From: Micractinium sp. NFX-FRZ
Taxonomy: Eukaryota; Chlorophyta; Trebouxiophyceae; Chlorellales; Chlorellaceae
Direction of reading: 5' to 3'
DNA: 64,000 nt
Assembly (NCBI GenBank): GCA_029339195.1
Contig: JAPTJF010000047.1
Location: 62,001 to 126,000, forward strand
A program made the position numbers and the translations under genes. Shown here in pieces: positions 1 to 64,000 of the stretch (the stretch's first letter is position 1; each line of letters opens with the position of its first letter). A model generated the notes under the pieces. That model made no database searches, had not been told where the DNA came from, and was given only the letters and a program-made list of their open reading frames with translations.

Positions 1-329
1 GCGACAGGCAGCAGCGGCGGCAGCAGTGTGGCGGCAGCAGCAGTTCCGGCTCCCTAATTCTCAAATTCGCTTGCTGGCTCCGTAAATTTGCATGTACTCC
101 CCACCTTGGCCTGCTGCTCGGGCGTGCCGCCCAGCAACTGCGCCGCGGCAGCGCTCTTTGCCGCAATGGCCCGGCATGCTGTGTGGGCGCCAAAGGCCTT
201 GTTGCCGTCGGCCACAAACTCTACCTCGCTACCTCCCACTGACACGCTGATCTCCACGCCGCTGCTGCCCGCCACCAGGCGCAGCAGGTTGGCCGTCGCC
301 TCGTCGGGGGCTGTGAAGGCCAGAGCCAT
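1..329 (-). CDS. 5' exon of a protein with a GST-like N-terminal domain, possibly an aminoacyl-tRNA synthetase (partial)
   Basis: The first exon runs from the ATG at 329 down to 105 and ends at a good donor (AAG|GTGGGG). It encodes 75 residues; the gene then continues beyond the left edge, and no acceptor is visible in 1-104. The end of the exon reads like the helical half of a GST-like domain (FGAHTACRAIA, then QLLGGTPEQQAK). Such domains are appended to cytosolic glutamyl- and methionyl-tRNA synthetases and to elongation factor 1B subunits, where they mediate protein-protein assembly. No catalytic motif is in the window, so the synthetase assignment is inference from one exon. The gene is divergent from TIM8, with about 225 bp between the two start codons. 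Confidence 0.45.
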
Positions 330-554
330 GGCGATGAGACAAGTGCTAAGCTTTGTGAATCAATGCTGATAGCGATCGCCTGCAGAGCCTGCACCCAATG
401 CCGTATTTGAGCGCAGCAGGAGCCCAGCAGGCAGGAGTTTTGCTGCTGCCCATCAAATAAGCTTCCGAGCACCAGTTTGTGCCGATCAACCATTCCCGTG
501 TCCTCCCCGGTTCCTCCACAGCTCTTGCTGTCGGGTTTCAGGCAGCCAGCAGCC
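330..554. promoter_or_regulatory. Divergent promoter region between the GST-domain gene and TIM8
   Basis: This is the 225-bp gap between two head-to-head start codons, at 329 on the minus strand and 555 on the plus strand. It must hold both 5' UTRs and both promoters. No TATA box or recognisable operator was found; the assignment rests on position only. Confidence 0.4.
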
Positions 555-1635
555 ATGGCCTCGCAGCAGAAAGCCGCCAGCCCAGAGATGCAGGTCGGAG
601 AGTTGGGTTTGCTGCTAACTCGCCAATTGAAGAGTCAGCAGCGCTCTGGCCACCCTGCCACTTGCCCGTCACCGCCACCCTTCCTCTCCCTGCTCGCAGA
701 ACTTCCTGGTCCAACAACAAGCAAAGGCGCAGCTGCAGCAGACGATATCGCGGCTGACGGACGAGTGCTGGGCCAAGTGCATCGGCAACCCAGGTGATCG
801 GCGGCAGGCGGCGGCGGTAGGCGTGGCACCCCGAGCGTTTGCTCAACACTTTGTTGCATCCAAGCCTGTGTTGGCCTGAAGATGTGACGAGCACCATTGT
901 TGTGCTTATACATTATGTTTATTTTCCTGGCATTTCGGCGGAGCATAGTTCCATCTGCCTCGGCCGCTGTTCTTTGCGCTCTCATCGCTTCGCGTCCTCC
1001 TGTCTGAGCCAAGCACTGAACCACTCCCATGCCTGTGCTGCCATGCAGCACCACTTCTCCAACCGGTCCTACTCGAGAATACTCCCATGCCGCTGCTGCA
1101 GCGCTGACGCCGCTGCCGTTTGTGTTTGTGTCATGCCAATGTGCGTGTGCGCAGGCAACTACATGTCTTCCAAGGAGCAGAGCTGCATGGACAACTGCGC
1201 GCGCCGCTTCCTGGAGTCCACGCAGTTTGTGGTGAGTCGATCCTGGAAGTGCTGTCCTTCGGGGGTGCTGTGAGGTCGTTGTGGCTGCCTAGATGCCCAT
1301 GGTCGGGTGGCGAGCTGCGGGGTGCTGCCGAGTGGTGTTGGGCAGGTTGTGTGAGCACAAAGTGCATCAGGGTGGATGGCTGCAGCGAGTGGGTTGATTG
1401 GCGATGTGGCAGTGCGGCCAGGCTGCAGCTGCGTTTAATGCTGGTGTGTCACTGGAACACGCGTGCTGGGGCCGCACTGCTGGGCTGCGGCTGCTCCTTT
1501 CCTGCCCACCTCCTCGCTCCCCGCCCCCTGCCCCTTGCCTGCCTCCCTAGACCATCTTCCTCCCTGTGCCTCTGTGCCCCGCAGGTCAAGTACTTCCAGG
1601 CAAAGGCCAACTCCAACCAGCACTCCGACTTCTGA
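555..1635 (+). CDS. TIM8: Mitochondrial import inner membrane translocase subunit Tim8
   Basis: Four exons join in phase: 555-593, 700-793, 1155-1231 and 1585-1635, giving 86 residues, the usual size of a small Tim protein. The twin CX3C signature is complete: CWAKC is at the end of exon 2 and CMDNC in exon 3, followed by the typical ARRFLEST stretch. These cysteines form two disulphides that hold the helical hairpin. Small Tim proteins form hexameric chaperones in the intermembrane space (Tim8 with Tim13) that carry hydrophobic precursors to the inner membrane. The assignment to Tim8 rather than Tim9/10/13 rests on the RFLEST/FVVKYF context and is fairly secure. All three introns are GT-AG; the largest is 361 bp. 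Confidence 0.9.
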
Positions 1636-1887
1636 AGCTGACAATATAAGAAAGTGAAGTACATCAGCCCAGGGTGCATAGCCGCTTGATGTTTCCACTG
1701 CCAGCAGCGGCACCGAAACCCCACAGCCCTGCTCCCCCCCCCGTAGCCGCCTGTATGTGAAAGTCTGCACAACACATGATGCCGCCGCAGGCAGCGGCGG
1801 CAGCTGCCCTGCTCTCTGTAGGTAGGCCCCCCCTCTGACCAAAAAGCACCCCCACCGCCATTGCACCACGCCCGCGTGCGCGCTCGC

Positions 1888-1892
1888 TGTAA
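1888..1892 (+). terminator. Putative poly(A) signal TGTAA for TIM8
   Basis: TGTAA is the common chlorophyte polyadenylation signal. This copy lies about 250 nt after the TIM8 stop, somewhat far, so the link is tentative. Confidence 0.3.
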
Positions 1893-2122
1893 CATCCTCC
1901 TGACTGACTCGAGACGCTGGCAGGCAGAGGTGAAAGGGCAGGCATGGATGGTCATTGGGCGCCGCAGTGCGCTCGCAGCTGGGCCGACGTTGCCTTCAGC
2001 AGGAGCCGCGCTTGCTTGTTGTCGACATCATCTCCCCTGCGCTTTGGGCGGGGCCTGCCCTGCAGCCGCTTCATGAAGGGAGGCCCCCTGTGGCTACTGA
2101 TATACCTTGTAGAGGGAAGGAT

Positions 2123-2198
2123 GGTGTGTGTGGGTGCCCCACATGCGGCCTGCATTCCGTGGCGTGTGTGGGTGCCCCACTTGCGGCCTGCATTCCTA
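2123..2198. repeat. 38-bp tandem repeat, two copies, in the TIM8 downstream spacer
   Basis: Units 2123-2160 and 2161-2198 abut and differ at about three bases; each has the core GTGTGTGGGTGCCCCAC followed by TGCGGCCTGCATTCC. It sits in the 890-bp spacer between TIM8 and the next gene (1636-2526), in which I see no other gene. Confidence 0.85.
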
Positions 2199-2526
2199 CT
2201 GGGCGGCTGCACAGACGGTGACGGCAGGGCAGGCAGCTTGGCCAGGCGTATGTACATCGCTCCGGGTTTAGTTCATGTGCGTAGATTGCTGCTGGGTTTG
2301 TCTCATGATTCAAACTGAACGTTGAGATTATTGGAACTGAGGCTGCCAAGTTTATCGGTGCACATCAGGCATGCACTACTTCATGGCAGCATGACCGCTC
2401 ACCTTCCTGCTGCCCAGTCAGCACGGCAATCGACTTAGCGTCCAAGGCCCGACAGCGCTTTCTCTCCCACGCCTTGGAGCCTGCCCTCTCTGCACCACAA
2501 GCCAGCAACAGCAGAGACGGGAAGCA

Positions 2527-3614
2527 ATGGGCGGGTTGCAGCTTACCGACGGCAATGCCCTGCTGTTGTGCGGCCTGGCCACAGGCGGCTTTGGCGCCGC
2601 CATGCTGCTGGCCCCCCGAGGCGCCCACCAACACTTTTACGGCATAAAGGTAGTCGGGCAGAGCGCGGGATTGCGAAAACACCAGCGCCCGCGCGCTTGG
2701 CAGCATTAGGAAGCAGCGGCGCCGGTGCTGGCGCTCCGCACGCCCGCTGGAAGCGCTCTTGAAACCCAGGCCCGCATGCAACATGCATCCGTGTGTCCTC
2801 CGCCCAACCACGCACGACCACGCCACCCTCGCCCCCCAGAACTCTGCGGTCGCATTTGACGAGCCCACCATGCGCTGGTGCGGGTTTGCCAACCTTGTGG
2901 CAAGCGCGTACGCTGTCACCGCTGCGCTGGCGCCGGGATCCCAGGCAAGCGGGCCGCAGCCGCTGCCCAGGCAGCATGGCAGCCTGCAGCACCTGGCGCG
3001 CTGCCCTGCTCGCGCATGTTCTGCGTCCAGATGCCCCCGGGGATTGTCCAGCAGACTGAGAGGCTGTCGCTGTCCCTGTGTCCGCTGTGGTTGGTTGGTT
3101 CGTTTGGAGTGACGACTGTGCCTGCAGGACCATATGCTTGTTGGTGTCATCAGCCTGTGACCTCGGTGTGCATCACACCGCTTTTGCAGGAGAGCAAGAA
3201 GCCGTTCCTGAAAGTGGCGGCCGCGCAGTGGCTTGGCAGCGCGGCGCTCAACCTGTACTACGCATACGCCCAGGCATGGCTCGCTGGCGCCCTATGCTGT
3301 CACTGCTCAGAGTGGCTGCTCTGCCTGGCGTGCTCGTGCTGCTGCAAGGCAGTCGCATGCTTGGCCAGCTTGTGGCAGGAGGTACGACAACGACTGCCAG
3401 CTCAGCTGCCAGGCTGGCAAACTTCGGTGTGGAACCCGCCTGGAGATGGTTTTTACCTGCATTCACCTCACACACTGCGCCCGCACTGTTGCAGGAGGGC
3501 ACCCAGCGCAAGGGGGCCGCCTGGGCGGATGTGGGCGTGAGCGCTCTGGTGGGCGGCCTGTGCGCCTGGCGCGCCTTCTCCCCCAAGCGCAGGCAGCCTG
3601 GCAGCAAGCCCTGA
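2527..3614 (+). CDS. Unrecognised small four-helix membrane protein
   Basis: Proposed exons are 2527-2649, 2840-2944, 3190-3381 and 3495-3614, all phase 0, giving about 179 residues. Each exon carries one hydrophobic segment: ALLLCGLATGGFGAAMLLA, GFANLVASAYAVTAALA, AAAQWLGSAALNLYYAYA and DVGVSALVGGLCAWRAF. The end is basic (SPKRRQPGSKP). No family is recognised. Intron 2 has no GT donor at the natural end of the exon but a good GC donor (CAG|GCAAGC), so it is modelled as a GC-AG intron. Exon 3 is uncertain: it might end earlier at 3273 with a weaker GC donor, which would drop a Cys-rich stretch of 36 residues that looks less like coding sequence. Confidence 0.55.
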
Positions 3615-3842
3615 GGAGGGGCGAGGCATGCTGCACAACAGGGGCAGCCGGCTGTGAGCGTTCTTAGCTGGGCTGGAACGCGGCCCTTGCACAGTGCGGC
3701 GGCTCCACCTGCCATGTGCCGCCGGCCACGGTGCTTGTCTCGTGAGAATGCGTTGCACAACACATTGTACAGTTGCTTCTGGCACGTTGTGAGCAGTGTT
3801 GTGCAAAGCATGGGGACTGAAAGTTTCATATGCACACCTCCT

Positions 3843-3960
3843 CCGAGGGCCTTAGCGAGATGAGCGAGTTGCACTGCCACTGAGATGAGCAAGCTGCACT
3901 GCCACCGCCACAGGAGCAGCTTCTGCGAGGGCCTAAGGGAGATGAGCGAGCTGCCCTGCC
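3843..3960. repeat. Short imperfect repeats (GAGATGAGCGAG family)
   Basis: Three related segments lie at 3843-3880, 3881-3906 and 3923-3960. They share GAGGGCCT(T/A)A, GAGATGAGC(G/A)AG and a TGCACTGCCAC-like tail. They sit between the tail-to-tail ends of the membrane-protein gene and the ankyrin gene (3615-4322). Confidence 0.7.
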
Positions 3961-4240
3961 TCCATAAATACACGGACTAGTGACTTTCACGAGAGGGCAG
4001 GGCGGGAATTGAGCTGTCGCTGGCAGTGTGACTGAGTATGGGTGACATGTACAGTTTGCAGCAAAAAGGAGGGGAGCAGGCAGTGCCCTGCCAAACCTCC
4101 TTCACCAGGTCGGGCTGAAGCTTCCAGCCGCCTTCAGCCCAAGCCTTGCCCGCCGCTCGCTTCAGCCCAGCACTGCCAATGGTCTGCCGGGCCTGCTCGA
4201 GCAGGTGGCTAGCACCTGGCAAGCCTCACCCCCTTGCTGC

Positions 4241-4298
4241 TTGCAGCAGCGGGATGACATCGGCCTGGCGCAATGCCAGCAGCACACTGCAAAGGGGT
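4241..4298 (-). pseudogene. Decayed partial duplicate of the last ankyrin exon
   Basis: The segment 4241-4298 aligns with 4338-4394 of the ankyrin gene's last exon. Both share GCAGCAGCGGGAT, ACAT(C/T)GG and AAGGGGT blocks on the plus strand, with a small length difference that breaks the reading frame. It lies about 100 bp beyond the copied segment, just past the stop codon. It looks like a tandem duplicate of the final half-repeat that has decayed; use as an alternative last exon cannot be excluded. Confidence 0.6.
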
Positions 4299-4322
4299 GG
4301 CATCTGGGTCGGGCATATACCA

Positions 4323-5633
4323 TCAGCCCAGCGCTGCCTGCAGCAGCGGGATCACATTGGTGCGCCGCTGCGCCAGCGCCATGCTGTAAGGGGTAATGCC
4401 ATTGCCGTCGAGGACATCCACTTTTGCGCCTGCCGCCAGCAGCTGCGACACCACCGCTGCCCGCCCCTCCTGGCAGGCAAAGTGCTGCAGCAGGGCGGGA
4501 GGGCAGGCAGGTGGGGCAGAGAAGGCAGGCAGGGTGTTGCAGGGTGCAGGTGGGGCAGTGAAGGCAGGTACGGCGGGGTGTGAAAACGCATGGGTGTGCC
4601 AGCCATCGCTGCACAGCATAGCAGCTGTTAGCAACGTTATGCCACGCTGGCAGCTGGCTGGCTCCCAGCGCCATCCACGCTGTGCCGTCCGGATCTGTTA
4701 ACACACGAGCAGCACTGCCAGCTGGCTGCAGCTGGCAGCACCCAGGCATGCGAGCAGCTGACAGCCGGCAAACCGCGCCAACCCACGCAGGCAGGCGGCC
4801 GCAGGGGGCACCCTGGCAGCGCGCTGCAGGCGGCGCCTGCCTTCACCCAGCCTATCATACATGACCCCACCCACCAGCGGTGTCTGGCCCATCTTGTTGG
4901 CAGCGCTGGCGTCGGCGCCTGCCGCCAGCAGCGCCGCCACCGCGTCCTCCGACCCAGGCTGCTCAATCCCGCAGGCAAAGTAGAGCGGACTGCACCCATA
5001 GGCGTCCGCCTGGTTGGGGTCGGCCCCCGCCGCCAGCAGCACCGGCACGTTTGCCGCGTTCTGCTGGCACGCGCAGATCAGCGCGCTGCCGCCCACCCGG
5101 TCTGCTGCGTTGACTGCAGCACCCAGCTCGAGCAGGCGACGCACTGTGGCGGTGTCGTTGCCGGCGGCGTACATCAGGGCGGTACGCCTCTCGGGGCAGG
5201 CCTTGTGGATGTCAGCACCCGCCTCCAGCAGCAGGTTGACCACCTGCCATGCAGGGGCGGGGCACATCAAGCAGGTGTGTTGGCTCTGTGGCACAGGCAG
5301 GATGAACTAATGGCGTATGGCGTGCAACAGGGTGGTGGCTCATCAAATGGGGCAGGCCATGTGGAGTACGGCACCCGCGGCAGCATGCTACCTGCACCCG
5401 CGAAAGCAAAGTGCAGCACAAAAAGCAGGGCGGTCCGTACATCAAAGCATGCCCACACCCATCCAGCATCACCCAGTACTGCACCTTCCCACCTCTGTCT
5501 GGTCAAACGCAGCCGCGGCCATCAGAGCCGTGCGCCCCTCTTCGTCCACCGCATCCACCCGAATGCCTCCTGCCAGTAACTGCTGCACCTCGTCAACCGA
5601 ACCCTCCATCGCAGCCTCCACAAGATCGGCCAT
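4323..5633 (-). CDS. Ankyrin-repeat protein, 223 aa
   Basis: Three phase-0 exons, 5633-5493, 5243-4875 and 4484-4323, give 223 residues. The protein is almost entirely ankyrin repeats, about six: it starts MADLVEAAMEGSVDEVQQLL, continues with units such as RTALMYAAGNDTATVRRLLE and QNAANVPVLLAAGADPNQAD, and the exon 2/3 junction rebuilds the classic TPL|HFACQEGR turn of one repeat. There is no signal peptide, membrane segment or extra domain, so it is probably a soluble protein-binding scaffold; the partner cannot be told. The ATG at 5633 is the first in frame and starts directly with repeat sequence. Introns are GT-AG. Confidence 0.9.
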
Positions 5634-6334
5634 TGTTTGACGATGGGTGGGTGTACCTGCAGGAGAACGGGGTCGGGCGGCGGGAGGGCGGCAAGGGCGG
5701 GAAGGTGTCAGCGGCAGCCACGGCGGGCAGGGAGGCGGAGGGCGGCGTGGGCAGGATGTTCGCGCTTCTCCAGTGCGCTCGAAGGCTCAGAGGGCTCACC
5801 GGCTCACCGCTTGTTCGATGCGATCAGCGGGCGCGAAAAGCTGCGAGCGGTGTCTTGAATGTTTAGTAATCGCAAAAGGCAGTGCGCGCGTGCAAAGTTT
5901 TCGGGGGCTCCGATTCATGCTGAGACATGCAGGCGGTGAGCTGGCGGCGGCGGCGACAGCCGACGCTACTGCTCAGGACATTTGGGTAGGCCTCCTGGTG
6001 GGACATAGGCAGCAAGTGCATGGGTAACACTCATGTGCATACAGTGACCTTGCACTGGTGCAGGACCCACAGGTTCACAAGTCACACAGATTCACTGGCC
6101 CAAGCCGGCACATTGTGAGCCAGGAAGGTTCACTTGCCCCCAACCCCCCGCCACTAAACGACGTGGCTAGCTTGCAGCTGCAGCTAGCGAAGATTGAGTG
6201 TTGTTTGTGCGGGTTACAGACCTCCTGGTAACTGCTACGCGATGAACAAGTATATCAACGTGAGTGAACAGTAGTGTACAGTTGGATTTGACACAATCGC
6301 CGAGCTGCTCAGGCTCCGTCTTTGCCGTGCATTG
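5634..6334. other. Intergenic stretch between the ankyrin gene and the SNF2 gene
   Basis: The two minus-strand genes are separated by about 850 bp. The part next to 5633 must hold the ankyrin gene's promoter and 5' UTR; the part next to 6487 is SNF2 3' UTR. No RNA gene, repeat or convincing ORF was found. Confidence 0.5.
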
Positions 6335-6339
6335 TTACA
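6335..6339 (-). terminator. Putative poly(A) signal TGTAA for the SNF2 gene
   Basis: TGTAA on the minus strand, 148 nt after the SNF2 stop codon. Spacing and motif fit chlorophyte 3' ends. Confidence 0.4.
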
Positions 6340-6486
6340 GTGCTGCCGCCTGCCCAAACCCCATGCAGCTGGCACCTCCTCCCGCAGCTGGTCACGCCGT
6401 CTGCGCTGGCTACCAAGGGCGCCGCAGCCACCGCTGCTTCCGCCGCGCCGGGCGGTCGCCGCGCTGGAAGCAGCGCAGCACAGCGC

Positions 6487-9400
6487 TCACAGCAGCAGGG
6501 CCGCCAGGTCCTCCACCGACGACTTCCCGGCAGCTTCATCCGCCGCACTCCGGTTGTGGAACCGCTTGCGGATGCGCTCCTCAATTGAGTCTGACCAGAG
6601 GGGCAGGGGCAGGGGTAGGGCCAGGGGAGGGTGATGATTGGTGAGGGAGCAAGGCAGAGAGGGGTCAGGGTCATTGGAGCAGGAGGGGGGAGGTTGTGGG
6701 CCACTGCCGACGGGCGCGCCTCCCAAACAGCTGTGCTGGGGGGTGGGCGAGACAGCGGTGTTTCCTCTTGCAACTCCGATGAACTCAAGATCCCCCTGCA
6801 ACGGCGACAAGAACCCCACTTTTCCCTCGGCCCCGCCCCCGCCCACAACCCACCACGCAGGCTCCCCTCCTTCCGGACTATCACGCCCAACCCGCAACCC
6901 CCTCCACTCCCACGCCTCGGCACGCCCTCCCCCCACTGCCTGCCCCCCCCGCTCATCCTTGACCACCGCCCGGTGGACCCACACATCGCTCGTCTGCCCC
7001 GTGCCTTGCGCCCTCATGCCCCACCTGCAGCCCCCTCATCCCCCTCCCTCCCAGGCCCCCGCAACACCCTCATACGCTGCTGCCTGCCCCGCCGCCCTCT
7101 GCTGCCTTGGCTGCGGCGCACCTGTGACCACCATCCAGCACCAGTGCACCCACACATCGCCCGTCTGCCCCCAGTCCGCCTGCACACCCCTGACGCCCCC
7201 ATGCCCACGCAGTGCCCTGATGCAGCGCACCTGTGACCACCAGCCGGTGCACGCACACCTCGCGCGTCTGCCCCATGCGCCGCGCCCTGCTGATGATTTG
7301 CTGCTCCGTGAAGGGGTTCTCAGAAGGCTCCAGCAGCCACACGTGGTTGGCACTGGTGAGAGTGATGCCCACAGCCGCCACGCTGTGGTCAGGGCAGGGG
7401 GAGGCGGGCGGGCACACAGGGAAGGCTGGTGAGGGGGAGCAGGGGGAGGCGGGCAGGCATGGGAGCGGGCGCAAGTGAGGGCGATGCCTGCAGCCGCCAC
7501 GCTGTGCGGCATGGGGAGGCGGGCAGGCACACATGGTAGCCGGGGGCTGCGCAGCAGGCAGTGGGCAGGAAGGCGAGCGTGCAGGGCAGGGCAGGGGGCG
7601 GCAGCAGGCCACGCAGGCGGGCAGCCGCAGGCGGAACAGCAGCAGCAGCAGAGGGGGCCGGAGCGAGGCACGCACTTTCTGCCTGCCAAAGGTACTCACA
7701 CCGGCATCACGCCTGCCCATTCCACACCCCGGCGGGCGGGCGACTAAACCCGCGCCCCCACCCGCACCACGCCCCTCCCGCCCGCCGCCCGCCCTCACTT
7801 TTAGTTGAGGAGGAACACTGTGGTGGGGGGGTCATGCTGGAACGCCTCGATAGCACGCGTGCGCTGCTGCGGGCTCATGTTGCTGTCCACCATCTTCAGC
7901 TGCAGGCCGTGCCGGGGGAGCTCATCCCTGAGGAAGGCCAGCCCTGCGGGTGACATGACGGGGCAGGGAGGGAGGCGGCGGCAGGGAGCAGGGCAGGTTT
8001 CGAAAGCTTGCTTCTAGGGGGGTTGCAGTCTTGATTCCGTGACTGCATCCGTGACTCTCCCCGTGGCTTTAGCTCACGGCAGCGGGGAGGCGGGGCGCGG
8101 TTCGGTGTTTTAGAGTCCCCGGCTGCGGTGCCTGCCCATCTCCCTGCCGAGCATGCCTTGGGTGCTCTGCTGTGATGCTCTTGTGCTCGCACTCGTTGTT
8201 CAAACCCGCTTCTGTCAAACCTGTTCCAAACAGAACACTAAAAAAACAAAACTCTTTGATTTTGTTCAACAGACGGACAGGCCCCGGCAGCCCCCTGCCT
8301 CGCTCACCACCGGTGAAGGCGGAGAAGACGATGCTCTTCGCGGCTGGATCGTGCTCCTTGACCTTCAGGAGCTCCCGGATGAACGCATCAATCTGCAGGC
8401 AGGCACGGGAGGGGGCAGTTACTGCAAAGTCAATCTGCACGCATGCACGGGAGGGGGCAATTGTTGTAAAAGCCTCCACACGGGGCTTGCACACACACGC
8501 ACGCGATGCAATGCACACAGCGGCTGCCAGCCCGGCATGCGCTGACGGCTTGCGGTGCAAGCGTGCAAGCGTGAGCTGCTGTGGCCCACGCCCCGCAGTG
8601 GCTGGCACTGCGGTGCAAGGAGAGAGGGCTTCCTCAGTGCAGCATATGTCATGTTGCTGCCCACCTTGGCTCTGGTGCCTCTGGCCTGCACCTGGGCTGG
8701 CCTCTGCGTGGCTCAACCCAGGCACAAGCGCTTGGCACCAAACTGCTATAGCCCCGGCCTCACACCACCTACATACCTTGGCACGGAAGACTATTGGTTG
8801 GGAGGGGTCGCTGGTGTCCACCTTGTAGGCCCCTGCTCACAGATTGGCAGGTTGTGTGGCTTGGATCAGGACGTGCGCGCCGCCCCGCCCGCCTTGCCCG
8901 CCGCCTGCGTGCCCTCCCCGCCTGCGCACGCCCTCTCTCCTCCTCCCGACCCCACCCCACCCCAGCCACACACACACACGCATACACACCTCAAAGAACA
9001 ATAAACCAAGGTTAATGTAAGGGCCGCAGACTGAGAAAAAACAAGTGATCGATGGACGTACGAGGCAACACCACACACCCCGGACACGCACCTGCGCAGG
9101 CGGCGCGCATCTTCTTGGGCAGGCGGCGCAGGTCCAGGACGGACGAGGCCACGCGGCTCCGCTTGGCGGCATAGTCTGGGTCGGCCTCCATCGCCTCTGG
9201 GTCCAGACCGTGCAGCGTGAGAATCTGCTTGAACGAGTTGCGCGCGTCCGCCTCAAGGATGGCGTAGGCTTGCCGCTCCCGCTCAGGCAGGACCACCTGC
9301 AAAGAGAGAGGAGAGTGCAAGAAGGTTACACTGCGCGCAAGCCTCCGGCTCCAACTATGCGCGCAGACAAGTTGCACAGGACAAGGGGGAAACTGCACAG

Positions 9401-12400
9401 GAGGCAGGTTGGGAAGAGGACACGGGCAACGGGGGAACCAGCAGGGTGGGGGCATCTGGCATGGCGAACAGGCAGGAGGCAGGCAATGCAGGCAGCCTGG
9501 CGGTGAATGCACACGACCCGGGCTGCTTGTGCAGCACCTCCCCCACAGCAACAGGCCGAACACCTTGCCACTTGCAACACGCACCCAGCCTGCTGCCCCC
9601 ATCACTGTGGGAGACACGAGACTAGACTGTCAGCCTGTGCCTGTCCTTCACCACCCATCAACTTCCCCCTTGAACTCTGCTGCGGCCCCCCTGCACCCTG
9701 CAGCCACCCACACCGCACCTGGGTGACCTCTTCATGCAGCTCCGGCAGGCGCACGTGCTGGTCCGTGGTGAAGCGCGCCATGCGGGTGCGCAGTATGTGC
9801 GCCATGACAGGTGGCAGGTACCTGGCAGCTGCCGACAGGCCGCCCAGCTGAAGGAAGTCCAGGGAGGGCGCCAGGCTGGACAGACCGTTGCTGTTGGCAG
9901 GCGTGCCGGTGACGCACCAGCGGTGGGTTGCCCACCAGCGCCGCCGCACGCCGCCGCCGCTGCCGCCGCCGCCGCCGTCTGGGTCTCTGCGAGCCGCCGC
10001 CCGCGCCGCGGCACGCGCGTCTGGCGCGGTTTTCCTGCCCGTCCCGCCTGCACACACCGCATGCCGAGCAGCAGCAGGACACAGGAAGCTTGTTGCCAGG
10101 GAGGCAGCTAGTAGAAGCAACTCATACGCCATAGCTCGGGCAAGCACGCCTGCCCTGGGCCAGTTTACTGACTCCCTGCACCTGCCCTTTGCTGCTGCGC
10201 AGTACCAGCCGCACTGCTGGTGCGCAGTACCGTGCGCACCTGCCAGGAAGGTGCCGCTGCCCGCCACCTGCGGCTCATCCACCACGATTCTGTGCCAGTA
10301 AATCTGGCTCAGCATGGCGGAGTGCTGCGCCGTCTGTGGGGTGGTCACCACGACGTCATACCCGCACAGCGCCTGCAAAGCAGTTGCAAAGGGCAGGGGG
10401 CGGGGGCAGGGGCACCAACAGGTGGGGGCAACACAGCACTGTTGTGAGGGCAGGTCCGCACAGGGGTTGCTCGCTTGAGGCGATGCATTGGCTGGGCAGT
10501 GCGAAGCACGGCTTAGCACAGCGTAGCACTGCATCCCTTGTCCACAGGTCCGGCAAACGCTTGCTGCCGTTCCATAGAGGCAGCTGGAGCAGCTGACAAT
10601 ACGGTCAGCCCCGTACCGCTCGCCTCCTGCCTTACCCGGAGGTCCGAGGAGCGCTCGTTGCCGTGCCACTGCAGCACCCGAAGCTGCGTGGCGGTCGACT
10701 TGCGGATCTCGCTGACCCACTGCCCCAGCAGGGTGCCAGGGCTGATGACCAGAGTGCCGCCACGCAGCATGTTGTGAGCGACAGACGCTGCAGTGGTGGG
10801 GCAGGGCCAGAGCGGCAGCAGAAGTGGGACCGGTGGGCGAGGATGACACAGCACTTTGTTTGGCAAAGCAGGGGTGGGGCGGGCTATCAGGCAGGGAGGG
10901 GAAGCTGCAGGGAGGCGAGCTAGTCTGCTGTGCATGCTGTGACACGTCTTCCCCATGCCTGCTGTGGAAAGTATTAGCGCAGGCGGAGGCTCTTGGCGAG
11001 GGCAGCATCAATGCTCACCCAGAAAGTCGGATGGCTCGGGGGTCTTGAACTCGCGTGGCGCACGCCAGTCCGGGGGAGGCGGATTGAGCAGCATGGCACC
11101 AATGGTGCAGGCCGTCTTGCCAGCGCCTGTTGTAAGTGGCAACATGGGCATGCGTCAGTTGCTCGACCTGTCCACGGCCCAGCATGCCGCAGCCTGCCCT
11201 GCCTGTGTTGCTTGCTTTGCAGGCGGGAAGCACACTGCTTTTATTCTGTGGCACCTGCGCAGCAAAAGCCAAAGCAATGCATGACGCATACGGCTGCCGG
11301 TGGCAAGGGCGTCCAGCCCTGCCCGCCTGCTTGCCTGGCTTGTGTGCGACCCAGGCGGCAGACCCCGTCCAGCCAACATCAGCCTGCAGGGCAGGAGGGG
11401 GGACCCGATGCCATCGCGCGACATCCCTTGTTTCAGCTGAGGCCTCCTGCCGGCGATCAGGCATCACCAACCAACCCCGCAGGCTTGCGCTCGCTGCCTG
11501 CTTGAGACAAGGCCACGCAGTGCATGTGGCTGTGTGTTGCACAGCAGGGGCCTACCCCGCCACTCTCACCTGCAGGCGCGTGAGGGACATGTCCCCCTTG
11601 ATGTGCTGCAGGATGGGAGAGAAGGCCAGGTGCGCCATGCGCCCGCCCGGCAGCGCCTGCGGCAGCGGCAGCGCCACCCACTGGTGCCGCCCGCTGCCCC
11701 CCTCAGCCTGCTCCTCGGGCAGCATGAAGCCCCTGCACGTTTGCCGCTGGTAATCGTGCAGGCGGGCGGTGCGGCCGTCCGCCAGGCGGATGCGCACCAG
11801 CTCGCCCAGACGCTCCTCCAGGCCTGCAGGCAGGCGGGCGGGCGGGCAGGCGGGCGGGCGGAGTGGAGCCGGCGGGGCGGTTGGCAGTGCACCGGGGCGC
11901 GGTGGGGGGCAGGCACAAAGAGCCGGCGGAGGGGCCGGCAACCCAGCGGGGCGAGGTGGGGGGAGGGCAAGGCACTGGGGGTTGAGGGTAAGAGGAGGTG
12001 TAGCTGGCTGGTGCGCACATGCCGAGCGGGGCAGGTTGCAGGAGGTAGCCTTGTGGAGGCAGGCGTGTCGCACGATGGCAGGCAGGCATGCAGGCGCGCA
12101 GGCAGGGCGGGGCCGGAGGCCGCCTGAGTCTGACACCGCACCACGCTGCGCAACCCACCCGGGGGTTCCACAAACTGCCGGTCCTCAATCTGCTGCATCA
12201 GCCGACTGAACTGCGGCACCTCCAGCGGTGCCGCCGCGTCCAGCTGTAGCGGCAGCTCAGCGGCAGCCGCCGCAGCCGCCGCCTGCTCATACTCGCGCTG
12301 CAGCCCGGCAATGGCTGCCTGGGTGGGCGTGCCCTTCAGGTGGTCAAACGAGCTCACAAGCAGGGCCAGGTCGGCCACTTGCACCACCTCGACTGCACAG

Positions 12401-13682
12401 CGGCAAGGGAGGGCACGGCTTGGGGGTGGTTGGCCACAGCAGCAGAGGAGGAGCCCCCTAGGTTAGCCTGGGTGAGGCAAGGCGCAGGAGGAGCGCTGAG
12501 GCGCTGGGCCATGGCGGGTATGTTCTACTGTGCGCCAAGTCAGCACGATCAAACGGCAGCAGCAGCAGCAGCAGCAGCCAGGCGCACTGGAGCCAAAGCC
12601 AGCAGCAGCGGTGGCACCAACGCCCCGTGCCTGCAGCAACACTTGCTTGCAGCCAACGCATGGCAGCTGTTGAGCAGGCGCCTGCTCACCCTCCTCGTAG
12701 CGCTCGTCATCAAAGGCCCGTGACGTCCACACGCCGTTGAGGCTGGCTCGGCCCTGCCCGGAGCTGGTGAAGCTGAGGGACAGCTGGAACTGCAGCCGCT
12801 TGCGCATGCGGTCCAAGCGGCAGCCCAGCTGCACAGGGGGCGGCGGCATGCGTGCATGCCAACATTTATGCCAAAGGCGTTCCTCGGAAACCGCCAGATC
12901 ACTGCCACCTGTCGCGTGGACTGCTACAGCCAGCGCTCCTGTGCACATAATTGTACATGAAGGCTCGCCGCTCCGCTGGCTCGCGCTTGGCGCCCGCCCT
13001 CAGCGCCAGCTGGCCAGCAACAACCCTGCCCCTGACAAGCACCTGTCCCCCGCCTGCCAGCCACCCACCCTTGCCCGCAATCCAACTGCCACCAACCCTG
13101 CCAGCCGCCGGAGCCCCTAACTCTGCCATGTACTGCCTTTGCCTACACCCGTCCCTCCCGCCCACCCTCCCACCCTGTGGGTGACAGGCCCCCTCAGCTT
13201 CTCCGCCGCCCCTCGCCTTCCCCAGCCCCCCCATCTCGTTTGCCCAGCAGTCCGCAGGGCCGACCCGCCCTGCAGCTGCCAGGACCCCTCCCTCCGTCAG
13301 CTTACCGCCCCTTATCAGGCTGAGGGCCCACCCACCCACGCACCCGGCAGCTGCCAGGGCCCCTCCCCTCCGTCAGCTGACCGTCCCTTGTCAGGCTGAG
13401 GGCCCACCCGCCCACCCACCCACCCACCCACCCGGCAGCTGCCAGAACCCCGCAGCTTCTCCAGCCCGTCGAGGATGCGGAGGAAGCGGGGGCGGGTGGT
13501 GGGCGTGGCCTGTAGCTTGAACACGCCCTGATCCACCGCCTGCCGCACCACAGCAAAGGTCAGCTGCTCACCGCGGGCCCCCTCGGGCAGCTGCTCCGGC
13601 TTGCTGCAGGGCAGGGGTGATCGGGAGGTGGCTGGTGGGCTGGACATGAAATGCCGGTTGGCACGGCACGTTGCCTGGCGTG

Positions 13683-13735
<53 letters not shown>

Positions 13736-16724
13736 AGCTGCTGCTGCTGTGGCTAGGCAAAGAGTGGGGTGCAGGCCAGCGGCGAGCATACGCATACGCA
13801 TTGCAGGCTGCATGCGTGTGTGCACCCACCCGCAGGAGGTGAGCGGCAGAGTGATGGTGCCCAGGGGCACGGCATCTGCGGAACTGACGGGCTCGGGCAT
13901 GCGCCAGGCCTGCCACAGGCGGTCCAGCTTGCTGCCGCTGGTGGGCAGGGCGCCCATGCGCTGCGGGTGGGTAGCAGGCGGGCAGGCCGGCAGGCAAGCA
14001 GGCAGGTAAGCGGGTGGGGAGCGGGTGGGCAGGTGCGGAGCGGGTGGGCAGGCCGGCGGGCAGGCAGCAGAGGCAGACAGGGGGCGCTGAGCATGTCCAC
14101 TTGCCCCCGGTCGACAAAAAGCGGCACACTGTGCCAAGCAACATGCCACACTTGCAGCCTGCTCATGCACATCTGGGTACGGGGCGGGAAGAGGCAGGGT
14201 GAGCGGTACTACTTGCTGTCAATGGACTGGACACTGGCACACAACCGCATGGTGCCCCACACAAGGTGCCGCCCTCTGGCGCACCTGTGGCAGGATGCGC
14301 TCCAAGTAGAGGTCGACCTGGGGGGCGCAGTGCCGCTGCAGGATGCGGTTCACGCAAGCAATGCCCGCGCTGCCTGCAAGCGGGGCCGTGCACAGAGGGG
14401 TGACAACAGAACGGGCCGCGTGTGATGGGCCGACCCAAGTTCTTGTAGGGGTGTGCAGCTCATGCACACCGTCGGCAGGTCATCGTCACATTTCACTACC
14501 GCGAGTCGCTGCCAAACAGTCACAGGCGCAATTCCAAAAGGCGAGCGTGAGGGAGGTCGGGCAACAGACAGGGCCCGTGCTGCAAGGAGGGTGCTGTATG
14601 TGGTGATGGGCACTCACCGGCTGGTGCATACAGCCTGACCAGCTCCGCAGCCAGCTTCTCTGCCACAGGCCGGGTCTTCACAAAGTCCACCATCTGCAGG
14701 AGTTGGGGGGCAGTGGAGGGGCAGTGGAGGGGCCAGGGAACACGTGTGGAGGGGGCAGGGCGGCAGCAAGTGCCTCGGGAGCCACGGGCAGATGGCAACA
14801 TGTGCGGGCGGGATGCAAGCAGCAGGCAAAGCAGTTGATGGGGGAGTCGGAGGCTGACGGCATGTCGAGGGGGAGCAGGAACTTCCCAGGATTCCAGAGT
14901 TGCACGGAATCGTCTGGAGGGTGGAGAGCAGTACAGGACCCCATGTGCCAAGCAAGAGTGATGGGAGGGGTTGCATGTACAGAGACGGGGCGGCTGAGGC
15001 GGCATGCTCTCGAAGGGGATGCATAGCGGCACACAAGGGCTTCAGAGAACGTGTGGGGTAGGTGCCGTGATGAGAGCACGAGTCTGTGCAACTTGCATGT
15101 GTTGCATATGCGTTTTGAGCGGTGCATTGTTTTCGTACCTCCCTGGTGCCAAGCTGCTTGTTGTTTTTGCCGCGCTGGGCAACGCTCTCGGGCAGCCCAT
15201 GGGCGGCGATGATGGCCTTCAGCTGAGGGACGGAGTGCTGCTCACATGGAGGGGGGGAAAGGGGGGGAGGACGGCAAGGTGTCTTTGGGGTGAGGCCTTC
15301 CATGATACTCGTGAACTAGTTGGGATTGTGAGCAGCGGGTGAGGACGTGAGGTGTGCCTCGTGTGGAGCCGAATGCGGGAGCTGAGTAAACACACAGCAC
15401 AGTGCACCCAGGGCAGGTAGCACTGCCAGAAGAGCTGGACAGCGCACGCATGCCAATTGCAATCAGCAGTGCGCACCCAGGGGCAGCTGCGCACACGAGT
15501 CAGTGGGCAGGCGCAACAGCTAGCAAGCCACCTTTGCCCAGGCAGCCGCCGCCAGCCCAGCCCTCACCAGCCATTCGTCCCCTCACCAGCTCAAAAAGGT
15601 CGGCAAGGCCCAGGAGGGCCCCAGCCTCCCACCCCATCCTGTGGCCTCCCTCATACGAGTGAAGCGTATAAGCACCAAGTTCATTTGGGTCCTGGCGCGG
15701 CGGCGCTGCCGGGACCACAGCCGCAACAGCTGGCTGCACCTGGCGCGCTGCCTGCGGCTGCGGCTGGGGTGCCGCCACCTGTGCAGGGGCGCGGTGCTGC
15801 CCCGGCACGCCTGGCACGGTCGCCCCCCGCCGCGGGCCGGGCAGCCGCACTGGCGCGGGCGCCGCTGCTGCCGCTGCTGCGGCGCCCGGCGGCAGCGCAC
15901 GCCGCAGGGCAACAGGCGTTGTGCCTGCACCTGCGCCTGCACGCCCTCCTCCTGCCGCCGCCGCCGCCGCCGCTGCTGCGCCGCCTCCTGTGGCCTTCGG
16001 CCGCGCTGCGTTGGAGTGCGGTGCCTGCTGCATGCCCGCTGGCGCCGCGGCTGCCCAGCGCTCACCTGCCCGTGCGGGGCGCGGCCGCCCCACTTTCTGT
16101 CCTGACGCAGCGCGCGGGTAGTGTGCATCAGACACCTCCTCATCCTCCTCCCTAGCACACTCCACCTCCGCCTCCGCAGCCGCGGGCTCCTCCTCTGCCT
16201 CCTCATCTCCCTCCTCATCTGAATCCTCCTCATCTGAATCCTCCTCCTCCTCCTCCTCCTCCGACTCATCCTCTGACGCTGCCCCCTCCTCCTCCTCTGA
16301 AGCTGCTGCCTCCGCAGCCGGCGCCGCCCCCATGCCGCCCACTGCCTCCTCATCTTCACCTTCCGCCACGTCTGCAGCCGCCTCTACCTCCCCCTCAACT
16401 GCCTCTGCCTGCACCTCCTGCTCCATCTCCGCTGCCTCTGCTGCCGCCTCCACCTCAGCCTCTGCTGCATCAGCCTCAGCCTCCTCCTCAACCTCTGCTG
16501 CCTCTGCTGCTGCTTCCATGTCGGCCTGCACCTCTGCACCCGCTGCCTCTGCCCCCGCCTGCTCAGGCTCTTCAAAAGGGTCTGCATCAGACAACAGCGC
16601 GCCCTCACTATCCATGCCAGTCTGCTGCTGCTGTTGCTGCTGCATTTGCAGCTCCGCATCTCCAAGGGAGGCAAGTGGCCGCCATTGAGGGCGAACAAAC
16701 GCCAACTGTGGCTGCTGCTGCTGC

Positions 16725-16760
<36 letters not shown>

Positions 16761-16761
16761 G

Positions 16762-16793
<32 letters not shown>

Positions 16794-17833
16794 GGCTGCT
16801 GCTGCAGCGGCGGCTGCGGTTGCGGCGGCTGCTGCTGCAGCGGCGGCTGCGGTTGCGGCGGCTGCTGCGGCTGCTGCTGCTGCTGCTGCTTCGGCTCCTG
16901 CTGCTGCGCTCCTTGCTGTGACTCTGCCCGCTGCATTTGGAGTGGCCGCTGCCTACTCTGCTCCTGCTTCTGCGCCTGCTGCTGCGCCTGCTGCTGCTCT
17001 TGCCTCTCGTGCAGCGGCGACGGCTGCACCGCATGCGCCTCCAGTGCTGCTGCTGCTGCTGCTGTCTTTGGCCGCTTTGCCAGGCTGTTCTCCTTGCCAT
17101 CTTCCTCGTCAGATGCCTGCAGCAAGGCAGGCAAGGGCACAGGGGCTCAAGCAGGTGCCCTGGAGGCTTGCTGGCGGGCAGACAGCACCAAGGAAACAGG
17201 ATGACAGCAAGCATGAAGTGGCAGACCCGTATTGCCAGGCCCCGCTGCAGCCAGCACATGGCCCCCGCTGTGGCCAGGACAGCGCAGCCCACCTGTGCCG
17301 CAGCAGCCGCAGCAGCAGTCTCCGCCCGGCACTCCTCCAGTCGCAACCCGATCTTCTTGCGCAGCCCAAAAGCCTGCACCCCCATTATCTCAAAAACGGC
17401 CTGCAGCTCTCCGTCCGCCTTGGTGCAGGAGAGCAGCGCCTCGCCGTCAATCCATTCTGCCTTCACTCTGGGCACCACGCGTGCCTTGACCTGCAGCAAG
17501 CGGGCGATGGGGGAGAGGCAAGGGGTGAGGGCGGTGCCGGCACATGTTGCAAAATGAGGTGGTAACATGCAGAAGCAATGCAAGTGCTAGATGCGAGTGT
17601 GTCTTGTGGGTTTCCCCAACTGTGTGCATGCCCAGAGGCTTGCTGGGGGCAGCGGAGCGACACGGGCAGGCCGCACCAGGCGGCGGCAAGTTTGAATCCC
17701 CCCCCAAAAAAGTTGCCGGGCCTCCCCACCAAATTACCTGCTCCCACCCGTCGGGAGGCAAGATCGCTTCCAGCCAAGCCAACACCTCGTCGGGGCTGCT
17801 TTCGGCGCTGAGCCTGCGCCTTTTGCCCGCCAT
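6487..17833 (-). CDS. SAM-domain / glutamine-rich / SNF2-family helicase (in-frame stop in exon 19)
   Basis: Twenty-one exons on the minus strand: 17833-17738, 17490-17293, 17116-15587, 15237-15139, 14693-14618, 14373-14285, 13960-13830, 13603-13432, 12828-12690, 12392-12159, 11823-11570, 11126-11019, 10787-10636, 10372-10240, 10047-9719, 9296-9092, 8832-8777, 8392-8308, 7943-7799, 7382-7231 and 6590-6487, about 1,495 codons. The N-terminus is a SAM-like domain (about residues 10-95), then a poly-Q and acidic region encoded by the 510-codon exon 3. Exon 4 resembles a short SAP-like helix pair (LKAIIAAHGLPESV). SNF2 motifs follow in order: Walker A GAGKT, LVISPGTLLGQW, DEPQ in place of DEAH, CVTGTP, SIVFSAF, and ISRARRMGQTREV. 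No RING was seen between the lobes, unlike Rad5/HLTF/SHPRH. It is probably a nuclear DNA-dependent ATPase. Two problems: a TAA at 7803-7801 inside exon 19, and a one-base phase mismatch between exons 11 and 12. Confidence 0.88.
6955..7190 (-). repeat. Two decayed copies of the end of SNF2 exon 20 in the last intron
   Basis: The exon-20 end, with its donor ACAG|GTGCGC at 7231, recurs at about 7113-7190 (again ACAG|GTGCGC) and more weakly at 6955-7020. Translated, the three copies read QTREVCVHRLVV, QTGDVWVH and QTSDVWVHRAVVKDE. Spacing is 109 and about 165 bp. The real exon 20 is the one whose phase joins to DSIEERI in exon 21. Confidence 0.8.
8388..8478 (-). repeat. 45-bp tandem duplication at the acceptor side of SNF2 exon 18
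   Basis: On the plus strand the blocks TCAATCTGCA, GCACGGGAGGGGGCA and TTRYTG recur about 45 bp apart. The first copy includes the start of exon 18 and its CAG acceptor at 8393-8395; the second lies wholly in the upstream intron. Confidence 0.8.
13270..13446. repeat. 75-90 bp tandem repeat spanning the donor of SNF2 exon 8
   Basis: Two full units and part of a third share GGCAGCTGCCAG, CCCTCC.TCAGCT, TCAGGCTGAGGGCCCACC and a run of CCCA/CCAC. The last copy of GGCAGCTGCC forms the exon-8 end and donor at 13432; the others lie in the intron. Confidence 0.8.
13684..13750. repeat. (CTG)n microsatellite in a SNF2 intron
   Basis: About 17 CTG units in a row, then one CAG and four more CTG. It lies in the intron between SNF2 exons 7 and 8. 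A trinucleotide tract this long is likely length-polymorphic. Confidence 0.95.
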
Positions 17834-18512
17834 GGCTGCGCAGTGAGCACTCGATTGTAGTCTAATGCAGAGGCATCCTACGAGCCCCCGAACCAATGCA
17901 AGCTGGGACTTGGCCGAGCTGGGAGAGTCGAGCAGGGTGTACGCCACATAGCACAGCACAGCGTGGCCGGTTGCGCCTGCGGCGGCTAATGAGCAGCACT
18001 TCCGGCAGCAGGCGCACAAGTGCAATGCACTGAAGTATTCAGTGTTCGGCACCATGCATGCAGTACATACTACAGCAGCTTGTACACAGCGTTTCATTTG
18101 CCCCGCTATGTCCCGACGGGGCGATATGCCGGCACGTGCGCAGCGTCCAAGTTGAACCCCAGGCAGGCCACCATCGACAAGCTTTGCATAACAGGTATGT
18201 AATCTGGACTAAACCCCTTCTGGGGCCCTCTCCGCTTTGGGAGCCCTCGAAAGGGCGCACGGGTGGGTGCCGACGCGCCGCCAGTCGCGGCGTGCCGCCA
18301 GCTAGCACCAGCTTGGCCAAAGAAGCAGCACCCTCTTTCACTGCGCCTCGTCAGTCATAGCGACACAAACCGAAAGAAAGTTGTCCCTTCGCTTCAAAGG
18401 TTGGCCGGCACTTGGCACTTCTACGGTCGCGAGAACCCCAGGAGCCTTTTGGCTCGCCCCTGTGCAGGCTGTCGCCGCGGTGGGCAGCAGACGTACTCTT
18501 CTGAGTGCCGAG
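17834..18512. promoter_or_regulatory. Divergent promoter region of the SNF2 and WD40-TPR genes
   Basis: A 679-bp gap separates the SNF2 start (17833, minus) from the WD40-TPR start (18513, plus). It contains no convincing ORF. AT content is higher around 18000-18200 than in the flanking genes, as expected for a promoter, but no specific element could be named. Confidence 0.4.
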
Positions 18513-21500
18513 ATGGAGGACAGCCTGTCGGGCGTGGCCAGGCTTCGCGAGCTTGGCCTGGCGTCGCCTCGGGTGAGGCCTGTGCGCCGCGCAGCCGCCT
18601 GTGGCAGCTTGCCGTGGGTCGGGAGGGAGCTGCGGCAGCCGAGGCAGCCCGCGATGCAGCCTCAGGGGACGCAGGAGCTGGGGCGCCAGCGCCCTCGCAC
18701 CTCGGCCGCGTGCCGCCCTGCTCGTCTCCTCCCGCTGCTGCCCCTGCTCATCTCCCTGCCTTCCAGCAACCCGTGCTGTCACTGTGCTCCTGCTCACCCC
18801 CCGCCCCTGCTGCACGCCGTGGCCTCCAGGCCACCCAGCGGGCGCTGCACTTTCCAGAGACGGCGGCGCGGCGTCTCAGCCTCGAAGCGCTCCTCAGGTG
18901 GGTGCTGGGCTGGTATAGTCTTGACTTACAGCATTCCACCACGAGGCATGGTGCTGGGCTGGTGGGTGCTGGGCTGTTGGGTGCTGTGCTGGCAGGTGGG
19001 ATTGCTGCCGCTCCCATGCCGCACTCACAGGTCCGGCAAACCAGTCACCATGGAAGCCAGGACTTCCAGTTGCCTCCCCCTGCAAGTGGCTTCCCCCACC
19101 GCAGCCCTGCCTCGCTGACACCGCCATGCTGGGTTTTGCCGCACGAGTCGCGCCGCACTGCTGCCTGAACGAGCCGTGCTGTACCTGCCTCTTCTGTGCT
19201 GGAAACGGGCTTGCGCTGCTGCCTGCTGTAGGGGCCACCATGGCTGCGTGAACCGGCTGTGCTGGAACGAGAGCGGCAGCCTGCTGGCCTCGGGCTCTGA
19301 CGACAGAAAGGTGGGCAAGCCCTGGCAGCTGCAGGCAGCTTGCTTTGTTCTTGGGCGTGCTGGTCCTGCAGCGCATCTGGCGCGCACACACAGCAGGCCG
19401 CAGCAGGCCGCAGCAGGCCACAGCAGGCCGCAGCAGGCCGCAGAGGCCACAGCAGGCGCCCGCAGGCACGAATACAACTTCGCTGCTGGTCCCTACTGCC
19501 ACCTGCCTGCCTGCTGCGACAGCCCGCTCTGCCTGGTTCGCTGGCGTCATGCCCACCTGGCGCTGGTGCAACTAGCTTTTTGGCTTCACCCCATCACAAC
19601 ACGCACACAACTGGCACCGCTGCACTGTTGGTGTATGTGTGCTCACCCCACGTCTTGGTCCCTCTTGCCACCCCGCTCCGCTGGTGCCCGCAGGTGATGC
19701 TGTGGAGCTACCCAGACACGCAGCGGCAGCCCGTCTCATTAGACACGGAGCACCAGGCCAACATTGTGAGTTCGAGCTAGCTTACACTTCTCTTCATTGT
19801 ATCATGAGTACAGGTCTCGCCCATCAGCTGCTGGGGGGGTGCTGCTGCTGCTTGTCTACAGCGGCATGTTGCTTCTGCTTTGTTGGCTGGGGGGGGGGGC
19901 GCAGGGGTGCTGGGCGCACCACCCTGCATTGCCTGTCAGCGCCCCGGCCCTCTCCTGCCACCTGTCCAACTGTCGCCCACCCTCCCTCTCGCCCGCCCAC
20001 CCTGCCACCCACCGCAGTTTGGGGTGCGCTTCCTGCCCCAGACCAGCGACACACGCCTGGTGACGGGGGCTATGGACTACACTGTGCAGGTGGGTGTGGG
20101 TGTCAACGGCAAGGCACCAGGATTAGGGTGTAGGGTTAGGGTTCAGAGACTGACAGTGCGTGCAGACGAGCGGGTTGTTGGTGAGACCAAGGGTGGTGTG
20201 TGCTGCTGGGCGCGACGGGCTACGGGTCGCACTGTGCAGGATGTGGGTGCTACGCAGGGTGGCACGTCCCCCAGCCTCCCCAGCTGGAGTCTGGGGCCGA
20301 GGATACCACCCTCCTGTCGCACTCGCTGCACCCCCTTTCGCGCTCGCTTCAAAAACACTCACACATATGCACAGTGAACGTACACAATGCTCTCCTCCCA
20401 CGCATGCTCTCCTCTGCAGCTGCACCAGCTGGAGACGCCGCCCGCCAGCATGAAGCTGCCGCTGCGGGGCGCCGGCAGCAGCCGGCGGCAGCCCAGCGCA
20501 GCCAGCACGGCGGGCAGCGTGCGCAGCGTGGTGTACACCTGCCACCGCAGCCGCGTCAAGGTGAGCCACGTTGCCTGCCCAGTATTCTTTAACCGGAGTT
20601 TGCACTCGATGCCACTGCTGCTAGCCTCCCCAACCTCATAACTATGATGCCGCCGCTCAAGCCAAGCCGCTCAATATACTATGCCGCCTGCCGCCGCCGC
20701 TGCTGAGCTGCCCGGCCCCACAGCGGCTGCCCTGCCTGTGCTGTGCCTCTGTTATGTCCGCCCAAGAAGCCACCCTCTCGTCCCCTCTGGCTGTCCTGTG
20801 CATTTCAAAGAGTCGGCGGTTGCAGCGTGCCTCAGCCGGCCACCCCAGCCCACGGCCAGGTGCACCTGCCGGTGCCCAACCCGCCTGCCCCTCCCTGCCA
20901 TCCTGCCCGCCACCCTGCCCGCCCTCATGCCCACGCGTTCCCTGACCACCACCTGTGCTCCGTCCCCCCTGCAGGACGTGGCAGTGGAGCCGCTCAACCC
21001 CCACCTCTTCTGGTCAGCAGCCGAGGACGGCACTGTGCGGCAGTTTGACACGCGTGTGCCGTGAGTGCCCAGCCCGCCCGCCCAGCTCCCCGCTTAACCC
21101 CTTTCCTGCCGGTCTGCCTGCGCCTTGCATCCTGCCAACTTGCCCGCCTGTCCCAGTCTCTACCCTCTGCCATCTGCTCGCAACCCTTGGCTGTGCCGTG
21201 TTCCCGCGTCCTTGCCTGCCCTGTCAGCCCGCTTACCTCCTTCCCACCTGGGGTGCCACCCCCCTGCAGCACCTCCCAGCAGCGCGAGTACGAGTCGCCC
21301 AACATGCTGCTTGCTGTGAAGAACAAGGGCAGGTGCGCAGCCCAACTGTTGCCTTTTCCTTCTGTCGTGTGCTGGAGCTCATGGGGCATTAAAAAGCTGC
21401 CCGCCAAGCAGCCGATATCTGCCTGGCCTCAGCTGCCCGTGGACTCTAACCTAAAATTGATTGAGCGTCATGACAGGTTGAGGGGGGGCTCCATCTCCCA

Positions 21501-24500
21501 TGTGATGTCATTGTCACTGATGGCTGAGCTCTGCAGGCTGTCTGAGCTGAAGAGCCTGGGCCTGAACCCCGCCAAGCCGCACCAGCTGGCGGTGGGGGCT
21601 GCCGACCCGTTCCTGCGCATCTACGACCGGCGCATGCTGGCGACAGGTTGGTGTGGTGCGACTTGTCTCATTGCAATTCCTGCTGCTTGTGCCGTCGCCG
21701 CTGCTCTTGCTGCTGCCTCTCTGAAATCGTTGAGGAAGTAGCCGTGTATTCTGACACCTCTTGTGCCAGGGTGCCTGGCACCCGATGAACGCAACCGCGC
21801 TAAACAAACCTGAGCGCCACCACGGGTGTGGTGCACACGCTTGCATGTGCCAGGCAGGAGCCGCCGACCCGTCCTGTGACCGGCGCGTGCTGACAACTAG
21901 TGGGGGGACACTTACGTGTTGATGTGACTGGCAGTGAAGAGGCGGTTGGGTTGGGGCTCCTGCGCATGCACGAGTGATGCATGCTGGCGCCAGGCGGCTT
22001 CAAACTTGTATGAGAAGGGGGGCAGTGAAGCGTGCAGTCAGTGTGGAGGCCATCCATATTGCATGAGTCTCTGCCTCGTTCACACATGCACTGCGAGTCC
22101 AAACAAAGTCGTTGTTATTCTATCTGCCTGCCATCACCTGTCTGCCTGCCCATCCCTGCCCTGCAGGGGCACCGGAGCGTGGCCGCCCCACCGCGCCGCC
22201 CATGCTGTCGCTCGCGCCGCCGCACCTGTCGCTGTGCGCGGCCGGCGGCGTCGGCGGGCGCTCCTCCCGCATGCACGCCACCTACCTGTCTTTTGGGAAC
22301 CGTGGAGATAAGGTGGGTGGGTCGGTGGGAGGGTGTGCGGAGACTGTCCATTTGAAGCGAGTGGTCGCATCGGGGCTCTTGGGCAGCTGCTGGCACCTGC
22401 CAACATGGGGCAGCAGCTTGCTAGCAATGACCTTCCGTCCGTCCTTGCGCGGCTTCCTTACGGCTGGCAGCGCGCTGCAGCCTTCCGCCTGGCTGCGGCT
22501 CCCCGCCCTCTTTGCCTGGTGCACACCTGAACCCCACACGTGCAGGCCACCCGCCTTGCCCTCTCTGATGCGTTTCTTAGGTGCTTGCATCTCATACCAG
22601 AGTCCAGGCCAAATGTCACATCACTTCTTTCTTTCTGGATCCCTTCAATTTGCATCCAGGTGATTGCAACCTACCATGGCGACCACGCATACACTTTCGA
22701 CGTCACCGGCGCAGCCCCCGCAGCCGCCGCACCCGGCACCACCGCCGCCGCTGCAGCAGCAGCCGCGGGCGAGCAACAGCACCAGCAGCCCTTTGACCTC
22801 TTCGCTGCTCCAGTGGCTGCCGCTGCCCTGGCAGTGCACCGGGGTAGCACCAACGGTTACACTGGCAGCAGTTGCGGCAGCGGCAGTGGGGCAATGGGCA
22901 GCCTCCCGGGGATGCTGCCGGCAGCGGCGGAGCGTGCAAAGGCCGACGGCAACCTGCACCTGTTTAGCAAGAAGGCGAGAGGGGGGCTGGCGGCAGTGGG
23001 GTTGGGGGGAAGTGTTTAGGGTATAAACCCTAAAACCCTAAAACCCTAAACCCGGTGCACACAGCGCTGACGGCCTTTCAAAGACGGTACATGTTTCGCC
23101 CGCCTGCCTGCTTCCACCCCCTGCCTGCCCAACCTGTGTTCATTCGCCCTACTTGGCAGTGCCCTGCTGATTGCTCTGCCAACCGTGCGTGTGTGTGCCG
23201 CCTGTACCGCCTGCAGTTCTACGAGGCCGTGCAGCAGTACAGCGAGGCGATACGGATGGCGCCCTGGGCGCCAGTCCTTTACCTCAACAGGTGCTGCGGA
23301 AAGGTGGTGGGATGGTGGGGGGTGCGGGAGTGAGGGAGCCTTGGGGCGTGTGGCGTGCATGCTGCCGCTCTCCTTGCGTGGCGCAGTAAACAGGGAGACA
23401 GGCCTGAGCTGTCGGTGCTGTGCTCCGTGTTAAAGGTGCGGTGCATTGTTTGTCATGACGGTGTACACGCCTGTGCGTGCACAACTGACTTGCTGCCCTG
23501 CTTGGCTCGCCACCCCACAGGGCGCTGGCGCTGCTGCAGCGGGGGTGGCCAGGGGACGCGCTGTGTGCGCTGCGCGACGCAGACACAGGTGTGCCCCAGG
23601 AGACCTGCAGCACACAGCTGACAACCTGCATGTGCCTGCCAAGCTTCCAGCCACGTGCACGTGTGCTGCCACCCCCCTCGCTCTGGCACACCTGCCTGCC
23701 TGGACACCGTGCACACTCTCCGCCCACTCTCCTGCTCTTTTCCTGCCCCACTCCCCCTGGTATTGCTCTTATTTCCATTCCCCCCTGCAGCCGTCTGCCT
23801 GGACCCTTCCAACTCAAAGGCGCACTACCGGCGGGCGCAGGCGCTGCGTGCGGCGGGCATGCTGCAGGTGCGCAGCACAGCGCGCGCTGTGTTGCACCTG
23901 CCGCCAGCCATGCTGAGCGCGCTATGCTCACTCACTGCGCGCCCCGAACTGCCGACCGCTCCCCACCATGTCTGGCCTGCGCGCCGCCCGCTCGGGTTCC
24001 TGCTCCCTTCCTTGCCACGCGCCTTCCGCTGCACGCCCTCGCGCCCCTGATGTGCAGTCGGCCTCCGCTGCCACTCGCCTCTACAAGCAACGCTTCCCTG
24101 AGATGGCTGGTGACGTGGAGGCGTTGGAAGAGATGATTGCATCCGACACCACGCGGCAGGCACAGCAGGCGGAGCTGCGGCGGCAGCAGGCGGAGCAGCG
24201 GCGGCAGCTGCGCCGCCGGCGGGGCATGCAGTTTGACCGGGATCAGCGGGACCGGCGGCAGGAGCGCAGGGTGGAGGCGGCGGCGGCAACAGGGGCGGCG
24301 GAAGCGGTGGGCGGGCAGCGCGGCCTGGCGGCGGCGGCAGCAGCAGCTGCAGCAGAGCCAGCTGGGCCCAGCACAGCCAGTGGAGGCGGGGTCGCCGGGG
24401 GCAGCATTGCAGGCACTGCAGGCGCAGCGGGTGCGGGGCCAGGGGCGGCTGGTGCGGCGGCAAGCGAGCGGGAAGCAGCGGCAGCGACAGCAGCAGCAGT

Positions 24501-27160
24501 CTCGGCAAGTCCAGTTGCCGGCAGCGGGGATACGTGGGAAGATAGGTATGCCAGCGCCAGCAGTGATGAGGAAGAAGGGGAGGACTTGTCCGCCGCCGCC
24601 ACGGCAGCAGCAGCCAGCAGCGGCGTCGACGCGGCATATGCGGCGGCGCTCGAGGCGGCGGCAGCAGCAGGGGCCGGCGGCGGCTCCCTAGAGGATGCTG
24701 TGCCATGCGTGGACGGCGTGGTGGCAGCACAGCGGCAGGAGGAGGAGGGGCAGGGCGGCGCGGAGCCCAAGCAGCAGCGGCGGCAGCAGGCGCGGCAGCC
24801 CAGCCTGTGGCACGCGTTTGAGGGCGGGCGCCGCATGCTGCAGGCAAGCTGGCCCGGAGCCGGACGCCCGCCTGCCTGCCGGGTGTATGCGCCTGTGCTG
24901 CTGCTTGCGACCTGCTGCTGCAACTGCCCGCCTCCTTATCTGTGCTCACCTGCCACCGCTTTTGGCCCACCTCACAGCTGAGCTCAGACGCCATCCCATC
25001 TGCGAGTCGTGCCTCTGTATGTTCCTGCCCTGCTTTAGCCCGTTGCCCTGCAGCGTTTCGTGGGGCGATGGACAATCTAATCTGCAATCCTCTAGGAAGG
25101 AGGCCGGCTCGACCTTCAGAAGCCCCCACGCCCGTATCTTTGCAACCTCTCCCTCCGCCTGCTGTCCCTCCCCCCGCCCCCCCTGCAGCGCTACGTGGGC
25201 CAGTGCAACCTGCAGACGGACATCAAGGAAGCGTGCTTCCTGGGTGCCGACGATGCCCTGGTGGCAGCCGGCAGCGACGACGGCCGCGTCTTCATCTTCA
25301 ATGCTGCCACAGGGGAGTGCATCAGGTGGGCAGGCAGTGACAGCTGGCGACATGTTTTCGTGTACCGTGGCTCGACTGTGTGACTTGTCTTACCTTTGAT
25401 GGGCGGGGTGTGCTGGGAGAGTGCGTCACGTGTGGTCGGGGCGTCGGCGGCAGTGCGTGCGCACGGGGCAAGCATGCTGCCTGGCGCATTGACGGTTGAG
25501 AGCGTGCAGCTGCTGCCAGGGCGCACCGCCCATATCGTTGCGGCACCGCCTCCTCTGCGCCTCCTGCTTCTTCCTGCCCCTGTGCTGATCGCACCCTGCC
25601 TCACCCTCCTAACGAGGATGTGGCAAACGGTGCCTGCTGTCCCCTACCCATGCGTGCCCACGTGGCTCTGATGCGTTCCGACCACACCTCTTTGCCTCCC
25701 TCCCATTGAAATGTCCTGCAGGGTGCTGATGGCTGACGAGGACGTGGCCAACGCTGTGCAGTGCCACCCCCACCTCCCAGTGCTGGCCACCAGCGGCATA
25801 GAGTCAACCGTCAAGGTGGGCGCTGGCTAGCTTGGGACTCTTCTTTTCTTTTGCGTGACGGATGCGAATGTGTGCATAATGAATTTGGGCGGGCCACCAG
25901 CATTCAGTCCATAATCAAGGTGGGGTGGTTGGTTTGGTGAGGGGCTGACCTGTGCTCGAGGATGGCGGTGGGGTGCAGATGGGGTTCAGCTGTGTGGGGT
26001 GGGCCACCACCTGCATTGCAGTCGACCATTGCCGTGAAATGGGGGGCGGCAAGTGTGCCTGCCACCCTGGCTGGCATTCAGGGACGCCTTCAGCATGTAC
26101 GGAAGTGAAGGTGTCGGGCACGTGCGTGGAGCGCACTTGTTGGCTGCCTGGGGATGCCTGTTGGCTGCTTATGTTCACACCGCATCGACCCACCCACTTG
26201 GGATTTGCTGGGGCGCCCGCCGCCTGCCTGCAGGTGTGGTCCCCCGAGGGCGAGCCCACGACGGGCGGGGACATAGCGGAGGTCACGCGGCGCAACCAGG
26301 AGCGGCTCAAAGAGGGTGGGTGGGCCAGTGTGGTGCAGAGAGGAGGTCAAAGGGTCGAGGTCAGGTGGCTCACAGGCGGTGGGTGGGGATAGGGGCACAG
26401 TAGCGCAGCGTGTGTGGATGGGAGCGCATCACCCAGCAGGGCGAGTGAGTGACTGGGCAGGGTGCCCCAGTTTGCTGGCAGGGAGCAGGGGGCGGCACAA
26501 CCTGCGGGTGCACGCAGGCCCGGCAAGCCGGGCCTGGCGCAGGGCTTGCCAGCTCAGCCCTCGCCCAGTCAAGTCCCACCCAGCGTCCTCCCGGTTTGCC
26601 CATCCTAATGCCTCCCCTTGCCCCCCTCCTGCCCCGCCCGCCTGCCGCTCCACCTCAGGTGCAGGGCCCACGGTGCTGCGTGGGGTGGACCACCGCATCA
26701 TCTCCGCCCTCACAGACAACCCAGACTTGCTGCGGGCGCTCATGCAGGTGCGTGGCTTGCACGCTGTGCACATGTGGGTGGGCATGGTGTGCACGCAGTG
26801 CTTGCCCCAAGTGTGGTCACGCCCTGGGTGTGCGCAAGCGAGGGGATGAGCATGGGCGGCATGCGCAGACGGCGGGACGCAGCGATGTGGCAGGGGGGCC
26901 GCAGCGCCCCAGGCCTGGCCGAGGGATAATATGGTGTAGCACGCGGTGGATAAAGGAGAAATGGGTAACACAGCACACCGGCCCCAGCACCGCTGAACAA
27001 CCCGTGCCTGTGCCGCATGCAGAGGGCCACGCGACGCGCGCGCGAGCCAGAGGGCGGCGGCGGCGAGGGCGGCAGCGGCGGAGCAGTAGAAGAGGAGGAC
27101 GAAGATGAGGAGGATGAGGACGAGGAGGGTGTGCGGGAAGTCAGCTGCCGGGTGGGATAG
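18513..27160 (+). CDS. WDTC1: WD40 and TPR repeat protein, WDTC1-like (DCAF family)
   Basis: Twenty exons join in phase to 939 residues: 18513-18572, 18767-18897, 19232-19310, 19694-19765, 20018-20089, 20420-20560, 20975-21060, 21270-21332, 21537-21646, 22167-22312, 22660-22974, 23217-23290, 23521-23588, 23791-23867, 24058-24843, 25189-25325, 25722-25815, 26234-26315, 26659-26747 and 27023-27160. The order is that of WDTC1/ADP proteins: WD40 repeats (GHHGCVNRLCWNESG, then LAVGAADPFLRIYDRRML), three TPR-like helices (YEAVQQYSEAIRMAP to SKAHYRRAQALRAAG), a long Ala-rich insert in exon 15, then more WD40 (RYVGQCNLQTDIKEA, AAGSDDGRVFIF). The tail is acidic. Family members are substrate receptors of CUL4-DDB1 ubiquitin ligases; that role is inferred. 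Introns after exons 11 and 15 appear to be GC-AG. The Ala-rich insert is unusual. Confidence 0.92.
20121..20143 (+). repeat. Short telomere-like repeat in WD40-TPR intron 5
   Basis: GATTAGGG, then TGTAGGG, then TTAGGGTT: about three TTAGGG-like units, imperfect, within intron 5. Confidence 0.6.
21862..21900 (+). pseudogene. Decayed copy of the end of WD40-TPR exon 9 in the next intron
   Basis: GCCGACCCGT, then GACCGGCGCGTGCTG, then ACAACTAG repeats the exon-9 end (about 21601-21650, coding ADPFLRIYDRRML). It has an internal deletion of about 9 bp and a lost donor. It lies 261 bp downstream. Confidence 0.7.
23013..23053. repeat. Interstitial telomeric repeat in head-to-head arrangement
   Basis: One TTTAGGG is followed by TATA and then about three and a half CCCTAAA units. 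Repeat direction reverses at the TATA, so the two arms face each other. It lies in WD40-TPR intron 11, the one modelled with a GC donor. Confidence 0.9.
25890..26050 (+). repeat. Two decayed copies of the end of WD40-TPR exon 17
   Basis: The exon-17 end (GGCCACCAGC, then TCAACCGTCAAG|GTGGG at 25815) recurs at 25890-25925 (GGGCCACCAGC, then ATAATCAAG|GTGGGG) and at about 26001-26050 (GGGCCACCAC, then CGACCATTGCCGTGAAATGG). Spacing is about 105-115 bp. Confidence 0.8.
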
Positions 27161-27248
27161 ACTCGGAGAGGCAGGACGCCTGGCAAGAGCGCCAGCGGGG
27201 CGGCGCCAGCGGCCAGCTGTGTACTGCACCTCACATGCTTCAGAACGT

Positions 27249-27253
27249 TGTAA
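27249..27253 (+). terminator. Putative poly(A) signal TGTAA for the WD40-TPR gene
   Basis: TGTAA 89 nt after the stop codon at 27160; both spacing and motif are typical. Confidence 0.55.
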
Positions 27254-27514
27254 ATTGCGTTTCTGTTGAGTCGGGAATTCAAGCGACATCGATACTTGTT
27301 AGCGGGGGCTGGTCAGCGGGCCAGCGGCTGGCGGCGCTGTGCGGAGCGTAACACCCAGCGATAGCTTTCATAGCATTCCTCAATTGAAATAAAGCGCGCG
27401 TGCAGTCGGAGGCTGCGCAGCCGCGCCATTGCTGCCACTGCCGCCGCCGCTCCGCCGCCCAGCACAGCGCTGCCCTGCCGCCGCTGGCATCCGGGCCCTG
27501 GCTGCTGTGTATGA

Positions 27515-30500
27515 ATGGCGGCGCGCAGGCCATCCGAGCAGCCTGCCGGCGAGGGCCGAGAATGGTGGCTGCAGCTGCAGCAGCAGCGTGCTCAGCTGCC
27601 GGCACAGGGGAGGCGCCGGTCTGCGGGCCCAACCGCATGTGAGTGCGGCGTGAATACTTACTATTGGTGCGAGGCACGTGAGGTTCGGGACGTGATGAAG
27701 GCTGTTGCTGGCGGGGCTTGATTGTTCAAGGTGCCACATTGCTGATTGTCGTTTGGGATTTGTGCGTATAAGCTTTACGCCCGCCTGTGCATTGACTTTG
27801 TTGTCTGCGTGTCGATACTGCAGCAGTGCAAGCACGGTTGGACGTGGTCAGCTCCTACACCTTTCCTGCGGCTGCACCTCGAGAAGCAGCAGCAGATGCG
27901 CCAGCTGCCGCCACTCCTCACTCTGCGCTCCCTGTCAGCGGCAGCACAGACTTCCTGGGCACCGCAACAAGCGATCAGCATGCCAGGGAGCAGCGTGGCA
28001 GCCTTGGGGCCAGCACATCTGTGGGTCCGTTCAGCCCCAGAGCCCGCCGCCGTGCCTCCTTGATTCAGTCCTCTGCAGCGCTGCTGCGCCGTATGTCCCA
28101 ACCTCTCCCGGACAGCGGCGGCACCGAGACACGGCCGGAGCAGGGCGGCGGGGGCAGCACCCCTTGGGGGACGCAGTCAGGTGGGGAGGGTGCGCAGCAG
28201 TCGCCCCTGCTGCGGCGGTTGAGCAGAGCACGCAGCAGCATCCGCCTCAACCGCGGCAGCAGCGCTGGCGCCGAGCACGGCCCGCCGGCTGCCTCAACAC
28301 AGCCCTCAACGGCAACAGCGGCAGGAGCGGCCCGCCCTGGCCCCGGTTGTCTCCCTCGCGCCGGCTCCATGCCCCCCTCTGTGGCTGAGGTGGCAAAGGA
28401 GGGGAGGCAGGAGGCGATGTCCCACCTGCTGGAGGGCGGGCTGATCGGGCGTGCGATGCAGGCCAGCAGGGCGTGGCAGGAGATGCAGAGGCAGCTGGCG
28501 GCGGTGGAGCTGCAGGAGCGGCAGCAGCGCCTGCTGCCCGACTCCAGGGGGCGCCCCAACTCTGCCGTCATGCGGGGGCCGTCGGCGGGCACACTGCCCC
28601 CACGGTCAGGCACCCTGCGCACCCTGTCCTCAGCACCCAGCGCCGCTGCTGCGCTGGCGGGTGCCTCTGCTGCGCTGCCGACGTTGGCGGAGGAGGGCGG
28701 AGAGGAGGAGGAGGAGGAGGAGGAGCAGCAGCGCTTGAGAGGCGATGGCGGCGGGAGCAGCGCCGTGCCAGCGGCGGCAGTGGAGGAGGGCGTGGGTGAC
28801 CGGGAGACCGCCGAAGCGCTGATTGCCGCGTTCCCTGACCACGAGGTGCGGCGCTACCTGCTCGCCCAGCTCAGCATGCTGGAGCGGGAGCCAAGCGGGG
28901 CGGTGGGTGCGGCGGCGGCGGCGGCGGCGGCAGCAGCAGCAGCAGCCCATGGCGGGCACCCGCTAGGCCTTTCCTCTGTGGGCTCCTCCTCTCTAGGGCC
29001 GGCCCTGCCGTCAGAGCGCTCCCTGGCCACCTGTCTGGGGGTGCCTTCTGCGGAGGCCACTGGGGGAGGGGATGCCGGGGATGAGACGGGGTGGAGGGAG
29101 GACCCCATACTGACCGCGTGGATGGTCACCCGCGCGCCGCCCGACCTGCCGGTGCGCGGGTGGAGGCCGCCGCCCGGCAGGGCGGCCTGTCGACTGATCG
29201 CCACGCAGGAGATGCAGGCGTGAGTGGGGCGGGGTGGGGTGGGGTGGGGTGGGATGGTGGAGGGCCACGTGTGTGTTGCCACCTTTGATCGGTCCTGCAG
29301 CACAGCCGGACGGTCACTTTGACAGAGCGGCGGTCACGACGGAGAATGCAGAAAGTTGGGGGGGTTGCCTGGTGGGCCTGCGGCAGCATGCCTGTGTGCC
29401 TATGCCTGCTCAGCTCCCTCCCCCCCACCCCCCCGTCCCGCGGGCCGCAGGTTCTACAAGCAGCAGAAGGCCAAGAAGGGCACCTTTTTCAAGTTCCTCA
29501 GGCTGTCGGGCCTGCACAGGCCGCCCAAGCGCGGCAGCGACGCACCGTTCTTCCCGCTGCCAGATGATGCCGGTGGGTGGGCCAACACCTGTGCCTTCTC
29601 CCTGTCAGGCCTGGGCCAGACCTGCGGGACTCCTCCACTCCACTGCGGCGGGAGGCACTCGTTGAGCGTGGCTGGAGATCACATGGAGGGCCTTGCGGTG
29701 GATGCCTGCAACAATCCGATGCTGGTTGCTGCCTCCTCACACCCCACCCACTGCTTGCTGCCTCCCGACTCCCTGCAGGCGCCCCGGCCGCGCCCCGCCG
29801 CAAGTCGACGCTGCGCGGCGCCGTGAGGAAATCTGTGGCTGCCCAAATCATGACGGGCATGGCGCAGCAGTCCAAGGTACTAGGCAGGGTGGTTTGGGGG
29901 GGCGGCACGCAGGAGGGAGGCTGAGGGGCCAGGTCTGGTTGCACAGCAGTGGAGGCAGGCTGTCGCGTGGGCAGCACCCTGCTATTGCGGTCCCGGCAGG
30001 GAAGGCTGTGCAGCACCAGCATGGCAGCTGGGGAGCGAGCTCCGGTATGGCACGGGGAGGAAGCTTGCCAAATGGCGCTGCCTGCTGTGTGTATGTACTG
30101 CCCTCTTTGAATGCAGGCGATGGTGTGGGCCAAGGAGCACGTGCAGGAGGTGGCAGCGGCGGCGGAGAAGCAGCTGAGCAAGCAGCGGGGGCAGGCCACG
30201 TCTGCCGAGGCGGGGCAGGCCCAGGGAGACGAAGAGGCACCTGCTGGCGGCGATGCAGAGCTGGGCCAGGTGTCTGCTGACGCTTGCGCTGCGGTGGTGC
30301 AGCAGGTGGTTGCGCAGCAGGACAGCAGCACCATCAGCAGCAGCATGAGCAGCAGCACCATCAGCAGCAGCAGCAGCTGCAGTCAGGGTCAGCTGTCGGC
30401 CAGGGGGAGGAGGGGCTCGGCGCTGCCTCCCCTGCCGCTGCACAAGCTAGCCCAGCGCTGGCAGCATGCAGAAGCAGCCCAGGTGGCGGCCGCCGGCGAG

Positions 30501-30632
30501 CTGACGGCACGGCAGCGCCGGGAGGCGACGGCGCGGGTGCAGCTGCGGGAGCAATGGGTGGCGGTGCAGCAGCGGCTGACGGCCTCGCCCGCAGCGGCCA
30601 AAAAGTCGGGAAGAGGCAGCAGGAACACGTGA
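27515..30632 (+). CDS. Unrecognised Ala/Ser/Gln-rich, mostly disordered protein
   Basis: Proposed exons are 27515-27638, 27824-29219, 29451-29572, 29779-29876 and 30117-30632, about 751 residues. Exons 2-5 join in consistent phase; exon 1 is the least certain, since an overlapping ATG at 27510 reads another frame. Exon 2 alone codes for 465 residues with several SPRARRR/LLRRLSRARSS-type basic-serine motifs, an acidic EEEEEEEE stretch and a poly-Ala run. Two more ordered segments stand out: ETAEALIAAFPDHEVRRYLL, which looks helical, and KAKKGTFFKFLRLSGLHRPP in exon 3. The C-terminus has a Ser-rich block and a predicted coiled coil. No known domain is recognised. The basic-serine motifs could be phosphorylation sites; function is unknown. 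Confidence 0.6.
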
Positions 30633-31315
30633 AAAGGTGCCACTCGTCACACCAGCCGTAACTCTGCCAGTCAATTTCTCACAAATCTGGCATGCGAAAT
30701 GTGAACATTGAAACGTTGGGAGAGTTGTGCTGCCTTCGATGCGAAAAAAAATCAAGCACGATTCCTCTGCAATGGAGCCTGCCTCCACCTCCCGGTACAC
30801 CCAAGAGCCTTACTGCGCTGCTGCCCGTCAGCTGCCCCACCTCTTGTGCCCTCCTGCTCCACCCAGCCCTAGTTGCATCGGTTGCAGTCAGTGCTCAGCA
30901 GCATGTGCAGCATAAATGGCATACAGTCGAGCGGCACAGGCGGTCTCAAAATGGGAGCAGACGGGGGGGCGTGGGAAGGAGAGGAAGAGAAGTATGCGCG
31001 TAGGGGGGAATGAAAGCGGTGTCGGGGACAGCACAGAAAGGGGGGAGGGGGGAGCGGGGCGGGGGGCGCCACGCCCCCGGCCGGGCGAGGCGCGCGTCGT
31101 GGTGGCAGCGCCCAGAAAGCGGGTTCAGCTTCAGAGTTGGTTCTAATCGACCAAGGCAGCAAGGAGAACAGTGCAACTATGCATGGTGTGTGCGGTGTGT
31201 AATGGGGGGCGGCATGGAGCGCCCGCTCCACAACGGGCAGGGGGACAGGGGTTCCGAAGTGGGCATGATCACATCATGCCAGGGTGGCAGTCAGCCAGCA
31301 CGCCGGGCGCCAGCT
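30633..31315. other. Tail-to-tail 3' UTR region
   Basis: This 683-bp stretch separates the stop at 30632 (plus) from the ALB3 stop at 31316 (minus). It should hold both 3' UTRs. No ORF or RNA gene is supported; no clear TGTAA was found for either gene. Confidence 0.4.
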
Positions 31316-31795
31316 TCACTTCTTCTTGCCGCCCTTCTTCTTGCCGCCCTTGTTGCTGCTGGCAGCGGGCGCTGGCGCCGCATTGTGCTGCTGCTCCGCC
31401 GCACCCTCTGCAGCCTCTGCCTCCACAACCTCGGCCTCCACAACAGCCACAGCGCCGTTGGATGGCGCAGCTGCCGCTGCTGCCGCCGCGGGGGCAGCGC
31501 CGTTGCTGCTGCCCGCCTGCAGCAGGGGGATGGGTGGAGAGGGGCGGACGAGGGGTCAGGGGGTCGCAGGTGGACACACACAGGTGGGACCTGGCTGCGT
31601 GCTGGGGGCTTACCCGTGTTCCAAACTGCAAGCAAGCAGACAAGCAAGCAAGCACAAGGTAAAATTGTGATCAAGCCAGCAGGCAAGCAGGCGGCAAGAG
31701 TGTGATGTAGGCGTGCGCTGGGCGCCAAGCGACAGCGGCAGTGCATGCAGCCCAGGTGCGGCCCTTCCTAAACCTCAAGCCTAACCCCCTTTGCA

Positions 31796-31829
<34 letters not shown>

Positions 31830-34800
31830 CTGACCCCCGCCGAGCATTATATATTTAAGCAGCTTAAATATATACCTGCGCTGCCGCCTTGGCTGCAGTC
31901 TCCTTTGCCTTGAGTGCCCGGAACTTTGCTCCCCGCTCAGACGCCGCCGGCCCCGCTGGCGCGGCAGGCGCGGCAGCGCCGGCCTGTGCACAGAAACAGG
32001 CAGCACAGCGGCGGCGGTGTGGTGCGGCCCAACGCAGGGTGCAGATGCAGGGTGCAGCGTGGTGTGCGCACTGCTGCGCCGTCCCACGCCTTGCCTCGCC
32101 CGTACGCCGCCCCATGCGGTGCACATCTACCCAGCAGCACATGCAGCGCTCCCCCCAGCCACCCACGTCAACCCGCTTATCCTGGCAGTCAATTTTTGAT
32201 TGGCAGGCAGGCAGTGCAGCGCAGTGCAGCGCTGGAGTAACAGTCAATTCCCGACTGGCAGGCAGGCAGGCAGGCATCCCTATACTACAGCGCCTCACCT
32301 GCGCCGCCGCCTTGGCTGCCGCCTCCTTGGCCTTGAGTGCCCGGAACTTCTCGCCGCGGGAGCCGCCAGAGCCGCCGCCAGAGCCGCCGCCAATCATGGC
32401 GGGGAAATCGTCCTGCTGCTGCTTGGCGCTGCGCCGGGCGTTGAGCTCCTTGCCTGGGGGGTGGGCGGGAGGAGGAGGACAAACGGAAGCAGGGCGGGCA
32501 TGAGCAGGGCAGGGGGAAGGAGTGGCGCAGCACGCGGCTAGCAGGATCGGCGTGCGCTGATTGGATGGCTTGCAACCGTTCCTGCACAGCCATGACAGCC
32601 CAGCCACTGCGAGCACACACACACATGCAAGCACACGGAACTGAGGCGGGCTAAGCGGGAGAGCGCGGGGCGGCCGGCCTCGCCGCTGGGCTTCGTCTCC
32701 CGAGTTCACCAGTGACACTTGAGATACACACAAGAACATGCGGGGCGGAAGCGGGCAAAGCGGGAGAGCGCAGGGCCGGCCTGCCTCACCGCTGGGCTTC
32801 TTCTTCTCGGCTCAGCACCAGTGACACTTTAGAAAGACCTTAGAAAGACACCAGAACACGCGGGACGGAAGCAGGCAGAGTGATAACAACATGCCGCCCT
32901 GCCTCACCGCTGGGCTTCTTCTCCTCGGGCTCGACATCAATGACAGCGGTGGAGGCGCTGCCGCCGGCGCCGCCCGCCGCCGCCGCCTGCGCGCCCGCAA
33001 AGCTCTGGCGCAGATACAGCTGCAGGGTAGCGGGAGGGGAGGGAGCGGGGAAGAAGAGGGCAAGCCGGAGGGGAGCGAGGTGTGATGAGCATGGGAGAGC
33101 ATGGGAGCAGAGCAGAGGGTGCGCAGCAGCGACGACAGGTGCGGGCAGTTGCAGGCAACGCCAGGGAGCGCAGCGCCAGGCAGTGCCTGGCTGTTTGGCC
33201 CAGCAACGGCAGCTCCTGCCGCCACAGCTCGGCACGCCATGCCAGGACCACCGGCCCACCGGCCCACCTGCTGCGCGGTGGTGATCAGGTTGTTGGTGAA
33301 CCAGTAGAGGGTGAGGCCGCTGGGAACGTTCAGGGAGAAGTAGCCTGGCAGGGGGGGAGGCGAGGGACGGCGAGGGAGGGAGCACAAAGGATGAGACAGG
33401 GGGCAGGCAAGGGAGGCGGGGAGGGTCAAGGTGGGCAGAGGAGAGGGCCACACAGGCGAGGGCTCGGTCCCCTGCCCCCGGAGGACCCCAACCGGGTTGC
33501 ACACACGCTCGCCGAGCACGCAGGGCAGGCACCGCGCCCCACTGTTTGATTCCCCCGTTTGGCACATCGAAGCCGGTGAAGTGCTTCAGAGTCAGGATTA
33601 TGTCCCCCCTGATGAACAGATTCCAGATGGGATGTTCCCCTGATGAATAGACCCCCTGATGATCAGACCCCCTGATGAACAGAGTCCAGATTCAGGTTCA
33701 GGATTATGCCCCCCTGATGGGCAGGTAGGTGCCTGGTGCCCCTCACCAATCATGAGGGGCAGGAACTTGAGGATGGCGTTGGCAGACTGCTGGGAGGGGT
33801 CCTGGCTCTGCTGCGGGCTGATCACCTTCTGGCTGATGTACTGCAGCAGGGCGGGGCGGGGCGGGGCAGGGGCGGGGCAGGAGGGGGGCAGGAGGGGGCG
33901 CGGGGCGGTGAGGTGCGGGCGGAAGCGCGGACATAGGTGGTGCAACAAGGGACCCAGGGGGGCATGGGCAAGGCGGCGCCATTGGTGCCCCATGAGCGCG
34001 CACACAGAAGCAAGCAAGCATGTGCCGGTCCGTGGCACAGCCCTCCCAGACCCTCCTTCCTCCTAAATTTGCATGCCTCCTGTTGCGCCGTGTGCATCTT
34101 TCACAGGTGCCGCCCCCCCCACCCACCTGGCTGACGATGAGCAGCACGGGCAGCACCAGGTAGGCGGCGGTGTTGGCAAAGCCCAGCGTGGGCTGCCCGT
34201 TCTCCCAGCTGAACAGCCAGCCCAGGCCTCCCTGCAGGGCAGGACCAGCAGGCCGGGGGGGAGCAGGGAGCAGGGATGTGTGCGCTACAGACTGCTGTCT
34301 TTGCGTGGGTGCCTGTGTGCGGAGAGGCGGGTGCATCAGCCTGGTGCAGGACGCCTCGCCGTGGTGGCAAAAGGCGTTGGCAGGACAGATCCCTCGCAAG
34401 CATGCGTGGCATGCAAGGGGCGGCGTGCGGCTCACGTTGACGGTGGTGGGGCCGGCCAGGGAGGGGATCCAGAAGAAGCCCTCGGTCAGCAGGCCCTCGT
34501 CCGCCACGTTGGAAAGGGCGCTGCGGGGAAAGGGATGAAGGGTGGGAGAGGAGACGGAGGGAGGGGACGAGTGAAAAGTTGAGTGAAAACTCGGGAGCAG
34601 CCACCGGGGAAGGCGCTTGTCAGCCACAGTGGACTGTGCATTTCTAAAGAGACGCGAGGGTTGGGATGTGGGGTGGGAGAGAGAGGAGGCATGAACAGGG
34701 TTGCATGGGGTGGCAGCGAGTGTGTGGCAGGCAGGCAAGGGAGCCCGCGGCACATGCGAGAAGCTGTGGCAAGGCGTCGGCCCCCGCCGGCTGCTCATGC

Positions 34801-37800
34801 CGCCGGCCTCGGTTGCGCGCCACCCACCACCCACCCTTTCTTGCCCCCATCTCACCGGTAGAGGCCAATGAAGACGGGGATGGTGGCCAGGGAGGGCAGG
34901 CAGCCCGCCAGCGGGTTCACGCCCGCTGTCTGGTACATCTTTGCCGTCTCGACCTGGAGGAGGCAGAAAAGTTGGACCATTCGTTAAAGACAAAACAAAA
35001 AGCCTGCAGTCAACCGCTCTACCACTGAGCTACACGACCTAACTCCCTATTTGGAGGTCGCGTCCGGGATCGAACCAGAGACCTGTTGATGAATGCGGGC
35101 ATCCTAGAAGGACAGCGCTGGTCCAATGCAATTTCCGGCGGTACCGATTCCGGAGAGCTCCGAAAACGCCATTTTCCAAAATCTTCCGAAATATCGCAGA
35201 TACTGTCCCGTTCTCGCCCAATTTGCACCCCAGGAGGCTGCCCGGAGCGGCATGGAGGGGGCGGCACGTGCCCCCATGCACACCAGCGGGGGGCCGGGGG
35301 GCGGTGCGCCGCATGTAGTGACAGGAGCTACCAGGCAAGCGCTTTTGGAACATGGATCACAGGGACAGCACACAGGCACACCAGAGACAGACGCTCAGGG
35401 GGGCCGAGAGGGGCGCGCCCGGTGTTTCGACACCCCCCCAACTTCTGTGCCACAAGTTCCACGACACAGATGTACTTTGCGTGCTTGCGCCCAAATCCAG
35501 CACGATGCGTGCACAGCTGGCATGCAAACCAAACAAGAAGAGGCGCGCCAACGACAAAAACGAGGGCGCAACCCGCATGATGAGCATGAAGTATGCTCAT
35601 GGCTGGGAGCCAGCAAGTCGAGAGCCAGCAAGTCGGGAGCCAGCAAGTCGGGTGCCAAGCACTGTTTGACCGGCTTTGCGGCGGTGGAGTGTACATCTGA
35701 AGCTGCCGCGGGGCGAAGAGGCAGCCACCCCAGAGACAGTGCGCAACCCTCACTCATTGGGCAGCCCAGGTTGTAACCCACGCAAAAGTCGAGCCTTTGA
35801 CCGCAGCCCAGCGCTCGCCAACCAGCCAGCCAGCCGCTCTACCGACGCGCACGCCCGGCCGCTGGCAGGGCACGCCCCACAGCGGCAACTTTGGCGCACT
35901 GCCTGGGAGCTCACCCCTGATTGTAGCCCCCTCCCAAACAGACAGACAGACGGACAGACAGACTCTAGACTCTACACCCGGCCACCCCCCCGCCCACCTG
36001 CCGGCGCTCCGGGTCTGATTTTAGCCCCCTCGCAGGCAGACGGACAGGCATTCAGACAGACAGGCAGACAGGCAAACACACACAACGAGCCTAATTCTAG
36101 CCCGCCCCCCCGCCCACCTGCAGGCGCTCCGGGTCGTTGGCGTACTTGGCCTGCAGGTCCTTCACCTTGGGAGCCAGAGCCTGCATGCTCAGCGTGGACT
36201 CCACCTGCACGCGGCGTTGCCATGGGGGGAGGAGGCAAGGTTGGGAGGCACAGGGTCAGACTGGTGACACGCAGGCTGCGCACGCCGCGGCAGGCGCCTG
36301 TGTGCTCCGTGCCGTCTCCCCCTAGGGGAGGACGGAGCAAAAAAGGTGAAGGTGAAACAGCAGCGGTGCACCGGGCACAATCGTGACCAGCAGCCGCACC
36401 TGGTGGCCCAGGTTTCCGCCGCAGACCAGCCCCATCTCAGGGCTCCTCAATTCGCCCCACACCCTCCTCCTCCCAAACCGTTCCCACAACACGCAACTCT
36501 TCACTCACCCAACCCAACCCACATCCACCGATACCCACTCCCCTACCCATCAACCCACCAGCTCTCCTAGCAGGCATATGGCCGCCTTGGCCTGAACCCC
36601 CAACCCAACCACCATTTTCTCCGCCCACCACCACCCCTCGGACACCACCCCACACACTCCCCAACCCCACCTGCTTCTTGGTGAGCGGGTACGTGGCCAC
36701 CTTGACCAGCACGGTGAGGAAGATGATGGCAAATCCATAGCTGCAGCAGCATGGGGAATGCCAGACAGTCAGGAGGGAGGGAGGGAGGAAGGCAGGAGGA
36801 CGGATGGGGTTTGTGGAGCAGCATGGGCGGCACTTCTTGCACCTTACCGGGCACGCCGGCCTTCAGCGAAACCCGCCTCACGCCCCTGCCCCCTGCCCCC
36901 ACCAAAAGCCACGCGCGCAGCTCGTGGCGACGTTGTCCAACGTCACATGCACCTCGCACGCCGGCCTTCACACCAAAACAATCCTCACACGCATCTCCCC
37001 ACTGCCGCCCAACCATCAAAACACACGCAGCTTCCACGCCCCACGCACCTGTAGGGCACGCCGCCCTTCGCCAGCCCGCCGTCCAGCCCCCCCACACACA
37101 CAAACAGGTAAGCACACCCACGCACCAGTCACTTGTCGCACCTGTACGGCACGCCGGCCTTCTCCAGCCCGCCGTCCAGCACCTTGAGGAACTGCTCAAA
37201 GGCGCCCGAGAACGCGCCAAAGAAGCCGCTGTTCTTGTCGACCACCTCGGCAACTGCCTCGCCTGCGGCAGCGGGGTCCACGGAAGCCGCCGCGTCGGCG
37301 GCCGCGCTGACCGCGCCGGCGGCGGCGGCGGCGGCATCGCCCACTTGGCCGGACAGCTGGTCGGCGGCGCCCGCCAGCTGGTCGGCAGCATCGCCGAGCA
37401 GGAACAGGCGGGTGGAGAGGTGGGCGGCCAGGCTGTGGAAGGCGGAGGGGACACTGCAGGCGGAGGAGGAGAGGGGGCGCCAGGGGGAGGCAGGCAGGGG
37501 AGCAGGCGGGGAGTGAGCCAGGCGTGTGGTGGCTGGGCGGGGCCGGGCAGGGGATGGGGGCGTGGGCGGAGAGCCGCTGGGAGATGGGGCTGGAATGCGC
37601 TCCGAGGACGCAAGCCGGCAGCTGGGCGGCATCTGAGCAGGAGCAGCAGCTGGTGCGAAGCCTGACAGCCTGGCAGGCGGCAGCTCAAGCCCAGCCGCAC
37701 GCTCAGGGCCACCATCACCACAGCAGGTCAGCGTGGCAGCGGCCCACAGGCCCTGGCTATTGATCCTGCCCACCCAATGCACCCAAGCAGGCTTTCACCA

Positions 37801-38322
37801 GGAGGCTGCAAACACACGATCGCATCCTGGCGCACCTGTCAGCCATCGCCCCAAGGGAGTCCTCAAGCTGCGCCCGCACCGCCACCGCGCCACGCCGAGA
37901 GGCGGCGCCTGCAGGAGAGATGGCAGCGAGCGAAACCTGGTCAGCTGCGCACATCACACCCTCTGCCACTCAACTTTCGTCACTTCATCTCTCCTTGCAC
38001 TGCTGTGGCAGCAAGGCTGCATGTCACGTTGGCTGCTGCAGGCTGGCCAGGCCGTCGCTGCTGCCGCCTGGCGGTGCTGCCGCCGCCCGCCGCCCGCCTG
38101 CCCGCCGGCGCCGCCCCACGCACCTCTGCGGCCCAGCGGGGCCAGCCCAGCTGGCGAGGCCATCTTGGAGGCCAGCGGGCGCTGGTGCCTGCACCATGGG
38201 AGCAAGCAGGGCGTAGTCAGGAGGGCTGTGAGTGACGGGGCAGGCCCTCACCACCCGCATGCAGCCAGGGGCGTCTCCTACCGGCACAGCGGCGTGGTGG
38301 TGAGCTGCATTGTCGCCTGCAT
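31316..38322 (-). CDS. ALB3: ALB3, chloroplast thylakoid membrane protein insertase (YidC/Oxa1/Alb3 family)
   Basis: Fifteen exons give 560 residues: 38322-38282, 38188-38124, 37909-37837, 37453-37142, 36740-36671, 36204-36118, 34953-34856, 34520-34436, 34231-34127, 33840-33747, 33344-33268, 33019-32908, 32453-32299, 31983-31876 and 31516-31316. The start is [14 protein letters not shown], a transit peptide rich in Thr/Arg and poor in acidic residues, probably cleaved near AVRA. The core is unmistakable: [19 protein letters not shown], the matrix-side helix (EST...[14 protein letters not shown]), [19 protein letters not shown], the family-diagnostic [19 protein letters not shown], then [12 protein letters not shown] and [15 protein letters not shown]3 inserts light-harvesting proteins delivered by cpSRP/cpFtsY. 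An Ala-rich insert precedes the first core helix. The C-terminal tail carries two copies of FRALKAKE(A/T)AAKAAAQ, each on its own exon, and ends [10 protein letters not shown]. Intron 6 holds a tRNA gene. Confidence 0.97.
31800..31826. repeat. (CTG)9 microsatellite in an ALB3 intron
   Basis: Nine CTG units in the last ALB3 intron, next to the hairpin at 31848-31874. Confidence 0.9.
31848..31874. repeat. Perfect 13-bp inverted repeat overlapping the donor of ALB3 exon 14
   Basis: TATATATTTAAGC and its exact complement GCTTAAATATATA are separated by one base. On the minus strand the right arm begins at the second base of the GT donor (CAG|GTATAT at 31875-31874), so in the pre-mRNA the splice site would be at the base of an AU-rich hairpin. 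Confidence 0.9.
32660..32815 (-). repeat. Two extra copies of the ALB3 exon-12 end in the intron
   Basis: The exon-12 end with its donor (plus-strand CCTCACCGCTGGGCTTC at 32903-32919) recurs at about 32784-32800, exactly, and at about 32679-32695 with the donor GT changed to GC. Intervals are about 118 and 106 bp, and the flanking GAAG(C/A)GGGCA-type sequence is repeated too. Confidence 0.9.
34997..35001 (-). terminator. RNA polymerase III terminator (T5) after the permuted tRNA
   Basis: Five Ts on the minus strand begin three bases after the last base of the tRNA 5' half, followed by G and a further T run. This is the expected Pol III stop for a transcript that ends with the 5' half. Confidence 0.75.
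35004..35090 (-). tRNA. Circularly permuted tRNA-Cys (anticodon GCA)
   Basis: On the minus strand the 3' half comes first. At 35090 is the last anticodon-loop base A, then TCAAC (35089-35085), variable loop AGGTC, T-stem TCTGG, T-loop TTCGATC, CCGGA, acceptor CGCGACC (35062-35056), discriminator T (35055) and encoded CCA (35054-35052). After a 12-nt spacer (35051-35040) comes the 5' half: acceptor GGTCGTG (35039-35033), TA, D-arm GCTC/AGTGGTA/GAGC, G, GTTGA, then loop CTGCAG (35009-35004) with anticodon GCA at 35007-35005. All stems pair when the halves are joined: seven acceptor pairs (one G-U), five anticodon pairs, five T-stem pairs (one G-U) and four D-stem pairs. U73 is the identity base of tRNA-Cys. 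A TTTTT run follows at 35001-34997. The gene lies in ALB3 intron 6, same strand. Confidence 0.93.
35607..35651. repeat. 15-bp tandem repeat, three copies, in ALB3 intron 6
   Basis: GAGCCAGCAAGTCGA once and GAGCCAGCAAGTCGG twice, head to tail. No function is seen. Confidence 0.95.
35908..36120. repeat. Repeated junction of ALB3 exon 6 plus (GACA)n tracts
   Basis: The exon-6 donor end (plus-strand CCCCCCCGCCCACCTGC then GGCGCTCCGGGTC at 36104-36133) recurs exactly 120 bp away (about 35984-36013). TGATTNTAGCCCCCTC recurs at 35917 and 36016, with GACA/GGCA microsatellite between. All of it is in ALB3 intron 6 except the true exon end. Confidence 0.85.
36840..37110 (-). repeat. Decayed copies of the ALB3 exon-4 end in intron 4
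   Basis: The exon-4 end (plus strand GTACGGCACGCCGGCCTTC at 37144-37162, then CCAGCCCGCCGTCCAGC) recurs at about 37071-37105 (TAGGGCACGCCGCCCTTCGCCAGCCCGCCGTCCAGC), and shorter pieces (GCACGCCGGCCTTCA) recur at about 36851 and 36956. Confidence 0.85.
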
Positions 38323-38703
38323 GTCGGATTGAGGCGCGGGGAGGGCGCTAGACTGGTGGCTGTGGTGTAGCTTTGAGTCCTGCGAGAACGCCTGTCCTTG
38401 GGCGTCTCCCTGTTGCTGCCGACTTCAATTGCAATGCGCGTAGAGGGATGCCACGGTTGCAGGCCTGCCACTTGTGGGGCCAAGCCAGATGATGTGTATT
38501 CTCACCTTCTTCCGGCCCACCCACTCTCTCAGCGCAAAGGCCGCATGCATGGCGCTAATACATTGTCGATTGTGTTCACCAACTGCCCCTGCACCCCCAC
38601 TCCTCCGCTCAGCGTCCCTCGCGCTGCGAGACTCTTCTCGTGCTATCCAGCGCCGCGCAGCTCCCTCCAGCGACGCTCAGCGTCTCAACACCGATCCCAC
38701 GCA
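38323..38703. promoter_or_regulatory. Divergent promoter region between ALB3 and the plus-strand membrane-protein gene
   Basis: The 381-bp gap lies between the ALB3 ATG (38322, minus) and the next ATG (38704, plus). Both products look plastid-targeted, so a shared bidirectional promoter would make sense, but no element is recognised. Confidence 0.4.
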
Positions 38704-40780
38704 ATGCACAGCACCACAGCAGTCGCGGCTACGCGCTGCCCGCGTGCCAGCAGCAAAGGCGGCGTGGCGGCGGTGGCAGCAGTCGCAGCCCCGCGCCCAG
38801 CAGCAGCACAGGCGCTGCGCTATGCGCCGCGGCAGCCGACCACTCTGTGCCTGGGCCGCAGGCAGCAGCAGACTCTGACCGCAGGCAGCAGCAACCTAGG
38901 TGAGTGCCAGGCGGGGCACGAGGTTCCTGGTGCACGAGACTCGACACGCTCGGGTGCCGGTCCCCTGGCTACTATAGCCAGCCCCTGTGGTGCTCTTGTG
39001 TTCCCCAGGTCTGGCTTGTCCTTTTGACCGACTTTTACTGTCGAACCATGCTGCTGCAGGCCTTTTGCGGCAGCCGTGCAGCAGTCTTGGCAGCAGCAGC
39101 CAGCAGGTGCAGCAGGCCGGCAGCCGGGCACAGCGCCCGCGGCGCATGCCGCCGTGCGCAGCGGCGGGTGCAGCAGCAGACGGCGACTCGCAGCCGCCGC
39201 CGCCCATGCAGCAGCAGAAGAAGAAGCCACGGCCGATGAGCGCGCAGCAGCGCTGGCGTGCAGCCAAGTTTGCAGCACAGGAGGCAGCGCAGCGGCTGAG
39301 GTGAGGGCAGGCGGGCCGGCCGGCGTCAGTGGGCAGGCGGGTGGGCACCGCAACTGGGGGCCTGGCTGCTTGCGCCTGTGCTGCAGAGGACCACGGCGTG
39401 TGTACAGTGCTCAGCCTGAGAGACACCCACTTTTGAGCCCCAGCCGACCCTGTTCTGCATCCAAGCAGCTCCCAACACCAACGCCGCCTGCTGTATGCAA
39501 CCTTACCACCACCTCCCCCCTCCCAGCCCCAACCCTCCCCCCTCCGCCCCCTCCCCCCTGCAGCGAAACGCCTGCTGTGGTGGCGCTGCTGGCGGCCCTT
39601 GCGGCGGTCAATCAGAAGCTGCAGCCGCTGTACGACGTGTGGGCGGTGCTGCAGTCGTGGCAAGCAGAGCTCATGGATGCGTGAGTGACTGACCATGCAT
39701 TATGTACGAAAAACTAGATGTATTGGCTGATCACTTGAGTAATGATTGTGGCAGACTGTGCTGGTGGCACTGTGCACTTGCAGGCCGCAGCTGTGTTCTT
39801 CTTTCGGGCCGGTTGGGGTGCGGCTTGGCCTCAAGTAACCTGCTGCTACCACTGCGAGTCCGCACGTGCTAGTGTCCTGTTTCTCTGCTGCCGCATTTGC
39901 ATCGGCCACGCTTGTGTTTGGCAGCCCCTGCGCACTCTGTGGGTCCCCCACTTGGCGCACATACAGCTGCGCACCCCACCCCAACCCCGCCTCCCCAGTG
40001 CCTGAGCCACGATGCACAAATGGCTCAGAAGACAGAGCGCTCTTGGCGCTGCCACCCCACTCCTCTGTATCCCCCCCCCTCACCACCCCAACCCTCCCCC
40101 CTCGCCAATCCCCCGCTCACCCCAAGCAGCCGGCTTCAGTGCGGCTTCCTGCTTGCGGAGACGCCCTGGCACCCCACATCCCACTCCACCTCACTGTGCC
40201 AACCCACCTATCCTCCTGCCCCCTCATTCTCTCCTTCCATTGCATGCATGCAGGTACAACGCGTTCATTGCGGAGGAGACCAAGCGCCAGTGGCGGTGGA
40301 GCAAGCAGTTTGCAAAGGAGCTCAAGTGGTGGAGCCGCGTGCCGCCCTACGTGGGATGTGAGTGGGCGGGCAGGGTGGGGGGGCCTTGCTTGGGGTGTGA
40401 GTGCGGGGCCAGGGTGGTGGGCCTTGCGTGATGTGTGGGTGGGGCTGCCTTCCTGGTAGCCCTGCCTTACCCTCACCGCCTCCCTCTCACCACCACCTTT
40501 CCACCTCCCCCCCAGATACCCTCACCCCCTCACCACCACCGCCTTCCCGCCTCCCCCCCTCTGCCCCGCCCTGCCACCTGCAGTCTTTGCCGCCACCCTC
40601 ATCTACCAGGCCTTCATGCCCGTCTCCCTGGCTGCCAGCCTGGCGGTGCCCCTGTACTACTCGTGGGTGCTGTGGGACAACTGGTGGGTGTCGCCCGTCT
40701 TCCTGGCCACGCTGCTCACAACCCCCATGAAGTGGCTGCCCTGGGCCGACAAGTGCCTCGTCTGGCCGGGCCTCATTTGA
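38704..40780 (+). CDS. Unrecognised membrane protein with a plastid-type transit peptide
   Basis: Five exons, 38704-38899, 39009-39300, 39564-39680, 40254-40357 and 40584-40780, join in phase to 301 residues. The first 65 residues are rich in Ala, Arg, Thr and Ser and lack acidic residues, as in chloroplast transit peptides. The middle is a Gln/Pro-rich linker with a basic KKKPRPMSAQQRWRAAKFAA segment. The C-terminal half is rich in Trp and looks ordered: KLQPLYDVWAVLQSWQAEL, YNAFIAEETKRQWRWSKQF, WWSRVPPYVGFFAATLIYQ, then two hydrophobic stretches ending PMKWLPWADKCLVWPGLI. Two or three membrane helices are likely. No family is recognised; thylakoid or envelope location is inference. Confidence 0.78.
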
Positions 40781-40932
40781 TGTGGGGGCATGAAGGCGGA
40801 GCAGCCGCAAGGCGGTGGCGGCGGTGGCGGCGAAGGCGGCGCGCACGAGCTCTGCCTTCCCTGCCGAGCGTGTGTGTTTTGCCAAACTGTTTGACGGTTC
40901 ATATGTTGGCCTATGACCCGGCCCGTAAACCT

Positions 40933-40937
40933 TGTAA
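40933..40937 (+). terminator. Putative poly(A) signal TGTAA
   Basis: TGTAA 153 nt after the stop at 40780 of the upstream gene. The rest of the gap to 41337 shows no gene; its right part is GC-rich and is probably the 5' UTR of the transporter gene. Confidence 0.5.
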
Positions 40938-41337
40938 AGAGCTGGTTGCTGCAATGCACTGCATTGAGCGGCACAAATCACTGACAAATTAGACTGGCGG
41001 CCAGGCAGGGACGGCTGCAGTACACATGTCCCCAACTTTGTCCTGCCCTGCCCAGCACACTAAGCGCTCAAGCCAAGCGACAGGCCTTGTTGAAGAGCAG
41101 CAGCGCGGTGTGCGCGCCTCCCTGCCATCTCCCTCGCGTCCCCAGCGTGACTTCTGGGCGCGCTACCGGCCTGCCCAGCGGCCTGCAGCAACATCGCGAC
41201 GTTGCGGGAACGCCGCGAGCCATCGCCAAAGGCCGCTGCTGGCGGCGCCGCTGGGCCCCGCCCCCGAGGCGTCCCGGCTCCGCCCTCGACCCCCGCCGCC
41301 TCTTCTGGCGTAGCCACTCACCTGGGCAGCACCCGCC

Positions 41338-44080
41338 ATGATCTGGCTGGCCATCCTCATCACGGTGGTCTCCTCCACCAGCTGCAGCGTGGGCAAGGCG
41401 CTGCAGAAGGAGGCCACCCGCCACCTGCCCCGCTTCTCCGCCACCGACCGCAAAATCCTGTCGCAATACCTCAACTCCCGCCTCTGGGTCTCAGGCCTGG
41501 CAGCCGACCTGGGAGGCGCGGTGCTGCAGATCGCAGCGTTTGCGCTGGCGCCGGTGAGTGGCGGCGGGGGCCAGGGGCGGGGCTGCGAGCGGGGGGTGGG
41601 GGGCGGGGCCCAGAACGGCGCGGACCGGCGCTCCCTCTGCCCGGTGGGCTGACACTTGCACAGTGTGGGAAGTGCAGTGGGGCTCAACTGAAGCCCTAAC
41701 AAGGGCAGCATGACCTCTCATGCCCCTAGTGGAAGTAGTTAGATCCCCCTAACTTATGTGGCTGGCACCCCCGCCGATGCGGCCGGCGTGGCTCTTACAG
41801 GTCGCCTTCCTGCCGCGCCGCTGCCTCCCATACCTCGTCCTGACCCCACCCCACACCGCTCGCACCCTTACACTTTGCTTCCCCATGTCGGCAGGTCTCC
41901 ATTGTGCAGCCCATCAGCGGTGTGGGGCTGGTGGGCCTGGCAGTGTACAGCCACCTCTTCCTGAAAGAGAAGCTGCATGCCCTCGAGTGGGGGGCAGTGG
42001 CGCTCGCCTTTGCCGGCACTCTGGGCCTGGGAGCTACCAGCGCTGAGGGCAGCCCGCCGGATGACGCGGCAGCTGCAGCAGCCGCCAGCACCGGAGCAGG
42101 CGCTGCAGGCGCGGCGGCAGACGCGGCAGGGGCCGCAGCTGCTGCCGCCGGCCAGGCAGCCGCCGCCGGCGCGGGGGTGGCGGCAGCTGGGGGCGGCGGC
42201 GGCGGCGGGGACGGCACGGCTGCTGCTGTTGCTGCTGCGGCGGCGGGTGAACCTGGCGCGCTGCGCATGCTGGGCGTGCTGTTTGCGCTGTCCATGGCTG
42301 TGCTCATGGTATCACTCCTGCGCTCCCGCCACCACCACCGCCAGCGCCGCCCGGGTGACAAGCCGGCAGCCGTCACATACGGCCTGCAGGCGGGCGCCTG
42401 CTTCGGCCTCTCCGCCGCCTCCTGCCGCATCGGTGGGTGGGCGGGCAGGAGCGTGAGCCCGTGGGGTGGCAGCTGGCATGTGGGGCTGCAAGTGTGCCCA
42501 GTCCAGGCAGTGCAGCAGCTGCAGGCTGATGTTTTGGAAGCACGACTTGGTGGTTTGAACATCAGGGTCCTGAGCCTGCCTGCCCTAGGCTTGGCAGCCG
42601 CTCTACTTGAGCTTCGGACTCGCCGCCCTGTTGCGCAATGCGCTCACCCCATGCCTGCCTGCCCTTCGCCCATCCACCCAACCCGCAGGCTTCCTGCTTG
42701 CGCAGCGGCTGAGCCGGCTGTTTGTGGCTGTCGGCCTGGGCGGCAGCATCGCCCTCAGCAGCAGCGGCTTTGTGCTGCAAACCTGCGGCTTCAAGGAGGG
42801 CAGCGCAGGTGCGGTGGGGGGTTTGGGGAGTGGGCTGGCTGCCCTGGTGCTTCGCGCAAAGCAGGCAGGGTGGCTGGGGGGCGCAGTGGGACTTGAGGGA
42901 GACCCAGCGGACGTGAGGCGGCACGAAAAATATGTGTGTGCCTGTGTAAGGCAGGGCCCAGGAACAGGTCGCGGGATGCTGCCCGCTGGCTGCTTGGCAC
43001 ACCCGGCGTCCCATGTGCTGCGCATGCCTGCCTGCTGCCGCCACCTCACGGCGCTCCCCTCCCCAGCCTCCGCTCTGTGCCCCCTCCCCTCCCCTCCCCT
43101 GCAGTGGTTGTGTGCACCCTGGCGGCTGTCAGCAGCATGGTGACAGGCGGTGAGCTGGCAGCTGCCGCTGCTGCGCTGCATGCTGAGCTGGGCTGGGCTG
43201 GGTGGGGTCTGTCAGATCAAGTGCTGCCTTTGCTGCCGCTCTCTGGAAGCGATCTTTGATCTTAAACTGGGCGGTGGCACCTTCCTGCCTGCCACCTCCC
43301 GCTGCCCGCTTGCACCTGTGCTCCTCCCTCCTGCCCCTGCCCAGCTTGGGCAGCACCCTCCCGCATGCCACCTGCCCCTCCCTGTTCTGTGCCTGTCCTT
43401 TTATGCGTGTCCCCCCGCTCCTGCCCCCGCAGTGCTGGTGGGCGTGCTGGGGCTGGCGGAGGCCCTGCCGCAGACGGCGGGCGCGGCGGCGGTGCGCCTC
43501 CTCAGCTGGGCCTGCATCCTGCTGGGAGTGACAGGTGGGGGAGCGGGGGGTGGGCTGCTGCTGCCTTGCCTGCCTCCACACATGGCCTCTAGCAGCGGTC
43601 AGCAGGCGAGCGGTGGTCAGGCCTCTGCAGCAGTGCAGCTTGCGGGGGGGGGAGCACATGTGAGGGGTGAGGGCAGCTCCTGCCGATCCTGCTGTGCCCC
43701 CTGGCCACCCCCACCACCAACCCACCCCCACTCCTGCCCCCCCGCAGTGCTGGCCAACGGGGCGGGCGGCACCCACGAGCTGGCGGCGGTGCTGCTGGCC
43801 AAGCTGCCGGCGGCGGTATGGAAGGCCCTGCCCGTCAGGTGCGTGGTGTGCGGGGCGCGGGCTGGCTGGGAGCGCCAGGCTGGCGTCCGGCTGGGGAGGT
43901 GCTGTGCCCATCAATCAGCATGCTGCCCACGCAAGGGTGCCCCCTCCCCTCCCCTCCCCCCGCTGCCGCTGCTGCAGCGCCGCCGTGAAGCTCAAGAGCT
44001 GGGCCACCCACCACGTGGAGCTGCCCCAGCTGGTGGCCCCAGACTTGTCGGCTGGCGGCACCGGCCACACCAAGGCATGA
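41338..44080 (+). CDS. NIPA-like magnesium transporter (DUF803, EamA-related)
   Basis: Seven exons, 41338-41553, 41895-42432, 42689-42808, 43105-43149, 43433-43534, 43748-43838 and 43978-44080, join in phase to 404 residues. The first helices carry the NIPA hallmarks: SVGKALQKEA, then WVSGLAADLGGAVLQIAAFALAP, VSIVQPISGVGLVGLAVYSHLFLKE and WGAVALAFAGTLGLG. An 80-residue Ala/Gly linker in exon 2 is unusual and interrupts the helical core. The second half gives GLQAGACFGLSAA, GGSIALSSSGFVLQ and VVCTLAAVSSMVTG|VLVGVLGLAEALP. The number of helices, about nine, fits the family, which moves Mg2+ across plasma or endosomal membranes. An upstream exon cannot be excluded because the ATG sits at the edge of helix 1. 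Confidence 0.85.
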
Positions 44081-44206
44081 GGGCGCGGCCAGCAAACCCC
44101 CACATCTTTTGGTGCTCTGCACGTGCACCCTCCAAAACTGCCCACCTGGCTGGCTGGCGCAGGCAGGGCACCCACCCACTGTTCCTCCTCCCCAGGCCCC
44201 CTTTTG

Positions 44207-44211
44207 TGTAA
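44207..44211 (+). terminator. Putative poly(A) signal TGTAA for the NIPA-like gene
   Basis: TGTAA 127 nt after the stop at 44080. Confidence 0.5.
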
Positions 44212-46039
44212 CCACCACCTTGGCAAGTCAGTCGGTTGTGTGTTGCTTTACAGGGCGAGAAGAAAGGGGACGCTAGAATGGCAGGGGGAGGCCACGAGGC
44301 CTTTGGGCCCTCATCGGGAGGAGGGGTGGTACACGGTGGTTGAAAAAGGGGGAGAGATGTTTTTGGGGGAGGGGTGGGCGCATTTGCCGCTGCGCCCGGG
44401 GCGGGGGGGTCACCGCTGATTTCCAAGCCCAGCAGCTGCAGGCTGCCAGCCGGGTCTGGCAGCCAGTCGAGGATGTGTTGCGGGGGGGGGGCAGTGTTGG
44501 GGGCGGGCCACAGGCAATAACGAGGGCGAGCCCAAAAGGGGGGTAGGTGCAGGGAGGACGAGCAGCGCACAAAGAGAGCACACAGGGTAGCGCACACAAG
44601 GGGTGGGGGGAAGAGGCAAAAACGTGACTCAAAGCTATCGCATGAGGGCAGGCGTCCGTTGGGGCTCCCCACACACAGGGGAGGGGGTGAGGAGGCAGAG
44701 AGGGGGCGCTGTTCCAGGAAGGGGGGGGGGAGAGAGAGAAGAGCGGTGAGGCAACCAGGGTCAGGTGTGCATGCACGCGGGCGGGCAGAGCGCCACGGGC
44801 GGGCGAGGTACAGGACGGGCGTGCGGGCCAGCAAATGGTAGGAATACAATGCGGCGGCGGGGCCAACTGACAGAGGCGGTCGGTGAGCACGGAGTGCGGG
44901 GTTACGGTGGGCAGTTCCGGATGGTGGGGGGTGGGGTGCTTGGGTGGGTGGGTGGGGAGGGGAGAGGGCAGTGGGGTGGGGGGCGGGGGGCGCAAAGTGC
45001 AACCAGGTGAGAGGGGTGGGGGGTGGGGTGGCGGTGGCGGGTGAGGGCTGGGAAAGGGCGCAAGTGAAGGAATCGGTTGATCAGGCGGGCGGGCTCGGGG
45101 CTGGGGGGCGCCGGCGGGGGGGAGGTGGCCTTGCAGGGGGGAAGCGATCGCGGCTTTGCAGCCGGCCGTCCCTCGAGCGTGGACGCAGAGTGCCCCGCCG
45201 GCGACGCCGAGCAGTGTGGCCCCAGCCCTTGTGCCGCGCCTGCATGGAGGAAATTGGTCAGAAGAGACGGGGGTGCCAGGCAGGCGGGGCAAGCAAGGCT
45301 CAGAAAAGCAAGTGGGGGCGGAAAGGGAAGGGGGGCCGCTGGCAGCCGCAAGGGGGCGGCTGCCGCGATGAAATGTTGCAAAGGGAGCATCTGTCTTCCA
45401 GGCGGGAGAAAGGGGGCGTGCCGCGCCGAAATCAAGGGTGGGTGTTGTGTCAGGGGGTGGGATAGCACCTGCCTAGCAAACGGAGGGCTGGCGGGGGCCG
45501 CCAGAAGAGTATTTGGCGCTGGCACCGAGAGCCGAATACCGCAGAATAGGAAGATTGGCACTGCCTAACGGGGATGGGGGTAGGGGGGACGGAGCAGAGA
45601 GCTAAAGCGCAAGCATGCGGCAAAACTGGAGGTGGTGAAGTAAATTCGGGGGGGGGGCGGGGGGGGGATGAGAGGGGCACTATTGGGGACGGGGGGACAG
45701 AGGACGGGTGGGAAAAAAAAAAAAAAAAAAACAGCAATCAGTGTGGCGATTGAGGGCTGTCGTATGGACGCCGCGTCCGGCGCGCAAGCCGTGCGCAGCG
45801 GCCCCGCCTGAGGGATTGGGTTGGGTCGGCGGGGCCGCGGCGCCAAGTGGTGTGCTGCCGCGCTAGTGCCGGGGTGCGGGCGTTGGAAGGCTGAAGGACG
45901 TGTCGTTCAGGGAGATGTAGCAGGAAGGCTTGGGGGGTGTGGCGTGGTGCCGCGGGCGCGCCGCCGTAAACATGGGCGGCCCGTGGCTGGCCCACACAGC
46001 TGCTGCCCCACCATGCTGCTGCGCCGTGCTGCCGCCTGC
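44212..46039. other. Gene-free, strongly G-skewed tail-to-tail region
   Basis: About 1.8 kb between the NIPA-like gene and the minus-strand gene ending at 46040. The plus strand is full of G runs of 4-10. Long ORFs on the minus strand are Pro-rich translations of that skew and are not taken as genes. A run of 19 A (45713-45731) lies near the right end. It may be a long 3' UTR of the minus-strand gene. Confidence 0.6.
45713..45731. repeat. A19 homopolymer
   Basis: Nineteen consecutive A in a GC-rich setting, directly after a G-rich stretch. Confidence 0.95.
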
Positions 46040-47295
46040 TCACAGGGTCAGGCGGGAGCGCAGGCCCTCGGCGGCCTCGGCCAGCAGCAGGCTGGAGGTG
46101 GGGATGGGCAGGCAGTCGGGCGTGGGGCTGTTGGTGAACGCCGGGCCCGCAAACTTGGTGCAGGCGGGGGGCGGGGCGCGGGGGGCGCTGCCCTTGGCGC
46201 CGGGCGTGCGCAGCGAGGCGCCTGCGGCCGCAGAGGCGGCGGCCAGCTGGCGCATGTCGATCGCGGGCTCCGGGCGCTTGCGCGCCGGGGACACGCGCTG
46301 GCCGGCGCCGCCGCTGGGGGCGGGCTTGGCAGCGCTGGCGCCGGCGGCGTCGCGCTGGTGCTTCTTGCTGCCGGCGCTGCGGGGCTTGCGGCTGGGGGCG
46401 AGGGGTGAGGTCATCTCGGTGTCGCTGCCGCTGCCGCTGCCGTGACGGCCGCCAGAGGCGGTGGACGCAGAGGCGGCGCTGCCAGAGGGCTGGGCGGCGG
46501 GCTTGCCGCCGCGGCGCGCGTGCTTGGCCTGCAGCACCTCGCCCTCCTTGCGGGGCGGGCTGCCGGCCAGGGAGCCGTTGGAGCGCTCGTTTGCGTGGCG
46601 TTTGAGGCCGCCGGGCACCGTCACCGGCTTGGTGGCGGGCGTGCGGCGGCCGGGCTGCAGCGACTGGAAGGAGCCGGCGCTGGCATCAGAGGAGTCGAAG
46701 AAGGGCACAAGGGTGCGCTCCTGGAGGGGGCAGAGGGATGGGCAGCGGGAGGGGAGAGACGCAGGGAGGTGAGTGATGGGAACCAGCAGGCAGCAAGCTG
46801 CAGGGGCTAGGGGCATCGGCCCAGAAGAGCAGAATCAACCATTGGAGCCTTGCCAGCAGGCGGGTTGTCCGGGAAGCGGTAGAGGCGGTCGGTCGCCGCC
46901 CGCCACACCCGCAGATTGGCCTCCTCACCACGAGCGACTCGGTGGCCACCTCCTTCTTGCGGCTGGCTGCGATCAGGCGGTCGACAAGCATGTCGTTGTC
47001 GCCCTTCCAGGAGCGGGGCTGCAGGGGCCAATTTCGGGGGAGGCGAGGCGGGCGGGCAGGGAGGGCTCTGAAGTCAGTTCCAGGCGGCGTATGGGTGCTC
47101 GCTAGGCACAGACATCACGCTGAGGGCGGCAAGGCGCGGCCGCAGTGGCCGAGGCAGCTGCTCACGAAAAACCCTGGCCCGTCGGTTTGCCGCGTCCCGG
47201 CTGCAGGGCCCGCCCGTCCCCGCGGAGCAGCCTGACAGTGTATAGCGGCTCACCTGCATGGTGTGCACGGGCGCGGGCTGCAGGACGAGGGCCAT
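46040..47295 (-). CDS. Unrecognised 270-aa basic, Ser/Ala-rich protein
   Basis: Three phase-0 exons, 47295-47254, 47018-46929 and 46720-46040, give 270 residues. Exons 1-2 carry the only ordered-looking part (WKGDNDMLVDRLIAASRKKEVA, shortened here as NDMLVDRLIAASRKKEV). Exon 3 starts ERTLVPFFDSSDASAGSF and is then low in complexity with many SP/TP sites (TPATKPVTVP, AGSPPRKEGE, MTSPLAPSRKPRS, RVSPARKRPEP). The clustered SP/TP sites next to basic residues suggest a substrate of proline-directed kinases such as CDKs. No family is recognised. Donor and acceptor sites are good (CAG|GTGAGC, GTG|GTGAGG). Confidence 0.6.
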
Positions 47296-49181
47296 AGCTA
47301 CAGTGACGAGGCCGGCGCGGTGGTGCTTCTGAAGGCCGGCGAGGGCTGTCAGACGTCAAAAGAGAGCCGAAAGGGGCGGACAGGGGCCGCGGGGTGCAGT
47401 TTGGTGCGGTGGTAAGGGGCTGGTGCAGGTGAGACAGTGGCGGGCGGAGGGGGCGTGGGGAGGCTGAGTGTAAGGCCCAGTGGCCCTGGGGCTGTTAGCA
47501 GGGGTGAAGTGTTGGGGAACGGGGCCCCGACGGCGCTGCTTGTGCCCCGACGGCGCTGCCCCCCGAGAGTTACCTTCCACCAGCCAAGGTCTAGATGCGT
47601 GCGCCGCTTGCCTTTAAGGGCCCGATCTTTGGGTTTCCCCGACGTTTTTGGTCGCGGACAGGTAGCATGTTGCAGCGGACGCAGGCTCAACGGAGCAATG
47701 TGGGGGTGCAAGAGCGGCGGGGCGGCTTGCCCCCCCCCCCCTGCCGCCGCTCAGCTCCCAGCCACCTGCACCGGCCAACTCCCACCCACCTGCACCGGCC
47801 AAGCTGGCTCCCGCCCTGGCCAGCTATCCCCAGCCCAGGATTATGCCTGCTTCTGTATCCGGAAACCCGCCCCTGTTGGGGCAGTGCCTTGGGCAGTGCT
47901 CCTCAGAGGCTGCGCCGTGCCATCCTGACTGGTCGGCCACCCGCTGGCATCGGTGGTTTCCCTTGCGTCTGCTGACGGCCCTGCATGCTCCCCGCCCTCC
48001 CTTCAATGTTGTTTTGGCTCTCCGCCTCCTCCAGTGCATGACATCCCGCCATGACGCAACCAAGCAGGCATCACTGCCAGTTGCTTGCTTCCCGCCAGGG
48101 TCGGGCCACCCGGCCGGCGGTGCCTGGGTTGGATGCACACTGAGGCTGCAAATGCCACCACGGCTGGTCGCCCACCCATGCTGGTGCTGCTGGTGCTGCT
48201 TGCATGGAAGGTGATGTGGCATACAAGCTCCAACGTGACCTATACACTACCTGGCACCTGATTCGTCCGAGCAAGCCAGCACAGCGGCCAGCCAGTGAGC
48301 GGCCGTCTTGGTGGGGTGGCCAGCAGGGCAGGGAGCAAGGCCCCGAGTCCACTACAACTGCGCCTCCAAAGGTTGTCTTCACCCCCACATTTGCAGCAGC
48401 CACACACGAACGGTCAACGGGCAAACAACTGCGTGTTGACGTGCTGGCAGCCGGCTGGGTCAATGAAGCGGGCACTGTGCCGTCCTCAAACCTGCCAATG
48501 AGCAGCAGGCAGGCTTGCCATCCCCTGTCTGTCGCTCCTTCTCCTGGGATCAGCCACAGCAACCGGTACTGGCACATTTGCCAATTAATAAAGTAGTGTT
48601 GTGGGTGAGGCGCTGCTAGGCAGCCCTGGGGACCAGGGCGCTAGCGGCCGCTGCCTGCCAGCTGGGCGGCGGGGCTGGACGCCAAACCCTGGCATTGCGA
48701 CCGCCCATTTCCCTTCTGATCGCGACTCCTGTGTACTCGCAGCAAATTGACAGCAAAGGAGCCCCAGCCCAGCTCGCAGTGAAGTGTGCGGCGGAGAATC
48801 TGCGGCGGCGAGGCTGCAGGCAGCCCCGGCGATTCTCGTTAGCAATACTATCAACATTCCTGGTCACAACCAGCAACAGCGGTTTCTTAGAGCGGCGCGC
48901 ATGTGGAGCAAGAGGTGCGACCAGAGCTGTGCAGAAGGCCTTGTGGTGTTGCTCAGTGCCTGGGATCATGGCGAGGTGATGCCCAGATGCGAGGCGCTCG
49001 AGGACGAGGTCGGGCGTGCGGCCTCAACTCGCTATGCCACACTGCCGCCTCTGCTGCCGGCGCCGCCGCTGCCTGTGCAGGCCGTAGCGCCGCGTGGGGC
49101 TCCTAGGTCTGACAGGCGCAGGCCTCATATACAGCCGCGGAAAGAGTCAACACGCAGCAGTAGGCTGCTTGCCTGCTTGGA
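47296..49181. other. Head-to-head intergenic region, 1.9 kb
   Basis: It lies between the minus-strand start at 47295 and the ABC1-kinase start at 49182, so it should hold two promoters. Open frames at 47843-48214 and 48204-48596 (plus) and 48616-48969 (minus) show no recognisable protein features. I see no RNA gene or repeat. Confidence 0.5.
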
Positions 49182-49406
49182 ATGCGCCGAGCAGCGAGCT
49201 GCCTGCGGCTGGCAGCAGAGGGAGCAGCAGCAGGTGGCGGCACCTGTGCTGCCGCGGCGTGTAGCACAAAATGCGGCCCAGGCAGGTTGCCCCTGCTGGC
49301 CTCTTGTGGCGTAGCTGCAGACCTGGCTCGCACGCAGCACTCCTCGCTGCAGCAGCGCCTTTTGGCGTTTGCAGCAGGCAGGGCGGGCAGCATGGCTGGA
49401 GCCAGC

Positions 49407-49439
<33 letters not shown>

Positions 49440-52400
49440 CAGCGAGCCGCCAGCGCAGCCGGCGCCAGCTGCTCAGGGCGCAGCATTGCCGGCAGCTCTG
49501 CTGCCGCGCTGCTGGCAGCAAGCAGACGCGGCGTGCACACAGCGGCCCCCAGCTGGCAGCCTCTGGGCCTACCGCCGCTGCATGCTGGCAAGCCCCGCTT
49601 GCGAGCGTGCTATGGCACACAGGCGCCTGCGGTGCCGAGCCGCTGGGCAGCCGGCAGCGGCAAGCTGCCGTCCAAATGGGTGGCAGCGCGGCGGCAGCTT
49701 GCCGCCCGGATAGAGTGGGTGCTGGGCAGGGGCTACCACGCCCGGGAGGCCTTCTTCAACGCGATCTACATGCAGGTGAATCCCCCAAGGGGTTGTGGCA
49801 GGTTATGTGGTTGTCCTGGCACGGGGATGCCTAAAACACACGTGTGACCGCTGCACAATCCCGAGCGAGTGAGGCTTGGCTGACTGCCAGTGTGCCAGGC
49901 TGGCTGTCGGCTGCATGAGCAGCATGGGCAGCGCCGGCGGTGTGCAAACGGGCGGCACTGCTGCACTGCCCTCGTGTGCGCCGGCGCTGCTCCTGCTACA
50001 CCCCCGCCGCCCCTCTGCCCCGCTGCATGTGCTCAATTTGCACACACTCATTGGGCATGCTCACCACTTGCCTGCCTGCCTGCCTGCCTGCCCACATGTA
50101 TGCAGCCTGTGTGGACCAAGTCGCTGCTGCTCGTGCTGGCGGAGCGCCTGACGCGGGGGGACCCCCGCTTTGCATGGTGCTACAGCACGCCGGTGGCAGA
50201 GGTGGGCGGATGGCGCTGCTGGTTGGGGGGGCCTGCTGCGGCCAGTGCGCCCTCTGCGCCGGGGCCATGTGTGTGTTGTCGGGCCGCTGTGACCGCCGCT
50301 GTGACCGGCGTGCGCCCGGCTGCTGGCAGCTGCCATCCTTCCGCCGCTCCTCCCATCATCGCTATGCGTCAACCGCTGACCTGGAGGCCACACCTCACCT
50401 GCCTACCTCATGCCACCGTCCCACCCCGCCGCCTTTGTTGTCAGCGGCGCAGCTGAGGGGGAACACAAGCAGTAGCTGTTCCCTGAGCCACCCACCCACC
50501 CGCAGCTCCGCTGTGCGAAACTGATGCAACCGTCAACCCCCGCGGCCTTTTACAATGCATGCATGTGTGTGCTGTCCGTCCACCCTCGCCTGCCTGCCGC
50601 GCGCAGTCGGAGGAGCAGCTGTGTGAGCAGGCGGAGGAGGAGCCGGCATTCCTGAGCCGCCTGCAGCGCATGCGCCGTGCAGCGGCCAGCCTGGCGCGCC
50701 TCGCCGTCCTGCTGCTCCTCTTCTCACCCGTGGTGCTCACCGCGCCGTTTGTGGGCGACCTGCTGGGCCTGTCGCGCGCCACCTGGCTGCGCCTGCTCAG
50801 GTGGGTGCGGGGTTCACAGCGTTGTGGCAGTGCAGGGATGAGCGGTTGTAGGTGCGGTGGTGGTGGGGCGAGTGCTCGCCCTGCTGGCTCCTTCCTGAGG
50901 TTCCGCCCCGCTTGCGTCTCAGTACGACATGACCCGCCTCTCCCTCTGCCCCCTTCCTTCTCCTCCCGCTGCCTTCTCTCTGCCTGCACCCCCACTTCCT
51001 TTGCTCCCCTCCCTTCCTGCCCACCACCCTCTCCCTTGCTCCCGACCCTGTGCTCTTCCCACCGCCCCTATCCTACCCCCTGCTTTCCTCTGCTCCCAGG
51101 CGGACCCTGGAGATTGCGGGCCCCGCCTTCATTAAGTGGGGGCAGTGGGCCGCCACCCGCCACGACCTCTTCCCGCCGGACTTCTGTGCTGAGCTGGAGC
51201 TGCTGCACTGCCAGGTGCGCGTGCATTCGCATGCAGCGGCCTTCGCAGGCCGACGCAGAACGCCTGCCCCACCTTGCCTGCCGTCACACCCTTCCCAACC
51301 GCCTGCCAGCCCTCCCTGTGTGCCAACCTGACCCTCACAGAGGCGGCTGTTCGACAGCTTTTGTGTTCTGTGCCTCCCACATCTCTCACAGCATCAACTT
51401 GTTTTCCACCTCTCCCGCAGGCCCCGGCGCGCGCGCTGCCCTTCACGACTTATGAAATCTCCGGCCTCTCTCATGCCTGCCACGTGTGCTCCCACCTCTT
51501 CCTCTCCCGCAGGCCCCGGCGCACGCGCTGCCCTTCACGGAGGCCGCCGTGCGCGAGGCCTTTGGGTTTGGTGTGCCCGACCTCTTCTCCCAGTTTGATG
51601 CGGAGCCGGTGGCCAGCGGCAGCATCGGGCAGATCCACCGCGGCGTGCTGAGCGACACCGGGGCGCGGCTGACGGGGATGGAGCCAGGTGGGTGAGGGAA
51701 GCATTGGTGTGGCAAGGGTTTGTGAACAGAGCAGTATAGGGTAGACTTGGCGAGGCGTGCGGAGCAACACTGGCGTGCGGCTGGCGGGGATGGAGCAATG
51801 TGTGTGTGTGTGTATTGGTGGTGTAGTCATGGAGCATAGGGCCCCCGCGTGTTGCCCTGCTGCTGCTGATTCCTTCCCTCTGCCTCCCTTTGCGCCACAC
51901 GATGCCCCTCCCTGCTGCCGCCTCCTTCTCAGTGTGCCCGCAGTCGTGCAGATGCAGCTCCCGGTTCGCTGCTGGCAGCTCCCCTGCATCAAACACATCC
52001 CCTCCCCCTGGACCCCCCTGTCCCTCACTGCCCCCGCCCATCTCCTGCTGCCCGCACTATCTGCCCCCCCACAGGCACGGTGGTGGCGGTGAAGGTGCGG
52101 CACCCTGGTGTGAGCGAGTCGATAGAGCGCGACTTCGCCCTCATGATGGCTGCCGCGCGGGTGAGGAGAGGACGGCATGTGCGGGGCCGGGGCACTTGAT
52201 GCAGGGGTTGGAGAGGGTGTGCACCGAGCGAGGCTCCAGCAACTGGACCTGTGCTCGTGCTGGCTGCTGCCCGGGTCAGTGTGGTAGCAGTGGGTAGCGG
52301 TGGGCAGCAGTGGTGAAGGGGATGGAGGGGGCCCGCTGTGGAGGGGGCCTGCAAGGAGGCGAAGGGGCACCCGCAGGGCAGTGTGCCCAGCAAAAGACCC

Positions 52401-55400
52401 CATGGGTGGTGTGCACCGTTTGAAGCGCTCGGATGACGTGCCAAACTCTTCGCCTCTGACCGCCACCTCTTGTCTGCAGGTGTTTGCGCGGCTGCCCGCA
52501 CTGCACGCGCTGCAGCTGGAGGAGAGCCTCAAGCAGTTTGCCGCGCCTCTGCGGGAGCAGGTGCGCCTGTCCTGCACCACCCTGCCTGGTTTTGAAATGG
52601 GAGGTGCCTCAAGCAGGGGATGGGAGGGGATTGGAACAGTGTGCCGCACTGCTGCGAGAGTAGGCGCGTGTGTGGATGCTGTCCCAATCTGCCACCTGCA
52701 TGGTGTGAGGCTGGGGCGTCGGGTGGGACGTGGCGTGCGGCGCCGGGCAGCACGTGCTGCTGCTGCTGCTGCTCCTGCTCCTGGTGCATGCTTACTCGCC
52801 ATTGTTCCTGCCGCCTGCCACCCGCCCTCACCTGCCCTGCTCCTGCTGCGTGCTGACCCGCCTGCCTGGCCCCCGCCCGCCCTCACCTGTCCTCCCAGGT
52901 GGACCTTGCGCGAGAGGCCACCCACCTGCATGCCTTCAACTACAACTTTAGAAATACAGGTGCGGGCCGGGGTGGGGGAAGCAGGGGGAGGGTAGGCGGG
53001 GAGTGCGTTGCGCCTTGTTTGGATGGGTGGTCCGTGTGTTTGCCGATGGGCAGCGGCAGGGCACCTGCTCCCTACAGCTTCAGGAGGACGGGCGAGTGGG
53101 AGACGCAAGTGTGCTGGCGGTATGGGTGGGGGTGAGAAGGGCAGGGGCAGCCTCCAGACGAGTCAACGTGGGCGGGCCTGCTCCCGTGCTCTCGGGTCGG
53201 TGAAGCCCTACGCCGCATGCCCCACGCCCTCTTGCCCATCAATTTCCCCGGGCCGCGCCCTCTGGCCAATACTTCTCAGCCGCCTGTGTCCACTGACCCC
53301 TGTGTGCCTGTGTGCTGCCACATCACCATCATCCTGCCTGCCTGCAGCCGGCGTCTCCTTCCCAGTGCCGCTCTACCCGCTGGTGCAGCCGGCGGTGCTT
53401 GTGGAGACATTTGAGGCGGGGACACACATCAGCACCTACGTGGCCAGGTGCGGACCTGCCCTGGTCAATCGGGTCTAAAAAGCCCTGCTGTGCCCAACCC
53501 GCTAGATCCCCGCCATCGCCTGCTTCTGCCCACACCTGCGCTGCCTTTGCACGTGGCACGTGGCACGTGCTCCCCCAAAAAGCAAGCTGCACACTCCAAA
53601 CTGGCCAGCCCGTGCCCCTCATGTGTTGCCTGTGCAGGGGCGCCGGCGCCCCCCACAACAGCGAGCTGGCGCGGCTGGGGGCGCGCACCATGCTCCATAT
53701 GATGATCGTAGATAAGTGAGCTTGGTGTTGAGCGATGTACTGTAATGTTTTGCCCTCTGGAGTGGGCATGTGCTACGGGGTGTGTGCATTCGGGAGTGGC
53801 CAACGGCTGCACCTGCATGTGGACAAGTGAGTCTGAACTGATCTAGTACAATGTCCGTTGACACGTTGGCTTGGTTCCAAGCTCCGCGTAATACCCTCTT
53901 GCTTCTCTGTGGATGTGTGTGATAAGGGGGTAGGGTTTGTGCAAGCAGGAGCTGCCAGTGGGCTGCAAACGATCTAAATATACTACTCGTGGACAAGAGT
54001 GAACACATGCCACGTCCGACTGGTTGCACTTGCACTTGCACGTGACAGGGGTCGTGGAGGGGTTCATTTTGTGCACAGGATCCAGGGCGGCGCAGGCAGG
54101 CCGGGGCATCCACGCCCAGCTGTGGACCAGTGGACGAGCCACCCGGCTTTTATAGGAAACTTGAACCCCAGCTGCGCCTGCGACATGCAGCACCCAGCAA
54201 GAGTGTGCCCCCTCCTCTCCCCTCCCCGCCCACCCCGCCCTCTTGCTCCCTGCCCCGCCCTGCAGCCTCATCCACGCCGACTTGCACCCCGGCAACATCC
54301 TGGTCACTCTAGACCTGCCTTTTGGGCGCCCCCTGAACGCTCTGGTGCGGGCGGGCGCGCGCGCCGCCTCCTCCCTCTTTGGCTGGGACGCCTCCCCCCT
54401 CCTCGAGTCCTGGCAGCGAGCCAGCCTGGTGCTGCTCGATGCCGGCATGGCCATGCGCCTGTCACGTGAGTGCCGCGCCTGGGCAAGTCGGGAGAAGGAG
54501 GGGATGGTTTGCGTGCATTTGGCTGCCGGGGCGGCACCCGATCCCTGGCCCTGCATCCCTTGGTGTGCGCTTCAGTCTCACGCTTTGCCCCAATGTGGAT
54601 GCCCTGCCCCGCAGCCGAGGACCAGCGCAACATGTTTGGGCTGTTTGAGTCGTTTGCCGAGATGGATGGCAGCCGCGTGGCCGACTGGACGCTGCGCTTC
54701 TCAGGTGGGGTTTCGTGTGTGTTTGGGGCCACATATCGCATGTGTGTATATGTGTGTGGGTGCGTGTGTGTCGCTGACTGGACGCTGCGCTTCTCAGGTG
54801 GGGCTCGGCCTGTGTTCCGGGAAACACCCCCACGTGTGTGTGTGTGCTCTGTGGTTCACAGCTGGCCACCCGCTGCGGGGGACCCAGTGACATGCAGAGG
54901 GGATGCATGGTAGGGGAGCGTGGGGAGGAGGGAGGGCAGGAGCTGGAGGGTGTGGGGGGGGGAGGCCTTAGTTGGGGGCGCCTGGCCTGGGGCAGGCGAG
55001 TGTGGAGGTGGGGCAATCGGCACTGCCAGGCTTCCCGCCCGCCCGTGTCGGCTGTCACCTCTTCTCCCTTTCTGCTGCCTGCGTGCACTTGAGAAGCGGC
55101 GCTGCCCTGGGCCCAACCGGCCACGTGGTTGCCTCCAGCTTGCCTTCAGCTCTCTGACTACTTCCCTGCCCCCCTCCCCTCCTTCCCAGCCTGCTCACTC
55201 TGTGCCTTGCCTGCCCCCCTCTCTTTCCCTCCCTGCAGGCGAGGAGCAGTGCTGCCTGCTGCCTCCAACTTGCCTCCAATTTGCCGGCCCCACCCCCTTC
55301 CCTTGTTCTCCCCTGCAGGCGAGGAGCAGAGCTGCCCCGACGCCGAGGCCTTCCGCGCTGACGTGGCCGCCTTCTTTGAGCGGCTGACCGCCGAGAGCGT

Positions 55401-56917
55401 CACCAGCGGCAAGACCCACGGGGCGGATGCTCTGGCGGATGTTCTGGAGATGGTGCGCACGCACCAGGTCAACATGCCCGGACACATCTGCGCCACAGGT
55501 GCGTGCGCGCCTGCCCCAGCCCAGCCCGCACACGCGCGCCTTCCTGTGCTGGAACGCGGGAACGGCGGAGTTATTAGACTGGGCGTGCCTCCCAAGCTCA
55601 GCTCCGCCTACCGCCCCTGCACCACACCCCGCCTGTTGCGACCAGGCCACCGCCCTTTCTTGCGTCTTTGCATGCCGTGGCACTGGATGGGTGCTTTCCA
55701 CGGAGTCAGCAGGCCTACATTCGCACTGATACGCGCGACATGATGCGCACCTCTCTCGCTTCGCCTGCTGTGCCCGCAGTGGTCACCACCATGGGGTGTG
55801 TTGCACTCCATGCAGTCGTCATTCGCCCTGATTAACTGACATGACGCACGTCCGTCTCTCTTCGCCTGCCGTGCCCGCTGCTGTGCCTGCAGTGGTTACG
55901 ACCATGGTGCTCGAAGGATGGAGCAACAAGCTGGATCCACAGCACTCCACGCTGCAAGGTGGGCTGTGAGGCAGTGCACTGCATCTTGGAAGGCGGTGGC
56001 AGGAAAGAGCGAGCCCGTGGGCTGTGGCAGGCTGGTGGAGCTCAAGGGCAGGGCCAGCAGCATTGGGTGCATGATACAAGGTGAAAGAGGAACCCCTCTT
56101 GCTTTTGGCCTGCCCTCGAGAAGACCGCACCTACCCCCCATTCTACATGCCCGCTGTGCCTGCTGTGCCTGCTGCTGCGCCTGCTGTGCACAGGCGAAGC
56201 ACACAGGGACTGCCCCGCCCAAAGTTACGTCCCCAACGTGCCACACCCGATGCGCCCGCTGAGCCTGCTGCCGTGCCCTGCTGTGGTGCCTGCTGCTGTG
56301 CAGAGGTGAAGCGCATGGTGGCCGCTGCCAAAGGCGGCCTGCTGGGGCAGCTGACTGAGATCATGCTGCGCGGGGAGCTGGTGAGTGGCTCTGCTGTGTG
56401 CCCTGTGGTGTGCCCTGTGGTGTGCTCTGTTGCGCGCACTGCTGTGTGCTCTGTTGTGAGTGGCTTTGTTGCAAGTGGCTCCGTTGGGTGCTCTGTGGTG
56501 TGGGCGGCTCTATTGTGTGCCAAGGGCTAGAGACGCGGTGGGCCAGGTGCGCGGTCAGGGCAGGGGGCCGCCCAGTTGGCTGGGTCCATGCTGCGCGGCT
56601 GGGATGCAACCAGTGGCTTTGCCCCTGGTTGTTTTTGCAAGCCAGCCTGAGGGGTGGTGTGGGTTGGGTCGCGTAGAAGGTCAGCGGGACAAGGTGCTGG
56701 GATGGGACCAGGTTTGCCGTCCTAATCGCGCCTGCTTGGATTGACCTGCCGCGTGCTCTGCTCCGCAGCGCGTCGCGGACCCCAGCCTCCCCTGCCCACC
56801 CAACCCCATCCGACTCGTGCCTTCAAACATCCCATTTCAACTTGCCCTGTGCAGGCGGCAGATAGCGAGGTGATGGAGCGTGTGGCACTGCTGGAGCCAG
56901 CGCTCATGAAGGTGTGA
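49182..56917 (+). CDS. ABC1/UbiB-family atypical kinase (ADCK2-like)
   Basis: Sixteen exons join in phase to 751 residues: 49182-49775, 50106-50201, 50607-50800, 51100-51214, 51513-51687, 52075-52160, 52480-52560, 52899-52959, 53348-53447, 53638-53715, 54266-54465, 54615-54704, 55319-55498, 55893-55958, 56304-56380 and 56855-56917. The N-terminus is long, Ala/Arg/Ser-rich and free of acidic residues, so mitochondrial or plastid import is likely. A hydrophobic helix (ARLAVLLLLFSPVVLTAPF) precedes the kinase domain. Family motifs are present in order: FIKWGQWAATRHDLFP (the KxGQ motif, ADCK2-type wording), SGSIGQIHRG, VVAVKVRHPGV with the ATP lysine, NLIHADLHPGNILV and LLDAGMAM (DFG as DAG). These proteins support ubiquinone or plastoquinone metabolism; the exact substrate is unknown. 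Many introns carry duplicated exon borders. Confidence 0.93.
51402..51448 (+). repeat. Decoy copy of the acceptor and start of ABC1-kinase exon 5
   Basis: CACCTCTCCCGCAG|GCCCCGGCGC and GCGCTGCCCTTCACG recur 92 bp before the true exon start at 51513. The decoy frame soon meets a stop (TTCACGACTTATGA), so it cannot replace the real exon. Confidence 0.9.
54771..54805 (+). repeat. Decoy copy of the end of ABC1-kinase exon 12 with donor
   Basis: GACTGGACGCTGCGCTTCTC then AG|GTGGGG repeats the true exon end at 54704, 93 bp further on and nearly identical. Confidence 0.92.
55228..55258 (+). repeat. Decoy copy of the acceptor and start of ABC1-kinase exon 13
   Basis: CCCTGCAG|GCGAGGAGCAG followed by TGCTGCC occurs at 55239, 80 bp before the true acceptor at 55319 (GCGAGGAGCAGAGCTGCC). 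Confidence 0.9.
55768..55796 (+). repeat. Decoy copy of the acceptor and start of ABC1-kinase exon 14
   Basis: GCAG|TGGTCACCACCATGG at 55780 mirrors the true exon start GCAG|TGGTTACGACCATGG at 55893, 113 bp apart, with similar CTCTCTCGCTTCGCCTG upstream. Confidence 0.88.
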
Positions 56918-58720
56918 AGTGAGCAGAGTGAAGTGAGCCGGGCGTGTGCGGTTCAAGCGCATGCAGGGCGTGGGGCAGGCAGGCCCCTGCCGGCGCGCCT
57001 CCCCGCCGGCGCACGCGCTCCCTCCCGGCAGCGCCCCGTGCGCTTTTCTTGCACCCTGGGCAGCGTTGCTCTCTGCACCGCTTCCCCCACCCACCATGGG
57101 TTTATATGTCTTCCTGGAGTCTGAGCGGCGTGGCTGCCGCCACCGCCTGCTTTGGTGCTCTTCCCCCCCTGCTCTGTTGTCGCATTGCACCCACCGTGCA
57201 CATGCCAAATGTTGCGTCCACCTCTCATTCTTGCGCCCTGCGCCGCCTGGCGTTGCTGTGCCTGCTGGCAGCGGTGCGGCTGGCCATGGGGTGCCAACCC
57301 TAGGCTGCTGATTGCTTGCTCTGTTGCTGTTGTTGTGGGTGCTGACGCTTCAGAGCGGCGATGCCCCACCTCGTCCCAGTGGTGTGTTGTCAAACCCTCC
57401 CCCCCTCATTTTGAATGAACTGAACCACCTCACCTCATTTCATGCTTGGCATTGTTGACGACAGGGAGGCTTTGGCTCCTCGGCTGCCTGCTCCACTCCC
57501 CGTGCTTCCCTTTCCGGTTCTAGCGCCCCTTCCCAGTTCTAGCGCGCTTTTGTCAAGACGCCCACTCGCAGGCACATCAGGCGCGTTTGTAAGCCGGCAC
57601 CGCAGCGGGTCCCAGAACCCTAGTTTTCTCTGAGGGTTGGTTACCGTACAGTCAGGCAAGCGGGGCAAGGCTGGCACTGAGAGCCTGCAGGCAACCCAGT
57701 AATTGTGTGATGAAACATGTGTGATGACTGACTTTAACAGGAGTGGTCAAGGGGACTGGTCAAAGGAGCTGCCCGGCGGCGGCTGGTTGACAGGGGGGTG
57801 GACACAGGGGGGTGCAGCTGGCGGGTCCCTGTGCGCACGGTGGCGCGGTGCTGTACCGCGAGGCAGAAAAATGCACACCTGAGCCCGTGGGGAGGGCGTA
57901 GCGCGCGATGAGTGAGCCCCCTTTGGGCCGCACAGCACAGCACGCACCCAGGGCACCCTAGACCTAGAAGCGTGGGCCTGCCCTTGCCTCCTTACACGCC
58001 ATCTCCTTGGCTGCATCAGTGGGAAGAGCTTCTTCTGAGAAGGAGGTGAGCCTCCTGGGAGTGGGGAAGCCGCCTTGAGGGCGGTGATGTTCTGCGCGGC
58101 ATCTGGGGCCTGCGCGGTCTCAGACTGCGCAGGTCACGCATCAATGTTCCAGCACCTTGTCTGGGCTGCCCAGCTCCTCGCGTTGCTGCGGCGGCGGCTG
58201 GCACCAGACGGTCGGGCTGCGGGGCACACAAACCTTACTCGCTGGCAACCCCATTAGGCTTTGTGTGGCCGGTCATAGTCATAGCAGGAGGCCCGCCTTC
58301 CCTTGTGCGCTCCGCCGGCGCCCCGGACCCCCATGCCCGGTCTGCAGCCTCCTACACCTTTTCCGCTCCTTTGTGCCTCGCCGCACCCCTTGGCCCCATC
58401 ACGCTCCTGTTTGTGCCCTGCAGCCAATAGATCCGGCCCCCCTTTTGATTTGCCGCGGCGTCAACCCCGCTGCCTGCCGCCGCCGCCGCTCCCTCCCCCC
58501 ACCCTTGTCCCCCCCTCTCATTCCTAGGCCCCTCCTCCGCCCTGCTTGAACCCCATTCCCAGCTCCCCCGTCCTGACCAGCCACTCAAACCCCCAGGGTG
58601 TTCAGACCCCGCGCCTTGTACGCCTGTTTGTCATTGCCAGCCCCAGCACCCGCCCTGACGGCCCTCGCCCTTCCCCCTGCCCTCCCTCCCTCCCTCCCCT
58701 GCAGCTTGTAACTTCCCAGG
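56918..58720. other. Intergenic region upstream of the ADP/ATP carrier
   Basis: About 1.8 kb between the ABC1-kinase stop and the carrier start. A TGTAA at 57588-57592 is far from the stop. No gene is supported. A pyrimidine tract and CCTGCAG acceptor at 58698-58704, just 16 bp before the carrier ATG, suggest that part of the region is a 5' UTR intron of the carrier gene. Confidence 0.5.
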
Positions 58721-61700
58721 ATGCTGTCGAGCTCCGTGTACCAGTCGGCCGGCCTGAGCGGCCTGCTGAAGGCCAACATGGCCCAGCAGCCGCAGCAGCC
58801 GTTCATCCCCGCGGCCAAGTGCGTGCCTTCACCGCCTTGCACCCCGCTGTGCTGTGCTGCGCCGTGCTTTGCTGTGCAGTGCTGCGTGCAGTGCCTGTGT
58901 TGCCCCCATCATTTCGCCTCGCGCCGGCTCAGTTCGGCCCAACGTCGACCCAAAGCCCCTGGTGCCTGTTCCTGCCCGCTCCAACCCTGATTCCGTGCCC
59001 CACCCCCTGCCCCCATCATCACACATCCCCTCGTGTTTGCTGTGCGTCTTATTCCATCCATCCAACCACGCAGGGAGGGCGGGAGCAACGCGATTGGCTT
59101 CATCACCGACCTGGCGGCCGGCGGCGTGGCCGGCGCCCTGTCCAAGACTGTCGTGGCTCCCATTGAGCGCGTCAAGCTGCTGCTGCAGACCCAGGACTCC
59201 AACCCCAAGATCAAGTCCGGCGAGGTGGGTGCTGGGGTGCTGGCACACGTGGCAGCTGCTGTCCGGGTGGGCAGGTGGGGGGGCAGGGCCCCAGCCCCAA
59301 GAATCTGCTGGCGAAGTGGGTGGGCGCTGCACAAGTGGCAGGCCCGCCTCGGTTGCTGTCGGGCGCTGAGGGGTTGGCAGTTGTGGGGGCAGGGCTCCTG
59401 GCTTCGTGCCCTGGAGCAATTTCTCATACCGCCCCCTCTCCCCCCCACCCCCTCACCCTCCCACCCCGCAGGTGCCCCGCTACACCGGCATTGGCAACTG
59501 CTTCACCCGCGTGGCTGCCGAGCAGGGCATGGCCTCCTTCTGGCGCGGCAACCTGGCAAACGTGGTCCGCTACTTCCCCACCCAGGTGGGAGGAAGGAGG
59601 CATCTGTAGTGTTTGTGGAGACGACATCATTTGAGGGGCCAGGGTTGTGCAGGAAACGGCAACCGAGTACATGTGCTGAAGGTTGGCTTCGCTAGGCTTT
59701 CTCCCGCATCTGCCACGCATCCATTCCAGCTGCGGCCCCCTGCCCCGCAAGGGTATGCTTCCCCGCCGGGCATCAACTCACTCGCTCAACTCCCGCGCAC
59801 CCGGACCACACCTGCACTGCAGGCGTTCAACTTTGCGTTCAAGGACACCATCAAGGGCCTGTTCCCCAAGTACAACTCCAAGACCGACTTCTGGCAGTTC
59901 TTTGCCGTCAACCTGGCCTCCGGTGGCCTGGCTGGCGCCGGCTCGCTGCTGATTGTCTACCCCCTGGACTTTGCCCGTACCCGCCTGGTGAGCCAGCGGG
60001 GCGGGGCGCAGCGGCGCAGTGCTTGCTCAATTGTGAAGCATGCAAGGGATGGTGGGGTGGGGTGGGGTGGGGTGTGTTACCACCAAGCAGGGTGCCTCCA
60101 CTGTTCACAGGCAGGATTGCTGCCAGGTGGCGAGGGCTCAGCCAGCGAGCACAGCTGCTGCGGCGGCGAGGGCTGCTGCTGCTGGCTGGGCATACCTGCT
60201 CATGGGGCCACACAGCCCCCTGCTCTGGAGCTGCAAGAACAGCGAGCTGCCTACATCGAGCTGCCCACCCCGCTGCTGACCCTTCTCACCCCTCCCTTCG
60301 TCAATCCCGCAGGCTGCTGATGTGGGCTCCGGCAAGGGGCGCGAGTTCACCGGCCTGGTGGACTGCATCTCCAAGACCGCCAAGCGTGCCGGCCCCCTGG
60401 GCCTGTACCAGGGCTTCGGCGTGTCCGTGCAGGTGTGTGGGGTGGCGTTCAGGGCGGGGCGTTGGGTGGGCGTGGCGTGCGTGTCGGCGCAGGGCGGCAC
60501 GCATGCATGCATGCCTGTGAGGTGTGGTGCCACATGCGCACCTTTGGCCAAGCTAACCTCTGGAGGCTCGCCCTGCCCCTGTCCTGCACCCCTGCATTGC
60601 CGCCAGCTCACCGCGCTGTTCTGCACCCCCTGCGCTGCCTGTACTGCAGGGCATCATTGTGTACCGCGGCGCCTACTTCGGCCTGTACGACACTGCCAAG
60701 GGTGTGCTGTTCAAGGTGAGCTCAAGTCCACTTGGTAGCATACTAAATAACCCCAGGAGGCTGCCTGCCCTGGACCGTTTGTGCTTTTGGGTCGGCGTCT
60801 AACCTGAGCGTCTGCAACGGCGCTGTGCTTGAGCATCATCAGCAAGCCTGCTGCCCCCAGCGCAGCCCCACATTGTCGCTCACCCGCCTGTCCCCTGGTG
60901 TCCCTCTCAATGCAGGATGAGCGCAAGGCCAACTTCTTCGCAAAGTGGGCGGTGGCGCAGGCTGTGACCGCTGCTGCTGGCGTGCTCTCCTATCCCTTCG
61001 ACACCGTGCGCCGTAGGCTGATGATGCAGGTACGGTTTGGGTTGGTGTACGTGGGGCGGGTTGAGTTGCTGAACCTGCGCTGGTCTGGCAAGCATGTGTG
61101 CTGTGCTTGTGCCTGCTCAGCTCGTCCACGCTGCCCCCTCTCACTCATCCTGTCTGCTCAATCTGCTGACCCTCCCCACCCCCCTTGCACCTGGCGCCCC
61201 CCCTCTGTAGGCTGGCGGCGAGCGCCAGTACAACGGCACCATTGACTGCTGGCGCAAGGTGGCTGCCCAGGAGGGCATGGGAGCCTTCTTCAAGGGCGCG
61301 CTCTCCAACGTGCTGCGCGGCGCCGGCGGCGCCTTCGTGCTGGTGAGCTGGTGGGGTAGGGGGGAGGGGAGGATGTGAAGGGTCGGGGTGGCCTGAAGCG
61401 GAGGGGACGGCTGGTCGACGCGTCTATGCTGCTGCTGCTGCTGCGTCCCAGGGCACTGTGGGCGGTGTGGCTGTCCCCCAACAACCCTCCTGGGAGGTGC
61501 CACTGTATCCCTTAACAAACCCTCTGAAACCACCCTGTCTCTCTGGTGCCCCCTTCAGGTGCTGTACGATGAGATCAAGGTAAGCAGTCAGCCAGTAGGG
61601 CAGGCAGGAATGTTCTTTAGCGCTGGAAAGTTGGCAGCACAGGGTCACATAGCTCGGAGGTCACTGCCACACAGCACAGCGCAGCGCAGCCCAGCACCTG

Positions 61701-61911
61701 CATGGCGATCAATCAATCAGGCATGTGACAGCCCTTTGCTGCACGACCACCAAGGCAAGGCTCCCGTCGGCGCCAGGACCCCCCGTGCATGCGCCCACAA
61801 GAAACGGGGTATCACCCACAACAGCACCACAGCTCACCTTGTGCGCCCGGCGCCTTCATCCCACCAGTGCAGAAGTTCCTCAACCCCGACGCCCTGCCCA
61901 GCTCCGAGTAA
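58721..61911 (+). CDS. ANT: Mitochondrial ADP/ATP carrier (adenine nucleotide translocator)
   Basis: Ten exons, 58721-58818, 59074-59224, 59472-59585, 59823-59987, 60313-60432, 60650-60715, 60916-61029, 61211-61342, 61559-61579 and 61873-61911, give 339 residues. All three mitochondrial-carrier signatures are present: [24 protein letters not shown] and YPFDTVRRR. Other ADP/ATP-carrier hallmarks are [20 protein letters not shown] and [14 protein letters not shown]. The family-specific RRRMMM hexapeptide reads RRRLMM. The N-terminal extension of about 35 residues is typical for plant and algal carriers. It exchanges matrix ATP for cytosolic ADP in the inner membrane. Exon 1 begins 16 bp after a likely 5' UTR intron acceptor. 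The smallest exon is 21 nt. Confidence 0.97.
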
Positions 61912-63013
61912 GCTTTACGTGGCACCGCCCCGAGGGCCCCGCCCGGAAAGCCCGCCGCCACGGCAACGAAATGAACACGCTCCGCTGCTGGCTCGAGTCA
62001 GTCTAGAGTCGCCCCCCCCCAGCTCTGCCCCCGCCGCTTGTCCCCCAACGTCCGCCGCCCCCCCACGCTCCTCTTGCTCCGCTGCCTTGCTCCGTTACTT
62101 GCACAGCCGCGCCTGTTCTGCTGCATCTTTTCCCTGGCGTGTGGTGTCGCATTGTCGCCAGCGTGGCTTGTCCCCCTCCCCCTGTCTTTCCTCGTATCCC
62201 CTCGTTCCCTTCCCAACCTCAGACGCCGGCTGCTCCCCAGCGGCACGCTCTGCACGTGGCGGGCATGCTGGCCTTGCTGGCCTTGATATTTGCCGCACCA
62301 CCACCCTCCCACCGGGTATTGTGCAACAGAGGACGTAGCACGAGCAGCGCAAGGCTCAAGGGGGGCGGGGCGGGGTGGAAGTGGGGGGCATGATGTGCAT
62401 TTGGAGCGGGGTTAAGAGGGGTGGGTAGACACGGGCTGCGTGATTGAGCAGGGCCTGGCAGTTGATCCCCCTCGCTCGCTCACGGCAGGTAGATCGAGGG
62501 AACGCCTGTGCGGCGGGGAAGGAGACTGGGGGGGAGGCATTCAGACAGCACACAGAGATCAGGGCCCCGTATTCAGATGGCATCGAGAGCGGGAAGCATC
62601 CATGCGACATGAGGCCAGCAGGAACCGGCCTAGAGCGGGGGCTTGCTTGATAGCTCATGGCAAGGCCGCTGGAGGCTCCACGTGTTGCATACCAGTAGCC
62701 AGCCGACCATTTTGCAGGCTTCGGCACAGACAGACCAAGGCAGCTCTGGTGAGGGCGATCAGAGGGCTTGACCGGTGCCCCCCTGTCCCTATGCAAGCCC
62801 GCAAGGAGGACACCTGGCGATGGCGGAGGCACAACAAGTGGTGCCCCCTTGCGAGTGCTGGGGCCAGCTTGCTAGATTACACATTCTGCTCCTAGATTGC
62901 TCCCTGCCTTCGCCCAAAGGCATTCACCTCCGCCTACACCTCCGGCCTGGCTGGGGTCGCTGTTAACTCAGAGCGGGCCAGTGCCACCGTCCGCGGGCTC
63001 GCCCTGCATTGCG
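61912..63013. other. 3' UTR of the carrier gene and upstream region of the last gene
   Basis: About 1.1 kb without a supported gene. The first few hundred bases are C/T-rich and are probably carrier 3' UTR; no TGTAA was found. Confidence 0.4.
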
Positions 63014-64000
63014 ATGCCCGCGGCTTACGAGCGCTCCCGACGGCAGGGCCGCTCTGGTCAGGCGAGTTTCACAGAGGCGCGGGGAGCTTCAAAAACGAAA
63101 TAATCTGTTGTGGTCTGTCTCCGACTGACTCCCACCCGTCCTGACTGCTCCCGTGGCCTGCAGGCGACAGGCCAGCTGTCTGGCGTGCCGGCTGTTACAC
63201 GCGACAGCAAGACACCGGCGGCGGTGCCGAGTCAACGCCGCCTGAGTGGAGCCGCCGCGCGGCGGCCGGGCGGCGTGCCAGAGAATGCAGCCGCCAATCA
63301 GCAGCACACACCGGCAACAGACGGCCGCAGCAGGCTGCTGCCGCGCCAGCAGGCATACGATGCCTTGCTGCTGTCCAGCTTCGAGGCAGCGGTGGCCGCT
63401 GCCGGCAACACCAGCAGCTCCTGGCTTTGCGGTGGCAACAATGGGAGAGATGAGGAGGAGGCGGATGTCGGCTCTGCGCTCACAGGCCAGCTGCGCCTGC
63501 CCTCCCCCAGTGTGGCATCATCAGCAGGGTGGCCGGAGAGCCCGGGCAGCCCTGGGGCGGGGCTGCTGCTGTCACACCTGCACAGCGCTGGGGCGGAGGG
63601 CACAAGCTGGCTGATGAGCTCATCTCCCGCAAGGTGGGGTGCCTGCTGACTGCATGCAGTTAGGGCTTGGATACACCTCTGGGCGACTGCCTATTGCTGT
63701 GCACTGTTTGCTTCCCACTGGTGCTTTGTAGCCTGGCCTGTGACAACGTGGGTGCTGACCTGCTGAGGCCGCCTCCTTGCCTCCGGCCCCTGCTGGCGGC
63801 CTGCCTGCCTGCCCACCTGGTTGAATCCCTGCCCACCTGGTCAATTCGCTCTCCACCTGGTTGCCTGCCTCTGCTTCTGACACCCTCCAATTGTGTTTCC
63901 AATGGTGCAGCAGGGAGGCGGATGACTGGCTGAGCTCCCCCTCACTGGCAGTATCCTGCTCTCTGGGCTCCCCAGTCCTGGGCGCAGCCAGCAGCGCGCA
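63014..64000 (+). CDS. Unrecognised Ser/Ala-rich protein, 5' part (runs off the right edge)
   Basis: Exon 2 (63164-63633) and exon 3 (from 63914) join in phase (GCAAG|GTGGGG to GCAGCAG|GGAG). They encode a Ser/Pro/Ala-rich chain with helical patches (RQQAYDALLLSSFEAAVAAA, READDWLSS). A short exon 1 at 63014-63061 (MPAAYERSRRQGRSGQ) fits only if its donor is GC (CAG|GCGAGT); this start is a guess. No domain is recognised. Confidence 0.42.

Follow-up and report, generated by a model that had tools for sequence, protein, structure and literature searches.

A probable working tRNA-Cys(GCA) gene in circularly permuted order, with two permuted paralogues, in the Chlorella-clade alga Micractinium sp. 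NFX-FRZ

The window analysed here is a stretch of 64,000 nucleotides from contig JAPTJF010000047.1 (C47) of the Micractinium sp. NFX-FRZ assembly GCA_029339195.1, covering positions 62,001 to 126,000 of the forward strand; coordinates on C47 are those of the window. On its minus strand lie the two halves of a tRNA-Cys(GCA) in swapped order. The 3' half (35055..35090; tRNA positions 38-73, with the discriminator U73) comes first and pairs with the 5' half in the anticodon and acceptor stems. A 15-nt intervening sequence follows, made up of a CCA directly after U73 (35052..35054), which is absent at two paralogues on contigs C180 and C376, and of 12 further nucleotides (35040..35051). The 5' half (35004..35039; positions 1-37) carries the anticodon GCA, and two bases past its end begins a TTTTT run (34997..35001), presumably an RNA polymerase III terminator; T-runs also follow the 5' halves at C180 (TTTTT) and C376 (TTTT). 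Immediately ahead of the 3' half stands a leader motif, GCATTC (35091..35096), which reads GCAATC in both paralogues. All 21 stem pairs form (five anticodon, five T, seven acceptor and four D), and the rejoined halves give a full cloverleaf with eukaryotic consensus bases. A 3' half upstream of the 5' half on one strand, with the junction at 37/38, is the arrangement of type II permuted tRNA genes. On re-reading the sequence, the swapped order, the coordinates, the four stems, the anticodon, U73, the encoded CCA, the 12-nt gap and the TTTTT run were all as an earlier, sequence-only reading of this DNA had described them.

Neither ARAGORN nor Rfam at gathering scores calls a tRNA in the window as encoded, a silence to be expected because the halves stand in swapped order. 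The 72-mer rejoined at 37/38 is called tRNA-Cys(gca) by ARAGORN, in line with the earlier reading. A home-made scan for the architecture (break at 37/38, short variable loop, spacer below 80, at least 19 of 21 pairs) gave a single candidate in the window; 7.68 Mb of first-order Markov sequence modelled on the window contained none, which argues against a chance resemblance. Two weaker scan matches elsewhere, with scores of 19 and 20, drew on pieces of ordinary tRNA genes and were discarded.

The whole assembly (66 Mb in 838 contigs, including two organelle-like contigs, C837 of 74 kb and C838 of 120 kb) was searched with a pattern for each half, allowing up to three mismatches. The 5'-half pattern matched exactly three loci, on C47 (the window), C180 and C376, and the 3'-half pattern matched the same three and nothing else. 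All three are permuted tRNA-Cys(GCA) genes; their spacers of 15 nt (window), 14 nt (C180) and 37 nt (C376) fall inside the 1-74 bp range of type II permuted genes given in the excerpted text of a review (PMC3978253). Apart from the leader bases and the T-runs, which are found at 3/3 loci, the flanks differ from one locus to another. That the gene occurs on three contigs, with different flanking sequence each time, already contradicts an assembly artefact, and we regard an origin of the signal in either chance or assembly as next to impossible. A DNA search with the window locus found the C180 copy and missed the C376 copy, and the exact 5'-half pattern had no match on viral contigs.

The earlier reading had also raised the question of another, ordinary tRNA-Cys(GCA). 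By the two half patterns (up to three mismatches) none turned up outside the organelle contigs, where a very diverged gene could escape such patterns, and the siblings found are all permuted. The rejoined normal-order sequence, used as a DNA query, returned only split halves, at C180 and C376; its silence on normal-order genes carries little weight because it also overlooked the window copy, known to be there, and the 3' half at C376. A search of the assembly with the RF00005 profile, in which 63 of 639 candidates were scored, gave 20 matches outside C837 and C838 among the 64 listed, and according to ARAGORN not one of these 20 is a Cys gene. An ordinary tRNA-Cys(gca) is present on the organelle-like contig C837 (3900-3970, ARAGORN). 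On C838, the rbcL translation differs at 3 of 475 residues, counted on the alignment, from PDB chain 8q04_A, which we take to be Chlorella sorokiniana Rubisco; a psbA translation differs from 9hd7_A at 1 of 353, counted likewise.

When the three genes are aligned on the permuted cloverleaf, all 63 stem cells are paired. Both sides have changed in 6 of the 21 pairs, four of them in the acceptor stem, one in the anticodon stem and one in the T stem; the acceptor and anticodon stems are those that join the two halves. Sliding the partners by 1-3 columns lowers the paired fraction to 27.0 to 50.8% and leaves no double change, and one of 500 shuffles matched the observed pairing. The covariation is clear yet small as evidence, because only three related sequences contribute to it. 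The six bases that directly precede position 38 (GCATTC, GCAATC and GCAATC) agree across the three genes at 5 of 6 columns, as against 2 of 54 columns further upstream.

These comparisons bear on whether the window copy is a decayed remnant, either a permuted gene that no longer works or the adjoining halves that survive from a tandem pair of tRNA genes. It is the odd one out at four of the six doubly changed pairs (C376 is so at the other two) and alone has CCA after U73, as a decaying copy might. Its stem changes, however, all keep pairing, the unpaired tRNA positions of the three genes are identical save for one T-loop base, and it retains both the leader motif and the T-run; as for a tandem leftover, neither half pattern found outer halves. 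We consider decay very unlikely. The sequence-only reading, a circularly permuted tRNA-Cys(GCA) broken in the anticodon loop, is instead strengthened by two permuted paralogues with compensatory stem changes; these, together with the lack of a normal-order copy outside the organelle contigs by the half patterns, make a genuine gene broken at 37/38 well supported.

The same reading had laid weight on the encoded CCA, and here it did not hold up. In the two other permuted Cys genes U73 is followed by AAT and CTA, and inspection by eye of the 20 tRNA genes listed from outside the organelle contigs showed CCA after none. Since it occurs in one of three permuted Cys genes and in 0 of those 20, the window CCA is most likely a coincidence, which is the simplest reading, and we rejected it as a functional feature. 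In the excerpted review text, CCA is described as not encoded in eukaryotic genomes but encoded in both archaeal permuted genes (PMC3978253).

Minimum-energy folds of all three precursors extend the anticodon stem, past a 4-nt/1-nt internal loop, into a helix of the leader GCA with U33-G34-C35. All four arms appear in the folds of the window copy (with 4 of 5 T-stem pairs) and of C376 (in full); in the fold of C180 the set of arms is incomplete. The helix core at the junction measures 3 to 5 bp, and the strict hBHBh' form is not seen in these folds. In these models the leader:anticodon helix thus resembles a relaxed bulge-helix-bulge with a conserved 3-bp core, and they do not show a canonical bulge-helix-bulge. 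The pairing of GCAGGC with GCCCGC proposed earlier for such an element is present at five of six positions, but both paralogues keep no more of it than the GCA:UGC core. The folding energies of the precursors are ordinary against shuffles (z of -0.41 and -1.07 for two cuts of the window copy, +0.70 for C180 and -1.14 for C376), and, being no better than shuffles, they were set aside as support for a permuted gene. Visual inspection of the 60 nt upstream showed no evident TATA-like or AT-rich element. The splicing-endonuclease domain PF01974 is found above cut-off at two loci of the assembly.

The window gene lies in sense within a putative 1164-nt intron of an ALB3/YidC-type gene (34954..36117, minus strand, from the exon borders). 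The joined exon translations around it match PF02096 (60KD_IMP; E 7e-34), which we take to be the YidC/Oxa1/ALB3 family. The C180 copy (9317-9232) is likewise in sense, flanked by two exon-like stretches of a beta-galactosidase-like gene (10579-10442 and 9148-9065) that match the beta-galactosidase small chain. In both recognisable host genes the permuted tRNA has the orientation of its host and is followed at a short distance by an exon-like stretch. The permuted tRNA might accordingly be cut from the intron of an ALB3-type pre-mRNA instead of being transcribed by RNA polymerase III, and both positions fit such an origin, the 5' half of the window copy ending 50 nt ahead of the inferred 3' splice site. 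Against it, T-runs follow all three 5' halves, no Pfam family was recognised in four translations around the C376 copy, and two of three copies in introns may be chance. A host-intron origin appears improbable, if somewhat less so than decay of the window copy.

Transcription by RNA polymerase III remains the preferred course. The gene order, pairing, covariation, copies, T-runs and endonuclease domains are seen in the sequence; transcription and each processing step are inferred, most likely along the following lines. RNA polymerase III would make a linear precursor consisting of leader, 3' half, spacer, 5' half and a trailer up to the T-run. Folding would bring the two halves of this precursor together by pairing, with the leader GCA base-paired to the anticodon region. 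Cleavage at 37/38 by the tRNA-splicing endonuclease and joining of the ends by a ligase would yield a circle, from which RNase P and tRNase Z would excise the spacer at the acceptor stem; CCA would then be added to the tRNA end. The pathway, with its circle, RNase P, tRNase Z and CCA addition, is taken from other algae as set out in the excerpted review (PMC3978253). We put at roughly 0.92 the probability that 35090-35004 on the minus strand is a functional permuted nuclear tRNA-Cys(GCA) gene, and that it and its two dispersed permuted paralogues together probably supply all the cytosolic tRNA-Cys of this Chlorella-clade alga. Since all three nuclear Cys copies found are permuted, the cell must probably reorder RNA to use cysteine.

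Permutation extends to a second isotype. On the plus strand of contig C25, a Ser pattern found a permuted tRNA-Ser(AGA) at 204645-204731, composed of a 3' half (204645-204688), a 6-nt spacer and a 5' half (204695-204731); its seven acceptor, five anticodon and five T-stem pairs all form. An identical second copy lies at about C25:205430 on the minus strand. The two copies occupy the opposite arms of a perfect inverted repeat of 310 bp, either genuine or produced by the assembly, and ARAGORN recognises neither of them. The assembly thus holds at least five permuted genes of two isotypes (Cys and Ser). Two ordinary tRNA-Ser(GCT) genes on C714 also sit in a perfect inverted repeat, of 370 bp (arms 87-456 and 561-930), a palindromic arrangement, real or an assembly effect, shared with the C25 locus. 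Patterns for the 5' and 3' halves of initiator tRNA-Met, and a pattern for tRNA-Asn, matched nothing in the whole assembly; these zeros do not show that permuted genes are absent, because the patterns found no ordinary gene either. An initiator tRNA-Met gene must exist, and may be permuted elsewhere, split or diverged. Among other unusual loci, a 91-nt tRNA gene at C21:132004-132094 (minus), on which ARAGORN is undecided or gives SeC with an intron, has a loop CTTCTA that suggests an intron-bearing Arg(TCT). A tRNA-Leu(TAA) at C5:370915-371000 (minus), on a large contig outside C837 and C838, has a D-arm that looks to us plastid-like or bacterial.

If the three permuted genes do supply all nuclear tRNA-Cys, a common kind of freshwater green alga could not live without permuted tRNA processing, and an essential tRNA would escape standard annotation in such algae. 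With their different stems and flanks and their conserved leader GCAWTC, the paralogues form a natural test set for the needs of the splicing endonuclease and for what it can do without. The isotype and break shared with prasinophytes bear on the question of an ancient as opposed to a repeated origin of permutation in green algae. A permuted tRNA-Cys(GCA) might already have been present in the ancestor of prasinophytes and core chlorophytes, have replaced the ordinary gene in this lineage and now exist as three copies that carry all cytosolic cysteine decoding, some of them from introns of protein genes, so that translation would depend on a circular RNA step. We hold this history to be doubtful. 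An old shared Cys permutation is made less likely by Chlamydomonas reinhardtii, described in the excerpted review as having no permuted tRNAs (PMC3978253), and by Prototheca wickerhamii, Helicosporidium and A. protothecoides, in which, according to the part of the source drawn on, all tRNAs except Sec are encoded, on tRNAscan evidence (PMC7941945).

Permuted tRNA genes of several algae can be compared with those described here, and Table 1 of the review, as excerpted, lists 34 of them (PMC3978253). In the red alga Cyanidioschyzon merolae the gene order and T-stretch are as here and the junction is at 37/38 in 6 of 11 genes; that alga differs in having several break positions and no permuted Cys, and in a TATA-like element upstream of most genes, where none is evident by eye here (PMC3978253, excerpted text). 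The same text reports an upstream TATA-like or AT-rich element for most C. merolae genes and for some green algal genes (PMC3978253). The C25 genes share isotype, anticodon and the 37/38 break with the Ser(AGA) of Micromonas pusilla and of the Bigelowiella natans nucleomorph, whose spacers are 64 and 5 compared with 6 in the C25 genes (PMC3978253, as excerpted); they differ in occurring as two copies in the inverted repeat, possibly an assembly effect. Type II permuted Cys(GCA) genes are listed for three prasinophytes, Ostreococcus lucimarinus, O. tauri and M. pusilla, with isotype, anticodon, break and gene order the same as here and with spacers of 26, 38 and 12 bp, respectively, against 15, 14 and 37 here (PMC3978253, Table 1 as excerpted). 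The listed prasinophytes have one such gene each, that of O. lucimarinus with an extra 5' half downstream, whereas the present alga has three paralogues that have diverged, and two of these seem to lie within introns. In the trebouxiophyte Auxenochlorella UTEX 250-A, permuted tRNA genes were detected after tRNAscan-SE had given an incomplete set, according to the part of the report available (PMC12636532; preprint PMC12633428); the likeness to the present alga, also a trebouxiophyte, is drawn without isotypes. Among the literature matches listed, in a search whose scope left subscription journals mostly outside, there was no further report of permuted tRNAs in trebouxiophytes. The sequence-only reading had expected a permuted gene in a Chlorella-type alga to widen the known range. 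Permuted genes are indeed present here, but the widening is weakened by the Auxenochlorella genes already in print (PMC12636532) and by the prasinophyte Cys(GCA) genes (PMC3978253), both as excerpted. Judged from its sequence, the window gene belongs to a known kind and is very probably working. What it adds to the known systems is a Chlorella-clade alga in which every one of the three nuclear Cys genes found is permuted, with diverged sequences and a conserved leader motif among them.
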